NCBI RefSeq assembly: GCF_017873555.1
Contig: NZ_JAGGKE010000010.1
Coordinates: 62,001 to 126,000 of the forward strand
Source of the DNA: Halorubrum trapanicum
Lineage (GTDB): Archaea; Halobacteriota; Halobacteria; Halobacteriales; Haloferacaceae
Direction of reading: 5' to 3'
DNA length: 64,000 bases
The position numbers and the translations under genes were made by a program. Shown in pieces: positions 1-64,000 of this stretch (positions are counted from its first letter, which is position 1; each line of letters opens with the position of its first letter). The notes beneath the pieces are model-generated. The model saw only the letters and a program-made list of their open reading frames with translations. It had not been told where the DNA came from and searched no databases.

Positions 1-2
1 TC

Positions 3-206
3 GAACTTCGCGCGGCCGTCGACGCCGACATCGACGCCGTCGAGGAGGCGCTCTCGGCGCTGAAAGAGGACTCGCTTATCATCGTGGAGTCGGAGGAACG
101 CGTTCGAGTGTACGCCCACGAGCGGGTCGTCCCCGACCCCGACGAACCGACCGACGACCCGTCGGAGAGCCTCGTCGACGCCATCCGCGACCGGATCGGA
201 CTGTAG
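3..206 (+). CDS. C-terminal end of a small haloarchaeal protein (DUF6432-like), cut by the window edge
   Basis: Open frame from the left edge to a TAG at 204-206; about 67 residues are visible and the start lies outside the window. The readable part (ELRAAVDADIDAVEEALSALK, then a strand-like segment and an acidic tail) looks like the second half of a winged-helix-type fold in which a helix is followed by a short beta wing. From memory it resembles the haloarchaeal DUF6432 family, which has no assigned function; this is a resemblance only. It ends 47 bp before the YgfZ-like gene on the same strand. Confidence 0.55.
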   Translation, partial: ELRAAVDADIDAVEEALSALKEDSLIIVESEERVRVYAHERVVPDPDEPTDDPSESLVDAIRDRIGL

Positions 207-253
207 CCGGCCGAGACGGCGGCCTTTTGGCCCTCGATCGCGTCTCTGCGATC

Positions 254-1411
254 ATGACGCTCGTCTCCGGTACCCACGACGCGCACGGCGCGGCGTACCG
301 CGACCGCGGCGGCCGCGAGGTGGTCGACCACTACGGGAAGCCCGTTCGCGTCGGCAAGGCGGTTCGAAAGGTCGCCGGCGTGATCGAGATGGGGTACGGC
401 GTCCTCGCCGTCAGGGGAGCCGACCGCGTCGAGTTCGTCGACAACGCCGTCTCGAACCGCGTCCCGACCGCGGACGGGGAGGGGACGTACGCGCTCCTGC
501 TCGACCCGCAGGGCGGGATAGAGACGGACATGTACGTGTACAACGCCGACGAGCGGCTGCTCGTGTTCCTCCCGCCGGAGCGGACCGAGGCGGTCGCCGC
601 CGACTGGGCGGAGAACGTGTTCATCCAGGACGTCGAGATCGACGACGTCTCCGACGAGTTCGGCGTGTTCGGCGTTCACGGTCCGAAGTCGACGGAGAAG
701 GTTGCGTCCGTCCTCGGCGGTCCCGGCGCGCCCGAGGAACCGCTCTCGTTCGTCCGCGGGTCGATGGTCGACGCCGGCGTCACCGTGATCGCCACGGACG
801 GTCCGCTTGGCGAGGAGGGGTACGAGATCGTCTGTGCCGCCGCCGACGCGGGCGACGTGTTCGACACCCTGATCAACCGCGGACTCAACGCCACGCCCTT
901 CGGCTACCGGACGTGGGACGCGCTCGCGACGGAGGCCGGCACCCCCCTCTTCGAGTACGAGCTGGCGGGGACGGTCCCGAACGTCCTCGGTCTCCGGAAC
1001 GCGCTCGACTTCGACAAGGGGTGTTACGTCGGCCAGGAGGTCGTCTCGCGCGTGGAGAATCAGGGGCGACCGAGCCGCCGCCTCGTCGGTCTCGAACTCG
1101 ACGGTCTCGCCGAGGCGGTCGCCGACGTCGACGCGGACGCGAACCCGAAGGGGATCGACGACGCGCTCCCCGCGTCCGGCGCGGCCGTCTTCGACGGCGA
1201 CGAGGCGGTCGGCGAGGTCACGCGCGCCGCGGTCGGTCCCGCGACGGACGTCCCGATCGGGCTGGCGCTCGTCGCGTTCGACGCCGACCTCGGTTCGGTC
1301 ACCGTCCGCGTCGACGGCGACGAGGTCCCGGCTGCCGCCGTCGATCTCCCCTTCGTCGACGGCAGCGCGCGGTCCGCGCGGCTGCCGACGTATCCGGGGC
1401 TGCGCGCCTGA
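254..1411 (+). CDS. YgfZ/GcvT-like folate-binding aminomethyltransferase-family protein
   Basis: 385 residues. The family signature KGCYVGQE lies near residue 260, preceded by the GcvT-type N-terminal folate-binding domain and followed by a C-terminal barrel. In bacteria YgfZ-type proteins use tetrahydrofolate to support assembly or repair of Fe-S enzymes; GcvT proper belongs to the glycine cleavage system. The KGCYxGQE motif and the absence of other gcv genes here favour the YgfZ-like group. I chose the ATG at 254 (MTLVSGTHDAHG); an in-frame TTG at 227 would add nine residues and looks less likely. Confidence 0.85.
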   Translation: MTLVSGTHDAHGAAYRDRGGREVVDHYGKPVRVGKAVRKVAGVIEMGYGVLAVRGADRVEFVDNAVSNRVPTADGEGTYALLLDPQGGIETDMYVYNADERLLVFLPPERTEAVAADWAENVFIQDVEIDDVSDEFGVFGVHGPKSTEKVASVLGGPGAPEEPLSFVRGSMVDAGVTVIATDGPLGEEGYEIVCAAADAGDVFDTLINRGLNATPFGYRTWDALATEAGTPLFEYELAGTVPNVLGLRNALDFDKGCYVGQEVVSRVENQGRPSRRLVGLELDGLAEAVADVDADANPKGIDDALPASGAAVFDGDEAVGEVTRAAVGPATDVPIGLALVAFDADLGSVTVRVDGDEVPAAAVDLPFVDGSARSARLPTYPGLRA

Positions 1412-1442
1412 GTGCCCCGCGGCGGCGACCGACGGGGCCGCT

Positions 1443-2618
1443 TCACACCACGAGGTCGACGAGCGAGTAGACGCCGAACCCGAGCGCGAACGCGCCGACG
1501 AGAGACCCGACCCACGCGAGCACGGTGTAGCCCATCTTCTTGCGGCTCACGCCCGCGTCGCCCGCGGCGTAGCCCGCGCCGACGATCGCGGAGACGATGA
1601 TCTCGTTGAACGAGACGGGGATCCCGAACGCGACCGCGATCTGCGCGATCGCGAACGACGGGATGAGCGCCGCGATCGACCGCCGCGGTCCCATCGACGC
1701 GTAGTCCTGCGAGATCGCCTTGATCATCCGCGGCGCGCCGGTCCACGACCCGACCAGCAGTCCGACCCCGCCGCCGACGAGCAGCGCCCACACCGGGACG
1801 CCGACCTCGGTGAAGATCGGGACGAGGGGACCGATCGCGAGTCCGACCTGCGACCCGCCCGCCGAGAACGCGACGAGGCCGCCCATCGCGAGCAGGAACC
1901 GCCGCTGGGCGCCCTCGCGGTCGCGGCCGAGGTCGGCGTACACCGCGACCGCGACGAGCGCGGCGATCGCGAGGCTCACCGCGGCGGAGCCTGCGCCCCC
2001 GATCCCGAGCCCCGAGCCGAGGACGGTCGCGACCGAGGCCTGTTCGCCGGCGGGACCGAGCAGCGCGAACCCGACGTTCGCGAGGATCGCCCCGACGAGT
2101 CCGGCGAGGACGGCCGTGAGCGGGCGCTCCGGCAGCGACTCGCCGATGAGCATCCGCGCGACCCCGTAGGCGACGCCACCGCCGACGAACGGCGTGAGCA
2201 CCCACAGCGTCATGATCTCGCCGTACTTCGGCCACGCCGGGTCGCCGCCCAGCGCGAGACCGACGCCGACGACCGCCCCAGTGACGGTGAACGCCGTCGC
2301 GATCGGGTAGCCGGCGAAGACGCCGATTGCGACCAGCGCGGCGGCGGTGACGAGCGCGACGATGGCCGCCGCCGCCGTGAGCGTCACGCCGCCGATCAGC
2401 TCGGTGCCCACCGCCTCCGTCACGTTCGCGCCCTGGAGTATCGCGCCGAGCAGCCCGAGGACACCGACGACGAGTCCGGCCCGCATCACGGAGATGGCGT
2501 TCGCGCCGACCGCGGGCGCGAACGGGGTCGAACCCGAAGACCCCGCGCCGATCGACCACGCCATGAAGAGGCTGGCGGCGGCGGCGACGAGCAGCGTCGC
2601 GGCGGTGACGACGACCAT
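1443..2618 (-). CDS. inorganic phosphate transporter, Pit family
   Basis: 391 residues, almost entirely hydrophobic, with about ten membrane segments. The N-terminal half carries the PiT hallmark GANAISVM near residue 38 and a second related segment (GIPVSFNEIIVSAIVGAG) lies in the C-terminal half, the duplicated PD001131-type signature of cation:phosphate symporters. It should import phosphate or metal-phosphate driven by H+ or Na+. The start codon shares one base with the stop of the 42-aa protein upstream (TGATG), so the two are probably translated together. A separate high-affinity Pst system sits at 29.5-34.9 kb. Confidence 0.88.
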   Translation of the reverse strand: MVVVTAATLLVAAAASLFMAWSIGAGSSGSTPFAPAVGANAISVMRAGLVVGVLGLLGAILQGANVTEAVGTELIGGVTLTAAAAIVALVTAAALVAIGVFAGYPIATAFTVTGAVVGVGLALGGDPAWPKYGEIMTLWVLTPFVGGGVAYGVARMLIGESLPERPLTAVLAGLVGAILANVGFALLGPAGEQASVATVLGSGLGIGGAGSAAVSLAIAALVAVAVYADLGRDREGAQRRFLLAMGGLVAFSAGGSQVGLAIGPLVPIFTEVGVPVWALLVGGGVGLLVGSWTGAPRMIKAISQDYASMGPRRSIAALIPSFAIAQIAVAFGIPVSFNEIIVSAIVGAGYAAGDAGVSRKKMGYTVLAWVGSLVGAFALGFGVYSLVDLVV

Positions 2619-2746
2619 CAGTTCCGCCCGTCGTTGTACCCCTCGTTCAGTCCCGTCACCGTGCGACGGACGAGGAGGAACCCGAAGAAGAACAGCCCGA
2701 GAAGACCCACCAACAGCAGGACGAACAGCGGTTGGACCGGGAGCAT
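2618..2746 (-). CDS. small membrane protein coupled to the Pit transporter
   Basis: 42 codons from ATG at 2746 to TGA at 2618-2620. Residues 4-26 form one strongly hydrophobic helix (VQPLFVLLLVGLLGLFFFG), followed by a short basic then polar tail (VRRTVTG...GYNDGRN). The stop overlaps the pit start by one base, and a TTATAA box lies about 25 bp upstream of this ATG, so this is the first gene of a probably leaderless two-gene transcript. It could be a small accessory subunit or stabiliser of the transporter. I do not recognise a named family with certainty; the reading frame, overlap and promoter support it being real. Confidence 0.72.
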   Translation of the reverse strand: MLPVQPLFVLLLVGLLGLFFFGFLLVRRTVTGLNEGYNDGRN

Positions 2747-2770
2747 ACGCTCGAATCCGTCGGGACGCGG

Positions 2771-2776
2771 TTATAA
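2771..2776 (-). promoter_or_regulatory. TATA box of the small-protein/pit operon
   Basis: TTATAA lies 25 bp upstream of the ATG at 2746, the spacing expected for a leaderless haloarchaeal transcript. Confidence 0.6.
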
Positions 2777-3163
2777 GTTTCGAGCCGCACGGTCGCGTGA
2801 CGCCTCGAACTCCCGCGGCGCGCGGACGACCGCTCGATGACTAAAACGCTCGTTTGTCTCTCAGCCACGTATATGTTGTCAGCCGCGTTAGGTACAGGTG
2901 CGACCCCCCGCTTCGGCCCTCACACGCCTGAAATCGCCGGTCGACACGTCGGCCAGTCGGCTCCGCACTCGCTCTCTCCCCTGCCCGGTGCCCCTCCCCG
3001 GCCGACCAGTGCGACCGACCGCCGGCGCCCGCGCCCGCTGCGATCCGGGTCCTCCCCGTGCACACGACCGTCGGCCGGCCCGGCCGTCCGCGGGGTGTCG
3101 CGTTCGGTCCCCGCGGTCCGCGACGGCGACTCCCCCGCTACGCTTCTCACGCCCCTCTCGTTC
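2777..3163. other. non-coding stretch with no recognised feature
   Basis: About 390 bp between the pit-operon promoter and the 3' end of the phosphodiesterase gene. Several frames are open but have no family features, and they look like by-products of high GC. I looked for RNase P RNA and SRP RNA signatures and for tRNA-like arms on both strands and found none. A near-direct repeat (cagccacgt / cagccgcgt) occurs around 2862-2890. Confidence 0.4.
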
Positions 3164-3706
3164 TCACTCAGTACTTCCGCCCTCGATCCGGAACGTCTCG
3201 AAGGTCTCGCCGTCCGGCGTCACCAGCTTTCCCTCCAGTCCCCCCTCGTCTTCGGTCGGGTCGTCATCGGACGGGGTCAGCTCCGCGTGCGCCGGGCGAT
3301 TGCCGCGCGGCTGCGCGTGGCTCCCCGGGTTCAGTATCGGCAGGCCGCCGGCGTCGTCGAAGCGGGGTCGGTGGCTGTGGCCGCAGATCACGGCGTCCGC
3401 GTCGCGGCCGCGCCCGAGCATGACGAGGCCCGTGTCGCCGCTGCGGTGGCGGTGCGTGACCGCGAACCGGACCCCGGCGTACTCGACGGTCCGCGCCTCT
3501 GGAATCCGGTCGCGGATCGCGGCGTCGTCGTTGTTGCCGTAGACGGCTCGGAGGCCGGCGGCGGCCGACTGAAAGGCGTCCAACACCGGCTCGCGGTAGA
3601 AGTCGCCCGCGTGGACCACCAGCTCCGCCTCGCGGACCGCCTCCGCGGTCCGTCCCTGGAGCTTCGACTCCTCGCGTGCGTGCGTGTCGGAGACGACGAC
3701 GAGCAT
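3164..3706 (-). CDS. metallophosphoesterase / phosphodiesterase, YfcE-MJ0936 family
   Basis: 180 residues with the metal-binding motifs of calcineurin-like phosphodiesterases in order: SDTHA near residue 6, AGD near 33, GNND near 57, a histidine pair (THRHR) near 85 and GHSHRP near 109. Length and motif order match the archaeal MJ0936 and bacterial YfcE group, whose members hydrolyse phosphodiesters with Mn2+ or Ni2+; the natural substrate is usually unknown. The TTTAAA at 3731 sits about 25 bp upstream of its ATG. Confidence 0.88.
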   Translation of the reverse strand: MLVVVSDTHAREESKLQGRTAEAVREAELVVHAGDFYREPVLDAFQSAAAGLRAVYGNNDDAAIRDRIPEARTVEYAGVRFAVTHRHRSGDTGLVMLGRGRDADAVICGHSHRPRFDDAGGLPILNPGSHAQPRGNRPAHAELTPSDDDPTEDEGGLEGKLVTPDGETFETFRIEGGSTE

Positions 3707-3728
3707 ACCGACCGTCGGCGCCGCCGTA

Positions 3729-3736
3729 ATTTAAAA
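3729..3736. promoter_or_regulatory. AT-rich TATA-like box shared by the phosphodiesterase gene and element copy A
   Basis: ATTTAAAA in very GC-rich surroundings. It is about 25 bp upstream of the minus-strand ATG at 3706 and about 15-20 bp before the conserved GGTGGCGCGTGCC box that opens element copy A on the plus strand. It could serve either direction. Confidence 0.45.
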
Positions 3737-3747
3737 AGCGCGCCTGC

Positions 3748-4075
3748 TGCGGTGGCGCGTGCCTCCGAGCGCCCACCGGGCGCGAGGAGCACGCGCGAGG
3801 GAGTCGCTGGCGCCGGCGGCGCCAGCGACGAGGCTGGGGAGGCGTGAGGCTGCGGTGCTGGGCGGTCCCGCGAGCGAAGCGAGCGGGAGCACGGAAGTCG
3901 CAGGCCGCGCAGCGAAGCGAGCAGGAACGTCTTCCGGAGTGGCGGGACTCAAAGAGGCAGTCGCGAGGCGGGCGCAGGCGTTCACGAGAACGAAGCTCTC
4001 GTGGGCCAATCAGAACGCTCCGCGTTCTGATGACGACGCAAGTAGCGTGGCGCTACGCGCCACGGAAAGCCGGCG
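3748..4075 (+). repeat. dispersed hairpin element, copy A
   Basis: One of five copies of an unnamed non-coding element. It opens with TGCGGTGGCGCGTGCC at 3748-3763, continues with the conserved blocks CACGCGCGAGGGAGTCG (about 3790), GACGAGGCTGGGGAGGCGTGAGG (shared with B-D) and GGGACTCAAAGAGGCAGTCG near 3943. Perfect hairpins: 11-bp arms with loop GGC at 3804-3828; 10-bp arms with loop TCC at 4009-4031; 7-bp arms with loop TAC at 4047-4063. A fourth, near 3983-4001, has one mismatched pair. The usual 3' end GGGGCTTTGG is missing or decayed here. It shares a GGTCCCGCGAGCGA...CGTCTTCCGG stretch with copy E. Confidence 0.8.
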
Positions 4076-4125
4076 GCGATTTAGAAACATCGCTCCGGTC
4101 TCCGAAAACCGTCTCCGACCGCGTC

Positions 4126-5553
4126 TTATTCTGTGTCGTTCTGGGCGGGTTCGCCGTCGCCGTCCGCCTCCACCGTCCCGTCGCCCTCGGTCGAGTCGGT
4201 CGTCTCCACCGGCGTGCTTGAGTCCTCTGCCGCGGCCGCGGCGCCATTGAGGACGGTGACGCGCGCGGACATGATTCGGGTGTTGTCGACGCGCTCGATC
4301 CGGATCCGGATCTGGTCGAACTCGATCTCCTCGCCCTCCTCGACGAGGCGGCCGGCGCGGTTGAAGACGAAGCCGGCGAGCGTCTCGAACTCCTCGCCCT
4401 CGGGGAGATCGATCCCGAGGATCTCGTTGACCTCGTCGATGTTCACCTCGCCTTGGACGACCGCGACGTTGTCGTCGACGAACTCCACCGGCGCCTCCTC
4501 GTCGCCCTCCAGGATCTCGCCGACGATCTCCTCGACCATGTCCTCCAAGGTGATGATCCCCTCGGTGGTGCCGAACTCGTCGATGACGGTGACCATCTGG
4601 AGGCGGTTGTCCTGCATCTCCGCGAGCAGCTCGTCGGCGTTCTTCGACTCGGGGACGTGGAGCGTGGGCTTGACCACCCGCTCTAAGGAGGGCTGTCCCT
4701 CGGAGTAGCGCAGCTCGCGGACCAGGTCGCGCACCGTGACCACGCCGATGATGTTGTCGAGGTTCCCCTCGTAGACGGGGACGCGCTCGTGGTCGGCCTG
4801 GATACACGTCTCGATCGCCTCCTCGACGGAGTCCTCCTTCGCGACCGCGGTGACGTCGAGCCGCGGCGTCATCACCTCCTTGGCGATGGTGTTATTAAAG
4901 CGGAAGATGCGGTCGAGCATCTCGCGTTCCTCCTCCTCGATGACGCCCTCGCGCTCGCCCGTCTCGATGATATCTTGAATCTCGTCGCGGGTGACGTACG
5001 TCGACTCGATGGCCGCCGAGCCGCCGATGACGGCGTTGACGCCCTTGACGATGTAGTCGAAGAGGACGACGAGCGGGTACAGCGCGTACTCGGAGAGCTT
5101 CAGCGGGCGGGCGATCCGGAGCGCCCACGACTCGGTGTTCTCGACCGCGTACGACTTCGGCGCGCTCTCGCCGAAGATCAGCACGAGCGTCGTGATTCCG
5201 AACGTCGTCGCCAGCACCGACTGGCCCCGCGAGAGGTAGATCCCGAACAGCGCGGTGGCGATGGAGGTCATCGCCACGTTGACGATGTTGTTGCCGACGA
5301 GGATCGTCACCAGCAGCCGGTGGGGGTTCTGTTTCATGTCCGCGATCGTCTTCGCGCCCGTCACCCCCTCGTCGACGAGGCTGTCGATGCGGTGTTGCGG
5401 CAGCGAGAACATCGCGATCTCGGACGAGGAGAAGAACGCCGAGAGCGCGACCAAAAAGAGGATCGCGGCGACGCCGAGAGCGGTCACGACGCTATCGCCC
5501 GGCATCGGTACCTGAAGGACGTCGACCAGCGGCGCGATAGACGACAAGCCCAT
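4126..5553 (-). CDS. CNNM/CorC (hemolysin C)-type membrane protein with CBS pair
   Basis: 475 residues. An N-terminal DUF21/CNNM membrane domain (about residues 20-200, with the FFSSSEIAMFSL segment) is followed by two CBS domains (about 215-335; VMTPRLDV and TVIDEFGTTEG are typical) and a CorC/HlyC transporter-associated domain (about 350-430), then an acidic low-complexity tail. CNNM/CorC proteins act in Mg2+ or Na+/Mg2+ export. The start is placed at the first ATG; a second Met at residue 17 is possible. A weak AT-rich box lies about 30 bp upstream. Confidence 0.87.
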   Translation of the reverse strand: MGLSSIAPLVDVLQVPMPGDSVVTALGVAAILFLVALSAFFSSSEIAMFSLPQHRIDSLVDEGVTGAKTIADMKQNPHRLLVTILVGNNIVNVAMTSIATALFGIYLSRGQSVLATTFGITTLVLIFGESAPKSYAVENTESWALRIARPLKLSEYALYPLVVLFDYIVKGVNAVIGGSAAIESTYVTRDEIQDIIETGEREGVIEEEEREMLDRIFRFNNTIAKEVMTPRLDVTAVAKEDSVEEAIETCIQADHERVPVYEGNLDNIIGVVTVRDLVRELRYSEGQPSLERVVKPTLHVPESKNADELLAEMQDNRLQMVTVIDEFGTTEGIITLEDMVEEIVGEILEGDEEAPVEFVDDNVAVVQGEVNIDEVNEILGIDLPEGEEFETLAGFVFNRAGRLVEEGEEIEFDQIRIRIERVDNTRIMSARVTVLNGAAAAAEDSSTPVETTDSTEGDGTVEADGDGEPAQNDTE

Positions 5554-5718
5554 ATCCGTTTGTCATCCGTCGCCCCGCGATTAAAGCGTTCCCTTCGGCT
5601 CCCCTCGAGGCGGCCCGACCGACCGCGAGGTGCGCGTCTCGACGGTCGCGCAAACTCGCCGCGGCCGAGGGGTGCCGCTGCCGACACGATTACCCGTCTC
5701 GCGGGCGAATCACGCGGT

Positions 5719-6015
5719 ATGAGCGAGCCACAGATCACCCTGTACCGGCTCCAGGCGTGTCCGTTCTGCGAGCGCGTGGTCCGGACGCTGAACGAGCTGG
5801 ACCTGGAGTACCGGTCCCGATACGTCGAGCCGATGCACTCCGAGCGCAACGTCGTCAAGCGCGTCTCCGGCGCCCGGAGCGTCCCGGCGATCGTCGACCG
5901 CGAGACCGGCGTCACCATGTCCGAGAGCGCGAACATCGTCGAGTACCTCAAGGGGACCTACGGCGACGCGGCGACCGATGGTGGCCGCGCAGCCGACGCC
6001 GAGGGAGGTGCCTGA
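5719..6015 (+). CDS. glutaredoxin-like / GST N-terminal domain protein
   Basis: 98 residues with a thioredoxin-fold active site CPFC (residues 14-17, LQACPFCERV) and the cis-proline segment SVPAIVDRETG, followed by SESANIVEYL, typical of glutaredoxin/GST N-terminal domains. Likely a thiol-disulfide oxidoreductase; haloarchaea use gamma-glutamylcysteine rather than glutathione, so the thiol partner is inferred. The stop is one base before the ATG of the redoxin gene, so the two form an operon. Confidence 0.85.
   Translation: MSEPQITLYRLQACPFCERVVRTLNELDLEYRSRYVEPMHSERNVVKRVSGARSVPAIVDRETGVTMSESANIVEYLKGTYGDAATDGGRAADAEGGA
6004..6010 (+). promoter_or_regulatory. Shine-Dalgarno site of the redoxin gene
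   Basis: GGAGGTG lies 6 nt before the ATG at 6017, inside the end of the glutaredoxin-like gene. It decides the start: an earlier in-frame GTG-type start would overlap the upstream gene and lacks such a site. Confidence 0.6.
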
Positions 6016-6016
6016 G

Positions 6017-6526
6017 ATGCCCGACTTCGACGTCGTCTCCCTGCCCGAGACCGACCACGTCGCCGAGGGCGAGGTCGCGCCCGACTTCACCCGCCCGCTC
6101 GCGAACGACGAGTACTGGGAGGACCGCGCGCTCGACGACGTCGTCGACGGCCCGACGCTCCTGCTGTTCCACCCGATGGACGGCGCCTTCCAGGGGACGT
6201 ACCTCTACAACACCGTCGACGACCACGGCTGGACCGACGACGTCGACGTGCTCGGTCTCTCCATCTCGACGCCGTACGCCCACAAGCGCCTGCTCGCCGA
6301 CCGCGGCGACGGCGTCCGGATCTTCTCCGACCCCGGCGCGGACGTCATCGAGGAGTACGGTCTCGCCCACGACATCGACGGGATGACCGGGATCACCGAG
6401 AGCCGCCCGGCCGTCTTCCTCCTCGATTCCGACCGCACCGTCGAGTACGCGTGGGTGGCGAGCGAACACCCGGAGTTCCCCGACGCCGAGGCGATCGGCG
6501 ACGCGGTCGCGGACCTCGTCGACTGA
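6017..6526 (+). CDS. redoxin-domain (AhpC/TSA-like) protein without cysteine
   Basis: 169 residues with the layout of a peroxiredoxin: VAPDFTRPL near residue 20, a strand LLLFHPMDGAF near 47, then GLSISTPYAHKRLLADR and FSDPGADVIEEYGL, and the late RPAVFLLDSDRTVEYAW. Where peroxiredoxins carry the peroxidatic cysteine (PxxxTxxC) this protein reads GAFQGTYLYN; it contains no cysteine at all, so it cannot use normal peroxiredoxin chemistry. Co-translation with the glutaredoxin-like gene suggests a shared redox task, perhaps as a binding or sensor partner. Confidence 0.82.
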   Translation: MPDFDVVSLPETDHVAEGEVAPDFTRPLANDEYWEDRALDDVVDGPTLLLFHPMDGAFQGTYLYNTVDDHGWTDDVDVLGLSISTPYAHKRLLADRGDGVRIFSDPGADVIEEYGLAHDIDGMTGITESRPAVFLLDSDRTVEYAWVASEHPEFPDAEAIGDAVADLVD

Positions 6527-6607
6527 CGCGACGGCGGCGAACCAACTGACGCGAACGTCGCGCATACACTCGTCACCCTTTTTCAACTCGGCGCCGAACG
6601 GTCGCGC

Positions 6608-7237
6608 GTGACCGCCGACACGAGCGCCGACCGACCGGACCGATCCGACGAGCTGCGCGCGGCGGCCGCCGCCGTCGACCGGGGGGACCTCGTCGTCTAC
6701 CCGACGGAGACGGTGTACGGGTTGGGCGCCGACGCGCTCGACCCCGACGCCGTCGAGCGCGTCTTCGACCTGAAGGGCCGGGACCGGTCGAACCCGCTCT
6801 CGCTCGGCGTCGCGAGCGTCGACGACGCGCTCCGCTACACCCGCCCGACGGAGCTTGCCGTCGCCTTCGCGCGGGCGTTCCTCCCGGGACCGGTGACCGT
6901 CGTCGTCGAGCGCGGCGACCGGGTGCCCGACGCGCTCACCGCCGGGCGCGACCGGGTCGGGATCCGCGTGCCGGACCACGACCTCGCGCGGGCGCTGCTG
7001 GCCGAGACCGGTCCGCTCACGGCGACGAGCGCCAACGTTTCGGGAACCGGCAGCGTCACGCACCCGAACGACCTCGACGACCGGATCCGCGAGGGGGTCG
7101 CCGCCGTGATCGACGACGGAGAGGCGCCCGGCACTGAGAGCACGGTCGTCGACCCCGAGGCGGGGACGATCCACCGCCGCGGCGCGATGGCCGGCGCGAT
7201 CGAGGCGTGGCTGGCGGACCCGCCGGTAGAGGAGTGA
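6608..7237 (+). CDS. Sua5/YciO/YrdC-type L-threonylcarbamoyladenylate synthase
   Basis: 209 residues. The YrdC fold is marked by PTETVYGLGADAL near residue 37, KGRDRSNPL near 60, and the late TSANVSG and PGTESTVVD segments. The enzyme makes threonylcarbamoyl-AMP from threonine, bicarbonate and ATP for the t6A modification of ANN-decoding tRNAs, passing it to the Kae1 complex. The start is a GTG at 6608. It is the short form without the C-terminal Sua5 domain. Confidence 0.88.
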   Translation: MTADTSADRPDRSDELRAAAAAVDRGDLVVYPTETVYGLGADALDPDAVERVFDLKGRDRSNPLSLGVASVDDALRYTRPTELAVAFARAFLPGPVTVVVERGDRVPDALTAGRDRVGIRVPDHDLARALLAETGPLTATSANVSGTGSVTHPNDLDDRIREGVAAVIDDGEAPGTESTVVDPEAGTIHRRGAMAGAIEAWLADPPVEE

Positions 7238-7270
7238 GGTGTGCCGGCGAAAAGCGGTCGTTCGCGCGGG

Positions 7271-7537
7271 TTAGACCGACAGCTCGCCTTTCGCCTTGAC
7301 CACGTCGAGGTCCTCTGCGTCGACCGTCTCGACGTCGAGCCAGTGGGGGACGTACTCGCGTTTGTCGTACGCCTCGCGCTCCTCTTCGGTGCCGACGGTA
7401 CACCAGAGCTGCGGCTCGTCCGGGCCGTGCCAGCCGCCCTGAACGTTGATTCCGAAACAGACCAGCTCCTCGCCGTCGTGCTCGATCACCGCGTCCCGCC
7501 GAATGTCGGGGTCGCCGCGGATGATGAGGTGGTACAT
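7271..7537 (-). CDS. small conserved haloarchaeal protein (HAH_0734-like)
   Basis: 88 residues, acidic, with the conserved-looking block GWHGPDEPQLWCTVGTEEERE near the middle and VPHWLDVE near the end. No membrane segment, signal peptide or known catalytic motif. From memory it matches the haloarchaeal HAH_0734 family, which has no assigned function. It stands alone between the convergent Sua5 gene and the creatininase-family gene. Confidence 0.65.
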   Translation of the reverse strand: MYHLIIRGDPDIRRDAVIEHDGEELVCFGINVQGGWHGPDEPQLWCTVGTEEEREAYDKREYVPHWLDVETVDAEDLDVVKAKGELSV

Positions 7538-7652
7538 GTGCCGGCGTTCGCGTGTTCCGGGCTTAATCGCTTCGATACCGCGGATCGGATCGCGGCGCCC
7601 CCGCGCCCGCTCACCGGCGGTAGCGCGGGCGGGCGCTCGGAGCCCCGTCCGC

Positions 7653-8396
7653 TCACCACCCTCGATCGAGGTCCTCGACGAGCGCGCCGAGGATCTCCCG
7701 GGTCGTCGCGGCGACGATCGGTTCGAGCGCGTCCGGGTCGCTGTTCGTCGGGTCGCCCAGCCCGCCCAACTCGGTCACCTCGTCGAAGTACTCGTAGCTC
7801 CGCGTTCGGGGCATCTCCTCCGCCTCCTGCGGTTCCTTCTTCTCGGTCCGGACGAGGTCCGGGCGGTACAGCTCGACGAAGCTCGTCTCGTGGTCGCCGG
7901 CGTGGCCCCACCCCTCGCCGAACGCCGCCTCCAACTCCTCGCGCGCGAAGTCCGTCCAGTGGACGAAGTGGACCGTGAGGTCGGTGTCGCGGCCGAGCCG
8001 GTCGGCGGCGACCGACAGCGGCTCGCGGTTCCCGCCGTGGCAGTTCACGACCAGCAGGCGGTCGACGCCGTGTTCGGCCACCGATTCGCCGATCTCGCGG
8101 ACCACGTCGACGTACGTCTCCGTCGAGAGGGTGACGGTCCCCGGGAAGCGCATGTGGTGCTCCGACTGGCCGTACGGCAGCGTCGGGAGCCGCAGCAGGT
8201 CGAGGTCGACCTCGTCGGCGGCGTCGACGAGTTCGGCGGTGAGGTGGTCCGCGCGGAGCGTGTCGGTCGCGAGCGGGAGATGCGGACCGTGCTGCTCGAT
8301 GCTCCCGGTCGGGAGGACCGCGAAGTCGGCCTCGTCGACCGCGCTTTCGGCGTCCTCCCACGTTATGCCGAACAGGTCGGCGTCGGTCTCGGGCAT
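7653..8396 (-). CDS. creatininase-family amidohydrolase (possibly ArfB-like)
   Basis: 247 residues with creatininase metal-site motifs: GSIEQHGPHLPLATD near residue 31, VVNCHGGN near 118 and HAGDHETS near 166. Archaeal family members include ArfB, the formamide hydrolase of riboflavin and F420 biosynthesis, and other deformylases or amidohydrolases. The N-terminal GxxEQHGPHLP and HGGN motifs fit either role; I cannot separate them by eye. It lies alone, downstream of the RLI operon on the same strand. Confidence 0.82.
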   Translation of the reverse strand: MPETDADLFGITWEDAESAVDEADFAVLPTGSIEQHGPHLPLATDTLRADHLTAELVDAADEVDLDLLRLPTLPYGQSEHHMRFPGTVTLSTETYVDVVREIGESVAEHGVDRLLVVNCHGGNREPLSVAADRLGRDTDLTVHFVHWTDFAREELEAAFGEGWGHAGDHETSFVELYRPDLVRTEKKEPQEAEEMPRTRSYEYFDEVTELGGLGDPTNSDPDALEPIVAATTREILGALVEDLDRGW

Positions 8397-8502
8397 GGCA
8401 GTGGGTCCGCAGTCGGGCGAGGAAAAGTTCGGGGTAGCGGCGAAGGGAGACGGCGGGAGGCGGGGTGGCGGCGCGGGCGAACGAGTCGTCGACGCGTCGG
8501 CC

Positions 8503-10323
8503 TCAGCCCGAGTAGTAGTACTCGCCGTCGCGCTTCTGCTGGCTGTCGAGCTGCGACCCCGGCTTGTTGATTCGGGGGCGCCCCGTGCGCTCGTCGCGGC
8601 GGAAGGTGATCTCGAGGTCGGCGAGGAACTCGTTCATGCCGTCGCGCATGTCCTGGGGCGGCGCGGCGCGGCCGCGCTCGGCCGGCTCGCCGTCGAACAC
8701 CATCAGGCGGTCGGCGAGCAGGTCGATCATGTAGATGTCGTGGTCGATCACCATCACCGTCGCGTCGTGGTTCTCGGCGTACCGCCGGATCGCGGTCGTC
8801 GCCCGCACGCGCTGTTCCACGTCGAGGTGGGCCGACGGCTCGTCGAGCAGGTAGAGGTCGGCGTCGTCGGAGAGGCACGCCGCGATGGCGACGCGCTGGC
8901 GCTCCCCGCCCGAGAGGTCCGAGAGGTTCTGCTCCATCACGCGCTCTAACTGGAGCGGCTGGGCGATCTCGGTGTTCCAGTACGAGGAGCCGAACTCGTC
9001 GGTGATCGAGGCGAGGAACGCGTCGACCCGCATGTGCTGGTCGATGTCGATGTACTGCGGCTTGTAGGAGATGTCGAGCGCGAAGTCCAGCTCGCCCTCG
9101 TCGGGCGTCAGGTCGCCAGTGAACAGCTGCGCGAGCGTGGACTTCCCGATCCCGTTCGGACCGACGACGCCGAGCACCTCGGAGCGGTTGATCTCGCCGC
9201 CCTCGACGTGAAGTTCGAACTCGCCGTCGCCGTACGACTTCGTCATGTCGGGGTACTCGATCAGCGTCTCGCTCCGAGAGGCGACCCGCGGCGCGTGCTC
9301 CTCGAAGGTGATCGCCGACGGGCGGATCCGCATGTTCTCGTTGTCGAGGTACCCCTTCAGGTACTCGTTGATCCCGTTTCGGACCGACTTGGGGTCGGTG
9401 ATGACCCCGTACGCGCCCGGCTCCCCGTACGCGACGTGGAGGGTGTCAGCGAGCAGATCGAGGATGGCGAGGTCGTGTTCGACGACGAGCATCGACCGGT
9501 CCGCGGCGTCGTCGTCCGCCAGCTCGCGGATGAGCCGGGCGACGATCATCCGCTGGCCGATGTCGAGGTACGGCGTGATCTCGTCGAGGAAGTAGAAGTC
9601 GGCGTCGCGCGCGAGACACGCCGCGATGGCGACGCGCTGGAGCTCGCCGCCGGAGATGGAGTCGATGTCCTGGTCCATCACCGGTCGGATGTTGAGCCGG
9701 TCGACGAGGTCGTCGAGCGCGCCGCGCTCGTCGGTGCGCTCCAGCAGTTCGCGGGTGTTGCCGTCGAACTGGTTCGGAATCTGGTCGACGTACTGCGGCT
9801 TGCGCGCGACCGTCACGTCGCCCGCCTTCAGCGATTCGAGGTAGTTCTGGAGACCGGTGCCGCGGAAGCGGTCGAGCACGCGCTCCCAGTCGCCGTCGGC
9901 CGCGTGGTCCCCGAGGTTCGGGACCATCTCGCCGGCGAGCGCGTGGACCGCGGTCGACTTCCCGATCCCGTTCGGCCCGAGGATGCCGGTGACGCTGCCC
10001 GGCTCCGGCGTCGGGAGGCCGTACAGTGAGAAGGCGTTGTCGCCGTAGCGGTGGACCGGGTCGTCGTCGAGCTCGGAGGGGAGGTTGATGATCTCGATCG
10101 CGTCGAACGGACAGGAGTTGACGCAGATGCCGCAGCTCTCGCCCAGACAGATCTCCTCGGAGATGTGGATCTGGTCGGGGTCGCCCTCCTCCGCGTCCTC
10201 GCCCCGCTTCGTGATACACTCCTTGCCCGTCCGGTTGGGCGGGCAGTCCTTCATACACTCGTAGTTGCAGCGGTCGGGCTGACACCGATCGAGGTCCACG
10301 ACCGCGATACTGTCGTCGGCCAT
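8503..10323 (-). CDS. ABCE1/RLI ribosome-recycling ATPase
   Basis: 606 residues. The N-terminal part carries two 4Fe-4S clusters (CQPDRCNYEC...CPPNRTGKEC and CLGESCGICVNSCP). Two ABC ATPase domains follow: Walker A GPNGIGKST near residues 115 and 395, signatures ISGGELQRVA and LSGGERQRVA, and Walker B YFLDEITPYLD and YLLDEPSAHLD. This is the archaeal/eukaryotic enzyme that splits ribosomes after termination. Length is typical. The EMC6-like gene ends 1 nt before its ATG, so the two are probably one operon. Confidence 0.95.
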   Translation of the reverse strand: MADDSIAVVDLDRCQPDRCNYECMKDCPPNRTGKECITKRGEDAEEGDPDQIHISEEICLGESCGICVNSCPFDAIEIINLPSELDDDPVHRYGDNAFSLYGLPTPEPGSVTGILGPNGIGKSTAVHALAGEMVPNLGDHAADGDWERVLDRFRGTGLQNYLESLKAGDVTVARKPQYVDQIPNQFDGNTRELLERTDERGALDDLVDRLNIRPVMDQDIDSISGGELQRVAIAACLARDADFYFLDEITPYLDIGQRMIVARLIRELADDDAADRSMLVVEHDLAILDLLADTLHVAYGEPGAYGVITDPKSVRNGINEYLKGYLDNENMRIRPSAITFEEHAPRVASRSETLIEYPDMTKSYGDGEFELHVEGGEINRSEVLGVVGPNGIGKSTLAQLFTGDLTPDEGELDFALDISYKPQYIDIDQHMRVDAFLASITDEFGSSYWNTEIAQPLQLERVMEQNLSDLSGGERQRVAIAACLSDDADLYLLDEPSAHLDVEQRVRATTAIRRYAENHDATVMVIDHDIYMIDLLADRLMVFDGEPAERGRAAPPQDMRDGMNEFLADLEITFRRDERTGRPRINKPGSQLDSQQKRDGEYYYSG

Positions 10324-10324
10324 C

Positions 10325-10633
10325 TCAGATCCCCAGGTCGACGGCGGACGTCAGCAGCACGGTGTAGCTGATGAACCAGAGGGTGAACGTGAGAAACGCC
10401 ACGTAGAGGTTGTCTTTGATCCCGAGGTCGCCGACGCCGACCGCCTTGAACACCGGGTACTGGACGATGACGAACGCCCCCAACACGAAGACCGCGGTGG
10501 TGCTCGCCGCGGCGGCGGGGTCGGTCCCGACGTAGACGGCCGAGACGAGGCCGGCGGCGATGCCGGCGAGACAGCAGATGGTCGTGACGACCACGCCGCG
10601 GGCGTGGTCGGACAGGCCCGAATCGTCGCTCAT
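10325..10633 (-). CDS. EMC6-like small membrane protein
   Basis: 102 residues with three to four membrane segments (about 12-32, 40-60, 75-98). The C-terminal part, KDNLYVAFLTFTLWFISYTVLL, looks like the archaeal proteins related to eukaryotic EMC6, a core subunit of the ER membrane protein insertase. A role in membrane-protein insertion is therefore plausible. I chose the ATG at 10633; the upstream frame is longer but has no further good start. It sits directly before rli, which would link it to translation. Confidence 0.68.
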   Translation of the reverse strand: MSDDSGLSDHARGVVVTTICCLAGIAAGLVSAVYVGTDPAAAASTTAVFVLGAFVIVQYPVFKAVGVGDLGIKDNLYVAFLTFTLWFISYTVLLTSAVDLGI

Positions 10634-10772
10634 GCCTTCGGATCCGCGAGCGCCCGTGAAAAACCGTTCGTTCCGGCCGTCGCCCACGGTCGCGACGCGC
10701 CAGCCGCGGAGCGGCGCCGCCCGTCCGTCGGCGCGCGCCGCCGCGGCCGAAGCGCGCGCGAACCGAATCGCT

Positions 10773-10788
10773 GACTGACTGGTCAGTC
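10773..10788. promoter_or_regulatory. 16-bp palindrome of TetR-operator type
   Basis: GACTGAC-TG-GTCAGTC: 7-bp perfect arms with a 2-bp centre, the usual geometry of TetR-family operators. It lies midway between the divergent starts of the EMC6-like/rli operon (10633) and the HTH gene (10917). No TetR-type gene is in the window. Confidence 0.5.
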
Positions 10789-10797
10789 CAGCGGGTG

Positions 10798-10822
10798 GAA
10801 ACCAGGTAATGTTGCTGGTTTC
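10798..10822. promoter_or_regulatory. inverted repeat upstream of the small HTH gene
   Basis: GAAACCAG, 9-bp spacer, CTGGTTTC: perfect 8-bp arms about 95 bp upstream of the HTH gene start. It could be an operator of that gene product or of a divergent regulator. Confidence 0.45.
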
Positions 10823-10916
10823 GGGCGCAAAATGCGGCGTATATCTCCGGTAAACGGCGGTTTGGCGGGGATGCTCCATCAACATTTATGAGCGTGTACG
10901 GTTTCGAATCGTAACG

Positions 10917-11198
10917 ATGGAAGGAACCCAAACGGAGGGTCTCGACGACCTCCCGCCGAGCGCCAAGCTCGTCTTCAAGGTGCTCGAGTACAACGGACCG
11001 CTGACCCAGAAGGGGATCGTCCAAGAGTCGATGCTTTCGGCCCGCACCGTCCGATACGCGCTCGAACGGCTGGAGGGTATCGACGTCGTCGACGAGGACG
11101 TCTACTTCGCTGACGCCAGGCAGAACCTCTACAAGCTCACGGAGCCGGCACAGGAGTTCACCGCCGACGAGAGCGAGACCTCCTGTACCGCCGACTGA
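10917..11198 (+). CDS. small winged-helix (MarR-like) transcription regulator
   Basis: 93 residues. A winged helix-turn-helix covers about residues 13-70: PSAKLVFKVLEYNGPLTQ, then the helix pair GIVQESMLSARTVRYALERL and the wing VVDEDVYFAD. The C-terminal tail is acidic and ends SETSCTAD. It has no ligand-binding domain, so it is a stand-alone DNA-binding module common in haloarchaea. A TTTATG box lies about 30 bp before the ATG, and two palindromes upstream (10773, 10798) may be its control sites. Confidence 0.78.
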   Translation: MEGTQTEGLDDLPPSAKLVFKVLEYNGPLTQKGIVQESMLSARTVRYALERLEGIDVVDEDVYFADARQNLYKLTEPAQEFTADESETSCTAD

Positions 11199-11262
11199 CT
11201 CGTCGCCCTCGATCCCCGTCCGGTTTCGGTCTCTTAGTCCCCCGTGGCGCCGATCCCGAGCG

Positions 11263-11354
11263 ACGCGTCTCGGCCGCTCCGGACGACACGTCTCGGCCGC
11301 TCCGGACGACACGTCTCGGCCGCTCCGGACGACACGTCTCGGCCGCTCCGGACA
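11263..11354. repeat. four tandem copies of a 23-bp repeat
   Basis: Unit ACACGTCTCGGCCGCTCCGG plus ACG, starting at 11263, 11286, 11309 and 11332. The first copy has one change (ACGC for ACAC) and the last runs out after 22 bases. It fills the space between the 3' ends of the HTH gene and the small membrane-protein gene. No coding sense is evident. Confidence 0.85.
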
Positions 11355-11383
11355 CCGCAGTATCGGTTACTCCGGCGACGCGG

Positions 11384-11689
11384 CTACTCCGGACGGTCCA
11401 GTCCGTCTTCGCGCGCGCCGCGGACCGCCGTCGCGATCGTGAGGACGACGGCGACGAACAGCGCCGACGTCGCCGCCAACACGAACGCCAGCAGGAGGAA
11501 CCAGGCGTCCGGCCCGAACAGCGGGTAGTCCCGCGCGTCGATCACCGGTCCGAGCAGTTCCAAGGTTCTGACGAGGTACAGCAGGACCGCGAACAGTGCA
11601 CCGACCGCCGCCCCGATCCGAACGTTGCGGTAGAAGGACAGCGACTCCAGCAGGACCAGCATCGGCGGTTTCGAACGCTCGTCGCTCAC
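11384..11689 (-). CDS. small membrane protein, function unknown
   Basis: 101 residues starting at the GTG at 11689 (MSDERSKPPMLVLLESLSFYRN). Two membrane segments are clear (about 24-44 and 58-86), separated by a loop PVIDARDYPLFGPDA, with a short basic-acidic tail. I do not recognise a family. A longer start (ATG at 11716) would add nine basic residues; the MSDE start is more typical of haloarchaea. Confidence 0.62.
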   Translation of the reverse strand: MSDERSKPPMLVLLESLSFYRNVRIGAAVGALFAVLLYLVRTLELLGPVIDARDYPLFGPDAWFLLLAFVLAATSALFVAVVLTIATAVRGAREDGLDRPE

Positions 11690-11830
11690 GACGGATCGTC
11701 GGGGCGGCGGCCGCAAAGAGCCATCGGAACGCGACGCGCGGACGCCGATCCCTCACGATCGAAACGGACGTACGAAGGCCTGACAGCGTTAGTGACAGCC
11801 GTCAAGTGGATCGGGGGAGAAGCCCGGCGT

Positions 11831-12805
11831 ATGCCCAAAGTTGTGCTGTCGGCGTTCCCGATGATAGACCCGGAGACGTACCGCGATGTCCTCGGCGGCG
11901 CCGTCGACGAACCGGTCGACGTCGAGGTCGCGGAGTTGGGGTCGACCGAGCGGCTGATCGAGGCGGCGGCCGGCGCCGACGCAGTCGTCACCGACATCAA
12001 CACGCCCGTCACCGAGGCGGCGCTCGACGCCCTGGACCTCCGAGTCGTCGTTCGCTCGGCCGTCGGCGTGGACAACGTCGACGTCGCGGCGGCGGCGGAG
12101 CGCGGCGTGGTCGTCACCCGCGTTCCCGACTACTGTACCGACGAGGTGGCGGCCCACTCCGTCTCGCTGCTTTTCGCCTGTCTGCGCTCGCTGAAGGCGT
12201 ACGACGACGCGGTCGCGGCCGGCGGGTGGAGCTGGGAGACCGGCGTCCCGATCCGGCGCGTGAGCGCGTCGACGATCGGGCTGCTCTCGTTCGGGCCGAT
12301 CGCTCGGCGGGCGGCCGAGCAGCTCTCCGGGTTCGGCGCTGACCTCGTCGCGTACGACCCGTTCGTCGACGCCGACGAGATGGCCGAGCACGGCGTCGAG
12401 AAGGTCGAGTTGAAGGGACTGTTCGACCGCGCCGACCACGTCGGCGTCTACGCGCCCCTGACGGACGCGACGCGGGGGATCGTCGACGCGGACGCGCTGG
12501 CGCGGCTGAGCGAGGACTCGGTCGTCGTCAACGTGAGCCGCGGCCCGGTCGTCGACGGCGACGCCCTGCTCGACGCGCTGGACGCCGGGGAGATCAAGGC
12601 CGCCGGACTCGACGTGCTCGCCGAGGAACCGCCCGAGGACGACCCGCTCGTCGGTCGCGACGACACGGTCGTCACGCCGCACGCGGCGTGGTACAGCGAG
12701 GAGGCCAGAGACGACTTGAATCGGAGCGGCGCGGCCGACGTGGCGGCCGTCCTCAACGGCGAGACGCCCGAGGGCCGCGTCGATCCCGACGCCGACTGGC
12801 TGTAA
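11831..12805 (+). CDS. D-isomer-specific 2-hydroxyacid dehydrogenase, C-terminal-binding-protein-like
   Basis: 324 residues. N-terminal substrate domain followed by a Rossmann domain (STIGLLSFGPIARRAAEQL near residue 142), with catalytic-type residues in VVRSAVGVDN, VVVNVSRGPVVDGDAL and TPHAAWYS near 290. It should reduce or oxidise a 2-hydroxy/2-oxo acid with NAD(P). The nucleotide-binding GxGxxG reads SFGPIA, a deviation also seen in some CtBP-like proteins. Preferred start is the ATG at 11831 (MPKVVLSAF). Confidence 0.85.
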   Translation: MPKVVLSAFPMIDPETYRDVLGGAVDEPVDVEVAELGSTERLIEAAAGADAVVTDINTPVTEAALDALDLRVVVRSAVGVDNVDVAAAAERGVVVTRVPDYCTDEVAAHSVSLLFACLRSLKAYDDAVAAGGWSWETGVPIRRVSASTIGLLSFGPIARRAAEQLSGFGADLVAYDPFVDADEMAEHGVEKVELKGLFDRADHVGVYAPLTDATRGIVDADALARLSEDSVVVNVSRGPVVDGDALLDALDAGEIKAAGLDVLAEEPPEDDPLVGRDDTVVTPHAAWYSEEARDDLNRSGAADVAAVLNGETPEGRVDPDADWL

Positions 12806-12837
12806 CGCGGCGGTGGTCGCGAGAGTGGAGAAAGCGC

Positions 12838-13698
12838 CTACAGGCGGTCGAGTGCGTCGAAGTCGTCCCCGCCGTCGAGGTCGTCGTCGGGACCGTCCGA
12901 GCCGTCCGAGCCGTCCGAACCGTCCGAGCCGGCGGGAACGGCGGGGTCCCTGCCGTCTCCGCCGCCGGGGTAGCTCGCGTCGAGTCCGGCGGCGAGACCC
13001 GGACCGAGGTCGTAGGTGTCCCGGACGGTCTGCGCGAGCACGCCGTCGCGGTCGAAGACGACGTAGACGGCGACGAACTCGTGTGCCGCGGGGCGTAACA
13101 CGAACACCTCCCGCGGGTCGTCGTCGTCCCGCGAGTCGTTCACGCGCGCGACGAGCGGCTCGATCGGGAGCCGGCCCGTACGCACCTCCTCGAAGGCGTC
13201 GCTGCCGGGACCGTCCGCGAAGAGGTACAGCGCGCCGTTGGGGTCGCCGTCGTTCGACCGGGTCGTGATCGAGCCGACCGGCTCGCCCTCGGCGCGGATC
13301 TGCTTCCAGGTCTCGACGGCCGCCTCGAACATCCCCTCGACCTCGTCCGCGAAGCGGAACCGCGTCTCGCGGACGACCTCGACCTCGCGGAAGCGAGCGG
13401 AGCCGTCGGTCCACGCCAGCGTCGCGTCGACGACGAAACCGGGCCGGAGCGCGTCGACGGCGTCCGCGAGGTCGCCCTCGTACCCGTCCGCGGTCGCGTA
13501 GAGCGGGTCGTACCGGTCGGCGACGTCGGGGTCGGTCGGATCGACCGGCTCGTCCGCGATCTCGACGAGGACGAACTCCTCGGCGTCGACGGAGTCGGTA
13601 GCCGCGGCGGCGTCGGCGACCGCGCCCGCGCCGTCGTCGATGTCCGGCCGCTGGCGGCGGTCGTGGACGCGGAACCGGCCGCTCGTCGTCGGGTCCAT
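12838..13698 (-). CDS. conserved haloarchaeal protein (DUF6663-like)
   Basis: 286 residues from ATG at 13698 (MDPTTSGRF). No signal peptide or membrane segment. Recognisable blocks include FVLVEIADEPVDPTDPDVADRY, PGFVVDATLAW and ARFREVEVVRETRFRFADEVEGMFEAA. The last 40 residues are low-complexity, with a GSDGSDGSDG run. From memory it resembles the DUF6663 family; no function is assigned. It is divergent from the methyltransferase gene, 114 bp away. Confidence 0.68.
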   Translation of the reverse strand: MDPTTSGRFRVHDRRQRPDIDDGAGAVADAAAATDSVDAEEFVLVEIADEPVDPTDPDVADRYDPLYATADGYEGDLADAVDALRPGFVVDATLAWTDGSARFREVEVVRETRFRFADEVEGMFEAAVETWKQIRAEGEPVGSITTRSNDGDPNGALYLFADGPGSDAFEEVRTGRLPIEPLVARVNDSRDDDDPREVFVLRPAAHEFVAVYVVFDRDGVLAQTVRDTYDLGPGLAAGLDASYPGGGDGRDPAVPAGSDGSDGSDGSDGPDDDLDGGDDFDALDRL

Positions 13699-13812
13699 AC
13701 CCGACGGTGGGGCGGAGCGCGGAAAAGGCGGTCGGAAGCGAGGCGCCGAAGGGGACGCTCGTCGCCCGCGGATCCGTGTCGTTATGGGGCGGGCGGCCCA
13801 ACGAACCGGTAA

Positions 13813-14490
13813 ATGGGGATCCTCGAGGACAAGTCGAACGCCCGGCTCTTCTACAAGTACCTCTCGAAGGTGTACGACCGGGTCAACCGCTTCAACTGGA
13901 GCGAGGAGATGCGCGCTGAGGCGCTCTCGTGGCTGGAGTTCGGCGCCGACCCGACGGTGCTCGACGTGGGGTGTGGCACCGGGTTCGGCACCGAGGGACT
14001 GCTCGAACACGCCGACGACGTCCACGGTCTCGACCAGAGCGTCCACCAGATGGAGAAGGCGTTCGAGAAGTTCGGGAAACGCGACCGCGTGAACTTCTAC
14101 CGCGGCGACGCCGAGCGGCTCCCGTTCCGCGACGACACGTTCGACGTGGTCTGGTCGTCCGGCTCCATCGAGTACTGGCCTAACCCCGTCGAGGGGCTCC
14201 GGGAACTCCACCGCGTCGCGAAGCCCGGGGGACAGGTGCTCGTCGTCGGTCCCGACTACCCGCACAACCCGATCCTCCAGCGGGTGGCCGACGCGATCAT
14301 GCTGTTCTACGACGCCGACGAGGCGGACCGGATGTTCGAGGCGGCCGGCTACGAGGAGTTCGAACACCACATCCAGCGGGCCACGCCCCAGAGCCCGCGA
14401 GCGATCACGACCGTCGCCCGGGTCCCGGGCGGCGACGGGTCGGACGCGGCCGGCTCCGACGCGGACCCGGCGGCGCCCGACGCGGAATAA
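13813..14490 (+). CDS. class I SAM-dependent methyltransferase (quinone-methyltransferase-like)
   Basis: 225 residues. Motif I VLDVGCGTG near residue 48, acidic motif II GLDQS near 72, motif FRDDTFDVVWSSGSIEYWPNP near 110 and LHRVAKPGGQVLVVGP near 138. The opening KLSKVYDRVNRFNW-like segment and the late YPHNPILQRVADAIMLFYDADEADRMFEAAGY resemble plant and cyanobacterial MPBQ/MSBQ methyltransferases, so a role in menaquinone methylation is possible. The C-terminal tail is an acidic low-complexity extension. Confidence 0.82.
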   Translation: MGILEDKSNARLFYKYLSKVYDRVNRFNWSEEMRAEALSWLEFGADPTVLDVGCGTGFGTEGLLEHADDVHGLDQSVHQMEKAFEKFGKRDRVNFYRGDAERLPFRDDTFDVVWSSGSIEYWPNPVEGLRELHRVAKPGGQVLVVGPDYPHNPILQRVADAIMLFYDADEADRMFEAAGYEEFEHHIQRATPQSPRAITTVARVPGGDGSDAAGSDADPAAPDAE

Positions 14491-14511
14491 CCCGCCGTCC
14501 CCGGCGCATTC

Positions 14512-14991
14512 TCACCCCGCTTCGACGACTGTCTCCAGCGACGCGATCGGCTGTCCGTCGGCCGTGATCTCGACCGCGACCGTCCGCCCCGGTTCGAGCG
14601 TCGGGTCGTTGGTCCCGGCGACGCGGAACGTCGCCGTGTCGCCGACGCGCCACGCGTCGTCGCTGGCGGCGTTGAACGGACCGGTCGGGCCGGGGCGGAA
14701 GCCGGCCGCCGAGAAGAACGGGACCGGCGGCTGCTCGTCGAGCGGTTCGCCGTCGACGCGGACGCGGACCGTCACGTCCGCGACGTCGATCGGGTCGCCG
14801 CCGCGATGGTCGATCGCGATCCGGTCGTCGGTCGCCGACAGCGACAACACCGCCGACGGCGGCACCGTCGCGCTCGGGCCGTCGAGCGCGGCGGTCGCGA
14901 CGCCTCCGGCCAGCACGACCGTGATCGCGATCAGCAACACGCCCGCGACGGGCGCCATTCCGCGACCGGCGTGACGAACGACTGATGACAC
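14512..14991 (-). CDS. type IV pilin-like protein
   Basis: 159 residues. The N-terminus has the archaeal class III signal: a short basic stretch RHAGRG, then MAPVAGVLLIAITVVLAGGVATAAL, where a prepilin peptidase would cut just before the hydrophobic helix. The remainder is a beta-rich domain with acidic loops. Such proteins form haloarchaeal adhesion pili. A TTTATA-type box lies about 22-25 bp upstream of the ATG. Confidence 0.82.
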   Translation of the reverse strand: MSSVVRHAGRGMAPVAGVLLIAITVVLAGGVATAALDGPSATVPPSAVLSLSATDDRIAIDHRGGDPIDVADVTVRVRVDGEPLDEQPPVPFFSAAGFRPGPTGPFNAASDDAWRVGDTATFRVAGTNDPTLEPGRTVAVEITADGQPIASLETVVEAG

Positions 14992-15115
14992 GGCGGCGTT
15001 GGAGCGGGTTCGTATAAAAGGAGTCGCTCACCGAGCGGCGGTCGGCCCGCGGAGCGACGGAGCGGACCGAGACGAGGGGATCGAAACCGGGCGTGGGTGG
15101 CCCGGGAAGAGACGC

Positions 15116-16462
15116 TCACTCGTCGCCGATCGGTCTCGGCGTCGGGAGCGGTTCGATGTCGCCGCCGACGACGACGCGAGGCTCGTCGACGACCGTGATG
15201 CGGTACGTCTCGGCCGGCGAGAGCGTCCGGACGACGCCGGCCGCGTCGGTCGTTCCGATGGCTTGGCTGTCGCCGTCGCCGACCGATTTGGTGACGGTGA
15301 CGTTGGGGACGGGGTCGCCCGTTTCGTCGTCGAGGACGGTGACGGTCACCGGTCCCCCGGGGTAGGTCCGCTCGACGGTGACGTTGAACCCGTCACCGCT
15401 CTCCGAGACCGGTTCGCTGTCGGGGAACGCGGCGAGATCGATCCGCTGGTGTTCGACGAACACCTGTTCGGTACCGCCGCTGACGAAGGTTCGGAGGGTG
15501 CCGAACTCGTGCGGGATCGTGATCCGCTGGACGGCGCCCGCGCCGAACGCGTCCGGCTCGCGGAGCGACGCCGTCTCGGGGTACGCCGCCTCGGTCACTT
15601 CGATCGCCAGGTCGTTCGAGATGGGACCGCCGCCGCGGTCCCAGCGGTCGGTCCGGAACACCTCGCGGACGTACTCGCCGTCGGTGACGGTCGCGAGCAC
15701 GACCGCGCCTTGGCTCGACGCGACGTACATGTCGGTCGGCGGGGACTGTCCCCTGGCGGTCGCGAGCGCGGTGTCGCGGACCGGACCCTCGTACACCTGT
15801 AACGCCACCTGAAGCTCGTCGAGCCGACCGGGCGAGCTGAAGCCGTCGGTCGCCTCGGCGAGCGCGTCCAGCTCGTCGAGGCGCTCGTCGTACTCGCGGG
15901 CGGTCGCGGACACGCGGACGAGTTCGTCGACCAGTTCGCGGTCGGACAGCTCCCCGGCTGCGTGCGCGGTGAAGGCGTTCGCCTGTTGGCTGTTGAGCGC
16001 CACCTCCGCGCGCTCGACGCGGTTGATCTCCGCGAGGATCTGCTGTTGGCGTTCGACGGTCGACTCGGCGCGTTCGATCCGACGGACGACGGCGGCGGTC
16101 TCGACGGCGGCGTCGGCGTCCGCGGTGGCGAAGCCGAGCGAGGAGCCCAGGTCGGGACCGCGGGTGTACGTGCTGACGCGCGTCTCCGCACCCGACGGCG
16201 TCGACAGCGTCCGGAGCGTGAGATTCGCTCGGTCTATCTGGGGTGTCGACGTTTGTCCGGCGACCGGCGACGCCGAACCGGCCGAGGGTGTCGAACCGGT
16301 GGACGACGCCGAACCGGTGGACGACGCCGAACCGGCGGAGAGGGTCGAATCGGTGGACGACACCGACTCGGCGGGCGGCGAGGCGGCGCCCGGTGCGGCG
16401 ACGGAAGCGACCGGCGCCACGAGCAGCAGGACCGCGACGACGGCGATCGGGAGGGCTCTCAT
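15116..16462 (-). CDS. secreted or membrane-anchored protein with serine/threonine-rich linker (DUF7094/7096-like)
   Basis: 448 residues from ATG at 16462. A Sec signal peptide (MRALPIAVVAVLLLVAPVASV) is followed by a low-complexity linker of SSTGSA/STGS repeats (about 30-65), a helical region with coiled-coil character (about 100-200: ERAESTVERQQQILAEINRVERAE), a mixed beta region, and a final domain VTVTVLDDETGDPVPNVTVT that looks like a carboxypeptidase-regulatory or Ig-like fold. Probably extracellular. From memory it resembles DUF7094/DUF7096; function unknown. An AAAAAA-containing TATA-like box lies about 25 bp upstream. Divergent from the membrane wHTH gene. Confidence 0.7.
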   Translation of the reverse strand: MRALPIAVVAVLLLVAPVASVAAPGAASPPAESVSSTDSTLSAGSASSTGSASSTGSTPSAGSASPVAGQTSTPQIDRANLTLRTLSTPSGAETRVSTYTRGPDLGSSLGFATADADAAVETAAVVRRIERAESTVERQQQILAEINRVERAEVALNSQQANAFTAHAAGELSDRELVDELVRVSATAREYDERLDELDALAEATDGFSSPGRLDELQVALQVYEGPVRDTALATARGQSPPTDMYVASSQGAVVLATVTDGEYVREVFRTDRWDRGGGPISNDLAIEVTEAAYPETASLREPDAFGAGAVQRITIPHEFGTLRTFVSGGTEQVFVEHQRIDLAAFPDSEPVSESGDGFNVTVERTYPGGPVTVTVLDDETGDPVPNVTVTKSVGDGDSQAIGTTDAAGVVRTLSPAETYRITVVDEPRVVVGGDIEPLPTPRPIGDE

Positions 16463-16661
16463 CGTCTGCCGGTTCGCCCCGCGATACAAAAAATCCACCT
16501 ACTGCGAGCGGACGTCGGGAGCGCCCGCGAGGGCGGGCAGAATCGACGCGGCGACGGAATCGGTCGCGTCCGCAAATGTGACGGGGAGATTCGGTGGAGC
16601 GTCCTGTCAAAAAATAGCGTATGGAAAGCGTTTTGCCCGGCGCGCGAGTGACCCGAGACGT

Positions 16662-17954
16662 ATGCGGAACCCCGCCCTTCGCGCGCTTCTGGTCGTGCTC
16701 GTCGCGCTCGCGTTGATCGCGAGCGCAGGCGGCGCGGTCGGCGGCGCGGTCACGGCTCCCTCCACCCTCGACGCGGACGACGCTCCGCCCGACGCCTCCG
16801 TCGACGGCGACGCGCCGCGTCCTGCCGAGTCGCTCGAGCGCCGATCGGAGGCGCTTCGACAGCAGACCGCCGACGCCATCACGTCGCCCTCGGCGACGCA
16901 GATCCGGCTCGAACTGAACCCCGACCGCAGCGCCGACTGGACCGTGGCCGTGCGGTACTCGCTGGCGGACGAAAACGAGACGGAGACGTTCGAGACCGCG
17001 GGCGAGCGGTTCCGTACCGGCGAGGTCGGCCCGGACGCCGAGCTGTTCGAGGGACTCCGCCGCGAGGCGAACCGAAACGTCGACCGGTCGATGGAGATCA
17101 ACGATGTCGACCGCGAGGTCGTCGTCCACGAGAACCCGGACGAGTTCGACGTCGCCACGGAGGATGCGGTCGCAGTCGGCGAACTTCGGTTGACGTTCAC
17201 CTGGACGGCGTTCCTCGATCAGGACGGCGAGAGCCTCGTCCTCGGCGACGCGTTGACGACGCCGGGCAACGAGACCTGGCTGCGCAGCCTCGAATCGGCC
17301 CAGACCCTGGAGGTGGCGACCCCGGAGGGGTACACCGTCACCGGAACGCCGAGCACGGCCGTGACGCGGCTCTCGGACGGCGACGTGATCATCGAAGGTC
17401 CCCAGACGTTCGACGGGGGCGAACCCGTGGTGATCGTCTACGGTCCCGCGGGCACGCCGCCGTGGGGGATGGTGATGGCCGCGGTCCTGCTCGCGGCGAC
17501 CCTCGTCGCCGGGAGCGTCGTCGGGTACCGCCGGGTCAGCGCCGAGGACGACGATGCCGACGAGCCGGCGGCGACCGGCGACAGCGAAGCGACGAGCGGA
17601 GGCGGTCGCACCCCCGTCGCCGACCCGAACACGGCTGGAGCGCCCGAAACCGACGCCGAAGAGGCGACCGACGGGGACACCGAGGAGCCGGACCTCTCGC
17701 TGCTCTCGGACGAGGAGCGCGTCGAGCGGCTCCTCGACGAGAACGGCGGCCGGATGCGGCAGGCCGACATCGTCGCCGAGACCGGGTGGTCGGACGCGAA
17801 GGTGTCGCAGTTGCTCTCGGCGATGGCCGACGAGAGGCGCGTCGAGAAGCTCCGGCTCGGGCGCGAGAACCTCATCTCGCTGCCCGACGACGAGGAAGGC
17901 GAGCGCGGTGGTGGGGACGGCGAAAGCGGTGACGGAGACCGCGTCGGCGACTGA
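16662..17954 (+). CDS. membrane-anchored protein with C-terminal winged helix
   Basis: 430 residues. A signal peptide (ALRALLVVLVALALIASAGG) leads into an extracellular beta-rich domain (about 60-260), one membrane segment (about 268-288, PPWGMVMAAVLLAATLVAGSVVG), a disordered acidic linker, and a winged helix-turn-helix near the end (DEERVERLLDENGGRMRQADIVAETGWSDAKVSQLLSAM). This is the layout of haloarchaeal one-component membrane regulators that sense outside the cell. Its divergent neighbour is another exported protein, so the two may work together. Start ATG at 16662. Confidence 0.78.
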   Translation: MRNPALRALLVVLVALALIASAGGAVGGAVTAPSTLDADDAPPDASVDGDAPRPAESLERRSEALRQQTADAITSPSATQIRLELNPDRSADWTVAVRYSLADENETETFETAGERFRTGEVGPDAELFEGLRREANRNVDRSMEINDVDREVVVHENPDEFDVATEDAVAVGELRLTFTWTAFLDQDGESLVLGDALTTPGNETWLRSLESAQTLEVATPEGYTVTGTPSTAVTRLSDGDVIIEGPQTFDGGEPVVIVYGPAGTPPWGMVMAAVLLAATLVAGSVVGYRRVSAEDDDADEPAATGDSEATSGGGRTPVADPNTAGAPETDAEEATDGDTEEPDLSLLSDEERVERLLDENGGRMRQADIVAETGWSDAKVSQLLSAMADERRVEKLRLGRENLISLPDDEEGERGGGDGESGDGDRVGD

Positions 17955-18059
17955 GATCCCCGAACCCGGGCCTGAAGCTCCGCCGGAGGTCCCGGAAACC
18001 GTTGTTCCGCGGTCGACCGTTCCGAAAATCATTACAGGGCGAACGACCGAGTATCGATC

Positions 18060-18848
18060 ATGAAAGTTCTGGTAACCGTCAAGGAGGTCGCGGAGGCGGA
18101 CGACGACTTCGCGATCGAGGGGACCGACATCGCCGAGTCCGACCTCGAGTACGACCTCAACGAGTGGGACGACTACGCCGTCGAGGCCGCCGTCCAACTG
18201 GCCGAGGCGGGGGTCGCGGACGAGGTCGTGACCGTCACTATCGGTCCCGAGCGCGCCGAGGAGACGATCCGGATGGCGCTCGCAAAGGGCGCGGACCGCG
18301 CGGTCCGCGTCTGGGACGACTCGCTGGAGGGGTCGTTCCCGGACGTCGCCTCGAAGGTCGACCTGTTCGAGGCGGTCGTCGCGGAAGAGGAGCCGGACCT
18401 GGTCCTCGGCGGGGTTCAGGCGGCGGACACCGGGTTCGGCGCGACCGGCGTCGCGCTGGCGGAGCGGATCGGTTTCGAACACGCCGCGGTCGTCAACCAC
18501 CTGGACGTCGACGCGGACGCGGGCGTCGCGCACGTCCACCGCGAGCTGGAGGGCGGCGTCGAGGAGCTGACCGACGTGGACCTCCCCGCGGTGTTGACGG
18601 TCCAGACCGGTCTCAACGAGCCGCGGTACGCGAGCCTCCGCGGGATCCGACAGGCGCAGCGCAAGGAGATCGCCGCGACGGACCTGGCCGACCTCGGCGT
18701 GACCGCCGCGGACGTGGAGAGCGCGCTGACGATCACCGAGATGTACGAGCCGGAGAGCGAGTCCGACGCGGAGATCATCGAGGGCGACGCCGGGGAGTCC
18801 GCGGGTCGCCTTGCGGAGGTCCTCCGCGAGAAGGGGGTGGGCGCGTGA
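18060..18848 (+). CDS. etfB: electron transfer flavoprotein subunit beta
   Basis: 262 residues. Opens with MKVLVTVKEVAEAD and YDLNEWDDYAVEAAVQLAE, then the nucleotide-binding VVTVTIGPERAEETIRMALAKGADRAVRV, LVLGGVQAADTGFGATG, and the late LTVQTGLNEPRYASLRGIRQA, all characteristic of EtfB/FixA. With EtfA it carries electrons from acyl-CoA and related dehydrogenases. A TTACAG-type AT-rich box lies about 27 bp upstream. The etfA start overlaps the stop (TGATG). Confidence 0.93.
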   Translation: MKVLVTVKEVAEADDDFAIEGTDIAESDLEYDLNEWDDYAVEAAVQLAEAGVADEVVTVTIGPERAEETIRMALAKGADRAVRVWDDSLEGSFPDVASKVDLFEAVVAEEEPDLVLGGVQAADTGFGATGVALAERIGFEHAAVVNHLDVDADAGVAHVHRELEGGVEELTDVDLPAVLTVQTGLNEPRYASLRGIRQAQRKEIAATDLADLGVTAADVESALTITEMYEPESESDAEIIEGDAGESAGRLAEVLREKGVGA

Positions 18849-19792
18849 TGAGCGTGCTCGTCGTCGCCGAACACCGCCGCGGAGACCTCCGAGACGTCTC
18901 GTACGAGGCGATCACGGCCGGCCGAGAGCTCGCCGACGCTCGCGGCGGCGACCTCCACGTGGCCGTGATCGGCGGCGACGTCGACGGGTTCGCGGAGGAC
19001 CTGAACCGCGAGGGCGTCGACGGGATCCACGCCGTCGCCGACGGCGAGGAGTTCGACCACAACGCCTACCAGGCGGCGGTCTCGACGCTGGCGGAGCGGC
19101 TCGACGCCGGCTCGGTGGTGGTGCCGAACTCCGTCAACGGACTCGACTACGCGCCCGCGCTCGCGGAGGCCCTCGGCGTCCCGATCGTGACCGACGCGGT
19201 CGGAATCGAGTACGACGACGGGCTCACCGTCACCCGCGAGATGTACGGCTCGAAGGTCGAGACGACCGTCGACGTCGCCGGCGACCGGTTCGTCCTCACG
19301 GTCCGCGGCGGCGAGTGGCCGCCCGCGGAGGGCGTCGGCGACGCGACCGTCGAGTCGGTCGAGGTCGACATCCCCGAGTCGGGCGCCCGCGTCACGGGCT
19401 TCGAGGAGGTCGGCGGCGGCGACGTCGACATCGCGGACGCCGACGTGCTCGTCTCGGTCGGGCGCGGCATCGAGGAGGAGGAGAACCTCGAACTGGTCGA
19501 GGGCCTCGCGGACGCGCTCGGCGCGACGCTGTCGGCCTCGCGGCCGATCGTCGACAACGGCTGGCTCCCGAAGAACCGGCAGGTCGGCCAGTCGGGGAAG
19601 GTCGTCACGCCGGACGTGTACATCGCGATCGGCATCTCCGGCGCGGTCCAGCACGTCGCCGGGATGAAGGGGTCGGACACGATAATCGCGATCAACACCG
19701 ACCCGAACGCCCCCATCTTCGACATCGCGGACTACGGGATCGTCGGCGACCTCTTCGACGTGGTGCCCGAACTCATCGACGAGTTCGCCTGA
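18848..19792 (+). CDS. etfA: electron transfer flavoprotein subunit alpha
   Basis: 314 residues. The N-terminal ETF domain is followed by the C-terminal FAD-binding domain (about 190-314): SVGRGIEEEENLELVEGLADALGA, SRPIVDNGWLPKNRQVGQSG, VTPDVYIAIGISGAVQHVAGM and AINTDPNAPIFDIADYGIVGDL. The ATG at 18848 overlaps the etfB stop by one base, implying coupled translation. The likely electron acceptor is the membrane Fe-S protein at 26720. The last 22 bases of the gene, including the stop, are duplicated directly downstream. Confidence 0.93.
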   Translation: MSVLVVAEHRRGDLRDVSYEAITAGRELADARGGDLHVAVIGGDVDGFAEDLNREGVDGIHAVADGEEFDHNAYQAAVSTLAERLDAGSVVVPNSVNGLDYAPALAEALGVPIVTDAVGIEYDDGLTVTREMYGSKVETTVDVAGDRFVLTVRGGEWPPAEGVGDATVESVEVDIPESGARVTGFEEVGGGDVDIADADVLVSVGRGIEEEENLELVEGLADALGATLSASRPIVDNGWLPKNRQVGQSGKVVTPDVYIAIGISGAVQHVAGMKGSDTIIAINTDPNAPIFDIADYGIVGDLFDVVPELIDEFA

Positions 19793-19818
19793 GCCGATCG
19801 ACGAGTTCGCCTGAGCCG
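19775..19818. repeat. 22-bp tandem duplication across the etfA stop codon
   Basis: ATCGACGAGTTCGCCTGAGC plus CG occurs twice back to back: once as the end of etfA with its TGA, once immediately after it. It looks like a recent local duplication and leaves the protein intact. Confidence 0.75.
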
Positions 19819-19922
19819 ACGCCCGCGATACGTTCTGCCGCCCGTCCGCTCCGGCGGCGATCCGTTCCGCCGCCCGTCCGTTCTCGGTTCGTTTATCACC
19901 CCGCCGACCCTCGGATCGGGCA

Positions 19923-20906
19923 ATGAGCGAGGCCGACGAGCAGGCGGCTGCGACCGCGACCGGGCGGGAGATCTGGATCGAGAAGTACCGGCCCCAGACC
20001 CTCGACGACATCCACGGCCAGGAGGAGGCCGTCGAGCGGCTTCAGAGCTACATCGATCAGGACGACGTTCCCCACCTGCTCTTTTCAGGACCTGCGGGCG
20101 TGGGAAAAACCACCGCGGCGACCGCCATCGCCAGACAGGTGTACGGCGAGGAGAACTGGCGCGGCAACTTCCTCGAACTCAACGCCTCAGACCAGCGCGG
20201 GATCGACGTGGTGCGCGACCGGATCAAGGGGTTCGCGCGCTCCTCGTTCGGCGGCGACTTCAGGATCGTGTTTCTTGATGAGGCCGACAGCCTCACGGAT
20301 GATGCACAGGCAGCGCTCCGCCGGACGATGGAGCAGTTCTCCGACAACACCCGATTCATCCTCTCGTGTAACTACTCGTCGAAGATCATCGACCCGATCC
20401 AGTCGCGCTGCGCCGTCTTCCGGTTCTCGCCGCTCTCGGACGAGGCGGTCGGCGGGATGATCCGCGAGATCGCGGCCGCCGAGGAGATCGAGGTGACCGA
20501 CGAGGGAATCGACGCGCTCGTGTACGCGGCCGACGGCGACATGCGTCGCGCGATCAACTCGCTTCAGGCCGCGGCGACGACCGGCGACGTGGTCGACGAG
20601 GAGGCGGTGTACGCGATCACGGCGACGGCCCGACCCGAGGAGATCGAGTCGATGGTGACCGACGCGTTGAACGGCGACTTCGCGCGGGCGCGCTCGACGC
20701 TCGACACGCTCCTCACGGAGACCGGGATGGCCGGCGGCGACGTGATCGACCAGCTCCACCGCTCCGTCTGGGAGTTCGAGCTGAGCGAGCGCGAGGCGGT
20801 GCGGCTCATGGAGCGCATCGGCGAGGCCGACTACCGGATCGCCGAGGGCGCCAACGAGCAGGTCCAGCTTGAGTCGCTGCTCGCGGCGCTTTCACTGGAC
20901 GAATAG
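19923..20906 (+). CDS. rfcS: replication factor C small subunit
   Basis: 327 residues, the usual size without inteins. RFC boxes are present: [15 protein letters not shown] near residue 20, Walker [10 protein letters not shown] near 56, Walker B FLDEADSL near 115, and the sensor SRC motif [16 protein letters not shown] near 158. It forms the clamp loader that places PCNA on DNA with RfcL. Codons around both the Walker A and the Walker [10 protein letters not shown] segments are noticeably richer in A/T than in the rest of the gene; these are two classic intein sites of archaeal RFC. Confidence 0.94.
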
Positions 20907-20968
20907 CGAGAGACGGATCTCGGATTCTCGGTCGGTCACTCGCAAGCGGCTGCCGGAGACTCGGCGGT

Positions 20969-21315
20969 GAACGCCTCCAAAGCCCCAGCCGCAAGGGCTT
21001 GATGCGCTGGCTGCGCGCTTCAGTCGCTCGCGTTGCTCGCTCCCTCCAGTGCTTACGTCGCGCGTTTTCGTCCTCGCGACTGCCCCTTTGAGTCCCGCCC
21101 CTCCGGAAGACGTTCCTGCTCGCTTCGCTGCGCGGGAACGCCCAGCACAGCAACCGCGCCTTACGCCTCCCCAGCCTCGTCGGTGGCGCTAGGCGCCAGC
21201 GACTCCCTCGCGCGTGCTCTCGCCGGCGGCGAAGCCGCCGGCTGTCAGAGAGACCGAAGGTCTCTCACTACTCGCAGCCGCCTTCGGCGGCCACTCGGCG
21301 GCACGCGCCACCGCA
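20969..21315 (-). repeat. dispersed hairpin element, copy B
   Basis: Lies on the minus strand: the opening GGTGGCGCGTGCC box is at about 21300-21315 and the closing GGGGCTTTGG box at 20978-20987. Contains the conserved blocks GCGCGAGGGAGTCG, GACGAGGCTGGGGAGGCGTAAGG and GGGACTCAAAGGGGCAGTCG. Perfect hairpins (plus-strand reading): 6-bp arms, loop TAG at 21184-21198; 9-bp arms, loop GAA at 21222-21242; 8-bp arms, loop GAA at 21248-21266; 6-bp arms, loop TTC at 21277-21291. It sits after the rfcS stop and after the 3' end of the zincin-like gene. Confidence 0.82.
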
Positions 21316-21322
21316 ATTCAGT

Positions 21323-21328
21323 TTATAA
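21323..21328 (-). promoter_or_regulatory. TATA-like box before element copy B
   Basis: TTATAA, 8 bp before the TGCGGTGGCGCG box of copy B on the minus strand. A transcript starting about 26 bp downstream would begin inside or just after the conserved box. Confidence 0.5.
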
Positions 21329-21401
21329 CAATCGCGGTGGTCGGCCTCGCCTCAAAAAGGCGTAGCCCGCAATTCGGCCGTCCGTGTGCCGCGTTCCGTT
21401 T

Positions 21402-22133
21402 TTAAACGGCGTAGGCGCGGGCGGCCGCGACGAGCGCCTTCCGATAGTCGCTCTCGGAGGGGTCGTGGCCGAGGTCGAGGAATCTGTTTTTGAACGCGTC
21501 GACGTCGACGGCGTCGGTGTCGCTGCCGGCCGCGCGCGCGAGATCGTAGATCCGGTGATCGGGTCCGGCGATGTCGTGTCGCTCGACGAGGGCGAGCGCG
21601 AACGCGGCGTTGACGGCCGTGATCTCGGGGTCGGCGCCGGCCGTCACCGGCGGCGAGCCGGTGCGCGACACGTCGGGGCGGTCCGCCACCGCGGCCGCCA
21701 GCGTCGACTCGAGGAAGCCGAGGAGCTTGTCCGCGGGCGCCACCGAGAGCGTGATGTCGTCGGCGTAGATGTCCTTCATGTGGTTCGCGATCTGGTAGCA
21801 GTGCGCGAGCTTGCGGCGCTCGACCTCCTCGCCGGAGAGCCCGAGGTACAGCGCCTCCTCGGTCGACTGGAGGTGCGATGGGTGGCCCTCCTCGTAGCGC
21901 GCCATGTGCGCGAGCTCGTGGATCGCCAGCTCGCGCGCCATCGCGCTCGTGGCGGCCCGCCGCGAGACGTTCAGGACGTGGTGGTCGTCGTAGTGGCCGG
22001 CCCAGGTCCGCTCGTCGGGGTCCTCGCGGACCACGACGCGGACCGGCGACTCGACGGAGCGCTCGGTCTCGAAGAGGTCCGCGGCGCCGAGAAACGGGTC
22101 GGGGGGAACGTCCCCTTGGACGCGAAGATCCAT
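21402..22133 (-). CDS. zincin-like protein (DUF5781-like), possible metallopeptidase
   Basis: 243 residues from ATG at 22133. An HELAH zinc-binding motif (AIHELAHMARYEEGH) lies near residue 69, and the protein is soluble with no signal peptide. The C-terminal part is mostly helical. From memory it matches the haloarchaeal DUF5781 family. HExxH suggests a zinc peptidase, but a third ligand is not obvious, though EEGH nine residues later is a candidate. It lies directly upstream of element copy B on the same strand. Confidence 0.72.
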   Translation of the reverse strand: MDLRVQGDVPPDPFLGAADLFETERSVESPVRVVVREDPDERTWAGHYDDHHVLNVSRRAATSAMARELAIHELAHMARYEEGHPSHLQSTEEALYLGLSGEEVERRKLAHCYQIANHMKDIYADDITLSVAPADKLLGFLESTLAAAVADRPDVSRTGSPPVTAGADPEITAVNAAFALALVERHDIAGPDHRIYDLARAAGSDTDAVDVDAFKNRFLDLGHDPSESDYRKALVAAARAYAV

Positions 22134-22277
22134 GTGTACAGTTCGCACGGGAGCGGGCGGTAAGTCTCTTGCGCTCGTGGAACCCCGGGTCGCGGCGTCA
22201 CGGCGTCGCCGCGCCGACAACTCGGATTTCCCGGAGCCCGGCGTACGCTTTTGAGCCTCCCGGCCGAACTCCGACCC

Positions 22278-23300
22278 ATGCGCGTCTACGCGGCCTACGA
22301 CGACGGGCTCCGGATCGTCGACCCCGAGACGGGCGCGGTCGAGACGCGCCTGTCCGGCCAGCGCGTCGAGTGCCTCTCCGTCGCGACCCCCGATACGACC
22401 GACGAGGCGGGAGAAACTGCGGACCGCGCGCCGCGCGTCCTCGCGGGGACGTTCGACGCCGGGTTGTTCCGCTCCGTCGACGGCGGGGAGCGGTTTTGCC
22501 GGGCGGCCGCCCCGACGCTGGGTCCCGAGGGGTCCGGCCCGGACGGGGTGACCGCGGTCGCGACCAGCCCGCACGACCCCGCGGTCGTCTGGATCGGCAC
22601 GGAGCCGTCGCGGGCGTACCGCTCCGCGGACGGCGGCGAGACGGCTCAGCGCGTCGGCGGGCTGACCGATCTCCCCTCCGCCGACGAGTGGTCGTTCCCG
22701 CCCCGTCCCGACACGCACCACGTGCGGTGGATCGAACCCTGCCCGGCGGACCCGGAGCGGTGGCTGCTCGGCATCGAGGCGGGCGCGCTCGTCGTGACGC
22801 CCGACGGCGGCGAGACGTGGACCGACCGCCCGCCGGGGTCCCGCCGCGACACGCACGCGATGGCGACGCACCCGGACGCGCCCGACCGCGTCTACGCCGC
22901 CGCCGGCGACGGCTTCGCCGAGAGCGACGACCGCGGCGACTCGTGGCGCGTCCGCGACGCCGGTCTCGATCGCGGCTACGTCTGGGGGCTCGCGGTCGAC
23001 CCCGGCGACCCGGACACGGCGCTCGTCAGCGCGGCGGAGAGCGCGACGGCCGCCCACCGCCGCGGCGAGGCGCACCTGTACCGCTACCGCCGCAACGAGG
23101 GATTCGATCGGCTCGACGACCGCGGGTTTCCGACCGGAGAGGGCACCTATCGGGCCGTGTTGGCGTCCGGTCGCGCCGCCGGAGCGATCTGGGCGCTCTC
23201 GAACCGCGGCCTCTTCGTCACCCGCGACGCGGGCGACTCCGTCGAGCAGGTGCCTGCCGACCTCCCCGACCGTCCGGCGCGGGCGCTGGCGGTCGCTTGA
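22278..23300 (+). CDS. BNR/Asp-box repeat beta-propeller protein
   Basis: 340 residues without signal peptide. Repeated Asp-box motifs (SVDGGERF, SADGGETAQR, TPDGGETWTDR, SDDRGDSWRVRD, TRDAGDSVEQ) alternate with strand segments, the pattern of a seven-bladed propeller as in sialidase-like and photosystem-stability-factor-like proteins. No sialidase active-site set is visible, so a binding or scaffold role is more likely than catalysis. It starts at the ATG at 22278, divergent from the zincin-like gene. Confidence 0.8.
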   Translation: MRVYAAYDDGLRIVDPETGAVETRLSGQRVECLSVATPDTTDEAGETADRAPRVLAGTFDAGLFRSVDGGERFCRAAAPTLGPEGSGPDGVTAVATSPHDPAVVWIGTEPSRAYRSADGGETAQRVGGLTDLPSADEWSFPPRPDTHHVRWIEPCPADPERWLLGIEAGALVVTPDGGETWTDRPPGSRRDTHAMATHPDAPDRVYAAAGDGFAESDDRGDSWRVRDAGLDRGYVWGLAVDPGDPDTALVSAAESATAAHRRGEAHLYRYRRNEGFDRLDDRGFPTGEGTYRAVLASGRAAGAIWALSNRGLFVTRDAGDSVEQVPADLPDRPARALAVA

Positions 23301-23346
23301 GCCGAGGGAAACGGAGCGAACGAGGACCGAGCGCGGCCGCTCTGGA

Positions 23347-24066
23347 TCAGTCCCGGACCGCGCCGACGATCAGGTAAACGACCGGCGTGTCGAGGACGGC
23401 GATGGCGAGTTTGAGGAGGTACTGGCCGAGTCCGAGCGCGAGCAGCGCCGGCGGGTCGAACACCGGCCCGACGCCGAGCAGCAGCGGCGCGGCGTAGAAG
23501 GCGACCCCGACGAAGATGACGGTGTCGATGGCCTGGCTCGTCGCCGTCGACGCGAGGTTACGGAGCCACAGCATGCGCTCCCCGGTGCGGTCGCGGATCG
23601 CGTGGAAGATGAACACGTCCCAGTTCTGGCTGACGACGTACGCCAGCAGGCTGCCGACGACGATGTTCGCCGCCGGCCCGAGCGCGGTCTGGAAGGCGGC
23701 CGACACCTCGGGGTCGACCCCGGGCGCCGCGAGCGTCGACCACACCAGCGCTAACACGAGGAAGTTCGCGAGGAACGCGACGTTGACGACGACCTGCGTC
23801 GCCCGCCGGCCGTACAGCTCCGCGTAGCAGTCCGACGCGAGGAACGTAAGCGCGTACGCGAGCGCCGCGCCCGGCAGGGTGATCTCCGGGCCGACGACCG
23901 GCAGCGCGAACGGGAGCGGGAGCGCGAGCACCTTCGCGGCGGTGAGCTGCGAGGTCGCGAGCGCGACCGTGAACAGCGTGATGAGCGCCACCGCCGCGAC
24001 CGCCGGCCGGTCCAGCGGATCGGGTCGGAAGGGACCGCCCTCGCCGCTCGCGGTTCGGCTACTCAT
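23347..24066 (-). CDS. queuosine-precursor-type transporter (YhhQ/VUT family)
   Basis: 239 residues with six predicted membrane segments. Family-typical stretches: SQLTAAKVLALP, LTFLASDCYAELYGRR, VVSQNWDVFIFHAIRDRTG and LRNLASTATSQAIDTVIF. Bacterial YhhQ imports 7-deazaguanine precursors of queuosine; in archaea the same precursors feed archaeosine, so preQ0 uptake is the likely role. The start overlaps the end of the upstream RHH gene by 8 bp, so the two are co-transcribed. Confidence 0.85.
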   Translation of the reverse strand: MSSRTASGEGGPFRPDPLDRPAVAAVALITLFTVALATSQLTAAKVLALPLPFALPVVGPEITLPGAALAYALTFLASDCYAELYGRRATQVVVNVAFLANFLVLALVWSTLAAPGVDPEVSAAFQTALGPAANIVVGSLLAYVVSQNWDVFIFHAIRDRTGERMLWLRNLASTATSQAIDTVIFVGVAFYAAPLLLGVGPVFDPPALLALGLGQYLLKLAIAVLDTPVVYLIVGAVRD

Positions 24067-24316
24067 CGGTCTCCTCCGCCGACCCTCTCGTCCCCGAATC
24101 GCCGACCGTCGCCTCGGTCGCCGACCCGGCCGCGGTCGACGGCGCGTCTTCGTCGAGCCGGTCGTGGCGGGCGTCGATCTCGTCGAGCAGGTCGAGGTTC
24201 TTACGGATCGAGGCGCGCACCGCGTCGCTGCGGTTCACGAACTTCCCGTCGTCGCCGACGTGATCGTCGAGGTCGGCGAGCAGCTCCGCCGGAATCTCGA
24301 CGCTTATCTTGGGCAT
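24059..24316 (-). CDS. ribbon-helix-helix (CopG-type) transcription regulator
   Basis: 85 residues. The N-terminal RHH fold is clear: MPKISVEIPAELLADLDDHV, then the helix-turn FVNRSDAVRASIRKNLDLL; a disordered acidic tail follows. Such proteins bind DNA as dimers. It overlaps the VUT transporter gene by 8 bp and probably regulates that operon. TTATTATC-type AT-rich sequence lies about 35 bp upstream. Confidence 0.82.
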   Translation of the reverse strand: MPKISVEIPAELLADLDDHVGDDGKFVNRSDAVRASIRKNLDLLDEIDARHDRLDEDAPSTAAGSATEATVGDSGTRGSAEETDE

Positions 24317-24424
24317 ACTCGCGTCGTGGACGCCGGGCGGGCATGAACGTTATTATCTGAGGATTATCGGGAGAGTCTACGGGTGCTCGGAACGGCTGTG
24401 TGTCGCTTCACCCTCGCCCGCTCC

Positions 24425-24464
24425 GGACTCGTAAACCGCTACGTTGAAGTGAGTTTACGAGTCC
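24425..24464. promoter_or_regulatory. BirA-type biotin operator of bioYMN
   Basis: GGACTCGTAAAC, 16-bp spacer, GTTTACGAGTCC: a perfect 12-bp inverted repeat ending 8 bp before the bioY ATG. Read as TCGTAAACC-N14-AGTTTACGA it matches the known BirA operator design (TTGTAAACC-N14/15-GGTTTACAA). Biotin-loaded BirA repressor would block the promoter here. No birA gene lies in the window. Confidence 0.78.
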
Positions 24465-24472
24465 GTTCAGCC

Positions 24473-25054
24473 ATGGCTACGAACACGGAGTCCGTCGACC
24501 TCGTCGGCGACGAGGCGGCGACGAACCTCGCTCGCGCCGCGCTGTTCGCGGCGATCGTCGGGGCGTTCGCGTACGTGACGTTCCAGAATCCGGTCTCGCC
24601 GGTGGACGTGACCCTTCAGGTGCTCGGCGTCTTCCTCGCGGGGATCTTCCTCGGTCCGGTGTGGGGCGGCGCGTCGCTGGTCCTCTACCTCGCGGCCGGG
24701 GCGCTCGGGGCGCCCGTCTTCGAGGGCGGGTCGGCCGGCGTCGGCCAGCTCGTCGGGCAGTCGGCCGGCTACCTCTGGTCGTACCCGATCGCCGCGGCGG
24801 TCGTCGGCGCGGTCGTCCACCGCGGCGCGACGCTCCGCGACCTCGACTCCGTCGGTCTCCCCGTTCTCGTCGGCGCCATGGTCCTCGGGACCGTCGTCAT
24901 CTACGGGTTCGGCGTCGCCGGTCTCATGCTGGTGTTGTCGCTCGGCCCGGTCGAGGCGATCGCCGCCGGCGCCGCCGCGTTCCTCCCGGCCGAGGCCCTG
25001 AAGATCGCCGCCGCGGTCGGCGTCGTCAGGTCCGACGCGATCGCCGCGGCGTGA
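24473..25054 (+). CDS. bioY: biotin-specific ECF transporter substrate-binding component
   Basis: 193 residues with about six membrane segments. BioY-typical features: FQNPVSPVDVTLQVLGVFLAGIFLGPVWGG, LYLAAGALGAPVFEGGSAGVGQLVGQSAGYLWSYP. It binds biotin in the membrane and works with the ATPase (bioM) and transmembrane coupling protein (bioN) that follow. The gene starts at the ATG 8 bp after the operator, which is the main evidence for biotin specificity beyond the family match. Confidence 0.9.
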   Translation: MATNTESVDLVGDEAATNLARAALFAAIVGAFAYVTFQNPVSPVDVTLQVLGVFLAGIFLGPVWGGASLVLYLAAGALGAPVFEGGSAGVGQLVGQSAGYLWSYPIAAAVVGAVVHRGATLRDLDSVGLPVLVGAMVLGTVVIYGFGVAGLMLVLSLGPVEAIAAGAAAFLPAEALKIAAAVGVVRSDAIAAA

Positions 25055-25084
25055 GGCGCTCGTGAGTACACGCGAGGTGCGACC

Positions 25085-25882
25085 GTGATCGAACTCGACG
25101 GTGTCACGTGTCGGTACGGCCGCGGCGCGGGCGAGGGAGGAGACGACGGTGACGCCGATTCCGATGGCGACGCCGACGACGGCGCTACCGGCACCGTCGC
25201 GGTCGACGACGCCTCCCTCTCGGTCCCCGACGGCGAGTTCCTCGTCGTCGCGGGCGCGAACGGCTCGGGCAAGACCACCCTCGTCAGGACGTTCAACGGC
25301 CTCGTCGATCCGGACGCCGGGACGGTCTCGGTGAACGGGACTCCCGTCGACGGGGACCTCGTCGCCGCGCGCTCGGCGGTCGGGATGGTGTTTCAGGATC
25401 CCCGCGACCAGCTGGTCGCCGCGACCGTCGGGGCCGACGTCGCGTTCGGTCCGGAGAACCTCGGCCTCTCCCACGACGAGATCGACCGGCGGGTCGACGA
25501 GGCGCTCGCGGCCGTGAACATGTCGGGTCGGGAGCGCGAGCGGATCGACTCCCTCTCCGGGGGCGAGCGCGAGCGCGTCGCGATCGCTGGCGCGCTCGCG
25601 ATGGAGCCGGACCACCTCGTGTTGGACGAGCCGTTCACCGGTCTCGACGAGCCGGCCCGGCGGTCGGTCGTGGATCGACTCCGAGCGCTTCACGCCGAGG
25701 GGACGAGCGTCGTCGTCGTCACGCACGACCTCCGCGACGTGGCCGCGCTCGCCGACCGGATCGTCGGGCTGGCAGACGGGCGGATCGCGGTCGACGCGCC
25801 GCCGCGGGAGGCGGTCTCGGCGCTGCCCGGGCTGGACGTACGGGTGCCAGAGGGCGGCGAATTCGGAAAGCCGACCGGATGA
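25085..25882 (+). CDS. bioM: biotin ECF transporter ATP-binding protein
   Basis: 265 residues. ABC features: Walker A GANGSGKTT near residue 58, Q-loop VFQDPRDQLVAATV, signature LSGGERERVA near 158 and Walker B HLVLDEPFTGLD near 178, with the ECF-type FQDPxDQL motif. An acidic low-complexity loop (residues 16-35) is inserted after strand 1, unusual for the family. It starts at GTG 25085, 30 bp after bioY, and ends with an ATGA overlap with bioN. Confidence 0.88.
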   Translation: MIELDGVTCRYGRGAGEGGDDGDADSDGDADDGATGTVAVDDASLSVPDGEFLVVAGANGSGKTTLVRTFNGLVDPDAGTVSVNGTPVDGDLVAARSAVGMVFQDPRDQLVAATVGADVAFGPENLGLSHDEIDRRVDEALAAVNMSGRERERIDSLSGGERERVAIAGALAMEPDHLVLDEPFTGLDEPARRSVVDRLRALHAEGTSVVVVTHDLRDVAALADRIVGLADGRIAVDAPPREAVSALPGLDVRVPEGGEFGKPTG

Positions 25883-26592
25883 CGCTATCCTTCGTCCCCG
25901 GCGACTCGCTCGCCCACCGGCTCGACCCGCGGTCGAAGCTGCTCGTCCAGGTCGCGTTCGCGGCCGTCGCGTACGCGTACACGACGCCCCGGGGACTGGC
26001 CCTTCTCACCCTCGTCGCCGTCGGCTGCCTGCTCGCCGCCGACGGGGGCATCCGGGATCTGTGGAGCTATCGGGTCGCGCTCCCGGTCCTCCTCTTCGCC
26101 CCCGTCGTCGCTGGCGCGACGCTCGGCGCGCCGTGGTTTCGGGTCGAGCGCGCCGCCGTGACGGGACTCGCGAGCTACCGCGTCTTCCTGCTGCTCGTCG
26201 TCGCGGCCGCGTACGTGCGATCGACCCCCGTCCGGGAGTCGCGCGCGGCGGTCCAGCGGACGATCCCCGGGCGTCCGGGCGTGTTCCTCGGGGTCGGCGT
26301 CGCGCTCGTCTTCCGGTTTCTCCCCCTGCTGAAACGCGACCTCGCGGCCTCGCGCGCGGCGGTCCGAGCGCGGCTCGGCGCGGAGCGCTCCCGCCGCGAG
26401 CGGATGCGACTGGTCGCGGTCGGCGGACTTTCGCGGGCGTTCTCTCGGGCCGACCGCCTTGGGACCGCACTCGTCGCCCGGTGTTTCGCGTGGAACCCGA
26501 CGCTCCCGCGCTTAGCGTTCCGGCGCGTCGACGCCCCGGCGCTGGCGCTCGCCGCGTCGATGTTCGCTGCCGCGGTGTTGCGAGTCGTCTGA
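25879..26592 (+). CDS. bioN: biotin ECF transporter transmembrane (T) component
   Basis: 237 residues, four to six membrane segments. The conserved DPRSKLLVQ start and the Ala-Arg rich coupling helices (RDLAASRAAVRARLGA) are typical of CbiQ/BioN/EcfT proteins, which link the ATPase to the substrate-binding component. The ATG overlaps the bioM stop (ATGA). Position after bioY and bioM sets its role. Confidence 0.86.
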   Translation: MTLSFVPGDSLAHRLDPRSKLLVQVAFAAVAYAYTTPRGLALLTLVAVGCLLAADGGIRDLWSYRVALPVLLFAPVVAGATLGAPWFRVERAAVTGLASYRVFLLLVVAAAYVRSTPVRESRAAVQRTIPGRPGVFLGVGVALVFRFLPLLKRDLAASRAAVRARLGAERSRRERMRLVAVGGLSRAFSRADRLGTALVARCFAWNPTLPRLAFRRVDAPALALAASMFAAAVLRVV

Positions 26593-26719
26593 CGCCGCGC
26601 GCGAGGCGCGCCCGGTCGGCGACTACGGTGGGGCGCCGGGATCCGAAACCGCGTGAACGGCGAGCGACGACCTCCGCGTTGTGGCAAGTTTTAACCCGAC
26701 CGTATCCGGGTGATCGATC

Positions 26720-28933
26720 ATGACTCCCCTACAGGCGGCCACCCGGGAAACCTTCTGGACCATCGGTCCGGTGGGGAAGGCGGCGTTCTACTGGCTCGCC
26801 GCCCTCGCGATCGGCGTGTTCCTGTACGGCGTCTACGCGCGGTTCGCGGCGTACGCGCGCGGGAGCGCGGACCCGCGAGACAGACTGTCGAACCTCCCCG
26901 GTCGGGTCGTCGCGGCGACGAAGACGGTCCTCTCGAACGAGAACCAGTTCGACGGGGACCTGTACGCGGGCGTGATGCACACGTTCGTGCTGTGGGGGTT
27001 CCTCGTCCTCCTCGTCGCGACGACGATCCTCGGGATCGACATGGACCTCTACCGCCCGCTGACGGGCGAGTCGTTCTGGGTCGGCGAGTTCTACCTCGCC
27101 TACCAGTTCGCCGTCGACGCGTTCGGCCTGCTGTTCGTCGTCGGCGTCGGCATGGCCGGGTTCCGCCGCTACCGGTCCCGCGACGGGCGGCTGTGGGGGA
27201 AACACACCTCGCTGGAGGACGACGCGTTCGTCTGGACCCTCTTCCTGCTCGGGGTCGGCGGCTTCCTCGTCGAGGGCGTGAGCATGGTCGGACAGCCCCA
27301 GCGGGCGACCGAGACGGTGAGCTTCGTCGGCATGGCGCTCGCGACCGGACTGGAGACGGCCGGACTCACGACCGCGGGCGCCGAGACCGTCTACGGCGTC
27401 CTCTGGTGGAGCCACTCGCTTCTGGCGTTCGCGTTCGTCGCGTGGATCCCGTACGCGAAGCCGTTCCACATGATCTCCTCGTTCGCGAACGTCGTCGCCC
27501 GCGACGAGCGGGCGGGCGCGCGGCTCCCGAACGTCCCCGCGGACCTCGATCACACCAACGCCGAGTCGCTCGACGACTTCACCTGGAAGGAGCTGCTCGA
27601 CGGCGACGCCTGCACGAAGTGCGGGCGGTGTACGGACGCCTGTCCCGCCGACACGGTCGGCCGGAACCTCGACCCGCGGGACGTCATCCTCGACCTGAAG
27701 TCGTACCGCGAGTCGGTGAGCGACGACCCGGTGGCGGGGAGCGGCGGAAGCGGGACGATGGCGACCGACGGCGGCGTCGCGAGCGCGGACGGCGGCGTGG
27801 CCGACTCCGCCGCCGCCTCCGACGGAGGAACCGTCCCCATCGTCGCCGACGAGGGCGGCGTGATCGACGCCGAGTCGATGGAGTCGTGTCTGTCCTGTAT
27901 GGCCTGCATGGACGCCTGCCCGGTCGACATCGAGCACCTCACCTCGTTCACGAAAATGAACCGCCAGCTCGTCGACGAGGGGGCGGTCGACTCGAACCTC
28001 CAGGACGTGTTCCAGGACGTGATGCAGCGAGGGAACACCTTCGGCGAGTCCCAGGCGAACCGCGGCGACTGGGCCGACGCCCTCGACGACGTCGAGGTCC
28101 CGGACGCCCGCGAAAACGAGGTCGAGTACCTCTGGTACGTCGGCGACTACCCGAGCTTCGACGACCGGAACAAGAAGGTCGCCCGCGCGCTCGCTCGCCT
28201 CTTCGACGAGGCCGACGTGTCGTTCGGCATCTTATTCGACGACGAGAAGACCGACGGCAACGACATCCGCCGGATCGGCGAGGAGTTCCTCTACCTCGAA
28301 CTAGCGGGTCACCACGTCGAGACGTTCGCGGACTGCGAGTTCGAGAACGTCGTCTGTACGGACCCGCACTCCTACAACACCATCAAAAACGAGTACCCCG
28401 AGGTCGACTTCGCGGAGTTCGCCGACGACCCGATGATGCCGTTCGAGCGCGAGGAGCCGTGGAACTCGGAGGGGGAAATCGGCGTGTTCCACTGGACGCA
28501 GGTGGTCGAGGAGCTGGTCGAGGCGGGGCGGCTCGACCTCGCCGGCGACGAGCTGGACTACACCGTCACCTACCACGACCCCTGTCACCTCGGCCGGTAC
28601 AACGACGAGTACGAGGCGCCCCGCGAGCTGATCTCAGCGACCGGCGCCGACCTGTACGAGATGCCGCGCTCGCGCGACGACTCGTTCTGCTGTGGCGGGG
28701 GCGGCGGCGGTCTCTGGACCGAACACGACGAGGCGGTCAAGCCGAGCGAGGAGCGCCTCCGCGAGGCGGTCGAGGACACCGACGCGGGCGCCGATATCGA
28801 GAAGTTCGTCGTCGCCTGCCCGATGTGTACGACGATGTTCGAGGACGGGCGGAAGACGGGGAACTTCGAGGAGGACGTGGAGGTCGTCGACGTCGCGGAA
28901 CTCCTGATCGAGGCGGTGGAGACCGGGTCGTAG
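26720..28933 (+). CDS. membrane heterodisulfide-reductase-like Fe-S oxidoreductase, probable ETF:quinone electron route
   Basis: 737 residues. An N-terminal membrane domain of five to six helices with several histidines (GVMHTFVLWG, WWSHSLLAFAF, KPFHM), as in NarI/DsrM-type haem b subunits, is followed by two 4Fe-4S motifs (CTKCGRCTDACP, CLSCMACMDACP), separated by a 60-residue Gly/Ala/Ser linker, and HdrD-type cysteine-rich CCG domains (HDPCHLGR, SFCCGGGGGG, VACPMC). Proteins of this design deliver electrons from ETF or lactate-type dehydrogenases to the quinone pool. With etfBA at 18.1-19.8 kb, ETF:quinone transfer is the likely role; partner and direction are inferred. Confidence 0.86.
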   Translation: MTPLQAATRETFWTIGPVGKAAFYWLAALAIGVFLYGVYARFAAYARGSADPRDRLSNLPGRVVAATKTVLSNENQFDGDLYAGVMHTFVLWGFLVLLVATTILGIDMDLYRPLTGESFWVGEFYLAYQFAVDAFGLLFVVGVGMAGFRRYRSRDGRLWGKHTSLEDDAFVWTLFLLGVGGFLVEGVSMVGQPQRATETVSFVGMALATGLETAGLTTAGAETVYGVLWWSHSLLAFAFVAWIPYAKPFHMISSFANVVARDERAGARLPNVPADLDHTNAESLDDFTWKELLDGDACTKCGRCTDACPADTVGRNLDPRDVILDLKSYRESVSDDPVAGSGGSGTMATDGGVASADGGVADSAAASDGGTVPIVADEGGVIDAESMESCLSCMACMDACPVDIEHLTSFTKMNRQLVDEGAVDSNLQDVFQDVMQRGNTFGESQANRGDWADALDDVEVPDARENEVEYLWYVGDYPSFDDRNKKVARALARLFDEADVSFGILFDDEKTDGNDIRRIGEEFLYLELAGHHVETFADCEFENVVCTDPHSYNTIKNEYPEVDFAEFADDPMMPFEREEPWNSEGEIGVFHWTQVVEELVEAGRLDLAGDELDYTVTYHDPCHLGRYNDEYEAPRELISATGADLYEMPRSRDDSFCCGGGGGGLWTEHDEAVKPSEERLREAVEDTDAGADIEKFVVACPMCTTMFEDGRKTGNFEEDVEVVDVAELLIEAVETGS

Positions 28934-28967
28934 CGGTCGGGGACCGTTTTTCGTCCGCCCGCCGAAT

Positions 28968-29264
28968 CTACGCGCGCCCCGACAGCGCGTCCGCCGCGTC
29001 GTCGGTGCGACGCAGCAGCGCCCGCCCGGGGGCGCGGTCGCGGACCGGCGCGTCGCCGAGGTAATCGACGAGCGCGTCGCGAAGCAGGGCGACCCCCTCG
29101 TCGTCGAGCGCCGTCCCTCGCTCTATCGATTCGATCGGCCGGTGGTACGGGGCGTCGTCGTCGGTCGCGCTCTGCGCGGCGTCGAGCAGCGCGGCGTGAG
29201 CCACCCACGCCTCCTCCCGGGAGGTCGTCGGCGCCGGCGGCCCGTCGGTCGTGGGAGGCGTCAT
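28968..29264 (-). CDS. small soluble haloarchaeal protein, function unknown
   Basis: 98 residues, acidic and helical, opening with a Thr/Pro-rich stretch (MTPPTTDGPPAPTTS) then EEAWVAHAALLDAAQSATDDD and VALLRDALVDYLGD. No membrane or catalytic motif. I do not recognise the family; the length, codon use and clean stop suggest a real gene. It converges with the Fe-S oxidoreductase gene, 34 bp between stops. Confidence 0.62.
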   Translation of the reverse strand: MTPPTTDGPPAPTTSREEAWVAHAALLDAAQSATDDDAPYHRPIESIERGTALDDEGVALLRDALVDYLGDAPVRDRAPGRALLRRTDDAADALSGRA

Positions 29265-29380
29265 TCGTCCGGCTTCTCCCGGTACGGGGACTTAAAACCA
29301 CGTCACGGTTCGCGGGCGGACTCGACGCCGAGAAGCGCTCCCCCGTCGTCGCTCTCGACCCGTCGGCCGCGACCGCATCG

Positions 29381-29408
29381 TCTATATACGGATATATATT
29401 CTATATGT
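29381..29408. promoter_or_regulatory. AT-rich repeated motif upstream of the pst operon
   Basis: TCTATATACGGATATATATTCTATATGT region, with TCTATAT twice, about 85-110 bp before pstS. Very AT-rich in 65-70% GC surroundings; candidate binding site for a phosphate-responsive regulator or an upstream TATA element. Confidence 0.5.
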
Positions 29409-29493
29409 CGGAGCATAGCCGTACCGGGCGGTACGGCTCGCCCTGTACTCCTCATAGCATACTACTTAACCGGAACTCGTCCACCATCTGGTG

Positions 29494-30540
29494 ATGGCTT
29501 CCAGCCACGACGCGGACACAGCGGGGATCACACGGCGGAAATCACTCGCGGCGCTCGCCGGCGCGGGGGCGCTCGGCCTCGCGGGCTGTACGCAGAGCAC
29601 GGACGGCGGGGACGGCGGGGACGGCTCCGACGGTGGCGACGGTTCCGACGGGGGGGACGGCTCCGACGGCGATAGCTCCCTGTCGGGTCCGATAAACATC
29701 GCGGGCTCGAGCACGGTGTTCCCGCTGATGAGCGCGGTCATGGAGGACTTCGCCGAGATGCATCCGGACGTCGACCCCGACATCAGTTCGACCGGCTCCG
29801 GCGGCGGGTTCTCGAACTTCTTCTGTACGGGCGACACCGACTTCAACAACGCGAGCCGCCCGATCCAGCCGGAAGAGGAGGCGCTGTGCGAGGAGAACGG
29901 CGTCGAGTACGTGGAGCTGATCGCGGCGACCGATGCGCTCACCGTCGTCGTCAACCCCGACGCGGACTGGATCGACTCGCTCACGACCGAGGAGCTCGCG
30001 CAGATCTGGCGCTCCGACGCCGCCGAGACATGGGACGAGATCCGCGACGAGTTCCCGAACGAGGAGATCGAGCGGTTCGGCGCCGCCGACACCTCGGGCA
30101 CGTACGACTACTTCATCGAGGCGATCCTCGGCGAGGACGGCCACACCGGCGACTACCAGGCGACCGAGCAGGACAACACGATCGCGCAGGGGGTCGCCGG
30201 CAGCGAGTACGCGATCGGCTACTTCGGGTTCGCGTACTACTTCCAGAACCCCGACCAGCTCAAGGCGCTCGGGATCGACGACGGCGACGGGCCGGTCGAG
30301 CCGAGCCTCGAAACGGCCTCTTCGGGCGAGTACACCCCGCTGTCTCGGCCCCTGTTCACCTACCCGTCGATCGAGTCGCTGGGCGAGGAACACATCGCGG
30401 AGTTCGCCCGGTACTTCGTCGAGCAGACGACCAACGAGGACCTCGTCGCCGGCGACGTCGGCTACGTGCCCGCCACCGAGGAGACGCAGGAGGAGCAGAT
30501 GAGCATCCTCGAAGACGCCATCGAGCAGGCGCAGGGCTGA
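29494..30540 (+). CDS. pstS: phosphate ABC transporter substrate-binding protein
   Basis: 348 residues. A Tat-lipoprotein signal is plain: TRRKSLAALAGAGALGLAGC, so the mature protein is lipid-anchored at Cys. A Gly/Asp/Ser-rich linker follows, then PstS segments: INIAGSSTVFPLMSAV, SSTGSGGGFSNFFC, RPIQPEEEALC, VVVNPDADW, ADTSGTYDYF and GEYTPLSRPLF. It captures phosphate outside the cell for PstCAB. The ATG at 29494 is used; a GTG three bases earlier is possible. Confidence 0.93.
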   Translation: MASSHDADTAGITRRKSLAALAGAGALGLAGCTQSTDGGDGGDGSDGGDGSDGGDGSDGDSSLSGPINIAGSSTVFPLMSAVMEDFAEMHPDVDPDISSTGSGGGFSNFFCTGDTDFNNASRPIQPEEEALCEENGVEYVELIAATDALTVVVNPDADWIDSLTTEELAQIWRSDAAETWDEIRDEFPNEEIERFGAADTSGTYDYFIEAILGEDGHTGDYQATEQDNTIAQGVAGSEYAIGYFGFAYYFQNPDQLKALGIDDGDGPVEPSLETASSGEYTPLSRPLFTYPSIESLGEEHIAEFARYFVEQTTNEDLVAGDVGYVPATEETQEEQMSILEDAIEQAQG

Positions 30541-30596
30541 GTCGGCGCGATGAACCGGTGTATTGATTTACGGCTGCGTTCGATACCCCACCGTTC

Positions 30597-31571
30597 GTGA
30601 CTGACAGCACAGAGAGTCCCGACCTGACCCGGCGGGGCGGACTCACACGACTGAAGGAGGGAACCTACGGCGGCCTGTTCGCGGCGTGTGCGGCGATCAC
30701 TCTGCTCACGACGGCCGCGATCTTCGTTACCCTCCTGTCGGACGCCGTGGTGTTTTTCCGGTCGATATCGATAGTCGAGTTCCTCACCGGCACCAACTGG
30801 AGCCCGAACCCGGCCGGCGGCGGGCAGGCGTTCGGTATCATCCCGCTGTTGATCGGCACGCTCACCGTGACGTTCACGGCGGCGCTCATCTCGATCCCGA
30901 TCGGGACGCTCACCGCCATCTACCTCAGCGAGTACGCGACCCCGAACGCCCGGTCGATCCTGAAACCCCTCTTGGAGATCCTCGCGGGGATCCCGACGGT
31001 CGTATACGGGTACTTCGCGCTGGTGTACATCACGCCGGCGCTGAAGGCGACGCTGTTCCCGGAGATGAGTACCTTCAACGCGCTGGCGGCGTCGATCATG
31101 GTCGGAATCATGACGATCCCGATGGTGTCGTCGATCTCCGAGGACGCCATGAGCGCGGTGCCCGACGAGCTCCGGCAGGCCGGCTACGGGCTCGGTGCGA
31201 CCAAGTTCGAGGTGTCGACCGGGATCGTCGTCCCGGCGTCCATCTCCGGGATCGCCTCCTCGTACATCCTCGCCGTCTCCCGCGCCATCGGCGAGACGAT
31301 GATCGTCGTCGTCGCGATGGGCGCACAGGCGCGGATGCCCGAGATTCAGGAGGCGGCCTTCGGGATTCCGTTCATCAACCCCGCCGATGTCCTCTTGGAG
31401 TCCGGGATGACCATCACGGTCGCGATGGTCCAGATCACCGGCGGCGACCTCACCGGCGGCACGCTCCCGTACAACTCCATGTTCGCGCTCGGTCTCGCGC
31501 TGTTCGCGGTAACGCTCGTTATGAACGTGATCAGTGATATCATCGCGCAACGCTACCGGGAGGAGTACTGA
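30597..31571 (+). CDS. pstC: phosphate ABC transporter permease PstC
   Basis: 324 residues with six membrane helices. PstC features: GTNWSPNPAGGGQAFGIIPLLIGTLTV, SEYATPNARSILKPLLEILAGIPTVVYGYFALVY and the EAA-type loop PDELRQAGYGLGATKFEVSTGIVVP. Pairs with PstA to form the channel. Starts at GTG 30597, 56 bp after pstS; its stop overlaps the pstA ATG (TGATG). Confidence 0.93.
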   Translation: MTDSTESPDLTRRGGLTRLKEGTYGGLFAACAAITLLTTAAIFVTLLSDAVVFFRSISIVEFLTGTNWSPNPAGGGQAFGIIPLLIGTLTVTFTAALISIPIGTLTAIYLSEYATPNARSILKPLLEILAGIPTVVYGYFALVYITPALKATLFPEMSTFNALAASIMVGIMTIPMVSSISEDAMSAVPDELRQAGYGLGATKFEVSTGIVVPASISGIASSYILAVSRAIGETMIVVVAMGAQARMPEIQEAAFGIPFINPADVLLESGMTITVAMVQITGGDLTGGTLPYNSMFALGLALFAVTLVMNVISDIIAQRYREEY

Positions 31572-33337
31572 TGGCGACCGACAACCCGAACGCGGACGGA
31601 TTCGGCGAGGTCAGTCGAGTGCGGGGGATCGCCTTCGAGTACCTCTCGTTCGGCGCGAGCGTGTTCGGTCTCGTCGCGCTCGGCGTGTTGCTCGTGTACG
31701 TCGCGATCGACGCCTTCGACCTGGCGAACGCCAGCCCCGAGTGGCTGTTGACCTACTTCCTCACCCTCGTCGGTCCCTTCCTCGCGTTCTGCCTGTACAG
31801 CGCGAACGACCCGGAAGTCACTCGACGCGCGCTCGGGGCGCTCGGCGGCGGGCTCGTCGTCGTCGCCGCGCTGTTTTCCGCGATCGAGGCGTTCGTCGCG
31901 CCGATCCCGCGGCTCAACTGGCAGCTGGCGTACCTCTTCGTCGTCGCCGCTCCCACCACGGCGTACCTCGCGTACGTCGGGAGCCGCGGTCGGCTCGGCG
32001 CGGTCGGCTTCGGACTCCTCGGGCGGCTCGTCGGCGGGGTCGCAATCGGTCTCGCGGTCGGCACGCTGTTCTTGGTGTTCGACGCGCTGCTGTGGTTCCT
32101 CGCGTACACGCTCGGCGTCCTTCCGGCCGTCGGGCTGTACGCGTTCGGCCGGGTCCGGTCGGCGCCGCGAGCGCGAACCGCGGCCGCACCGGTTGGTCTC
32201 GTCGGGCTGACCGCCGCGGTGTTCCTCCGCGACGTGGTCGCGACGTACCCGTCGGACCTCATCATCTACCTCTGGACGATCGCGGTCCCGGTCGCGGCCG
32301 CCGGGGCGCTTCTCGTCGCCGACCGCAGCGGGCGAACTGCCGGAGTCCTCGTCGGGGGACTTCCGCTCGCCGTCGCGACCGCGGGGGGGTTCCTCGCCGC
32401 GGGTGCCGGACTGCCGGCTCCCACCGTCCTCCTCGTGCTCGTTTTGACCGGCGTACCGACCGCGGCGTACGTCTCCCGCGTGGTCGACGTCGGCGAGGGC
32501 GTCGTCGGACTCGCGCTCCCGTTCCTCCTCGCCGCGGGCGTGATAGTCGGTGCGCTGATCGTCGAGGCGCTGGGCGTCCCGGCGCCCGACCCGTGGCTCG
32601 ACGCGTCGTACCTCACCGAGGCTCCCTCTCGAACCCCGTCGGAGGCTGGTCTTTACCCGGCCATCGTCGGCTCCGTCATCATCATCGCGATGGTCGCGGT
32701 GCTGTCGTTCGCGCTCGGCGTCGGCACGTCGGTCTTCTTGGAGGAGTACACGCCGGAGAGCGGCCCGCTCGGCACGCTGACGCGGATACTCCAGGTCAAC
32801 GTCGCGAACCTCGCGGCGGTCCCGTCGGTCGTCTACGGTCTCCTCGGCTTGGGGCTGTTCGCGAACCTCCTCGGACTCGGGATCGGGACGGCGGTGACCG
32901 CGGCGCTGACGCTGTCGCTTCTCATCCTCCCGATCACGATCATCTCCGCGCAGGAGGCGATCCGGTCGGTGCCGGACGACCTCCGGCGCGGCTCGGACGC
33001 GATGGGCGCGACGCGCTGGCAGACGACGAAGAACGTGGTCCTGCCCGAGGCAATGCCGGGGATCCTCACCGGGACGATCCTCGCGCTCGGCCGAGCGATC
33101 GGCGAGACCGCGCCGCTCATCATGATCGGCGCGGCGACGACGGTGTTCAGGGCACCGGACAGCCTGTTCAGCCGGTTCAGCGCGATGCCGATGCAGATCT
33201 ACACGTGGGCCGGCTTCCCGCAGGCCGACTTCCGGTACGGCGTCGTCGCCGCAGGGGTTATCACGCTGCTTATCATCCTCGTCGGCATGAACGGGTCGGC
33301 AATTCTACTGCGGAACCGCGCGGAACGGGGGAGCTAA
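31571..33337 (+). CDS. pstA: phosphate ABC transporter permease PstA with long N-terminal membrane extension
   Basis: 588 residues, about twice the usual bacterial PstA length. The canonical PstA domain occupies about residues 345-588: [50 protein letters not shown], the EAA loop [25 protein letters not shown] and [14 protein letters not shown]. Residues 15-330 add about eight further hydrophobic helices with no family I recognise. The extension is continuous in frame without sign of a fused second gene. The gene ends 1 nt before pstB. Confidence 0.9.
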
Positions 33338-33338
33338 C

Positions 33339-34172
<834 letters not shown>

Positions 34173-34874
34173 ATGCCCCGAGAGAACTACCAGGAGCGGC
34201 TCGATCAGCTCCGCGAGGACGTGGTCGCGATGGGCGAGACCGTCTGCGACCGGCTCGACGACGCGATCGAGGCCGCGGTCTCCGGCGACGACGACCTCGC
34301 GCAGTCGGTGATCGAAAGCGACCACGAGGTCAACGAGACGTACCTCGCCCTGGAGGACGAGTGTACCGAACTGCTGGCGCTCCAGCAGCCGGTGGCCGGC
34401 GACCTCCGGCTCGTCGCCGCCTCGTTCAAGATCATCACCGACCTCGAACGCGTCGCCGACCTCGCGACGAACGTCGCGGCGTACGGCGGTCCGGAGGGCG
34501 GCGTCCACACCGCGGTCGACGTGCGCGACCTCGGGGACGGCGCCCGCGAGATGGTCGCGGACGCGGTCGCCGCCTACGCGGCGCGCGACCCGGACGCCTG
34601 CCGCGAGATCGCCGCCCGCGACGACGCGTTCGACGAGCGCTGTCGGGAGGCGAGCGAGGCGGTCGTCCGCGAGCTGCTGGAGGCCGACCGCGCCCGCAAC
34701 GCGGCCCGAGACGGGCCGGCTCCGACGGACGGCGAGGCGCTCGAAGCCTCGCTCGACGAGGTGTCGCAGGCGCTGCTCGCGGTGCGCGACCTCGAACGGG
34801 TCGCGGACCACGCGGTCAACGTCGCGGCGCGGACGCTGTACATGATCGAGAACGACGACGAGCTGATCTACTGA
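34173..34874 (+). CDS. phoU: phosphate signalling protein PhoU
   Basis: 233 residues, two PhoU three-helix domains (about 10-95 and 120-225) with metal-binding-type motifs ESDHEVNETYLALEDEC and the paired DLERVADLATNVA and DLERVADHAVNVA. It modulates the Pst transporter and phosphate regulation. Its ATG follows the pstB stop directly, ending the five-gene operon. Three 39-bp repeats lie just after its stop. Confidence 0.93.
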   Translation: MPRENYQERLDQLREDVVAMGETVCDRLDDAIEAAVSGDDDLAQSVIESDHEVNETYLALEDECTELLALQQPVAGDLRLVAASFKIITDLERVADLATNVAAYGGPEGGVHTAVDVRDLGDGAREMVADAVAAYAARDPDACREIAARDDAFDERCREASEAVVRELLEADRARNAARDGPAPTDGEALEASLDEVSQALLAVRDLERVADHAVNVAARTLYMIENDDELIY

Positions 34875-34889
34875 GCGGGCCGACCCGCC

Positions 34890-35006
34890 GAGCGCCGTTC
34901 GCACCGCGGCGGGCGGTTCGCGGCCGACGAGCGCCGTTCGCACCGCGGCGGGCGGTTCGCGACCGACGAGCGCCGTTCGCACCGCGGCGGGCGGTTCGCG
35001 ACCGAC
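34890..35006. repeat. three tandem copies of a 39-bp repeat after phoU
   Basis: Unit begins GAGCGCCGTTCGCACCGCGG and ends GGTTCGCGACCGAC; copies at 34890, 34929 and 34968. The first differs at one position (GCGGCCGAC for GCGACCGAC). It fills most of the gap between phoU and the phosphatase gene. The copies abut with no spacers. Confidence 0.88.
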
Positions 35007-35025
35007 GAACGACACACTCCCCACG

Positions 35026-35502
35026 ATGACGAATCCCACCGACACCACCGACGGCGGACCGACCGACGAGACGACCGACGCGGAGACCGTCCTCACCTTC
35101 ATGTGCGTCCGCAACGCCGGGCGCAGCCAGATGGCGACCGCGTTCGCGGAGCGCGAGCGCGACCGGCGCGGGCTCGGCGACCGCGTCGAGATCCGGACCG
35201 GCGGCACCGCCCCCGCGGACGCCGTTCACGACGTCGTCATCGAGGCGCTCTCGGAGGTCGGTCTCGACGCGAACGGCCGGACGCCGAGAGAGATCTCCGA
35301 CGAGTCGCTCGCCGAGTCGGACTTCGTCGCCACGATGGGGTGTTCGACGCTCGAACTGGAGACCGTCGACACCGACGACTGGGACCTCGACGACCCGGGC
35401 GAGCGGCCGATCGAGGCGGTCCGCGAGATCCGCGACGAGATCGAGCGCCGCGTGATCGCCGTCTTCGACGAGCGGTTCGGCGAGTTCGACGGCGAGCGGT
35501 AG
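35026..35502 (+). CDS. low-molecular-weight phosphatase / arsenate-reductase (ArsC-like) protein
   Basis: 158 residues. After an acidic Thr-rich leader (residues 1-20) comes the LMW phosphatase P-loop CVRNAGRSQMA (C-x5-R-S) near residue 27, then IRTGGTAPADAVHDVVIEALSEVGLD and the late motif FVATMGC. LMW-type proteins act as tyrosine phosphatases or, with further cysteines, as thioredoxin-coupled arsenate reductases. Position after phoU favours phosphate or arsenate metabolism; I cannot separate the two. Confidence 0.8.
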   Translation: MTNPTDTTDGGPTDETTDAETVLTFMCVRNAGRSQMATAFAERERDRRGLGDRVEIRTGGTAPADAVHDVVIEALSEVGLDANGRTPREISDESLAESDFVATMGCSTLELETVDTDDWDLDDPGERPIEAVREIRDEIERRVIAVFDERFGEFDGER

Positions 35503-35591
35503 GCGACGCGAGCCGAGCCGACGGGTTTCGGGACCGAGCGGACCGCGCCCTTCCGGAACCACTAATCGGCTCCGAGCGGATCTATCGCACG

Positions 35592-36644
35592 GTGACGCTA
35601 CTCTATGAGCTTATCGGCGACCAGCCGCTCGCCGTCTGGATCGCGCTCGGCGTGGTCGGGTTCCTGCTGACGTGGAAGGGCGCGAACATCGTCGAGTCGA
35701 CGACCTCGAAGATCAGCGACCACTTCGGCGTCTCGCAGGCGATCCAGGGGGGACTCATCGTCGCGGCCGCGACGTCGTTCCCCGAGCTCGCGATCATCAT
35801 TATCTCGGTGCTCGTCCTCGGCGACTTCGGCGTCGGCGCCGGGGCGCTCATCGGGACGGCGGTGTTCAACATCCTGGTCATCCCGGCCGCCGTCTCCATC
35901 ACGAGCGGCGACACGACGACGACACAGGGGATCGTCTACCGCGACGCCATCTTCTACATGGTCGCCGTCCTCTCCCTCTTCGGCGTGATCGCCTTGGGCG
36001 TCCTCGGGACCGACGGGCGGGAGCTCGCGCGGATCACCCCGCAGATGGGCGTCGGTCTGCTGGTGTTGTACGGCGTGTACGTCATCCTCCTCGCCGGCGG
36101 CAAGAGCGGCGCGTCGGACCTGGAGCGGACCGAGTCGACGAACGTCCCGAAGCAGGTCGGACTGTTCGCGGCCGGACTGGTCGTCGTGCTCGTCGGCGTC
36201 GAGTCGATGGTGGGTATGACGGTGCAGATATCGGACGCGCTCGACGCGCCGTCGTTCCTCATCTCCGTGACGTTGCTGTCGGCGATGAGCTCGTTCCCCG
36301 ACCTGCTCGTCGGCGTGAAGATGGGCAAGGCCGGCGACAAGCGGGCGGCGATCGCGAACGTCTTCGGGACGAACACGTTCAACCTCGTCGCGGCGCTGCC
36401 GATCGGCGTCATCCTCGCCGGCGGCGTCTCGATCGGCTTCCTCACCTCCGTGCCGCTCCTGCTGTTCCTGTTTTACACCACCCTCGTCGTGGTGGTGATG
36501 GCCGCGACGGACTTCGAGATCACCACCGAGGAGGGGTACGTCTTCCTCGCGATGTACCTCGTCTTCCTCGCGTGGATGACGACCGAGGCGCTCGGGATCA
36601 CCACGTTCCTGACCGAGTCGACGCTCCGGACGATCGTCGGGTGA
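35592..36644 (+). CDS. Ca2+/Na+ antiporter, CaCA family
   Basis: 350 residues, ten to eleven membrane helices. The two inverted alpha-repeats of the family are visible: AAATSFPELAIIIISVL...GTAVFNILVIP (near residues 55-100) and SAMSSFPDLLVGVKMG...GTNTFNLVAALP (near 230-270). These carry the ion-binding acidic residues. Start at GTG 35592 (MTLLYELIGDQ). Downstream at 36698-36816 there are several ACTTATAAA-type sequences before element copy C. Confidence 0.88.
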   Translation: MTLLYELIGDQPLAVWIALGVVGFLLTWKGANIVESTTSKISDHFGVSQAIQGGLIVAAATSFPELAIIIISVLVLGDFGVGAGALIGTAVFNILVIPAAVSITSGDTTTTQGIVYRDAIFYMVAVLSLFGVIALGVLGTDGRELARITPQMGVGLLVLYGVYVILLAGGKSGASDLERTESTNVPKQVGLFAAGLVVVLVGVESMVGMTVQISDALDAPSFLISVTLLSAMSSFPDLLVGVKMGKAGDKRAAIANVFGTNTFNLVAALPIGVILAGGVSIGFLTSVPLLLFLFYTTLVVVVMAATDFEITTEEGYVFLAMYLVFLAWMTTEALGITTFLTESTLRTIVG

Positions 36645-36697
36645 CGACTAACACAGCGGTCGATCGGTTCGGGACATCCGACAGCGCTCAAGTACGC

Positions 36698-36816
36698 ACT
36701 TATAAATGGTTGAATCTGGGGCAACAGCCGCTACCTCCGAACTCTCGGGTTCTCAGTTATAAGTGATTGACCGCGGATCGACCGTGGAGACTTCCAAAGC
36801 CCCAGCCGTATACTTA
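36698..36816. promoter_or_regulatory. cluster of three TTATAA boxes in the gap before element copy C
   Basis: ACTTATAAAT near 36698, AGTTATAAGT near 36755 and ACTTATAAAT near 36812, in a 120-bp AT-richer stretch. The third lies between the two GGGGCTTTGG ends of copy C. They read as TATA boxes on both strands because the core is palindromic. No gene starts nearby. Confidence 0.45.
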
Positions 36817-37097
36817 TAAATCGACACTGGCAGATCGACGACGAACACCGCCAAAGCCCCAGCCGCGAGGACTCGCGCGGCTTGCTGCGCGCCTCGCTCA
36901 GTCGCTCGCGTTGCTCGCTCCTTCGCTGCGGTGCTTGCTACGCCGTGCTTCGCCCTCGCGGCTGCCCCTTTGAGTCCCGCCCCGCACAGCACCGCACCTC
37001 ACACCTCCCCAGCCTCGTCGGCCTCCCTCCGGTCGGCCGACTCCCTCGCGCGTGCGACTTCGCGCCCGTCGGGCGCTCGCCGGCACGCGCCACCGCA
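36787..37097 (-). repeat. dispersed hairpin element, copy C (3' end box duplicated)
   Basis: Minus-strand copy. Opening box GGTGGCGCGTGCC at about 37082-37094. The closing GGGGCTTTGG box occurs twice, at 36851-36860 and at 36794-36803, 57 bp apart. Conserved blocks GCGCGAGGGAGTCG, GACGAGGCTGGGGAGGTGTGAGG, GTGCGGTGCTGTGCGGGGCGG and GGGACTCAAAGGGGCAG are all recognisable. Hairpins are few: 6-bp arms with loop GTC near 37066-37080, and a longer-loop 7-bp pair near 37017-37041. Confidence 0.82.
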
Positions 37098-37102
37098 TTA
37101 AT

Positions 37103-37108
37103 TTATAA
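37103..37108 (-). promoter_or_regulatory. TATA-like box of element copy C containing the stop codon of the VOC gene
   Basis: TTATAA in the context CTTTATAAATTA: the last Leu codon (TTA) and the TAA stop of the minus-strand VOC gene form the box, which precedes the element opening by about 6 bp. Confidence 0.55.
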
Positions 37109-38062
37109 AGGCTGAGTTTCCGCTGCCCGAATGCGGACCTCGGTGCCGTCGGCGTCGGTGACGGAGAGCCCGCCCTCGCGCTCGTCGACGGCGAACTCGA
37201 CTCCCCCCTCGCCCGCGACCGCGTCGAGCCGGGTCCGTACCGCGTCCAGCGCGCCCTCGTCGGGAACCACGACCTCGAACCACGCGATCCCGCGCCCTCC
37301 GGCTGGGGTCGTCCGCCCCCGCCACGTGTTCGCGCCGAGGTGGTGGTGGTAGCCGCCGGCCGCGACGAACCGCACGTCCGGGCCGCTCGTCCCGACCTCG
37401 AAGCCGAGACCGTCGACGTACACCGCCTCGAACGCCGACAGCGAGGTCACTTCGAGGTGAACGTGACCCACGTCGGTCCCGGCAGGAGTGCGGTCGACGA
37501 GAGGGACCGAACCCGCTCGCTCCTCGCTCGCCGCCGCCGCGGCGACCCCCTCGACGTCGAGCGGGTCGGTCGCCATCCGAACCGTCCCGTCCTCGTCTGT
37601 CGGCCACTCCTCGCGGGGGCGGTCGCGGTAGATCTCAACGCCGTTCCCCTCGGGGTCGTCGAGGTACAGCGCCTCGCTGACGAGGTGGTCGGCGGCGCCG
37701 TCGAGCCGCCAGCGCTCCCGCACCCGCGCCAGCGCTTCGCCGAGCGCGGCCCGCGAAGGGACCCGGAACGCGGTGTGGAAGAGTCCGGCGTCGATCCGGC
37801 TCCGCGCCGGGCGGTCGGCGTCGCGTTCCAAGATCAGGAGCGGGGTCTCCCCGACGCCGAGGGTCGCTCGCTCGTCGTCGCGGTCGAGGACCGCGAGACC
37901 GACCACGTCGCGGTAGAACGCGGTCGTCTCGTCGAGGTCGGCGACCCGGAGCGCGGCGCGGCCAATCCGCGTCTCGGGTGGGAGCCGGTCGTCACCGTTG
38001 CCCGCGGAAGCGTTGGGAGCGCCCGCGGCGTCGTCGCTGTCCCCGTCGGTCTCGTCGGTCAT
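37103..38062 (-). CDS. two-domain VOC (glyoxalase/extradiol dioxygenase, CatE-like) protein
   Basis: 319 residues from ATG at 38062. Two vicinal-oxygen-chelate domains: residues about 30-150 (GRAALRVADLDETTAFYRDVVGL ... HTAFRVPS ... LYLDDPEGNGVEIYRDRP) and about 185-310 (GHVHLEVTSLSAFEAVYVDGLGFE ... YHHHLGANTW ... ). The layout is that of catechol-2,3-dioxygenase-like CatE proteins. His and Glu candidates for metal binding are present; the substrate is unknown. The stop TAA lies inside the TATA-like box of element copy C. Confidence 0.84.
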   Translation of the reverse strand: MTDETDGDSDDAAGAPNASAGNGDDRLPPETRIGRAALRVADLDETTAFYRDVVGLAVLDRDDERATLGVGETPLLILERDADRPARSRIDAGLFHTAFRVPSRAALGEALARVRERWRLDGAADHLVSEALYLDDPEGNGVEIYRDRPREEWPTDEDGTVRMATDPLDVEGVAAAAASEERAGSVPLVDRTPAGTDVGHVHLEVTSLSAFEAVYVDGLGFEVGTSGPDVRFVAAGGYHHHLGANTWRGRTTPAGGRGIAWFEVVVPDEGALDAVRTRLDAVAGEGGVEFAVDEREGGLSVTDADGTEVRIRAAETQPL

Positions 38063-38194
38063 TGAGCCGTTTACGGTCGCCCGCGCGTTCAACGCGTCGG
38101 TCGCGGATCCCGCGGCGCCGATCGGTCCTGCCCGCTCGCCTAAACCTCCCCATCTTCCGTTAGAATCAAACCAGCACGCGACCCAGAGTGGGGC

Positions 38195-38614
38195 ATGAGC
38201 GCCGAACAGCAGGAACGGGCCGTCCGGTGTCTGGTCGCGAAGGTCGGACTCGACGGCCACGACCGGGGCGCACACGTGATCGCACGGGCGTTCCGCGACG
38301 CCGGCTTCGAGGTCGTCTACTCCGGACTCCACCGCGCGCCGGAGGACATCGTCCAGGCGGCGGTCCAGGAGGACGTCGACGTGCTCGGCATCTCGATCCT
38401 CTCGGGCGCGCACAACACGCTCGTCCCGAAGGTGATCGAGGGGCTGAAGGAGTACGACGCGTTCGACGACACCCTCGTCCTCGTCGGCGGGATCATCCCA
38501 GACGAGGACGAGGACGACCTGAAGGAGCTGGGCGTCGCCGAGGTGTTCGGGCCGGGGACGCCGATGGAGGAAACGATCGAGTTCATCCGGAACAACGTCC
38601 CGGAGCGCGCGTAG
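38195..38614 (+). CDS. methylmalonyl-CoA mutase B12-binding subunit
   Basis: 139 residues. The cobalamin signature DGHDRG (DxHxxG) near residue 22 is followed by FEVVYSGLHRAPEDIVQAAVQEDVDVLGISILSGAHN and LVLVGGIIPDEDEDDLKELGVAEVFGPGTP. In archaea the B12 domain is a separate small protein that pairs with a large catalytic subunit to convert methylmalonyl-CoA and succinyl-CoA. The large subunit is not in the window; MeaB follows directly. Confidence 0.9.
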   Translation: MSAEQQERAVRCLVAKVGLDGHDRGAHVIARAFRDAGFEVVYSGLHRAPEDIVQAAVQEDVDVLGISILSGAHNTLVPKVIEGLKEYDAFDDTLVLVGGIIPDEDEDDLKELGVAEVFGPGTPMEETIEFIRNNVPERA

Positions 38615-39790
38615 ATGGCCGGGCCGGACGCACCCGCGTTCGCAGACGCGCCGTCGCTCTCCGACGCGGACGCCGCGCTCGTCGAGGACCTCCTCTCGGG
38701 GAGTCACCGCGCGCTCGCCCGCGTGATCACCAAGATCGAGAGCCGGACGCCGGGGTACCGGGCGATCGTCTCCGCGCTCCACGAGCACACCGGGGGCGCG
38801 GACGTGATCGGGGTCACCGGGTCGCCGGGCGCCGGGAAGTCGACGCTGGTCGACAAGCTCGCTGCCGCCTACCGCGAGCGCGGCGACACGGTCGGCGTGA
38901 TCGCGGTCGACCCCTCCTCGCCGTACACCGGCGGGGCCGTCCTCGGCGACCGGATCCGGATGGGGTCGAACGTCGGCGACATGGACGTGTTCTTCCGGTC
39001 GATGAGCGCGCGCGGCCAGCTCGGCGGCCTCTCGACCGCGACCGCGGACGCCGTGAAGGCGCTCGACGCCTTCGGGAAGGACGTCGTCGTCTTGGAGACC
39101 GTCGGCGCCGGCCAGAACGAGGTCGACGTGGTCCGCACCGCCGACACGGTGGCGGTGCTGGTCCAGCCCGGCTCCGGCGACGACGTCCAGACGCTGAAGG
39201 CCGGTATCCTCGAGATCGGCGACGTGTTCGTCGTCAACAAGGCGGACATGGACGGCGCACAGCGGACCGTCGCCGAGCTGGAGGAGATGGTCCACCGCCG
39301 CGAGGGCGGGACGACCGGCCGCGGCGCCGGCCACCACGGCGCGGCCTCGATGGCCTCGACCGAGGGAGGCGGATCCGCCGGGAGCCACCACGACGCCGGC
39401 CACTCGGCGGACTCCGAGTCCGGTGAGTCCGACGCTCGCGACGCGGACGCTGACGACTCGTGGACGCCGGAGGTGTTAGAGACCGTCGCGAACACCGGCG
39501 AGGGCGTCGAGGGGCTGATCGAGACGTTCGACGCGCACGCGGCGTACCTGCGGGAGTCCGGCGAGATCGAGACGACCGAACGGCGCCGGTACGCCGAAGA
39601 GATCCGCACGCTCGTTCGGGCGGACGTGGGGGCGCTCGCGACCGCCGAGATCGAGCGCCGCGGGGGGATCGACCGCCTCGCAGAGCGCGTCCGCGACCGG
39701 GAGACGGACCCGTACGCGGTCGCCGAGGCGATCGTGGGACCGATCGCCGACTGCGTGGAGGAGGCCGCGGACGGCGACCGCGACGACTGA
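38615..39790 (+). CDS. meaB: methylmalonyl-CoA mutase-associated GTPase MeaB
   Basis: 391 residues. G1 GSPGAGKST near residue 70, then DPSSPYTGGAVLGDRIRM, ETVGAGQNEVDV, and NKAD near 208. MeaB protects and loads the mutase cofactor. The ATG follows the mutase subunit stop with no gap. A His/Ser/Gly/Asp-rich stretch (about 228-285, GRGAGHHGAASMAS ... SHHDAGHSADSES) interrupts the usual fold and makes the protein longer than the bacterial form. Confidence 0.9.
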   Translation: MAGPDAPAFADAPSLSDADAALVEDLLSGSHRALARVITKIESRTPGYRAIVSALHEHTGGADVIGVTGSPGAGKSTLVDKLAAAYRERGDTVGVIAVDPSSPYTGGAVLGDRIRMGSNVGDMDVFFRSMSARGQLGGLSTATADAVKALDAFGKDVVVLETVGAGQNEVDVVRTADTVAVLVQPGSGDDVQTLKAGILEIGDVFVVNKADMDGAQRTVAELEEMVHRREGGTTGRGAGHHGAASMASTEGGGSAGSHHDAGHSADSESGESDARDADADDSWTPEVLETVANTGEGVEGLIETFDAHAAYLRESGEIETTERRRYAEEIRTLVRADVGALATAEIERRGGIDRLAERVRDRETDPYAVAEAIVGPIADCVEEAADGDRDD

Positions 39791-39879
39791 GACCCGGACT
39801 CGCTCGGGAGTCCTCGCGGTCGCTCCGCGCCCCCGCCGCGTCCCACGGGTATAAGTCGCCAGCGAACCAACAGGTTTCC

Positions 39880-40833
39880 ATGAAGCTCAGGAACCTCCTC
39901 GGCGGCGCCGTCCTCGGCGTCGGCGCGCTCGCAGCGCTCAACACCGGTCTCCGGTACGAGGGCGAACTGGAGTCCCCGCTCGACGGCGACGACGGCACCT
40001 TCCGCTGGCGCGGGATGGACGTCGCGTACACCGAGGCGGGCGACCCGGACGACCCCGATCTGGTGTTGCTCCACGGGATCAACGCCGCCGGCTCCGCCGG
40101 CGAGTGGCGCGCGGTGTTCGACGAGCTGGCCGCCGACTACCACGTCGTCGCGCCCGACTTCCCGGGGTACGGCCGCTCGGACCGGCCGCCGCTCCGGTAC
40201 TCGGCGGCGCTGTACGAGGACTTCGTCCACGACTTCCTCGGGGAGCTCGACGAGCCGGCGGTCGTCGCCTCCTCGCTGTCGGCGGCGTACGCGGCCGCGG
40301 CGGTCGACGGCGGCGACGCGGACGGCGGCGTCGACCTGCGCGGGTTCGTCGCCGTCTGTCCGACCGCGACCGCGGGACCGAGTCCGGCGAAGGGGTGGCT
40401 CCGCGAACTGCTCCGCGCGCCGCTCGTCGGGCAGGCGCTGTTCAACGTCGTCGCCTCGAAGCCGTCGATCCGGTACTTCAACGCGGATCACGGCTACGAC
40501 GACCCCGCGAACCCGAGCGCCGAGTGGACCGACTACGAGTGGCGCACGACCCACGTCGAGAACGCGCGGTTCGCGCCCGCCTCGTTCATTTCGGGGAGCC
40601 TGAACAGCGATATCGACCTCGCGGCCGCGCTCGCGGAGCTGGACGTGCCCCCCACGATCGTCTGGGGGCGGGAGGCGACCGTGAGTCCCCTCACCGAGGG
40701 GCGCGAGCTGGCCGACGCCGCCGACGCGCGGCTCGTCGTCTTCGACCGCGCGCGGCTGCTCCCGCACGTCGAACACCCCGAGCGGTTCGTCGAGACGGTT
40801 GAGGAGGCGCTCGTCACGGGCGCGACGGCGTAA
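39880..40833 (+). CDS. alpha/beta hydrolase
   Basis: 317 residues. An N-terminal hydrophobic segment (GGAVLGVGALAALNTGL) may anchor or export it. Oxyanion-hole motif LLHGINAAG near residue 65; nucleophile segment VVASSLSAAYAAA near 125, where AxSxS replaces the normal GxSxG; late PHVEHPERFV supplies the histidine. Substrate unknown. A GGTATAAGT box lies about 28 bp upstream of the ATG, fitting a leaderless transcript. Confidence 0.82.
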   Translation: MKLRNLLGGAVLGVGALAALNTGLRYEGELESPLDGDDGTFRWRGMDVAYTEAGDPDDPDLVLLHGINAAGSAGEWRAVFDELAADYHVVAPDFPGYGRSDRPPLRYSAALYEDFVHDFLGELDEPAVVASSLSAAYAAAAVDGGDADGGVDLRGFVAVCPTATAGPSPAKGWLRELLRAPLVGQALFNVVASKPSIRYFNADHGYDDPANPSAEWTDYEWRTTHVENARFAPASFISGSLNSDIDLAAALAELDVPPTIVWGREATVSPLTEGRELADAADARLVVFDRARLLPHVEHPERFVETVEEALVTGATA

Positions 40834-40907
40834 CGCGCTCGAAAACTGGTTCTCAGCCCTGAACATCGGGCGAATACGAATAAGTACGCCCGCCGGCGAC
40901 GACGCGT

Positions 40908-41672
40908 ATGACGAGCGAGACGCTCCGCGTGCTGTGCGTCGACGACGAGCCGGGACTCGCGCGGCTCGTCGCGACCCACCTCGAACGCGACGACGAACTC
41001 GACTGCGAGACCGCGGTCGAGACCCGTCCAGACGACGCGCTCCGGCGCATCGAGCGCGAGCCGTTCGACTGCGTCGTCAGCGACTACGACATGCCCCGCC
41101 TGACCGGCGTCGAACTGCTCTCGGCCGCCCGCGAACTCGATCCGGACCTCCCGTTCCTCCTCTTTTCCGCGACCGGGCCGGCCGACATCGCGGCCGAGAT
41201 GGTCCGCGCCGGCGTCAGCGACTACGTCTCGAAGCGGGGCGGCGCAGACGGCTACACGGCGCTGCTGCGGCGCGTCAGGCTGGCCGCCGCCGGCGAGAGC
41301 GGGCGCTTCGGGACCGAGGGCGCCGGCGGCCCGGCCGCGGGCGGCGTCACCCTCGACGGGATCTGTACCGTGGCGCCGGACGGGACCTTCGAGTTCGTGG
41401 GCGAGGAGTACGGCTCGCTGTACGGGTACGACCCCGGGGAGCTGGAGGGGGAGCCGTGGCAGCGGCTCCACCCCGAGCCGGCGGTCGAACACATCGAGCG
41501 GAACGTCATCCCGGCCGTGACCGGCGGCGAGCGGTGGACCGGGACGAGCACGGGGCTCCGGGCGGACGGCAGTCGCTTCGCCGAGTCGAAGATGGTGAGC
41601 GCGACGGCCGACGACCGGCTGATAATCTCCGTGTCGCCGCTCGACTCGGTCCGGCGGCCCGCCGACGACTGA
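40908..41672 (+). CDS. response regulator receiver protein with C-terminal PAS-like domain
   Basis: 254 residues. Receiver domain (about 6-125) with the acidic pair DDEP near 11-14, phospho-acceptor Asp in VVSDYDMP near 59, Ser/Thr in LLFSATGP near 86 and Lys in DYVSKRGG near 109. A PAS-like domain (about 145-250: ICTVAPDGTFEFVGEEYGSLYGYDPGELEG, HPEPAVEHIERNVIPAVTGGERWTG) follows. No kinase or DNA-binding domain. The cognate kinase is not evident nearby. Confidence 0.85.
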   Translation: MTSETLRVLCVDDEPGLARLVATHLERDDELDCETAVETRPDDALRRIEREPFDCVVSDYDMPRLTGVELLSAARELDPDLPFLLFSATGPADIAAEMVRAGVSDYVSKRGGADGYTALLRRVRLAAAGESGRFGTEGAGGPAAGGVTLDGICTVAPDGTFEFVGEEYGSLYGYDPGELEGEPWQRLHPEPAVEHIERNVIPAVTGGERWTGTSTGLRADGSRFAESKMVSATADDRLIISVSPLDSVRRPADD

Positions 41673-41702
41673 CCGAGGTGGGGCCGGCGACCGCCGCCAG
41701 CC

Positions 41703-42221
41703 TCACTCGTCGCGGCGCACGTACAGCGTCTTCTCGCAGGCCGCGTGGACCTCCCCCTCGTCGTCGACGAGCGAGACGAGGTACTCGCGGTCGGTCGACT
41801 CGCCCGGATCGAGCGCGTCGCGGATCGCCTGCGTCTCCGCGGTCGGCAGGTCGAACTCTGCGTACAGCGCCTCCCGGCCGGGTTCGATGAACTCCAGCGC
41901 GGCCGACTTGTCCCACACCGTGAACCCGTCGCCCAGCGTCCGCCGGAGCATCGTCATGTACACCGGGTCGATCGCGCCGTAGATGCTGCCGCCGAATATC
42001 GTCCCAACCGCGTTCCGGGTGCGCCAGTTGAACGGGACGCGGATCCGGACGTAGCGCCAGTCGGCCGCGATGTGGTCGACGCGCGCGCCCGTGCCCCGGT
42101 ACGCGGGAAGGAGGTTGAACCCGACCCGCCAGAGCCGGGTCCGACGGCTCTCCGCCGGCGGATCCTCGCGCAGGGATCGCGGGTCGGGGTCGCGGTCGAC
42201 CCCGGTCGGGGAATCGCTCAC
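41703..42221 (-). CDS. hotdog-fold thioesterase-like protein (DUF4442)
   Basis: 172 residues. A hotdog fold is suggested by FNWRTRNAVGTIFGGSIYGAIDPVYMTMLRR, with the NxVGTIFGGS segment at the position of the central helix in acyl-CoA thioesterase-like proteins, then KSAALEFIEPGREALYAEFDL. DUF4442 members are often described as putative acyl-CoA hydrolases. Substrate unknown. Its upstream region (42222 onwards) leads into element copy D, divergently oriented. Confidence 0.8.
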   Translation of the reverse strand: MSDSPTGVDRDPDPRSLREDPPAESRRTRLWRVGFNLLPAYRGTGARVDHIAADWRYVRIRVPFNWRTRNAVGTIFGGSIYGAIDPVYMTMLRRTLGDGFTVWDKSAALEFIEPGREALYAEFDLPTAETQAIRDALDPGESTDREYLVSLVDDEGEVHAACEKTLYVRRDE

Positions 42222-42314
42222 GCCGATTCGCGGCGCGCCGGCGACAAACCGGTGTCGGAACCGGCGACAACCGGCCGAGGGTTGTCGATGTCAGACGTTC
42301 GTTTACACCCACCT

Positions 42315-42704
42315 CGCGGCGCGTGCCTCCGAGCGCCCATCGGGCGCGAGGAGCACGCGCGAGGGAGTCGGGCGCGACGAGGGCGACCGAAGGGAGCCCG
42401 AGACACGCGCCCGACGAGGTTGGGGAGGCGTGAGGTGCGGTGCTGTGCGGGGCGGGGTGGGGCTCAAAGGGGCAGTCGCGAGGGCGAAGCACGGCGCAGC
42501 AAGTACCGCAGCGAGGGAGCGACAGCGACCGAGCGAGGAACGTGGTTCGAGACGCCTACGGCGTCTCGTCATCGCCAGAAATCTCCGATTTCTGGCTAGC
42601 AGTCAGAACGCGAAGCGTTCTGACGACATCACGAAAGGCGCGAAGCGCCTTTCGAACGACAGCAAGCCGCGCGAGCCGTCGCGGCTGGGGCTTTGGAGGT
42701 GTTC
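42315..42704 (+). repeat. dispersed hairpin element, copy D
   Basis: Plus-strand copy, the longest and most complete. Opening GCGGCGCGTGCC at 42316-42327; conserved GCGCGAGGGAGTCG, GACGAGGTTGGGGAGGCGTGAGG, GTGCGGTGCTGTGCGGGGCGG, GCTCAAAGGGGCAGTCGCGAGG; closing GGCTGGGGCTTTGGAGGTGTTC box at 42683-42704. A clear TATA box is lacking here. Between the blocks lies an array of four perfect three-base-loop hairpins (42548-42654). It fills the gap between the DUF4442 gene and ncsA. Confidence 0.83.
42548..42654 (+). repeat. array of four perfect triloop hairpins inside copy D
   Basis: Arms (loop): CGAGACGCC (TAC) 42548-42568; CCAGAAATC (TCC) 42575-42595; GTCAGAACGC (GAA) 42602-42624; CGAAAGGCGC (GAA) 42632-42654. 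Stems of 9-10 bp, no mismatch, spacers of 6, 6 and 7 nt. All stems close with C:G at the loop. Stems share no sequence with each other. Confidence 0.88.
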
Positions 42705-42829
42705 CGTGTGGATCTATGGCCCGTCGCGTACTACCGAGCGGCCGAGAATTTAGCGGTAGTTCCGACGGGATCGCCAATCACGTATGCGGCCCGAAACGGG
42801 TATCCCCGCGCGACCGCAACCCGACACCG

Positions 42830-43843
42830 ATGGAGTGCGACAAGTGCGGGAGCGACGCGATCCACCACGCCGCCTACTCCGGGGCGCACCTCTGTGGCCA
42901 CCACCTCCGGGAGTCGGTCGAGAAGCGCGTGAAGCGTCGGGTCCGCGAGGACGGGCTCCTCGACCCGGACGCCACCCCCGACGACCCAGACCGCTGGGTG
43001 ATCGGTCTCTCCGGCGGGAAAGACAGCGTCGCCCTGACGCAGATCCTCGACGACGTGTTCGGGAAGGACCCCCGCGTCGAGATGCTCGCCTTGACGATCC
43101 ACGAGGGGATCGAGGGATACCGCGACGAGAGCATCGACGCCACGATCGAGCTGGCCGACGACCTCTCCTTGCGCCACGAGCTGGTCTCCTACGAGGAGGA
43201 GTTCGACGTGCGGATGGACGACGTGGTCGAGGACGACCCCGAGGACATGGCCGCCTGCGCGTACTGCGGCGTGTTCCGCCGCGACCTGCTGGAGAACTAC
43301 GCCGCCGAGTTCGACGCCGACAAGCTGCTCACCGGCCACAACCTCGACGACGAGGCGCAGACCGCGATGATGAACTTCCTGGAGGGCGACGTGCGACAGG
43401 TGGCGAAACACTTCGACGCCTCGCTCGGTCCCTTCGACGAGCGCGCCGAGACCGACGCGTTTGTCCCGCGCGCCAAGCCCCTCCGCGACGTACCCGAAAA
43501 GGAGATCGCCCTGTACTGCCACGTCCGCGACCTGCCGACCCACATGGCCGAGTGTCCCCACGCTGAGGAGGCGTACCGCGGCGAGATCCAGTCGACGATC
43601 CACGCCTTAGAGGAGAACCACCCCGGCGCGCGCCACTCGATCATGGCCGGCTACGAGGAGCTGTCCGCGCTCGCGGCCGACGCCTACCGCGGGGACGGTA
43701 AGGGAGCCGGCGACGACGAAGCCGGTGAGACGGGCGACGACGCCGACGCTTCGACCCTCGGCGAGTGCGAGCGCTGCGGCTCGCAGACGAGTCGGGACGT
43801 CTGTCGGAAATGCCGGCTGCTGGAATCGATCGAGGCGGTCTGA
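42830..43843 (+). CDS. ncsA: tRNA thiolation ATPase, NcsA/Ctu1-like
   Basis: 337 residues from ATG at 42830. An N-terminal zinc-binding region (CDKCGSDAIHHAAYSGAHLCGHH), PP-loop SGGKDSV near residue 60, catalytic CAYCG near 142, GHNLDDEAQTAMMNFL near 165 and a C-terminal zinc site (CERCGSQTSRDVCRKC). This is the TtuA/Ncs6 class that makes 2-thiouridine in tRNA using a ubiquitin-like SAMP as sulphur carrier in haloarchaea. It is next to ftsZ2 in Haloferax too, which supports the identification. Confidence 0.9.
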   Translation: MECDKCGSDAIHHAAYSGAHLCGHHLRESVEKRVKRRVREDGLLDPDATPDDPDRWVIGLSGGKDSVALTQILDDVFGKDPRVEMLALTIHEGIEGYRDESIDATIELADDLSLRHELVSYEEEFDVRMDDVVEDDPEDMAACAYCGVFRRDLLENYAAEFDADKLLTGHNLDDEAQTAMMNFLEGDVRQVAKHFDASLGPFDERAETDAFVPRAKPLRDVPEKEIALYCHVRDLPTHMAECPHAEEAYRGEIQSTIHALEENHPGARHSIMAGYEELSALAADAYRGDGKGAGDDEAGETGDDADASTLGECERCGSQTSRDVCRKCRLLESIEAV

Positions 43844-43906
43844 AACGGTCCGCAAAAACGTCGAAAAGGCGATCGGCCGTCTCTGCTCCGGGAAAACGGA
43901 GACGAC

Positions 43907-45145
43907 TCAGCGGATGACGTCGAGCCCGTTGTTCTTCTCGATCGGGTCGCTGCCGCCGTCGGACTCCCACGCGCTGCGCTCGGTGCCGCCGGAGACCGCC
44001 GGCTCGCCCCTGTCGCCGTGGCCGCCCGCGGTCTCGTTCGCCTCGGCCGCCCGCGAGCGCGAGTCGCCGATTTCGTCGCCGTTGACCGCGGCGCGGGACT
44101 TGTCCGCCTGCTTCTGGGTCGAGGGACCGAGCACCTGCGCGCTCTGGACGCCCGTCATGATCGCCATAACGCGCACCTTCCCCTTGTACTCCTCCTGGAT
44201 GCGGGCGCCCCAGATCACGTTGGCGCTCGCCTCCAGCCGCTCGGTGATGTTGTTCGCGATCCCCTCGGCCTCCTTCAGCGTGAGGTCGGGACCGCCCGTG
44301 ATGTGGACGAGTCCGCCCGAGGCGCCGCGGTAGTCCACGTCGAGCAGCGGGTGGTTCATCGCGTCGTTGACCACCTCTTGGGTCTTGTTCTTGTCTTGGG
44401 TCTCGCCGACGAGCATGACCGCGACGCCGCCCTGGTCCATGATCGTCGACATGTCGGCGTAGTCGAGGTTGATGAGGCTCGGCTGGGTGATCGTCTCGGA
44501 GATCCCCTTCACCGTCTCCGCGATGATCTGGTCCATCACGGAGAACGCCTTCCCGATCGGCAGGTTCGGGACGTAATCGAGGAGCCGGTTGTTGTCGAGG
44601 ACGATGATCGAGTCGGCCTCGTTGCGGAGGGTCTCCAGACCCTCCTCGGCTTTCACCGTGCGGGCGCGCTCGACGTTGAACGGCGTCGAGACCATCCCGA
44701 CGACGATGGCGCCCTGCTCTTTGGCGATCTTCGAGACGACCGGCGCGGCGCCGGTGCCGGTGCCGCCGCCCATCCCGGCGGTGACGAAGACGAGGTCGGC
44801 GTCGCCGAGCACCTCCTTGATCGTCCCCTGAGCCATCTCGGTGGCGCGCTCGCCCATCTTGGGGTCGCCGCCGGCACCGAGCCCCTGCGTGAGCGACTTG
44901 CCCACGAGGATCTTGGTGTCGGCCTCGATCATCTTGAGGTGCTGTTTGTCCGTGTTGATGGCGACGGTGTCGGCGCCGTCGACGCCGATGTTGTACAGCC
45001 GGTTGACCGTGTTGTTCCCGGCGCCGCCGGCGCCGACGATGACTATTCGGGGGTCCCCGAACTCGTCGTCGTCCATGTCGACGGAGTCCATGTCGCGCTT
45101 CTCCGCTTCCGCGTTGTCGAGGGCGTCCTGAACGAGATCTTGCAT
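43907..45145 (-). CDS. ftsZ2: cell division protein FtsZ2
   Basis: 412 residues. GAGGAGNNT near residue 38, tubulin signature GGGTGTG near 123, T7 loop NLDYADM near 247, and a C-terminal tail ending NNGLDVIR after a disordered region. The N-terminal [10 protein letters not shown] block and the neighbours (ncsA, cdrS) identify the FtsZ2 paralogue rather than FtsZ1. It polymerises with GTP and is needed for ring constriction in haloarchaea. The ATG is 4 nt after the cdrS stop. Confidence 0.93.
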
Positions 45146-45149
45146 CAGT

Positions 45150-45329
45150 TTACACCTTCGCCCAGTTGCGGTTGCGGCCGCGCTCGTCGCGCTCGCCGTC
45201 CTGTTCGTTCAACATGTCGCGGACGGCCGACCGGATCGCCTCGCTCCGGTTCGGGAACTCGCCCGTCTCCACCATCTGTTCGACCTCGTCAATCTGCTGT
45301 TTCGGGATTCGTAGTGTCACACGCTCCAT
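45150..45329 (-). CDS. cdrS: CdrS, short ribbon-helix-helix regulator of cell division
   Basis: 59 residues from ATG at 45329 to TAA at 45150-45152. RHH fold: [20 protein letters not shown], then [19 protein letters not shown], and a basic tail ending RNRNWAKV. In Halobacterium the cdrS-ftsZ2 operon is controlled by CdrL, and CdrS itself controls ftsZ2 and other division genes. Here cdrS lies 4 nt before ftsZ2, the same order. The leader between promoter and ATG is about 115 nt long, unusual for haloarchaea, and carries palindromes. Confidence 0.88.
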
Positions 45330-45342
45330 TGGTATTCCCCCG

Positions 45343-45376
45343 GTAAGACGGCGAACACGCGACGCGTGTGTCTTAC
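45343..45376. promoter_or_regulatory. inverted GTAAGAC repeat with inner palindrome in the cdrS leader
   Basis: GTAAGAC at 45343-45349 and GTCTTAC at 45370-45376 face each other; between them ACACGCG-A-CGCGTGT (45355-45369) is a second perfect palindrome. It lies 14-47 bp upstream of the cdrS ATG. Confidence 0.65.
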
Positions 45377-45425
45377 AGCTCGGACCGCCCGACTACGGGG
45401 CAGCACCCCGAATCGGACGCCCTCT

Positions 45426-45443
45426 GTAAGACGACCGTCTTAC
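45426..45443. promoter_or_regulatory. palindromic operator at the predicted cdrS transcription start
   Basis: GTAAGACG-AC-CGTCTTAC, perfect 8-bp arms, immediately downstream of the start expected from the TATA box at 45467-45476. Candidate CdrL or CdrS binding site. Confidence 0.68.
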
Positions 45444-45466
45444 GCAACTGGACTCACCGAGCCTAC

Positions 45467-45476
45467 CAATATAAAA
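45467..45476 (-). promoter_or_regulatory. TATA box of cdrS-ftsZ2
   Basis: TTTTATATTG on the minus strand. A further GTAAGAC half-site (45489-45495) lies just upstream, where BRE/TFB or a regulator would bind. Confidence 0.6.
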
Positions 45477-45533
45477 CTACCGGTGGTTGTAAGACAAAAT
45501 GTTAAACTACTGATTATGCGCGCATATGGGCGT

Positions 45534-46151
45534 CTACCTCCTGTTATCGTCTTTCAGAACGTCTGCTGCCGGGGTCCTCCGCCCGCATCCCGGGCAGAAC
45601 GCCCAGTCGGTCCGGAGCTCGTCGCCGCACTCGCAGAAGGCTCTGTGAGATTGCTTTTCGCCACAGTTCGGGCAGTACACGTGGTCTGATGGCACTATCT
45701 CGCCGCACCCGCCACAGGCGCTTTCGCGCGTTTGCGCGCTCGGGTCCGCATCCGTCTTACGCGCGCCCGGATCCCCGTCGGTCGCCGTCTCACGCGTCAC
45801 ACGGACGTCGCCTTCGGACTCGTCGGATTGGGCGTTCGGCGCGTCGAGCGTGACGTTTACGTTGATATCTCTCGAGCTTCCGGCCGTATACGCCGGCGTC
45901 GCGGCGCCGGCCGTCGGACCGAGCCGCTCGTCGAGTGCGGCGTCGAGCCGCTCCGCGATCAGCTCGTCGACGCGGTCCGCGAGGGCGTCGTCGACGCTCC
46001 CCGTCGCCGCGTCGGACTCGTCCGACGCGGCCTCGTCGCCCCCGTCGAGGTGTGTCCGGAGCGCCTCCCGCATCACCTCGCTTTTGGAGGCGTCACACGC
46101 TTCCAGCCGGTCGACGAGGTCGTCGTCCGCCCGGAAGGTGATCTTGCTCAT
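45534..46151 (-). CDS. cdrL: CdrL, long ribbon-helix-helix protein with zinc ribbons
   Basis: 205 residues. N-terminal RHH (MSKITFRADDDLVDRLEAC, KSEVMREALRTHL), a long acidic linker with one helical segment (DDALADRVDELIAERLDAAL), and a double zinc ribbon at the C-terminus (CGGCGEIVPSDHVYCPNCG, then CECGDELRTDWAFCPGCG). This domain set and the position upstream of cdrS-ftsZ2 fit CdrL, which in Halobacterium binds the cdrS promoter. TATA-like GATACTT lies about 25 bp upstream of the ATG. Confidence 0.85.
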   Translation of the reverse strand: MSKITFRADDDLVDRLEACDASKSEVMREALRTHLDGGDEAASDESDAATGSVDDALADRVDELIAERLDAALDERLGPTAGAATPAYTAGSSRDINVNVTLDAPNAQSDESEGDVRVTRETATDGDPGARKTDADPSAQTRESACGGCGEIVPSDHVYCPNCGEKQSHRAFCECGDELRTDWAFCPGCGRRTPAADVLKDDNRR

Positions 46152-46255
46152 ACCGAAGGGGTATTGCCGGTCGGTACAAGTATCTTCCCCTGTTGTCTGA
46201 CACGTTTCACGACTCCGAAACGTTCGGGAAACGCCGTCAAACCGTGCGAATTGGT

Positions 46256-46305
46256 CACACGTGTGTCTGACGCAGATTTATACGCGTCGCGCGAGCACAC
46301 GTGTG
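46256..46305. promoter_or_regulatory. smc-operon promoter: TATA box flanked by two CACACGTGTG palindromes
   Basis: Two identical 10-bp palindromes CACACGTGTG at 46256-46265 and 46296-46305, starts 40 bp apart, with the TATA box ATTTATACG (46276-46284) between them. The second ends 4 bp before the ATG at 46310. A related TGTCTGACACG sequence lies at 46194-46204, toward cdrL. Confidence 0.7.
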
Positions 46306-46309
46306 TATA

Positions 46310-46771
46310 ATGAGCAACCGCGTCGAGGACCTCGAACGGCAGGTCGCGGAGCTACAGGCGGCGGTCAACGGACTCACCGAAGAGCTCGTCGAGATGAAAG
46401 AGCGCGTTCGACAGCTGGAAGACGAGCGCTCGGTCGCGGTCGAGGCGGACGCGACCGGTGCGGAAACCGGTTCCGAGGACGACACGGCGGCGTCTGTCGG
46501 CGACGAGTCCGCCGCAGCCGGTAGCGAAGCCGAACGGGTGTCCGGCGGCGAGCGGACGACTCACTCCGACGACCACGTCGACGTCTTCGAGTCCGTCGAG
46601 GACTCTTCCGACGGTGCGTCCGAGGGCGACGCGACGGCCGCGGCCGACGCGGGCGACGGTGAGGACGTCATCGTGCCAGAACAGTCTGCGACGACGCCCG
46701 ACGCCGACGCGACCGACGAAACCGACGACGACGGCGAGTCGAGCGAGGGCGACGACATCATCGTCGCGTAA
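46310..46771 (+). CDS. coiled-coil acidic protein co-transcribed with smc (DUF7518-like)
   Basis: 153 residues from ATG at 46310. Residues 4-42 are a coiled coil with heptads (VEDLERQVAELQAAVNGLTEELVEMKERVRQLEDE); the rest is disordered and very acidic and ends with two similar motifs, EDVIVPEQ and GDDIIVA. No known catalytic motif. Haloarchaeal genomes place such a protein directly before smc; the gap here is 17 bp. It may be an adaptor or regulator of the SMC complex. Named family uncertain. Confidence 0.72.
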   Translation: MSNRVEDLERQVAELQAAVNGLTEELVEMKERVRQLEDERSVAVEADATGAETGSEDDTAASVGDESAAAGSEAERVSGGERTTHSDDHVDVFESVEDSSDGASEGDATAAADAGDGEDVIVPEQSATTPDADATDETDDDGESSEGDDIIVA

Positions 46772-46788
46772 GCGGTCGTCCCGCCTCC

Positions 46789-49700
46789 ATGCACATCACT
46801 GAAGTCGTTCTGGACGGGTTCAAGAGCTTCGGGCGGACGACGAGGATCCCCTTCTACGAGGATTTCACGGTCGTCACCGGCCCGAACGGCTCCGGGAAGT
46901 CGAACATCATCGACGGCGTGCTGTTCGCGCTCGGGCTGGCGCGCACCCGCGGGATCCGCGCGAAGAAGCTCACCGACCTCATCTACAATCCCGGCCACGA
47001 CGACGGCGAGGCCGCGGACGGACCGAACGAGGCCTCGGTGACGGTCGTGCTCTCGAACGAGGACGGCACCCTCGACCGATCGCAGGTCGTCTCCGCGGCC
47101 GGCACGGAGAACGTCGGCGACGTCTCCGAGATCACGATCAAGCGCCGGGTGAAGGAGACCGAGGACAACTACTACTCGTACTACTACCTCAACGGGCGCT
47201 CCGTGAACCTCTCGGACGTCCAGGACCTGCTCGCGGCGGCGGGCGTCACGCCGGAGGGGTACAACGTGGTGATGCAGGGCGACGTCACCGAGATCATCAA
47301 CATGACCCCCTACCAGCGGCGGGGGATCATCGACGAGATCGCGGGCGTCGCCGAGTTCGACGAGAAGAAGGAGGCCGCCTACGAGGAGCTGGACACCGTC
47401 GAAGACCGGATCGGCGAGGCCGACCTCCGGATCGGCGAGAAGGAGGACCGGCTCGATCAGCTCGCCGACGAGCGCGAGACCGCGCTCCAGTACCAGGACC
47501 TCCGCGACGAGCTCGAGGAGTACCGCGGGTTCAGGAAGGCCTCGGAGCTGGAGGACAAGCGCGACGCGCTCGCGGACGTCGAAAGCGAGATCGGCGAGGC
47601 GGAGACGGACCTCGAATCGCTCCGCGAGGAGCTGGACGCCAGACAGGGGAAGCTCACCCGCCTGGAGGAGGACCTCGCGGACCTCAACCACGAGATAGAG
47701 ACGAAAGGCGAGGAGGAACAGATCGAGATCCGCTCGGAGATAGAGGCGATCAAAGGCGAGGTCTCGCGGCTGGAGGACAGGATCGAGTCGGCCGAGTCGC
47801 GCGCCGAGTCGGCCGAGAACGACCGGCGGCAGGCGTTCGTCCAGATCGACCGCAAAGAGGAGACGATCGAGGAGCTGGACGCCGAGATCCGCGAGACGAA
47901 AGTGGAGAAGGCGTCGGTGAAATCGGAGCTGGCGACGAAGCGCTCCGAGCTGGCCGACGTCGAGGCCGAGATCGAGGGGGCCGACACCGAGTTCGACGAG
48001 CTGAAGGCCGAGCTGTCGGAGAAGAAGGAGGAGATCGAGTCCCTCCGCGAGGAGAAAAACGAGACGCAACGCGAGAAGGACCGGCTGCTCGACGAGGCTC
48101 GCCGGCGGTCGAACGCGGTGAGCGAGGCCCGCGAGGAGCTGGAGGCGGCCCGCGAGTCGCTCCCGGAGCACAAGGCGCGGATCTCCGAGCTGAAAAGCGA
48201 GCTGGACAAAGCCGAGAAGAATCAGGCGACCATCGAGGACGCGGTCGCGGACCTCTTCTCGGAGAAGGCCGAGACGGAGGAGCGGCTGGAGGAGATCGAG
48301 GCGACGCTCCGCGAGAAGCAGAACGAGTACGCCAAGCTGGAGGCGGCCGCCGACGAGCGCGGTGACGCCTCGTGGCCCAGAGCGGTCACCGAGGTGAAGA
48401 ACGGCGGCATCGACGGTGTCCACGGCGCGGTCGGCGAGTTGGCCTCGGTCGAGACCCAGTACGCCGAGGCCTGCGAGACCGCCGCGGGCGGGCGACTGGC
48501 GAACGTCGTCGTCGACGACGACGGCGTCGGCTCGACGTGTATCGACTACCTCAAACAGCGGAACGCGGGGCGGGCGACGTTCCTCCCGATCACGAAGATG
48601 GACGACCGGAGCCTGCCGCGGAAGCCCTCGCTACCGGGCGTCGTCGACTTCGCGCGCGACCTCGTCGACTACGACGCCGAGTACGAGTCGATCTTCTCGT
48701 ACGTGCTCGGCTCGACGCTCGTCGTCGAGGACATGTCGACCGCCCGCGAGCTGATGGGCGACTTCCGGATGGTGACGCTCGACGGCGACCTCGTCGAGAA
48801 GTCGGGCGCGATGACCGGCGGCTCCGGCGGCGGCTCCCGCTACTCGTTCACGAAGTCCGGCGGCGGGAAGCTCGAACGGCTCGCGACGGAGATATCCGAC
48901 CTCGAAGACGAGCGCCAGTCGGTCCAGTCGGAGATCGACGCGCTCGACGACGACATCGAGGACGCGCGCGACCGCAAGGCCGACGCGGCCGAGCGCGTGC
49001 GGTCGCTGGAGGCGGACGTCGAGCGCGCCGAAGAGGAGCTCGCGGAGTCCGAAGACCGGATCGAGGAGCGTGAGACCGAACTCGAAGAGCTGGAGGCGGA
49101 ACGCGAGTCGGTCGACGAGGAGATGACGGCCCTCGACGACGAGCTGGCGGCGACCGACGCGGAGATCGACGAGCTCGCCGCGGAGATCGACGAGATCGAA
49201 GCCGAGCTCGCCGACTCGAAGATCCCCGAGCTCTCCGAGCGCGCCGACGAGATCCGCGCCGAGATCGACGAGCTGGAAGACCGGATGAGCTCGCTCGACG
49301 GTCGGATCAACGAGCTGGAGCTGGAGAAGGGGTACGCCGAGGACGCGCTCGACGACCTCCACGACGACGTCGAGGAGGCGCAGAACGCGAAGGCGGAGGC
49401 CGAGGAGGCGATCGCCGACCACGAGGCCGCCATCGAGGAGAAGGAGGCGGAGTTGGCGGAGAAGAAGGAGGCGATCGCCGACCTCGAAGCGGAGCTCACG
49501 GAGCTGAAGGAGGACCGCGAGGACCTCCGCGAGGAGATCCGCGAGGCGACCCAGCGGCGCGACGAGCAGCGGTCGCTCGTCGCCGAGGCGGAGTCGGACC
49601 TCTCGGATCTCACCGACCGGCGGGACCGACTGGAGTGGGAGATCGACGAGCTGGAGTCGCAGGTCGGCGCCTACGACGCCGAGGAGATCCCCGACCTCGA

Positions 49701-50370
49701 CGAGGTGGAGTCGCGGATCGAGGAGCTGGAGACCGAGATGGAGGCGCTCGAACCGGTGAACATGCTCGCGATCGACGAGTACGACGAGGTCCAGGAGGCG
49801 CTGTCGGAGATTCAGGAGCGCCGCGACGTGCTCGTCGAGGAGCGCGACGCCATCGAGGAGCGCATCGAGGGGTACGAGGCGGCGAAGAAGGAGACGTTCA
49901 TGGAGACGTTCGAGTCGATCAACGACCACTTCGGGGACATCTTCGCGCGGCTCTCGGCCGGGAGCGGCGAGCTCGTCTTGGAGAACCCCGAGGATCCGTT
50001 CGAGGAGGGGCTGACGATGAAGGCCCAGCCCGCGGACAAGCCGGTTCAGCGGCTCGACGCGATGAGCGGCGGCGAGAAGTCGCTCACCGCCCTCTCCTTT
50101 ATCTTCGCGGTCCAGCGGCACAACCCCGCGCCGTTCTACGCGCTCGACGAGATCGACGCGTTCCTCGACGCGGTCAACGCCGAGCGCGTCGGCGAGATGA
50201 TAGAGGAGCTGGCCGAGGAGGCCCAGTTCGTCGTCGTCGGCCACCGCTCGGCGCTGTTGGAGCGCTCGGACCGCGCGATCGGCGTCACGATGCAGGGCGA
50301 CAACCTCTCGGCGGTGACCGGGATGCAGTTCGGTGACGACGCCGACGAGGAGGTGAGCGCGGATGACTGA
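46789..50370 (+). CDS. smc: chromosome segregation protein SMC
   Basis: 1193 residues. N-terminal ATPase lobe (FKSFGRTT, Walker A GPNGSGKSN near residue 31), coiled coil about 170-510, hinge about 515-660 (VVVDDDGVGSTCIDYLKQRNAGRATFLPI, then MTGGSGGG), second coiled coil, and the C-terminal lobe with signature MSGGEKSLTALSF near 1090 and Walker B FYALDEIDAFLD near 1115. It condenses and segregates the chromosome with the kleisin ScpA, whose gene overlaps the smc end by 8 bp. Confidence 0.96.
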   Translation: MHITEVVLDGFKSFGRTTRIPFYEDFTVVTGPNGSGKSNIIDGVLFALGLARTRGIRAKKLTDLIYNPGHDDGEAADGPNEASVTVVLSNEDGTLDRSQVVSAAGTENVGDVSEITIKRRVKETEDNYYSYYYLNGRSVNLSDVQDLLAAAGVTPEGYNVVMQGDVTEIINMTPYQRRGIIDEIAGVAEFDEKKEAAYEELDTVEDRIGEADLRIGEKEDRLDQLADERETALQYQDLRDELEEYRGFRKASELEDKRDALADVESEIGEAETDLESLREELDARQGKLTRLEEDLADLNHEIETKGEEEQIEIRSEIEAIKGEVSRLEDRIESAESRAESAENDRRQAFVQIDRKEETIEELDAEIRETKVEKASVKSELATKRSELADVEAEIEGADTEFDELKAELSEKKEEIESLREEKNETQREKDRLLDEARRRSNAVSEAREELEAARESLPEHKARISELKSELDKAEKNQATIEDAVADLFSEKAETEERLEEIEATLREKQNEYAKLEAAADERGDASWPRAVTEVKNGGIDGVHGAVGELASVETQYAEACETAAGGRLANVVVDDDGVGSTCIDYLKQRNAGRATFLPITKMDDRSLPRKPSLPGVVDFARDLVDYDAEYESIFSYVLGSTLVVEDMSTARELMGDFRMVTLDGDLVEKSGAMTGGSGGGSRYSFTKSGGGKLERLATEISDLEDERQSVQSEIDALDDDIEDARDRKADAAERVRSLEADVERAEEELAESEDRIEERETELEELEAERESVDEEMTALDDELAATDAEIDELAAEIDEIEAELADSKIPELSERADEIRAEIDELEDRMSSLDGRINELELEKGYAEDALDDLHDDVEEAQNAKAEAEEAIADHEAAIEEKEAELAEKKEAIADLEAELTELKEDREDLREEIREATQRRDEQRSLVAEAESDLSDLTDRRDRLEWEIDELESQVGAYDAEEIPDLDEVESRIEELETEMEALEPVNMLAIDEYDEVQEALSEIQERRDVLVEERDAIEERIEGYEAAKKETFMETFESINDHFGDIFARLSAGSGELVLENPEDPFEEGLTMKAQPADKPVQRLDAMSGGEKSLTALSFIFAVQRHNPAPFYALDEIDAFLDAVNAERVGEMIEELAEEAQFVVVGHRSALLERSDRAIGVTMQGDNLSAVTGMQFGDDADEEVSADD

Positions 50371-51361
50371 AGAAGGGGACGGCCAAGGCTCTGGCGGCGG
50401 TTCCGACGACGCCGTCCCCGACCTCGACCTGACGAGCGAGCGCGACGGCGCGGACCCGTTCGCCGACGAGTCTCCGAACGACGATCCTCAGCACGACGAG
50501 GGCGGTGGCCCGGCCGACGAGTCCGGTCCGGACGTGGCGGGCGTCTCACCCCCCGACGAGACCGACGACGACGAGGTCGAGCCCGTCGAACTCCTCGTCC
50601 AGCTCGCCGAGGAGGGCGAGATCGAGCCGTGGGACATCGACATCGTCCAGGTGACGGACGCCTTCTTGGAGAAGCTCGACGAGACGGACCTCCGGACGAC
50701 CGGGCGGGCGCTGTTCTACGCCAGCGTCCTCCTCCGGATGAAAAGCGACGGCATGCTGGCGGACGACGACGAAGAGGCGGAGCCGGAACCGGAGCCGTGG
50801 GAGGTCGCGATGGAGGGCGGCGCGCCCGACCCCGCCGACGGCGACTTCGACCCGATCGACGAGCTGGAGGCGGAGATGGACCGCCGGCTCGACCGGAAGA
50901 ACACCCGCGGCTCGCCGGAGACGCTCGACGAGCTGGTCCGCGAACTGCGCGAGGCCGAGCGCGGCTCGTGGTGGAAGGACTCCCGCGAGTACGACACCTC
51001 CGAGTCGCCGCACGGCCACGCTCGCGGCACGCAGACGCTCGACTACCACGCGGACGACGAGTTCCGGCAGGACGGGGAGCCGACCGCGGGCGAGGCGACC
51101 GACCGCACCCACGACGAGGACATCGAGGAGGTCATCGTGGAGATCGACAACGCTCTCCGGACCCACTTCGAGCGCGGGCGTACGGAGGTGCTGTTCGCGG
51201 AGATCGACGGCGCGGGCGGCCGCCCGTTCATGACGTACCTCGCGCTGCTGTTCATGGCCCACCGCGGCTCGGTCCGGCTCCAGCAGGACGACCTGTTCGG
51301 CGACCTCTGGGTGAAAGACCCCGCGGCGATGACCGGCGAGTCGGAAGCGATCGCAGACTGA
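50363..51361 (+). CDS. scpA: segregation and condensation protein A (kleisin)
   Basis: 332 residues, longer than the usual 230-270. Residues 1-75 are an acidic disordered leader; the kleisin N-domain follows (VEPVELLVQLAEEGEIEPWDIDIVQVTDAFLEKL ... FYASVLLRMKS), a long linker and the C-terminal winged helix (FMTYLALLFMAHRGSVRLQQDDLFGDLWV). It bridges the SMC heads. The ATG overlaps the smc stop by 8 bp. No scpB is visible. Confidence 0.9.
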   Translation: MTEEGDGQGSGGGSDDAVPDLDLTSERDGADPFADESPNDDPQHDEGGGPADESGPDVAGVSPPDETDDDEVEPVELLVQLAEEGEIEPWDIDIVQVTDAFLEKLDETDLRTTGRALFYASVLLRMKSDGMLADDDEEAEPEPEPWEVAMEGGAPDPADGDFDPIDELEAEMDRRLDRKNTRGSPETLDELVRELREAERGSWWKDSREYDTSESPHGHARGTQTLDYHADDEFRQDGEPTAGEATDRTHDEDIEEVIVEIDNALRTHFERGRTEVLFAEIDGAGGRPFMTYLALLFMAHRGSVRLQQDDLFGDLWVKDPAAMTGESEAIAD

Positions 51362-51442
51362 ACGACCGGCTGCGAGCCGTTCGCTGACCGACCGCGACTC
51401 CCCTCCAATACGCTCTTTACGCTGCCGCGAGAGGGTTTTCCC

Positions 51443-52687
51443 GTGATATCGTTCGCCGCCGCCAACCCCGCGCTCGCCGCGATCGTCGCGGCGCTGTGGA
51501 TCGGCCTCCTGCTGTACGGCGCCTCGGCGCTCTGGTGGCTCCTCGAAGCGACGGTGCTCGCGCGCGGCGGCCGCGTCGACCCCGACGACGTCGAGTGGGG
51601 GTACGAGGACATCCAGGTCCGCATCCTGACTATCGACGCCGAGGAGGTGGTACAGGCGACCGTCAACTCGGTCCCGCAGGCGATCGACGACGTGCGCGTG
51701 ATCGCGGAGTCGCCGATCGACGTTGAGGGTGCGGACGTCCACGTCGTTCCCGAGGAGTTCGAGTGCGACGCGACCAACAAGGGCCGGGCGGTCGAGTGGG
51801 CGCGGCGCGTGGTGCCGTGCGACCGCGAGTACGTGCTGTACCTCGACGAGGACACGATCATGGCCGGATTCGAGGGCCTCCCGGACGCGGACGTGGTCCA
51901 GTTCACCGAGAAGCCGCTTTTCACCGGATCGCGGGTCGCTTATCTGAGCGAGATATTCCGCGTCGGCTACCAGTACGAGCAGTTCGCGTTCCATAAGCTC
52001 CGATACCCGCTGTACGCGTGGGGCGGCGGGGTGGCGGTCCGACACTCGTTAGAGGAGTCGATCACGTGGGATGTCGCGACTATCACCGAGGACACGAACT
52101 TCATCTGGCGGGCCGCGGACCAGACGGGCGTCTCCTTCGCCGTGCTCGACGTGCGGTTCCGCAACCAGGCGCCCCCGTCGCTGCGCGCGATGGCGAAGCA
52201 GCGCCGGCGCTGGATCTCGGGCACGCGCGCCGACGGCCACCTGCTCCCACTCAGGTACCGACCGGTGTATTACACCCGGATCATCGCGTGGTCGCTCTCG
52301 CCGCTGGTCCCGCTCCTCGTCTTCGCGTCGCTCGTCTTCCCGGGCACCGCACCCGGTATGGAGTGGTACCGCACGGCGTCGCTGGCGTTGTTCGGGATCC
52401 TGTTCGTCTACACGCTCGTCGGCGCGGCCTCGTACGACAAACATCCGATCACGTGGCCGCTGTACCTCCTGTTGACGCCGATCGCCTTCCTCGCGCACTC
52501 GGCCGGCGCGCTCTGGGGACTCCTCTCCCCGGTGAAGACGTTCGAGGTGACCGAGAAGGTGACGCCGGACACGGTAGAGAGGGTTCACGAGTCGATGGCA
52601 CCGGGAACGGTCACCGACCACGACGGCTCCGAGCGACTGACACGGGAGTCCGACGAGGAGTTCACCCTCGACGTGTTCGACGACTAG
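51443..52687 (+). CDS. membrane glycosyltransferase family 2 protein
   Basis: 414 residues. One N-terminal membrane helix (about 8-30), a GT-A catalytic domain with metal-binding DED motif LYLDEDT near residue 135, the acceptor/catalytic TEDTNFIWR near 210 and a QRRRW box near 250, then three to four C-terminal helices. Processive GT2 enzymes with QxxRW make polysaccharides or lipid-linked sugars. Substrate unknown. Start at GTG 51443. Confidence 0.84.
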   Translation: MISFAAANPALAAIVAALWIGLLLYGASALWWLLEATVLARGGRVDPDDVEWGYEDIQVRILTIDAEEVVQATVNSVPQAIDDVRVIAESPIDVEGADVHVVPEEFECDATNKGRAVEWARRVVPCDREYVLYLDEDTIMAGFEGLPDADVVQFTEKPLFTGSRVAYLSEIFRVGYQYEQFAFHKLRYPLYAWGGGVAVRHSLEESITWDVATITEDTNFIWRAADQTGVSFAVLDVRFRNQAPPSLRAMAKQRRRWISGTRADGHLLPLRYRPVYYTRIIAWSLSPLVPLLVFASLVFPGTAPGMEWYRTASLALFGILFVYTLVGAASYDKHPITWPLYLLLTPIAFLAHSAGALWGLLSPVKTFEVTEKVTPDTVERVHESMAPGTVTDHDGSERLTRESDEEFTLDVFDD

Positions 52688-52734
52688 GACGTGTCTACAG
52701 TGGTCGCTCGGCGATACGTTGTCAGTCTCGCGGA

Positions 52735-53115
52735 GAACACTTCCAAAGCCCCACCCTGACCGCACAGCACCACCGGAAGACGGTCCTGCTCGCTCACTGC
52801 GTTCGCTGCGCGGGCTGCGACTTCCGTACCCCCACTCGCTCCCTCCGGTCGCTCGCGGGACCGCACCTCACACCTCCCCTGCCTCGTCGGTCGCCCTCGC
52901 TTCGCTCGGCGACCGACTCCAGCGAGGGACCGAAGGTCCCTCTGGCAGCCGGCGCGTAGCGCCGGCGACAGTGCGAGAGCGAAGCTCTCGCTTGAAACCG
53001 GACGGAGTCCGGTGACAGCGAGGCGCGACGCGCCTCTGGCAGTCGGGCGAAGCCCGACAACCTCGCGCGTGCGGCTCGTGGCCCTCCGGGCCACTCACCG
53101 GCACGCGCCACCGCA
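52735..53115 (-). repeat. dispersed hairpin element, copy E
   Basis: Minus-strand copy. Opening GGTGGCGCGTGCC box at 53100-53115, closing GGGGCTTTGG box at about 52743-52752. It lacks the GGGACTCAAAGGGGCAG block that A-D have, but keeps GACGAGGCAGGGGAGGTGTGAGG and shares the CCCGCGAGCGA ... CGTCTTCCGG stretch with A. It carries the longest hairpin array (52924-53058) plus a 7-bp hairpin with loop TCC at 53078-53094. Confidence 0.83.
52924..53058 (-). repeat. array of six perfect triloop hairpins inside copy E
   Basis: Plus-strand arms (loop): GAGGGACC (GAA) 52924-52942; GCCGGCGC (GTA) 52948-52966; GCGAGAGC (GAA) 52973-52991; CCGGAC (GGA) 52998-53012; GAGGCGC (GAC) 53020-53036; GTCGGGC (GAA) 53042-53058. 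Stems 6-8 bp, no mismatches, spacers 5, 6, 6, 7 and 5 nt. Every stem closes with C:G on a three-base loop. Confidence 0.9.
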
Positions 53116-53127
53116 CGGCGTGTCTAT

Positions 53128-53133
53128 TTATAA
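53128..53133 (-). promoter_or_regulatory. TATA-like box of element copy E containing the MTAP stop codon
   Basis: TTATAA in the context ACTTATAAATAG; the last Leu codon and TAA stop of the MTA phosphorylase gene make up the box, 13 bp before the element opening. Confidence 0.55.
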
Positions 53134-53994
53134 GTAGTCGCCGAGCAGCGGCTCGACGCGCTCTTTCGTCTCCTCGGGGATCGCCTCGGTCGGCGTGTTG
53201 ACGGTGCCTTCGAGCGCGGTGTGGGCGTCACACTCCAGGTCCTCGGGGAGCGTCCGCACGGCCTCCTCGACGGCGGCCTTGATCGCCGTCTGGTTCTGCT
53301 CGGCGTTTTCGAGCACCTCCTCGAGTGTCACCTCGCTGTCTTCCTTCCAGACGTCGTAGTCGGTGACGCCGGCGATCGTCGCGTACGCGATCTCGGCCTC
53401 GCGGGCCAGCTTCGCCTCCGGGATCGCGGTCATGCCGACGAGGTCCCAGCCTTGGCGCTTGTAGAACTCCGACTCCGCGCGCGTCGAGTACTGCGGTCCC
53501 TCGATACAGACGTACGTGCCGCCCTTCACGACGCCGGTGTCGGCGGACGTGGAAGACTCCGCGGCATCAGTGAGGTGATCGACGAGTTCGGGGCTGTACG
53601 GGTCCGCGAACGGCTGGTGGACGACGACCCCGTCACCGTAGAAGGAGAGGTCGCGGCCCTTCGTCCGGTCGTAGATCTGGTCCGGGACGACGAGCGTCCC
53701 CGGCTCCAGCTCCTCTTTCAGGCTCCCGACCGCGTTCGACGCGAACACGTGGATGACGCCCGCCTTTTTCAAGGCGTACATGTTGGCGCGGTACGGGAGG
53801 TCGGTCGGCGAGACGCCGTGGCTCGAGCCGTGTCGCGGCAGGAACGCCACCTCTCGGCCGGTGTCGCCGAACTCGCCGATCGTCACCGCGTCGCTCGGCT
53901 CGCCGTACGGCGTGTCGAACTCGACCTCGCGCACGTCGTTCAGGGGGAGCGCCTCGTAGATACCGCTGCCGCCGATGAATCCGATAGTTCCCAT
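53128..53994 (-). CDS. S-methyl-5'-thioadenosine phosphorylase / purine nucleoside phosphorylase family
   Basis: 288 residues. Phosphate-binding GGSGIYEAL near residue 8, RHGSSHGVSPTDLPYRANMYAL near 54, the long ASNAVGSLKEELEPGTLVVPDQIYD, EGPQYSTRAESEFYK near 170 and TDYDVW near 215. It cleaves methylthioadenosine (or another purine nucleoside) with phosphate. Start is the ATG at 53994 (MGTIGFIGGSG); an upstream Met would add eight residues. The gene stop is shared with the TATA-like box of copy E. Confidence 0.9.
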   Translation of the reverse strand: MGTIGFIGGSGIYEALPLNDVREVEFDTPYGEPSDAVTIGEFGDTGREVAFLPRHGSSHGVSPTDLPYRANMYALKKAGVIHVFASNAVGSLKEELEPGTLVVPDQIYDRTKGRDLSFYGDGVVVHQPFADPYSPELVDHLTDAAESSTSADTGVVKGGTYVCIEGPQYSTRAESEFYKRQGWDLVGMTAIPEAKLAREAEIAYATIAGVTDYDVWKEDSEVTLEEVLENAEQNQTAIKAAVEEAVRTLPEDLECDAHTALEGTVNTPTEAIPEETKERVEPLLGDYL

Positions 53995-54036
53995 ACCCGG
54001 AATGCGCCCGCTCGCCACTTATACGGACCGAACTCG

Positions 54037-55035
54037 CTACAGGAACCAGCGCACTGCCGCGAGCGCGACCGCGCTCACGACGAGCAGGTGGACGAGGACC
54101 GCGCCGACGGGCGCGGCGCCCACCGCGCGCATGTCGTCGACCCGGATCGAGAGACCGAGACCGACGAACGCCAGCGCGAACAGCGCGTCCGAGACGCGCC
54201 CGATAGACGCCAGCGCGGCCGGCGAGAGCAGTCCGCTGTTGGCGACCGTCGCGACGATCAGAAATCCGAGCAGGAACTTCGGGAACTCGGCCCACAGGCG
54301 ACGGACGCCCGGTTCGGCGGCCGAGCGCGCCGTGTACGCCAGCGAGTACGCGACCGCCACGCCGCCCAGAAGCGAGTTTCGCGCCAGCTTCGTCACGGTC
54401 GCCCACTGGCCCGCCTCGGGCGAGTGGGCGAACCCCGCGGCCGCGACGGGACCGGTCGAGAACATGCTCACACCCGCCCAGACGCCGAACTGCCGACCGG
54501 TGAGACCGAGCCACTCGCCCGCCAGCGGGAACGCGACGAGCGTGACGGCGTCGAACAGCAGCACCGTCGCGGCCGCGAAGGTGATCGCGGCGCCCCGGGC
54601 GTCCAGCACCCTCCCGATCGCGACGACGGCGGAGACGCCGCAGACGCTCGCGCCCGCGGCCAGAAGCGACGAGGTGGGCGACCCGATCCGGAAGAGGCCG
54701 CGCGCGACGACCTCCGCGAACAGGAGTCCGCCGGCGACGAACGCCACCACCAGTCCGAGGACGGTCGGTCCCGCGGCGAGGTATTCCTCGACCGCGACCG
54801 CCGCGCCGAGCAGGACGATCCCCGTCTCCAAGAACAGCTTGTCGACGCCGACGCCCGGCTCCGCGATCTCGGGGATCCCGACGGCGTTCCCGACGCCGAC
54901 GCCGATCGCGACGGCGACGACGAGCGGCTGAACCCCGGGGACCGCGCCCGCGACGAGCGTCGCGGCGAGGGCGCCCCCGGCGAGCAGCGCGAGTCCGGGG
55001 AGGTACGCCCGGAGCGCCTCGGCGACTCCCGTCAC
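54037..55035 (-). CDS. YeiH-family (UPF0324) membrane transporter
   Basis: 332 residues, about ten membrane helices. Family features: ALAAGVGVGNAVG-like start of the core, GVDKLFLETGIVLLGAAV, ASVCGVSAVVAI, and the late RVSDALFALAFVGLGLSIRVDDM. YeiH proteins are often annotated as putative sulfate exporters, on little evidence. Start is a GTG at 55035 which overlaps the stop of the 50-aa gene upstream (GTGA). Confidence 0.85.
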   Translation of the reverse strand: MTGVAEALRAYLPGLALLAGGALAATLVAGAVPGVQPLVVAVAIGVGVGNAVGIPEIAEPGVGVDKLFLETGIVLLGAAVAVEEYLAAGPTVLGLVVAFVAGGLLFAEVVARGLFRIGSPTSSLLAAGASVCGVSAVVAIGRVLDARGAAITFAAATVLLFDAVTLVAFPLAGEWLGLTGRQFGVWAGVSMFSTGPVAAAGFAHSPEAGQWATVTKLARNSLLGGVAVAYSLAYTARSAAEPGVRRLWAEFPKFLLGFLIVATVANSGLLSPAALASIGRVSDALFALAFVGLGLSIRVDDMRAVGAAPVGAVLVHLLVVSAVALAAVRWFL

Positions 55036-55184
55036 AGCGCCTGTCCGACGAGGTGCGCGGCGACGATTCCGAGACCCAGCGCGAGCGCCTGCCAGCCGCG
55101 GTCGAGCGCGGTCCAGCGGTCGACGATCCCGTCGTCGACCGTCGAACCGTCCGCTCCCGCCCCCTCGTCGCCGTTCGATACCAT
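55032..55184 (-). CDS. small membrane protein coupled to the YeiH-type transporter
   Basis: 50 residues from ATG at 55184 to TGA at 55032-55034, overlapping the transporter GTG by four bases. It opens acidic and disordered (MVSNGDEGAGADGS), then a helix VDRWTALDRGWQALALGLGIVAAHLVGQAL whose last 20 residues are hydrophobic enough for one membrane span. The overlap and codon use support a real gene. Like the 42-aa gene before pit, it precedes a transporter. Family not recognised. Confidence 0.65.
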   Translation of the reverse strand: MVSNGDEGAGADGSTVDDGIVDRWTALDRGWQALALGLGIVAAHLVGQAL

Positions 55185-55238
55185 GACGGCGGATCGACCG
55201 GGGCGCTACTTACCCGTGTCGCTCGCGCCCGGGTCCGA

Positions 55239-56648
55239 TCAGTCGTCGGCCTCGGCCGCGACCTCGTCGTTCGCGTCCGCGTCGGCGTCCGCCTCCTCGT
55301 CCGCTTCCGTCTCGTCGAGCCGCGGGAAGTTCTCGATGGTCGCGTCGCGGAAGGCGGACTCGTCGAACTCGTAGTCGTCCTCGAAGAAGCCGAGGACGGT
55401 CTCGACGTCGGTCATCGCGTTCTTCAGCGCGGTCGACGCGCCCGGCGAGGGCGTGATGTTGAACAGGATGCCGTCCTCGGTGATCTTCGCTTCGCCCATG
55501 TCCAGCTCCTTGTTCTCGGTGTCGACGATCTGCGGGCGCACGCCGCCGTACCCCTTCGCGCGGTCGATGTCGTCGACGTCGACGCTCGGCACGACCTTCT
55601 GGACGTCCGGCAGGAACGCGCGCTTCCCGACCACCGGGAGGTCGTACACGAGGTTGCGCACGACGTACGGGAAGAGGATCCGGTCCGAGAGGATGTTGAC
55701 GTAGCTCAGCACGGAGTCGGGGTTGAAGCCGAACACGTCGACGAAGTCGCTCACCGTCGAGAGGTGGCCGCGTTCGAGCGCGGGCACGAGCTTCGCGGTC
55801 GGACCGAACCGGGTGATCCCGTCGTCGTGGACGTCGGCGTCGCCGTGGACCGCCGCGAACGGGAGCTTCTTCATCTGGAGCGTGTACACCTTCCCGTTCA
55901 GCAGGTCGTCCGCGAGGAAGAAGCTCCCCGCGACCGGCAGTAGCGACATCCCCTCGCCGTACCCCATCTCCTTGGCGAACTGGAGGCTGTGCGAGCCGGC
56001 CGCGACGACGACCGCCTCGGCGTCGAAGTCGCCGTCGTCGGTCTCGACGAGGAAGTCGTCGCCGCGGTCGTCGACGTTCGTCACGGCCGTTCCGAGGTGG
56101 ACCGAGACGCCCTCCTCCTCGCGGGCGGCGTCGACGAAGGACTTCGCGACCGCGCCGTAGTCGACCACGTAGCCGTCCGGCGTCTGGAGCGCCTTCAGCT
56201 CCGTGCCGGGGTCGCGCCCCTCGACGACCTTCGGCTCCAGCTCTTCGATCTCCTCGCGGCCGATCTCGCGGAGCTTCGGGAACAGGTCGCCGAACCCGTT
56301 CTCGCGGTAGCGCTCCTCCAGCTTGGCGACCTCCTCGTCGCCGACGCCGAGGACCATCTTGCTCCGCTTGCTGTGCATCTCGCGGTCGGGGTCCTCCCCT
56401 TCGAGGTAGCCCGCGAGCAGCTCCGCGCCCTCCTTGACCTCCTCGGCCTTCTCGAGGGTGTAGTTCGTCTCGATGTCTCCGAAGTGGAGGGTCTGGGAGT
56501 TGTTCGTCCGGTGGGAGTTGATCGCGGCTATCTCCCGCTCCTTCTCGATCAGCGTGACGTCCTCGACGTCGGTGAACTTCGCGACCGTGTACAGCAGCGA
56601 CGCCCCGCTGATTCCCCCGCCGATGATTACGAGATCGGTGTCAGACAT
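55239..56648 (-). CDS. mqo: malate:quinone oxidoreductase-like FAD enzyme
   Basis: 469 residues from ATG at 56648. N-terminal FAD site VIIGGGISGASLLYTVAKF, then INSHRTNNSQTLHFGDIETNYTLEKA, characteristic of Mqo. Further support: YVVDYGAVAKSFVDAAREE, VVVAAGSHSLQFAKEMGYG, and FNITPSPGASTALKNAMTD. It would oxidise malate to oxaloacetate and reduce the membrane quinone. The C-terminal 25 residues are an acidic Asp/Glu/Ala tail. Confidence 0.85.
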   Translation of the reverse strand: MSDTDLVIIGGGISGASLLYTVAKFTDVEDVTLIEKEREIAAINSHRTNNSQTLHFGDIETNYTLEKAEEVKEGAELLAGYLEGEDPDREMHSKRSKMVLGVGDEEVAKLEERYRENGFGDLFPKLREIGREEIEELEPKVVEGRDPGTELKALQTPDGYVVDYGAVAKSFVDAAREEEGVSVHLGTAVTNVDDRGDDFLVETDDGDFDAEAVVVAAGSHSLQFAKEMGYGEGMSLLPVAGSFFLADDLLNGKVYTLQMKKLPFAAVHGDADVHDDGITRFGPTAKLVPALERGHLSTVSDFVDVFGFNPDSVLSYVNILSDRILFPYVVRNLVYDLPVVGKRAFLPDVQKVVPSVDVDDIDRAKGYGGVRPQIVDTENKELDMGEAKITEDGILFNITPSPGASTALKNAMTDVETVLGFFEDDYEFDESAFRDATIENFPRLDETEADEEADADADANDEVAAEADD

Positions 56649-56749
56649 GCGTGGTGAAAGCTCACCTCGTGAGACGGACTCCCCCGTTAACCCTTTTACC
56701 ATCTTTACGCGAAATCGAGCGGTAGAGAGCCTACAAACGTCGATTGTCT

Positions 56750-56767
56750 ATTCGACGATCGTCGAAT
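56750..56767. terminator. 18-bp palindrome after the HD-domain gene
   Basis: ATTCGACGATCGTCGAAT is a perfect 9+9 palindrome followed on the plus strand by TTTTA and lies 1 bp after the minus-strand stop at 56769. It could be a terminator hairpin or an operator near mqo; the type given is a guess. Confidence 0.45.
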
Positions 56768-56768
56768 T

Positions 56769-57410
56769 TTACTCGTCCCGCGCGCTTCGGTACCGCTCGC
56801 GGACCGCCGCGAACAGCGCGCGCCCGGCCTCGGTCCGGAGCCGCGGCTCGGTCGTCGCGAAGAACTCGTCGAGGTCGTCGTACTCGCGGAACGCGTCGGG
56901 GGCGCCGCGCTCGGGGTCGTACCGGTCGCCGCGCTCGTAGCGGACGGCCTGAAAACAGGTGTCGAGGAGGTCACACTCCTTGACGAGGACCGCCTCCGGC
57001 GACTCGCGCGCCTCGTACGCCTCCCACGCGTCCCGCACGCGCTCGGGGAGCGGGCCGGCGAGGTCCGCCATCGCCTCGCGTTCGGCGGCCTCCTTGGTCT
57101 CGGGGTCCACCGTGTCCGCGGTCGAATCGGCGCGGGTCGCGGCGTCGCCCGTCTCCGCCTCGGCCACGTCGTGGACGACCGCGAGCCGGAGCGCGCGGTC
57201 GAGGTCGACGCCCGGCAGGTCGGCGGCCAGCCGGTCGCCGAGCGTCACGACGAGGTACGCGACCCCCCACGAGTGGGCGGCGACGGACTCGGGGTCGTCG
57301 ACCCCGCGGAGCTGCCAGCCGGTGCGCCGCTCGTCTTTCAGGTCGTAGGCGGCGAGCACCGCGCCGAGGGCGTCGTCGAGATCGTCGTCACCGGACTCTG
57401 CGGCGTCCAT
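56769..57410 (-). CDS. HD-domain nucleotide hydrolase (YfbR/HDDC2-like)
   Basis: 213 residues. HD features in order: AAHSWGVAYLVVTLGDRL near residue 45, RALRLAVVHDVAEAETGD near 70 and ECDLLDTCFQAVRYE near 145, giving the His...HD...Asp metal set. Family members include 5'-deoxynucleotidases. The gene is 12 bp downstream of the phosphoribosyltransferase gene on the same strand, so both may act in nucleotide salvage. Confidence 0.84.
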   Translation of the reverse strand: MDAAESGDDDLDDALGAVLAAYDLKDERRTGWQLRGVDDPESVAAHSWGVAYLVVTLGDRLAADLPGVDLDRALRLAVVHDVAEAETGDAATRADSTADTVDPETKEAAEREAMADLAGPLPERVRDAWEAYEARESPEAVLVKECDLLDTCFQAVRYERGDRYDPERGAPDAFREYDDLDEFFATTEPRLRTEAGRALFAAVRERYRSARDE

Positions 57411-57422
57411 CGCTCGGGGCGG

Positions 57423-58118
57423 CTACTCGGCGAGCGCCCAGCTTCCGTCGCCGACGGGTTCGGCAACGTCCCGCCGGACCATCTCGTCGATGACCTCGTC
57501 GAGGCGGTCGGGCTGGGCAACCTCCATCTCGATCCGGCCGATGCCGTGGAACTCCTCTAAGTAGTGACGTAGGTCCTCCCGCGAGAACGCCGACTCGTCG
57601 GCGCGCTCCATCGCGCCCTCCGTGAGGTCGACCATGTCCTCGAGGAAGTTCCACGGGTAGACGACCCAGGTCCACTGCTCCAGGCGCTCGCCGACGAAGT
57701 CCGGCTGGAACTCGGAGGTGCCCAGAAGCTGGAGCGTCGCGGTGCGGACCTCGCCCGCGTCCCGGTCCTCGACGTACTCCTCGGCGCGGCGGATCGACCC
57801 GCCGGTGTCGGCGATGTCGTCGATGATCAGGACGTTCTTCCCCTCCACGCTCCCCTCCGGCATCGGGTAGCGGATCTGGGGTTCGCCGCTCTTCTCGGCG
57901 GTCCCGACGTAGTGTTCCATCTTGAGGCTGGTGAGGTCGTTGAGTCCGAGGAAGTCGCAGACGCACCGGCCCGCGAACCAGCCGCCGCGGGCCAGGGCGA
58001 CGACCACGTCCGGCTCGAAGTCGGCCCGCTTCACCGCGTCGGAGACGTTGCGGCAGAGCCCGTAGATGTACTCCCAGTTGGTGAGCGTGCAGTCGAAGTC
58101 GTCCGGGAGGTCGCTCAT
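57423..58118 (-). CDS. phosphoribosyltransferase
   Basis: 231 residues from ATG at 58118. PRPP-binding loop VLIIDDIADTGGS near residue 100, preceded by VVVALARGGWFAGRCVCDFL. The C-terminal part adds a helical region (SREDLRHYLEEFHGIGRIEMEV) absent from bacterial hypoxanthine/xanthine enzymes. It looks like a haloarchaeal purine (Gpt/Hpt-like) phosphoribosyltransferase; base specificity cannot be told. A CTTATG box lies about 27 bp upstream. Confidence 0.82.
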   Translation of the reverse strand: MSDLPDDFDCTLTNWEYIYGLCRNVSDAVKRADFEPDVVVALARGGWFAGRCVCDFLGLNDLTSLKMEHYVGTAEKSGEPQIRYPMPEGSVEGKNVLIIDDIADTGGSIRRAEEYVEDRDAGEVRTATLQLLGTSEFQPDFVGERLEQWTWVVYPWNFLEDMVDLTEGAMERADESAFSREDLRHYLEEFHGIGRIEMEVAQPDRLDEVIDEMVRRDVAEPVGDGSWALAE

Positions 58119-58218
58119 ACGAGCGTACCTGCCGGCCGCGCGCTCATAAGGGTTTAGCTCCGCGGGCGCGCGGCGACCGCACCCCACCGACCGGTGGCGT
58201 TCAGCGCGCCGCCCGCCC

Positions 58219-58824
58219 TCACCGAACCGCCGAGGTCAGCGCGATACCGCCCGCGAGCAGCAGCGCGAGCGCGGCCACCGGCTGGCCGCCGCCGACCGCG
58301 AGGGTGACCCCGTAGACGAGACCGGCCGCGAGCGCGCCGACGAGCAGGCTCGTCCCCGCGTGGACCGCGACGTTCCGACGGACCCGCGCGCCCCGACCGA
58401 CCTGCTCGCCGAGACCGACGCCGTGGTCGGCGACGTCCCACGCGACCGCCAGCCCGACGGCGGCGACGAGCAGCGCCTCGGCGGGGGCGCCGCGGTACCC
58501 CGCGACCGCGACCCCGACCACGCCGACGGCGGCGCCCCACGTCAGGACCCGCGTCGACCTCCGGAGCGCGCCGCCGAGGAAGCCGAGCGCGGCGACCCCG
58601 AGCAGCGCGCCGCCGATCGGACTCGCCACCGCGCCGGCGGTCGCCGCGACGCCCGCGGCCGCGAGGCTCGCGACTATCGCGACCGTCGGCGGCCGCGCGT
58701 CCGTCTCGTGGAAGTCGGCGGTCAGGTCGGCGGCCGGACCTCCGTCCGACGACCCGTCGCCGCCCGCTTCGCTTTCCCCCTCGCTGCCCCCTCCGCTCTC
58801 TCCGTCGCGGACCGCACCGCTCAT
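58219..58824 (-). CDS. membrane protein of the DUF58 cluster (DUF7519-like)
   Basis: 201 residues. A disordered Gly/Ser/Asp/Glu-rich N-terminus (1-45), then five to six membrane helices of Ala/Val/Gly-rich sequence with a short basic loop (RGARVRRNVAVHAG). It starts with an ATGA overlap at the end of the DUF58 gene, placing it in the same operon. From memory it matches DUF7519. Function unknown. Confidence 0.72.
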   Translation of the reverse strand: MSGAVRDGESGGGSEGESEAGGDGSSDGGPAADLTADFHETDARPPTVAIVASLAAAGVAATAGAVASPIGGALLGVAALGFLGGALRRSTRVLTWGAAVGVVGVAVAGYRGAPAEALLVAAVGLAVAWDVADHGVGLGEQVGRGARVRRNVAVHAGTSLLVGALAAGLVYGVTLAVGGGQPVAALALLLAGGIALTSAVR

Positions 58825-60344
58825 CGCGACCACCGCCTCGTCGCGGCCGCGACCGCGACCGGGAAGGAGTCGTCTCGCCACTCCAGCGCGCGGATCCCAC
58901 CCGACCGGAGCGTCCGGAGCCGCTGCCGGCGCTCGAAGGCGGTCAGCCGCTCGCCGGCCGTCTCGGTCGCCGTGGGATCCGGCGAGAGGACGGTCACGAG
59001 GTGGCCGTGCGCGTCGATCCGACGCGCGAGCGTCGCCGCGGTGTCGTCCGCGAGCGGCGTGAAGAACAGCACCTGCGCGTCGGCCGGGAGCCGTCGTCGG
59101 AACCGTCGGAGCCACAGCGAGCGGTAGAAGCGCTCCCCGCTGGGCGTCGGCGCCAGCGCCGGGTCGGTGGCCAGCGTCTCGCGGCCGCGGGCCGCGTGGA
59201 CGGTCCCGCTGCCTGGCGGGAGCCAGCAGTCCAGCGGCGACAGCGCCGCGATCCCCACCCGGTCGCCGCCGTCGAGGAGCGCCGAGAACGCCTGGCCGGC
59301 GGCCGCGACGCTCGCCTCCACCGCCGTCTCGGCGTCGGGGTCGGCGGCGACGTAGGCCGACTCGCGCGCGTCGACGAGCAGCACGACGGTGGCGGAGCGC
59401 TCCTCGCGGTGCTCGACGGTCGACAGCTCGCCCGTCCGCGCGCGGCGGTTCCAGTCGATCCGCTTGACCGGGTCGCCGCGGCGGTACTCCCGGGTCGCGT
59501 GGAACTCGACGCCGGCCCCGCCAACGTCGGTCGGCACTCGACCGTGGTGGACGGTCGTCAGTCCGCGCAGGGGGAGGTCCCCGCCGGCGGACAGCTCCGG
59601 CGTACAGGAGACGGCCGTCGGCGCGTCGAGGTCCGCCGTCCGCTCGCGGGCACCGGCCGCGTCGCGCGTGATCGCGGTCAGCGGTCCCCACTCGTGGTCG
59701 CCGCGCGCCGCCCGCACGGTGTACTCGAACGAGACCGCCGTCCCCGGCCGCAACGCGGTCGCGACGCGAGCCGGTCCGTCGACGACCGCTAGCCCCGGCG
59801 GGACGCCGTCGACGAGCCGGAGGTCCGGAAGCGCCGCTTCCCCGACGTTCTCCGCGCGAACGGTGACGCGAACCTCGTCGCCGGGCGCCGGCGTCTCGTC
59901 GCTCACCGACCGCGTCACCGCGAGCGTCGGCGTCGGCGCGTCTCCCGCCCGGGCGTACACGGCGTACCCGACGCCGACCGCGCCCGCGAGCACCAGCGAC
60001 GACTGCCGGACGATCACGCCGAGACCGACGAGCGCCAGCGCCGCCCCCGCGATCCCCAGCCACCGATCCGTCTCGACCTCCCGTCTGCGCTCCCGGTCGG
60101 TCGGGGTCTCGGCCGCCCCCGTCGCGGCCGCGTCGTCCTCTCGTTCGGCCGCGTCGCTCTCCACGCCAGTCGCGGTCGCGTCCGGATCGTCTCCCCGGGC
60201 CGAGTCGATTCCGACCGCGACGCCGTCCTCGTCCTCGTCAGAACGCGGATCGGTCGAATCGGCCGGATCGGTCGTATCGGTCGAACCGGCGGAATCGGCG
60301 GAATCGGCCGAACCGGACGCGACCTCCCCCCGCGGGTCGCTCAC
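58821..60344 (-). CDS. DUF58 domain protein
   Basis: 507 residues from GTG at 60344 (MSDPRGEVASGSADSADSAG). An acidic low-complexity leader of 90 residues with SADSADSAG-type repeats, two membrane helices (about 100-140), a beta domain (VTRSVSDETPAPGDEVRVTV), then the DUF58 core (EFHATREYRRGDPVKRIDWNRRARTGELSTVEHREERSATVVLLVDARES, related to von Willebrand A). Such proteins act with MoxR ATPases and DUF4129 proteins, usually in envelope assembly. Start overlaps the DUF7269-like gene end by 4 bp. Confidence 0.83.
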   Translation of the reverse strand: MSDPRGEVASGSADSADSAGSTDTTDPADSTDPRSDEDEDGVAVGIDSARGDDPDATATGVESDAAEREDDAAATGAAETPTDRERRREVETDRWLGIAGAALALVGLGVIVRQSSLVLAGAVGVGYAVYARAGDAPTPTLAVTRSVSDETPAPGDEVRVTVRAENVGEAALPDLRLVDGVPPGLAVVDGPARVATALRPGTAVSFEYTVRAARGDHEWGPLTAITRDAAGARERTADLDAPTAVSCTPELSAGGDLPLRGLTTVHHGRVPTDVGGAGVEFHATREYRRGDPVKRIDWNRRARTGELSTVEHREERSATVVLLVDARESAYVAADPDAETAVEASVAAAGQAFSALLDGGDRVGIAALSPLDCWLPPGSGTVHAARGRETLATDPALAPTPSGERFYRSLWLRRFRRRLPADAQVLFFTPLADDTAATLARRIDAHGHLVTVLSPDPTATETAGERLTAFERRQRLRTLRSGGIRALEWRDDSFPVAVAAATRRWSR

Positions 60345-60895
60345 GCCGCACCTCCGGACTCGATCCGATCGATCTCGTCTATCGCCGCCCGCAGCCCGTA
60401 CCAGTAGCGCGACCGCCCCCGGACCGTGGCCGACAGACGGACGCGGAGCGGGTACCCGGTCCGCGCGTCGAAGAACGCGGCGGCGACGGGGTCGTCCGTC
60501 CACGTCCCGTCGTCGACGGTCGCCTCGGCCGCCTCCCGCGAGCAGTTGCGGTCGCGGGCGACGGCGTCGACCGCCACCTCCCGGACCCGGTCGCGGAGGT
60601 CCCGGCGGTCCCGGTAGCCGCCCGGCGCGGGGCTGGCGACCCGGGCTATCCGCTCGTCGAGATCCGCGCCGGGCACCGCGGCGGGCGCGCGGCGTTCCGG
60701 CTCCCCGGGATCCGTCGGGAGTCGGCGTCGGTCCCGGCGCGCGTTCGCGTATCGGATCCCCTGGACCACGCCGAGGACGCCGATCAGCGTGACGACGGTC
60801 GAGGTGGGGGAGATGGCCGCCGCCACGCCGCGGTCGAGCGCGGCGAGGAGACCGACGGCGACCGCCAGCACCCCCGCGACGACCAGGGGACGCAC
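60341..60895 (-). CDS. DUF58-cluster protein (DUF7269-like)
   Basis: 184 residues from GTG at 60895. Two membrane helices (about 4-22 and 30-50: MRPLVVAGVLAVAVGLL and STVVTLIGVLGVVQGIRYA), then a basic and helical soluble region (ERRAPAAVPGADLDERIARVASPAPGG ... YPLRVRLSATVRGRSRYWYGLRAAIDEIDRIE). It overlaps the DUF58 start. From memory this is DUF7269. Function unknown. Confidence 0.75.
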   Translation of the reverse strand: MRPLVVAGVLAVAVGLLAALDRGVAAAISPTSTVVTLIGVLGVVQGIRYANARRDRRRLPTDPGEPERRAPAAVPGADLDERIARVASPAPGGYRDRRDLRDRVREVAVDAVARDRNCSREAAEATVDDGTWTDDPVAAAFFDARTGYPLRVRLSATVRGRSRYWYGLRAAIDEIDRIESGGAA

Positions 60896-60947
60896 TACCG
60901 GTCACCCCCGTCGGCTCCGACGCGTCCGATCCCGGCGGGGCCGCGCG

Positions 60948-61895
60948 TCACGAGTCGCCCCCGTGTCGCTCCTCGATCCGGCGCAGCGCCTCGACGGCGC
61001 GGCGCTCGCGGTCGTCCGTCGCGTCCTCGCCGCCGTAGCGCACGCGCTCGAACGCCTCGGTGAGCGCGGTCACCGGCTCCTCGTCGACGCCGGCGTCGAC
61101 GGCCGCGGTCGCGAACTCGGCGGGCGTCGAGGAGGCGGGGCGGTCGACGTCGAGGACGTCGGTCATGTCCCGCCACGCCCGGTACACCTCGTTGTCCGCG
61201 TCCGACGACTCGATCCGGTCGGCGGCCTCGCCGGCCGCCCGGCCGATCGCGTCCAACTCCGGGGGGTCGTCGTCCGCCGGATCGGGGCGGCCGGTCTCGC
61301 CGTCGTCGGTCTCGTCGTCACCGCCCGCGAGGAGGAGGACGGCGACGCTCGCGACGACCGCGGCGAGGACGACCAGCGCGAACAGGACCTCTGGCGTCGA
61401 CGCCGCCCCCTCGCCGCCGCCGAACCCGCCGCCGCCGGGGGCGCCCTCGGGGAACAGTCCCGTTCCGTTGCCGCCGAGACCGAGCGACACCGAGAGGCTC
61501 TGTGCGGCCGATCCGCACGCCGACAGAATCCAGAAGAGGACTCCGATCGGGAGACCGATCACGCCGGCGACGGCGGCGCCCGCGAACGGCGACGCGGTGT
61601 CCCGGTAGGTCACCCCGGCGAGCAGCGCCATCCCGAGAACGAGCGCGGCCACGGCCGGCGGCTCCCTGAGGTACGGGAGACAGACCCCGGAGGTGGACAG
61701 CCCGCCCGCCTCCCCCGAGGAGGTGAGGACGCCCGGGTCGCCCGCCGACTCTCCGACGCTCGGAGCGTCTCCGTCGCCACCGCCGAACCCGCCGCTGCCG
61801 GTGTCGACGGCGGTGTCCAGCGTCGCGGCCGCGACGCCGAGCGCGACGACGGCGAGGAGGGCGACGACGACCGCAGCGAGGGCGTCCCGCTTCAC
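60948..61895 (-). CDS. DUF4129 domain membrane protein
   Basis: 315 residues using the GTG at 61895 (MKRDALAAVVVALLAVVALG); a GTG 24 bp upstream is an alternative. A TATA-like GGTATTCG lies about 25 bp before 61895, favouring it. Three to four membrane helices separated by a Gly/Ser/Asp-rich exported loop, then the C-terminal DUF4129 helical domain (VYRAWRDMTDVLDVDRPASSTPAEFATAAVDAG). It leads the four-gene cluster DUF4129, DUF7269, DUF58, DUF7519, read on the minus strand. Confidence 0.8.
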   Translation of the reverse strand: MKRDALAAVVVALLAVVALGVAAATLDTAVDTGSGGFGGGDGDAPSVGESAGDPGVLTSSGEAGGLSTSGVCLPYLREPPAVAALVLGMALLAGVTYRDTASPFAGAAVAGVIGLPIGVLFWILSACGSAAQSLSVSLGLGGNGTGLFPEGAPGGGGFGGGEGAASTPEVLFALVVLAAVVASVAVLLLAGGDDETDDGETGRPDPADDDPPELDAIGRAAGEAADRIESSDADNEVYRAWRDMTDVLDVDRPASSTPAEFATAAVDAGVDEEPVTALTEAFERVRYGGEDATDDRERRAVEALRRIEERHGGDS

Positions 61896-61981
61896 GTCCC
61901 CGAATACGCCGGCCGGCACGAATACCTTTCGGCGGCCGAGGTCCGGCCGGTGATCGGGCCGGAACGCCCCGCAGTCCCCGG

Positions 61982-63031
61982 CTACGCGTCTTCGCTGCCG
62001 TCAACGAGGCCGTCGAGCGGCGTCGTCGGGAACAGCGCGTCGACGTCGGGTTCGGGTTCGACGAGGCGGTACGCGGTCCCGTCGCGCTCGACGACGCCGG
62101 CGGCCGCGAGGTGGTCGAGGTGCGAGAACGCCTCGCCGGGACCGTGGAGGACGTGGATCCCCTCCAGCGAGCCGAACAGGGCGGCCGAGACCGCCCACGC
62201 GGTCGCCGGTCCCGACTCGTCGAGCACGTCGATCACCCGGCGGGTCCGGTGGCGGTGGTGGTCGAGGATCGCCGCCGCGCGGCGGCTCGGCTCGTCGATC
62301 CGCCACCGGTGGCCGGGGTGGGCGGCGTCGAAGTCGCGCTCGACGACGCGCGCGAGGCTCTCGGCGTAGGCGGCGAGCGCCCCCTCGACGCGCACGTCCG
62401 CGCCGCCGACGTTGGGGGTGTACTTCGGGAGCAGCGCGTCGCCCGTGAAGACCTCCTCCGTCGCGTCCGCGCCGGCGACCGGGTCGTGGTCCGGCACCGT
62501 CCGCGGGTCGAACGCGAACCCGGAGAGTCCGGCGGTGTGGCCGGGCAGGTGGAGCGCTTCGAGTTCGACGCCGCCCGCCTCGATCGCGTCGCCGTCGCCG
62601 AACGTCGTCACGTCCGCCGGGCGGCCCGAGAGGTCCGCGCTGACCGCGTCGAAGAAGTCGGTGAGCCGCTCGCGGTCGGCGTCGGGCATCCCCCACCGCT
62701 CGAACGTCTCGCGCTGGCGGTCGCGGTCGGCGAACAGCGGCGTCTCGGTCCCGTCGACGAGGGCGGCGTCGGCCTCGTGGACGTACACGTCGGCGCCGCT
62801 CTCGGCCTGAACCTCGCCCGCCAGCCCCGCGTGGTCCGGGTGCCAGTGGGTGAGCACCACGGCGTCGACGTCGGCGAACGCGACCCCGTGCTCGGTGAGA
62901 CCGTCGACCAACTCCTCGCGCACGTCCGGGAGCGCGACGCCGGTGTCGACGAGCGCGGTCGCCTCGCCGTCGATCAGGTAGACGTCGTTTTCGCCCTCGA
63001 AGACGGTGTTGCCGAGCTGGATCCGTTTCAC
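61982..63031 (-). CDS. MBL-fold metallo-hydrolase with C-terminal winged helix
   Basis: 349 residues from GTG at 63031 (MKRIQLGNTVFEGENDVYL). Metal motif THWHPDHAG near residue 65, further ligands in LPGHTAGLSGF near 165, FTGDALLP near 200 and HPGHRW near 243. The end (about 260-340) is a winged-helix-like domain (RVIDVLDESGPATAWAVSAALF ... HLDHLAAAGVVERDGTAYRLV) of the type found in LACTB2-like hydrolases. Substrate unknown. Confidence 0.85.
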   Translation of the reverse strand: MKRIQLGNTVFEGENDVYLIDGEATALVDTGVALPDVREELVDGLTEHGVAFADVDAVVLTHWHPDHAGLAGEVQAESGADVYVHEADAALVDGTETPLFADRDRQRETFERWGMPDADRERLTDFFDAVSADLSGRPADVTTFGDGDAIEAGGVELEALHLPGHTAGLSGFAFDPRTVPDHDPVAGADATEEVFTGDALLPKYTPNVGGADVRVEGALAAYAESLARVVERDFDAAHPGHRWRIDEPSRRAAAILDHHRHRTRRVIDVLDESGPATAWAVSAALFGSLEGIHVLHGPGEAFSHLDHLAAAGVVERDGTAYRLVEPEPDVDALFPTTPLDGLVDGSEDA

Positions 63032-63111
63032 ACGGGCACCTCGCTCGCCGGGCATTTCACCGTTTCCACCGCGGGGCGGGCCGGAGCCGTGTCCGGGACT
63101 CCACCCGGAAG

Positions 63112-64000
63112 TCACTCGACGTCGACGCCGGTGAACTCGAAGCGCGCCCCGCCCTCGGCGCTCGCGGTGACCGCGACCTCCCAGCCGTGCGCCTCGGCCA
63201 CACGCTCGACGATGGCGAGTCCGAAGCCGGTCCCGTCCGGGTCCGTCGTGTGGCCGGCCTCGAAGACCCCGTCGCGTTCGCCTTCGGGGATCCCCGGGCC
63301 GTCGTCTTCGACGTAGAACCCGTCGTCGAGGTCGCCGAGGGTGACGGTGACCGCCGAGCCGCCGTGCGAGACGGCGTTTCGCAGGAGGTTCTCCAGCAGC
63401 TGTCTGAGCCGGCTCCGGTCCGCGCGGACCGTCTGCGTCGTCTCCGCGCGCAGCGTCGCGTCCGCGGTGTCGACGCCCGCCCAGCACTCCTCGGCGACCG
63501 CGCTGAGGTCGACCGGTTCCAGCGACTCGACGTCGACGCCCTCGCGCGCCAGCGTCAGGAGGTCGTCGATGAGCGTCGCCATGCGGTCGTGAGCGCGGCC
63601 GACCGCTTCGAGGTGCTCGGAGTCGCGTTCCTCGCGGGCGAGGTCGAGGTGCCCCCGCGCCACGTCCAGCGGGTTCCGGAGGTCGTGGGAGACGATGCTC
63701 GCGAACTCGTCGAGCCGCTCGTTCTGCCGCTCAAGCTCGCGCTCTCGCCGCTTTCGCTCGGTGACGTTGCGGATGACGCCCACCCGGCCCAGTTCCTCTC
63801 GGTCGTCGAGGTCCGTCCGCCCGAACCGCATCTCCGCGGGAAAGGAGTCGCCGTTCTCCGTCTCGAACTCGTACTCGATCGCGCCGGTCTTGCGACCCTC
63901 CTCGCGCATCGCCGCGCGCTCCCGCCGCGCCCGCTCGGCGGTCTCCTCGCTCACCCAGTCGTAGATATCCGTTCCGAGGAGCTGTTCGCGGTCGACGCCT
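63112..64000 (-). CDS. PAS-domain sensor histidine kinase, C-terminal part
   Basis: About 296 residues are visible; the N-terminus is beyond the right edge. A PAS domain end (ETENGDSFPAEMRFGRTDLDD ... GVIRNVTERKRRERELERQNERL) precedes the HisKA box ASIVSHDLRNPLDVARGHLDLA near residue 100 of the visible part, then HATPase boxes N (LLENLLRNAVSHGG), G1 (VEDDGPGIPEGE) and G2 (GTGFGLAIVERV). A complete kinase core, typical of haloarchaeal two-component sensors. No response regulator is adjacent. Confidence 0.87.
   Translation of the reverse strand, partial: GVDREQLLGTDIYDWVSEETAERARRERAAMREEGRKTGAIEYEFETENGDSFPAEMRFGRTDLDDREELGRVGVIRNVTERKRRERELERQNERLDEFASIVSHDLRNPLDVARGHLDLAREERDSEHLEAVGRAHDRMATLIDDLLTLAREGVDVESLEPVDLSAVAEECWAGVDTADATLRAETTQTVRADRSRLRQLLENLLRNAVSHGGSAVTVTLGDLDDGFYVEDDGPGIPEGERDGVFEAGHTTDPDGTGFGLAIVERVAEAHGWEVAVTASAEGGARFEFTGVDVE

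Follow-up and report, generated by a model that had tools for sequence, protein, structure and literature searches.

Bacterial RHH operators, such as those of NikR, MetJ, and CopG, consist of short boxes bound pairwise by RHH dimers, and archaeal activators usually bind just upstream of the BRE/TATA. The sequence of the haloarchaeal regulator CdrS is similar to those of NikR and of a CopG/Arc/MetJ-type antitoxin. Methanomicrobia carry cdrS without cdrL. The box described below differs from the bacterial operators in its sequence, its 11-bp spacing, and its gene set of division and segregation. In the available text on Hfx. volcanii, CdrS ChIP sites are reported at ftsZ1 (-50) and dacZ (-47), the ChIP motif is described as having "notable symmetry", and smc, sepF, and the cdrS promoter are absent from the 18 sites (PMC8406309). 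CRISPRi silencing of cdrS-ftsZ2 lowers ftsZ1, ftsZ2, sepF, HVO_0739, and an smc homologue, whose name is not given in the main text (PMC8406309). The silenced strain loses ftsZ2 along with CdrS, so the fall of smc could be indirect. The genes ftsZ1 and smc correspond to HVO_0717 (PMC8406309) and HVO_0689 (PMC10869688), respectively, as given in the available text of these reports. For Hbt. salinarum, the cdrS-ftsZ2 promoter region is the only reproducible CdrL ChIP site in the accessible part of the report, with none at smc (PMC7439475). Deletion of cdrS in this species is described as leaving ftsZ1 unchanged. The three SMC-family genes of Hbt. salinarum other than sph1 show no cell-cycle regulation at the transcript level in the accessible text of PMC1906763.

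The window is a stretch of 64,000 nucleotides from Halorubrum trapanicum. It contains an operon of a DUF7518 coiled-coil gene (46310..46771, + strand; PF24362, E 1.3e-16), smc (46789..50370, +; PF02463 and PF06470), and scpA (50363..51361, +; PF02616). The operon is divergent from cdrL (45534..46151, −; RHH_1, CdrL_M, and double zinc ribbon, PF01402, PF24252, and PF12773), and cdrL is followed by cdrS (45150..45329, −; E 1.1e-8 for RHH_1) and ftsZ2 (43907..45145, −; PF00091 and PF12327). The RHH_1 domain PF01402 is present in both CdrS and CdrL. The TATA box of the smc operon, TTTATA (46277..46282, +), was recognized from the sequence, and the position of its TTTA is fixed in relatives. Transcription probably starts near 46305-46310, as judged from the usual TATA distance, and with the DUF7518 start codon at 46310 the mRNA probably has no leader.

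The conserved core of the smc promoter is the heptamer GTCTGAC (46265..46271, +), followed by G, N4, and TTTA. The comparison covered 80 fetched smc loci, mostly from Halorubrum and other Haloferacales, which become 81 with the window. The pattern GTCTGAC-N5-TTTA was found in 78 of the 81 promoters, 41-46 bases upstream of the start codon, and in every one of these 78 the TTTA is at +12 relative to the start of the box. The three promoters without the full pattern are L059, L064, and L062, the last of which has GTCTGACG with CTTATG. In column counts over the smc promoters, the lack of variation in the columns of the box and the TATA follows from how the promoters were selected. Both strands of the 80 loci (682,589 bases) contain 77 matches, all in the smc promoter and none elsewhere, and a reversed-pattern control gave 0. 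The 47 smc promoters outside the Halorubrum clade mainly keep GTCTGAC and the TATA. Of 117 genomes of the order, 112 contain a looser pattern, GTCTGACG-N3-6-TTTA, usually at a few places each, while its reversed control was mostly 0. When spacers of 0-20 were allowed in 8 genomes, a spacer of 4 accounted for 26 of 50 places.

The presence of cdrL next door does not explain this conservation. A cdrL neighbour is absent in 50 of the 81 smc loci by tblastn, and the box is kept in 47 of these 50, so regulation of smc merely through cdrL next door was rejected. The loci with cdrL next door, the window included, make up the 31-locus Halorubrum-type set used below. Three further observations concern the matches and loci. 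A match to GTCTGAC-TTTAT that precedes a ParA-like gene on contig C17 (L085) was read as chance. In the window, GTCAGACG-N4-TTTA at 42290-42304 has the smc-type layout hundreds of bases upstream of a + strand gene and is not clearly at a promoter. Locus L022, labelled Halobellus captivus ZY8, encodes an SMC 97% identical to the Halorubrum-type protein of the window and has the Halorubrum gene order; its label looks wrong.

A degenerate mate of the core, GTCACAC (46254..46260, +), is located 11 bp upstream. The arrangement in the window, GTCACAC-gtgt-GTCTGAC, resembles a paired box with one mismatch. In the Halorubrum-type set, 25 of 31 loci have RTCACAC at -11, with the spacers GTGT, ATGT, CTGT, ATAC, and GCGT, and four Halorubrum loci (L011, L013, L016, and L024) have the mate two bases nearer. 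Halopenitus and Haloparvum loci keep GTCACAC with the spacers acac, gcgc, and gttt. Outside the clade, 13 of 47 promoters have GTC at -11, compared with 0-3 of 47 for each of the other offsets between 5 and 24, and in Haloferax and many other genera the mate is poor or absent. The Haloferax smc promoters (L036-L049) have a conserved inverted repeat, ATCAC-N7-GTGAT, directly upstream of GTCTGAC, replacing the GTCACAC mate.

Related heptamers are found before cdrS-ftsZ2, where five exact copies of GTCTTAC/GTAAGAC are present in 31 of 31 clade loci. In the window, to which no strand is assigned for these features, box 1 is upstream of the TATA (45489..45495), boxes 2-3 form an 18-bp GTAAGAC-N4-GTCTTAC with 11-bp spacing (45426..45443), and boxes 4-5 (GTAAGAC ... 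GTCTTAC; 45343..45376) are in the cdrS leader. Of 59 genomes of the order, 53 contain the pattern GTAAGACN{2,22}GTCTTAC, including all 46 good ones, mostly once or twice per genome. All 27 cdrS promoters compared from other genomes retain both the inverted pair and the last box, a count that leaves out L117 and L118 (2 of 29 genomes, with no close cdrS match) and the duplicate L119. In the cdrS promoters of L101, L102, and L113, GTCTGAC replaces GTCTTAC as the TATA-side box, and therefore the smc and cdrS forms look like variants of one box. The divergent cdrL promoter has a GTCAGAC box as well (46195..46201, −; GTCTGAC on the + strand), and 24 of 31 loci have a GTCNGAC no more than 62 bp from the start of cdrL, against a background of 6%. 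The four heptamers match the window at 11 places in total, and the two intergenic regions that flank cdrL account for 7 of these.

The motif, derived from smc and cdrS, was subsequently looked for at genes named in the CdrS literature. Before ftsZ1, GTCNGAC-N4-GTCNGAC was found in 7 of 7 genomes, perfectly in 6 and with one mismatch in 1; among 2000 mononucleotide-shuffled promoters, 2 came within one mismatch of it. Before dacZ, an exact heptamer with a weaker mate is present in 7 of 7 genomes, once as GTAAGAC. The sepF promoters have GTCTGACGTAA in 10 of 10 cases, single in 9 and paired in 1. In Haloferax gibbonsii, the gene for a 332-aa DUF7139 membrane protein, about 15 kb from ftsZ1, is preceded by GTCTGACG and TTTTA; within the 19.5-kb stretch concerned, the only two exact heptamers are those before this gene and before ftsZ1. 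The DUF7139 gene fits HVO_0739 by its place and length.

Perfect N4-spaced pairs that include a GTCNGAC were counted in 1.097 Mb of fetched loci, which were chosen around such genes and do not represent an unbiased genome scan. The 11 pairs comprise 7 rows at ftsZ1 (one duplicate), 1 at sepF, and 3 (one duplicate) at two other places, which are L122/L130, representing one place, and L086. Heptamer pairs show further spacer peaks at 2, 7, 11, 18, and 20 bp. The 20-bp peak fits cdrS boxes 4-5, while those at 2, 7, 11, and 18 bp come mainly from few distances from smc and are taken for orthologous repeats. L086 1277-1565, from contig C2 of the source genome, is a gene of 74 aa with no Pfam match; GTCAGAC-N4-GTCCGAC stands before its TATA, GTAAGAC runs into its start codon (GTAAGACACATG), and it is likely a further regulon member. 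L121 and L128 (genomes G074 and G017) have GTCTGACG-N4-TTTA ahead of a gene whose product is weakly similar to hexapeptide-repeat proteins, possibly a polymer-forming cell-shape protein.

The positions of these boxes can be compared with the published ChIP sites. Counted from the ATG, the 10th base of the Haloferax 18-mer is at -58 for ftsZ1 (L163) and at -50 for dacZ (L169), in agreement with the reported -50 and -47 if the leaders are about 8 bases (ftsZ1) and about 3 bases (dacZ). At smc, with a start near 46306, the corresponding position is about -43. The box was matched to the CdrS ChIP motif by target genes and distances, not by the letters of the logo. The Hfx. volcanii CdrS regulon, as far as it is given in the available text of PMC8406309, resembles the gene set found here in two respects: the CdrS targets ftsZ1 and dacZ have an smc-type box at fitting distances, and the CdrS-dependent genes ftsZ1, ftsZ2, and sepF, together with the HVO_0739-like DUF7139 gene, all carry the box. 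It differs in that smc, sepF, and the cdrS promoter are outside the ChIP list. The box itself may already be known through the published CdrS logo, a figure. A search of the open literature found no paper for GTCTGACG with haloarchaea and promoter or for GTAAGAC with Haloferax, and the accessible text of the CdrS/CdrL literature contained no mention of a box at smc, sepF, or cdrS.

With moderate confidence, the smc promoter is considered to contain a CdrS/CdrL-type RHH operator, most likely an activating one, that would place segregation and division genes in one regulon. The boxes, their spacing, their conservation, and the gene set are established here. From the CdrS ChIP sites, the Haloferax 18-mer positions, and the CRISPRi falls, we infer that a CdrS-type operator activates smc-scpA, with CdrS (or CdrL) as the predicted protein bound at smc. 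The regulator would recognize the conserved core just upstream of the BRE/TATA and the weaker mate 11 bp upstream, either with one RHH dimer per heptamer or with a dimer on the core and a helper on the mate. Once bound, it would most likely activate DUF7518-smc-scpA. Single heptamers or N4-spaced pairs of this box also precede cdrS-ftsZ2, ftsZ1, sepF, dacZ, cdrL, and the DUF7139 gene, so that segregation and division genes would form one regulon. These comparisons suggest that smc-scpA and cdrS-ftsZ2 share a regulator, linking segregation to division. The first-pass annotation had proposed such a common regulator on the basis of palindromes at the two promoters; the proposal stands through the GTCTGAC/GTCTTAC box, and the palindromes as its shared element do not.

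The same operator could instead be read at smc by CdrL or another RHH paralogue and not by CdrS, which is considered an unlikely but serious alternative. The cdrL gene is divergent from smc in the window and its own promoter has the box. The region bound by CdrL in Hbt. salinarum, the cdrS-ftsZ2 promoter region, carries GTAAGAC/GTCTTAC boxes in the genomes studied here, five of them in the Halorubrum-type loci, and the published CdrS list is without smc, so far as the available texts go (PMC7439475, PMC8406309). However, the same CdrL data include no ChIP site at smc (PMC7439475), and the tested ChIP targets with GTCNGAC, ftsZ1 and dacZ, belong to CdrS in the accessible report (PMC8406309).

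The first-pass annotation had noticed the same 10-bp palindrome, CACACGTGTG, on both sides of the smc TATA and had read it as a design for repression, with a dimer that blocks TBP and the start site. The observation itself was correct. Both copies are exact, site 1 at 46256..46265 and site 2 at 46296..46305, near the expected transcription start (neither is assigned a strand), and the TATA lies between them. A scan of the whole genome of 3,080,988 bases found no exact copy of CACACGTGTG beyond these two and 18 further places with one mismatch; a first-order Markov model of the window, scaled up to the genome, predicts about 1.2 exact copies. Two copies per genome are not many, and their location 40 bp apart in one promoter is unlike random scatter. 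The refuting condition named in the annotation, a motif that is common and unrelated to promoters, does not hold on either point.

In relatives, the adjoining heptamers are kept, whereas the palindromic symmetry is found in 14 of the 31 Halorubrum-type loci at site 1 and in 2 of the 31 at site 2. The exact double palindrome was found in 1 of 392 genomes of the order, the source genome, and of the separately fetched 80 smc loci, L008, an uncultured Halorubrum MAG, is the only one that has both exact copies as the window does. The last five bases of GTCACAC are the left half of site 1, and GTCTGAC begins at its last base. The palindrome at site 1 comes from the mate, spacer, and first core base, which happen to read CACAC-GTGT-G; variation of the spacer behind RTCACAC removes the palindrome. 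Where the window has site 2, sequences similar to CATACGTGTG are found in the relatives. In 29 of the 31 loci, the sequence closest to CACACGTGTG stands 40 bp from site 1 and resembles CAYACRTGTG, so a genus-level role for site 2 is possible, and it would be an element near the start site. As a side observation, CGCG and CA-ACGTG blocks located between the TATA and the start codon (46289-46309 in the window) are nearly invariant in the 31 loci. The palindromes are regarded mainly as a by-product of the paired box plus this genus-level start-site element, and CACACGTGTG as a conserved operator was rejected because its symmetry is lost in most relatives.

A repressor acting on both palindromes is therefore improbable, although the pair of exact copies at one promoter, the recurrent 40-bp distance, and the higher conservation of both blocks than of the upstream flank would suit it. 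Besides the loss of symmetry, nothing similar was found in the 47 smc promoters outside the genus clade, neither copy overlaps the TATA, and, as the whole core promoter is conserved across the genus, site 2 does not stand out by its conservation. A repressor that blocks TBP is not the favoured mechanism, because the conserved box is just upstream of the BRE/TATA and because silencing of cdrS-ftsZ2 lowers an smc homologue in the available text of PMC8406309. The annotation had also considered a cdrS-leader palindrome, ACACGCG-A-CGCGTGT, to be related to that at smc. It is indeed present at 45355-45369, but it is the variable interior of boxes 4-5, exact in 9 of 31 loci, and was rejected both as a relative of CACACGTGTG and as a shared element.

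An extended basal promoter element beside the BRE, with GTCTGACG read by TFB/TBP and serving as no operator, would explain the fixed spacing to TTTA at smc and the N4 spacing peak, but it is very doubtful, as the heptamers are also found in inverted N4 pairs, in the cdrS leader on the downstream side of the TATA, and farther upstream at ftsZ1, and only few such promoters exist per genome.

An operator of the CdrS/CdrL type at smc may have a wider meaning. There is about an even chance that GTCNGAC, with its variant GTAAGAC, is a class-wide haloarchaeal division box through which a single RHH switch would control chromosome condensation (smc-scpA), both FtsZ proteins, SepF, the c-di-AMP synthase, and the regulators CdrS and CdrL; this would be a master regulon of the archaeal division cycle with an autoregulated five-box promoter. 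The coordination of chromosome segregation with division at the transcript level is poorly known in archaea, and a genome-rare short box common to smc-scpA, ftsZ1, cdrS-ftsZ2, sepF, and dacZ represents a concrete and testable link between the two. Such a shared box would explain why sepF and an smc homologue fall on silencing of cdrS-ftsZ2 despite their absence from the ChIP list, and it predicts further members of the regulon.
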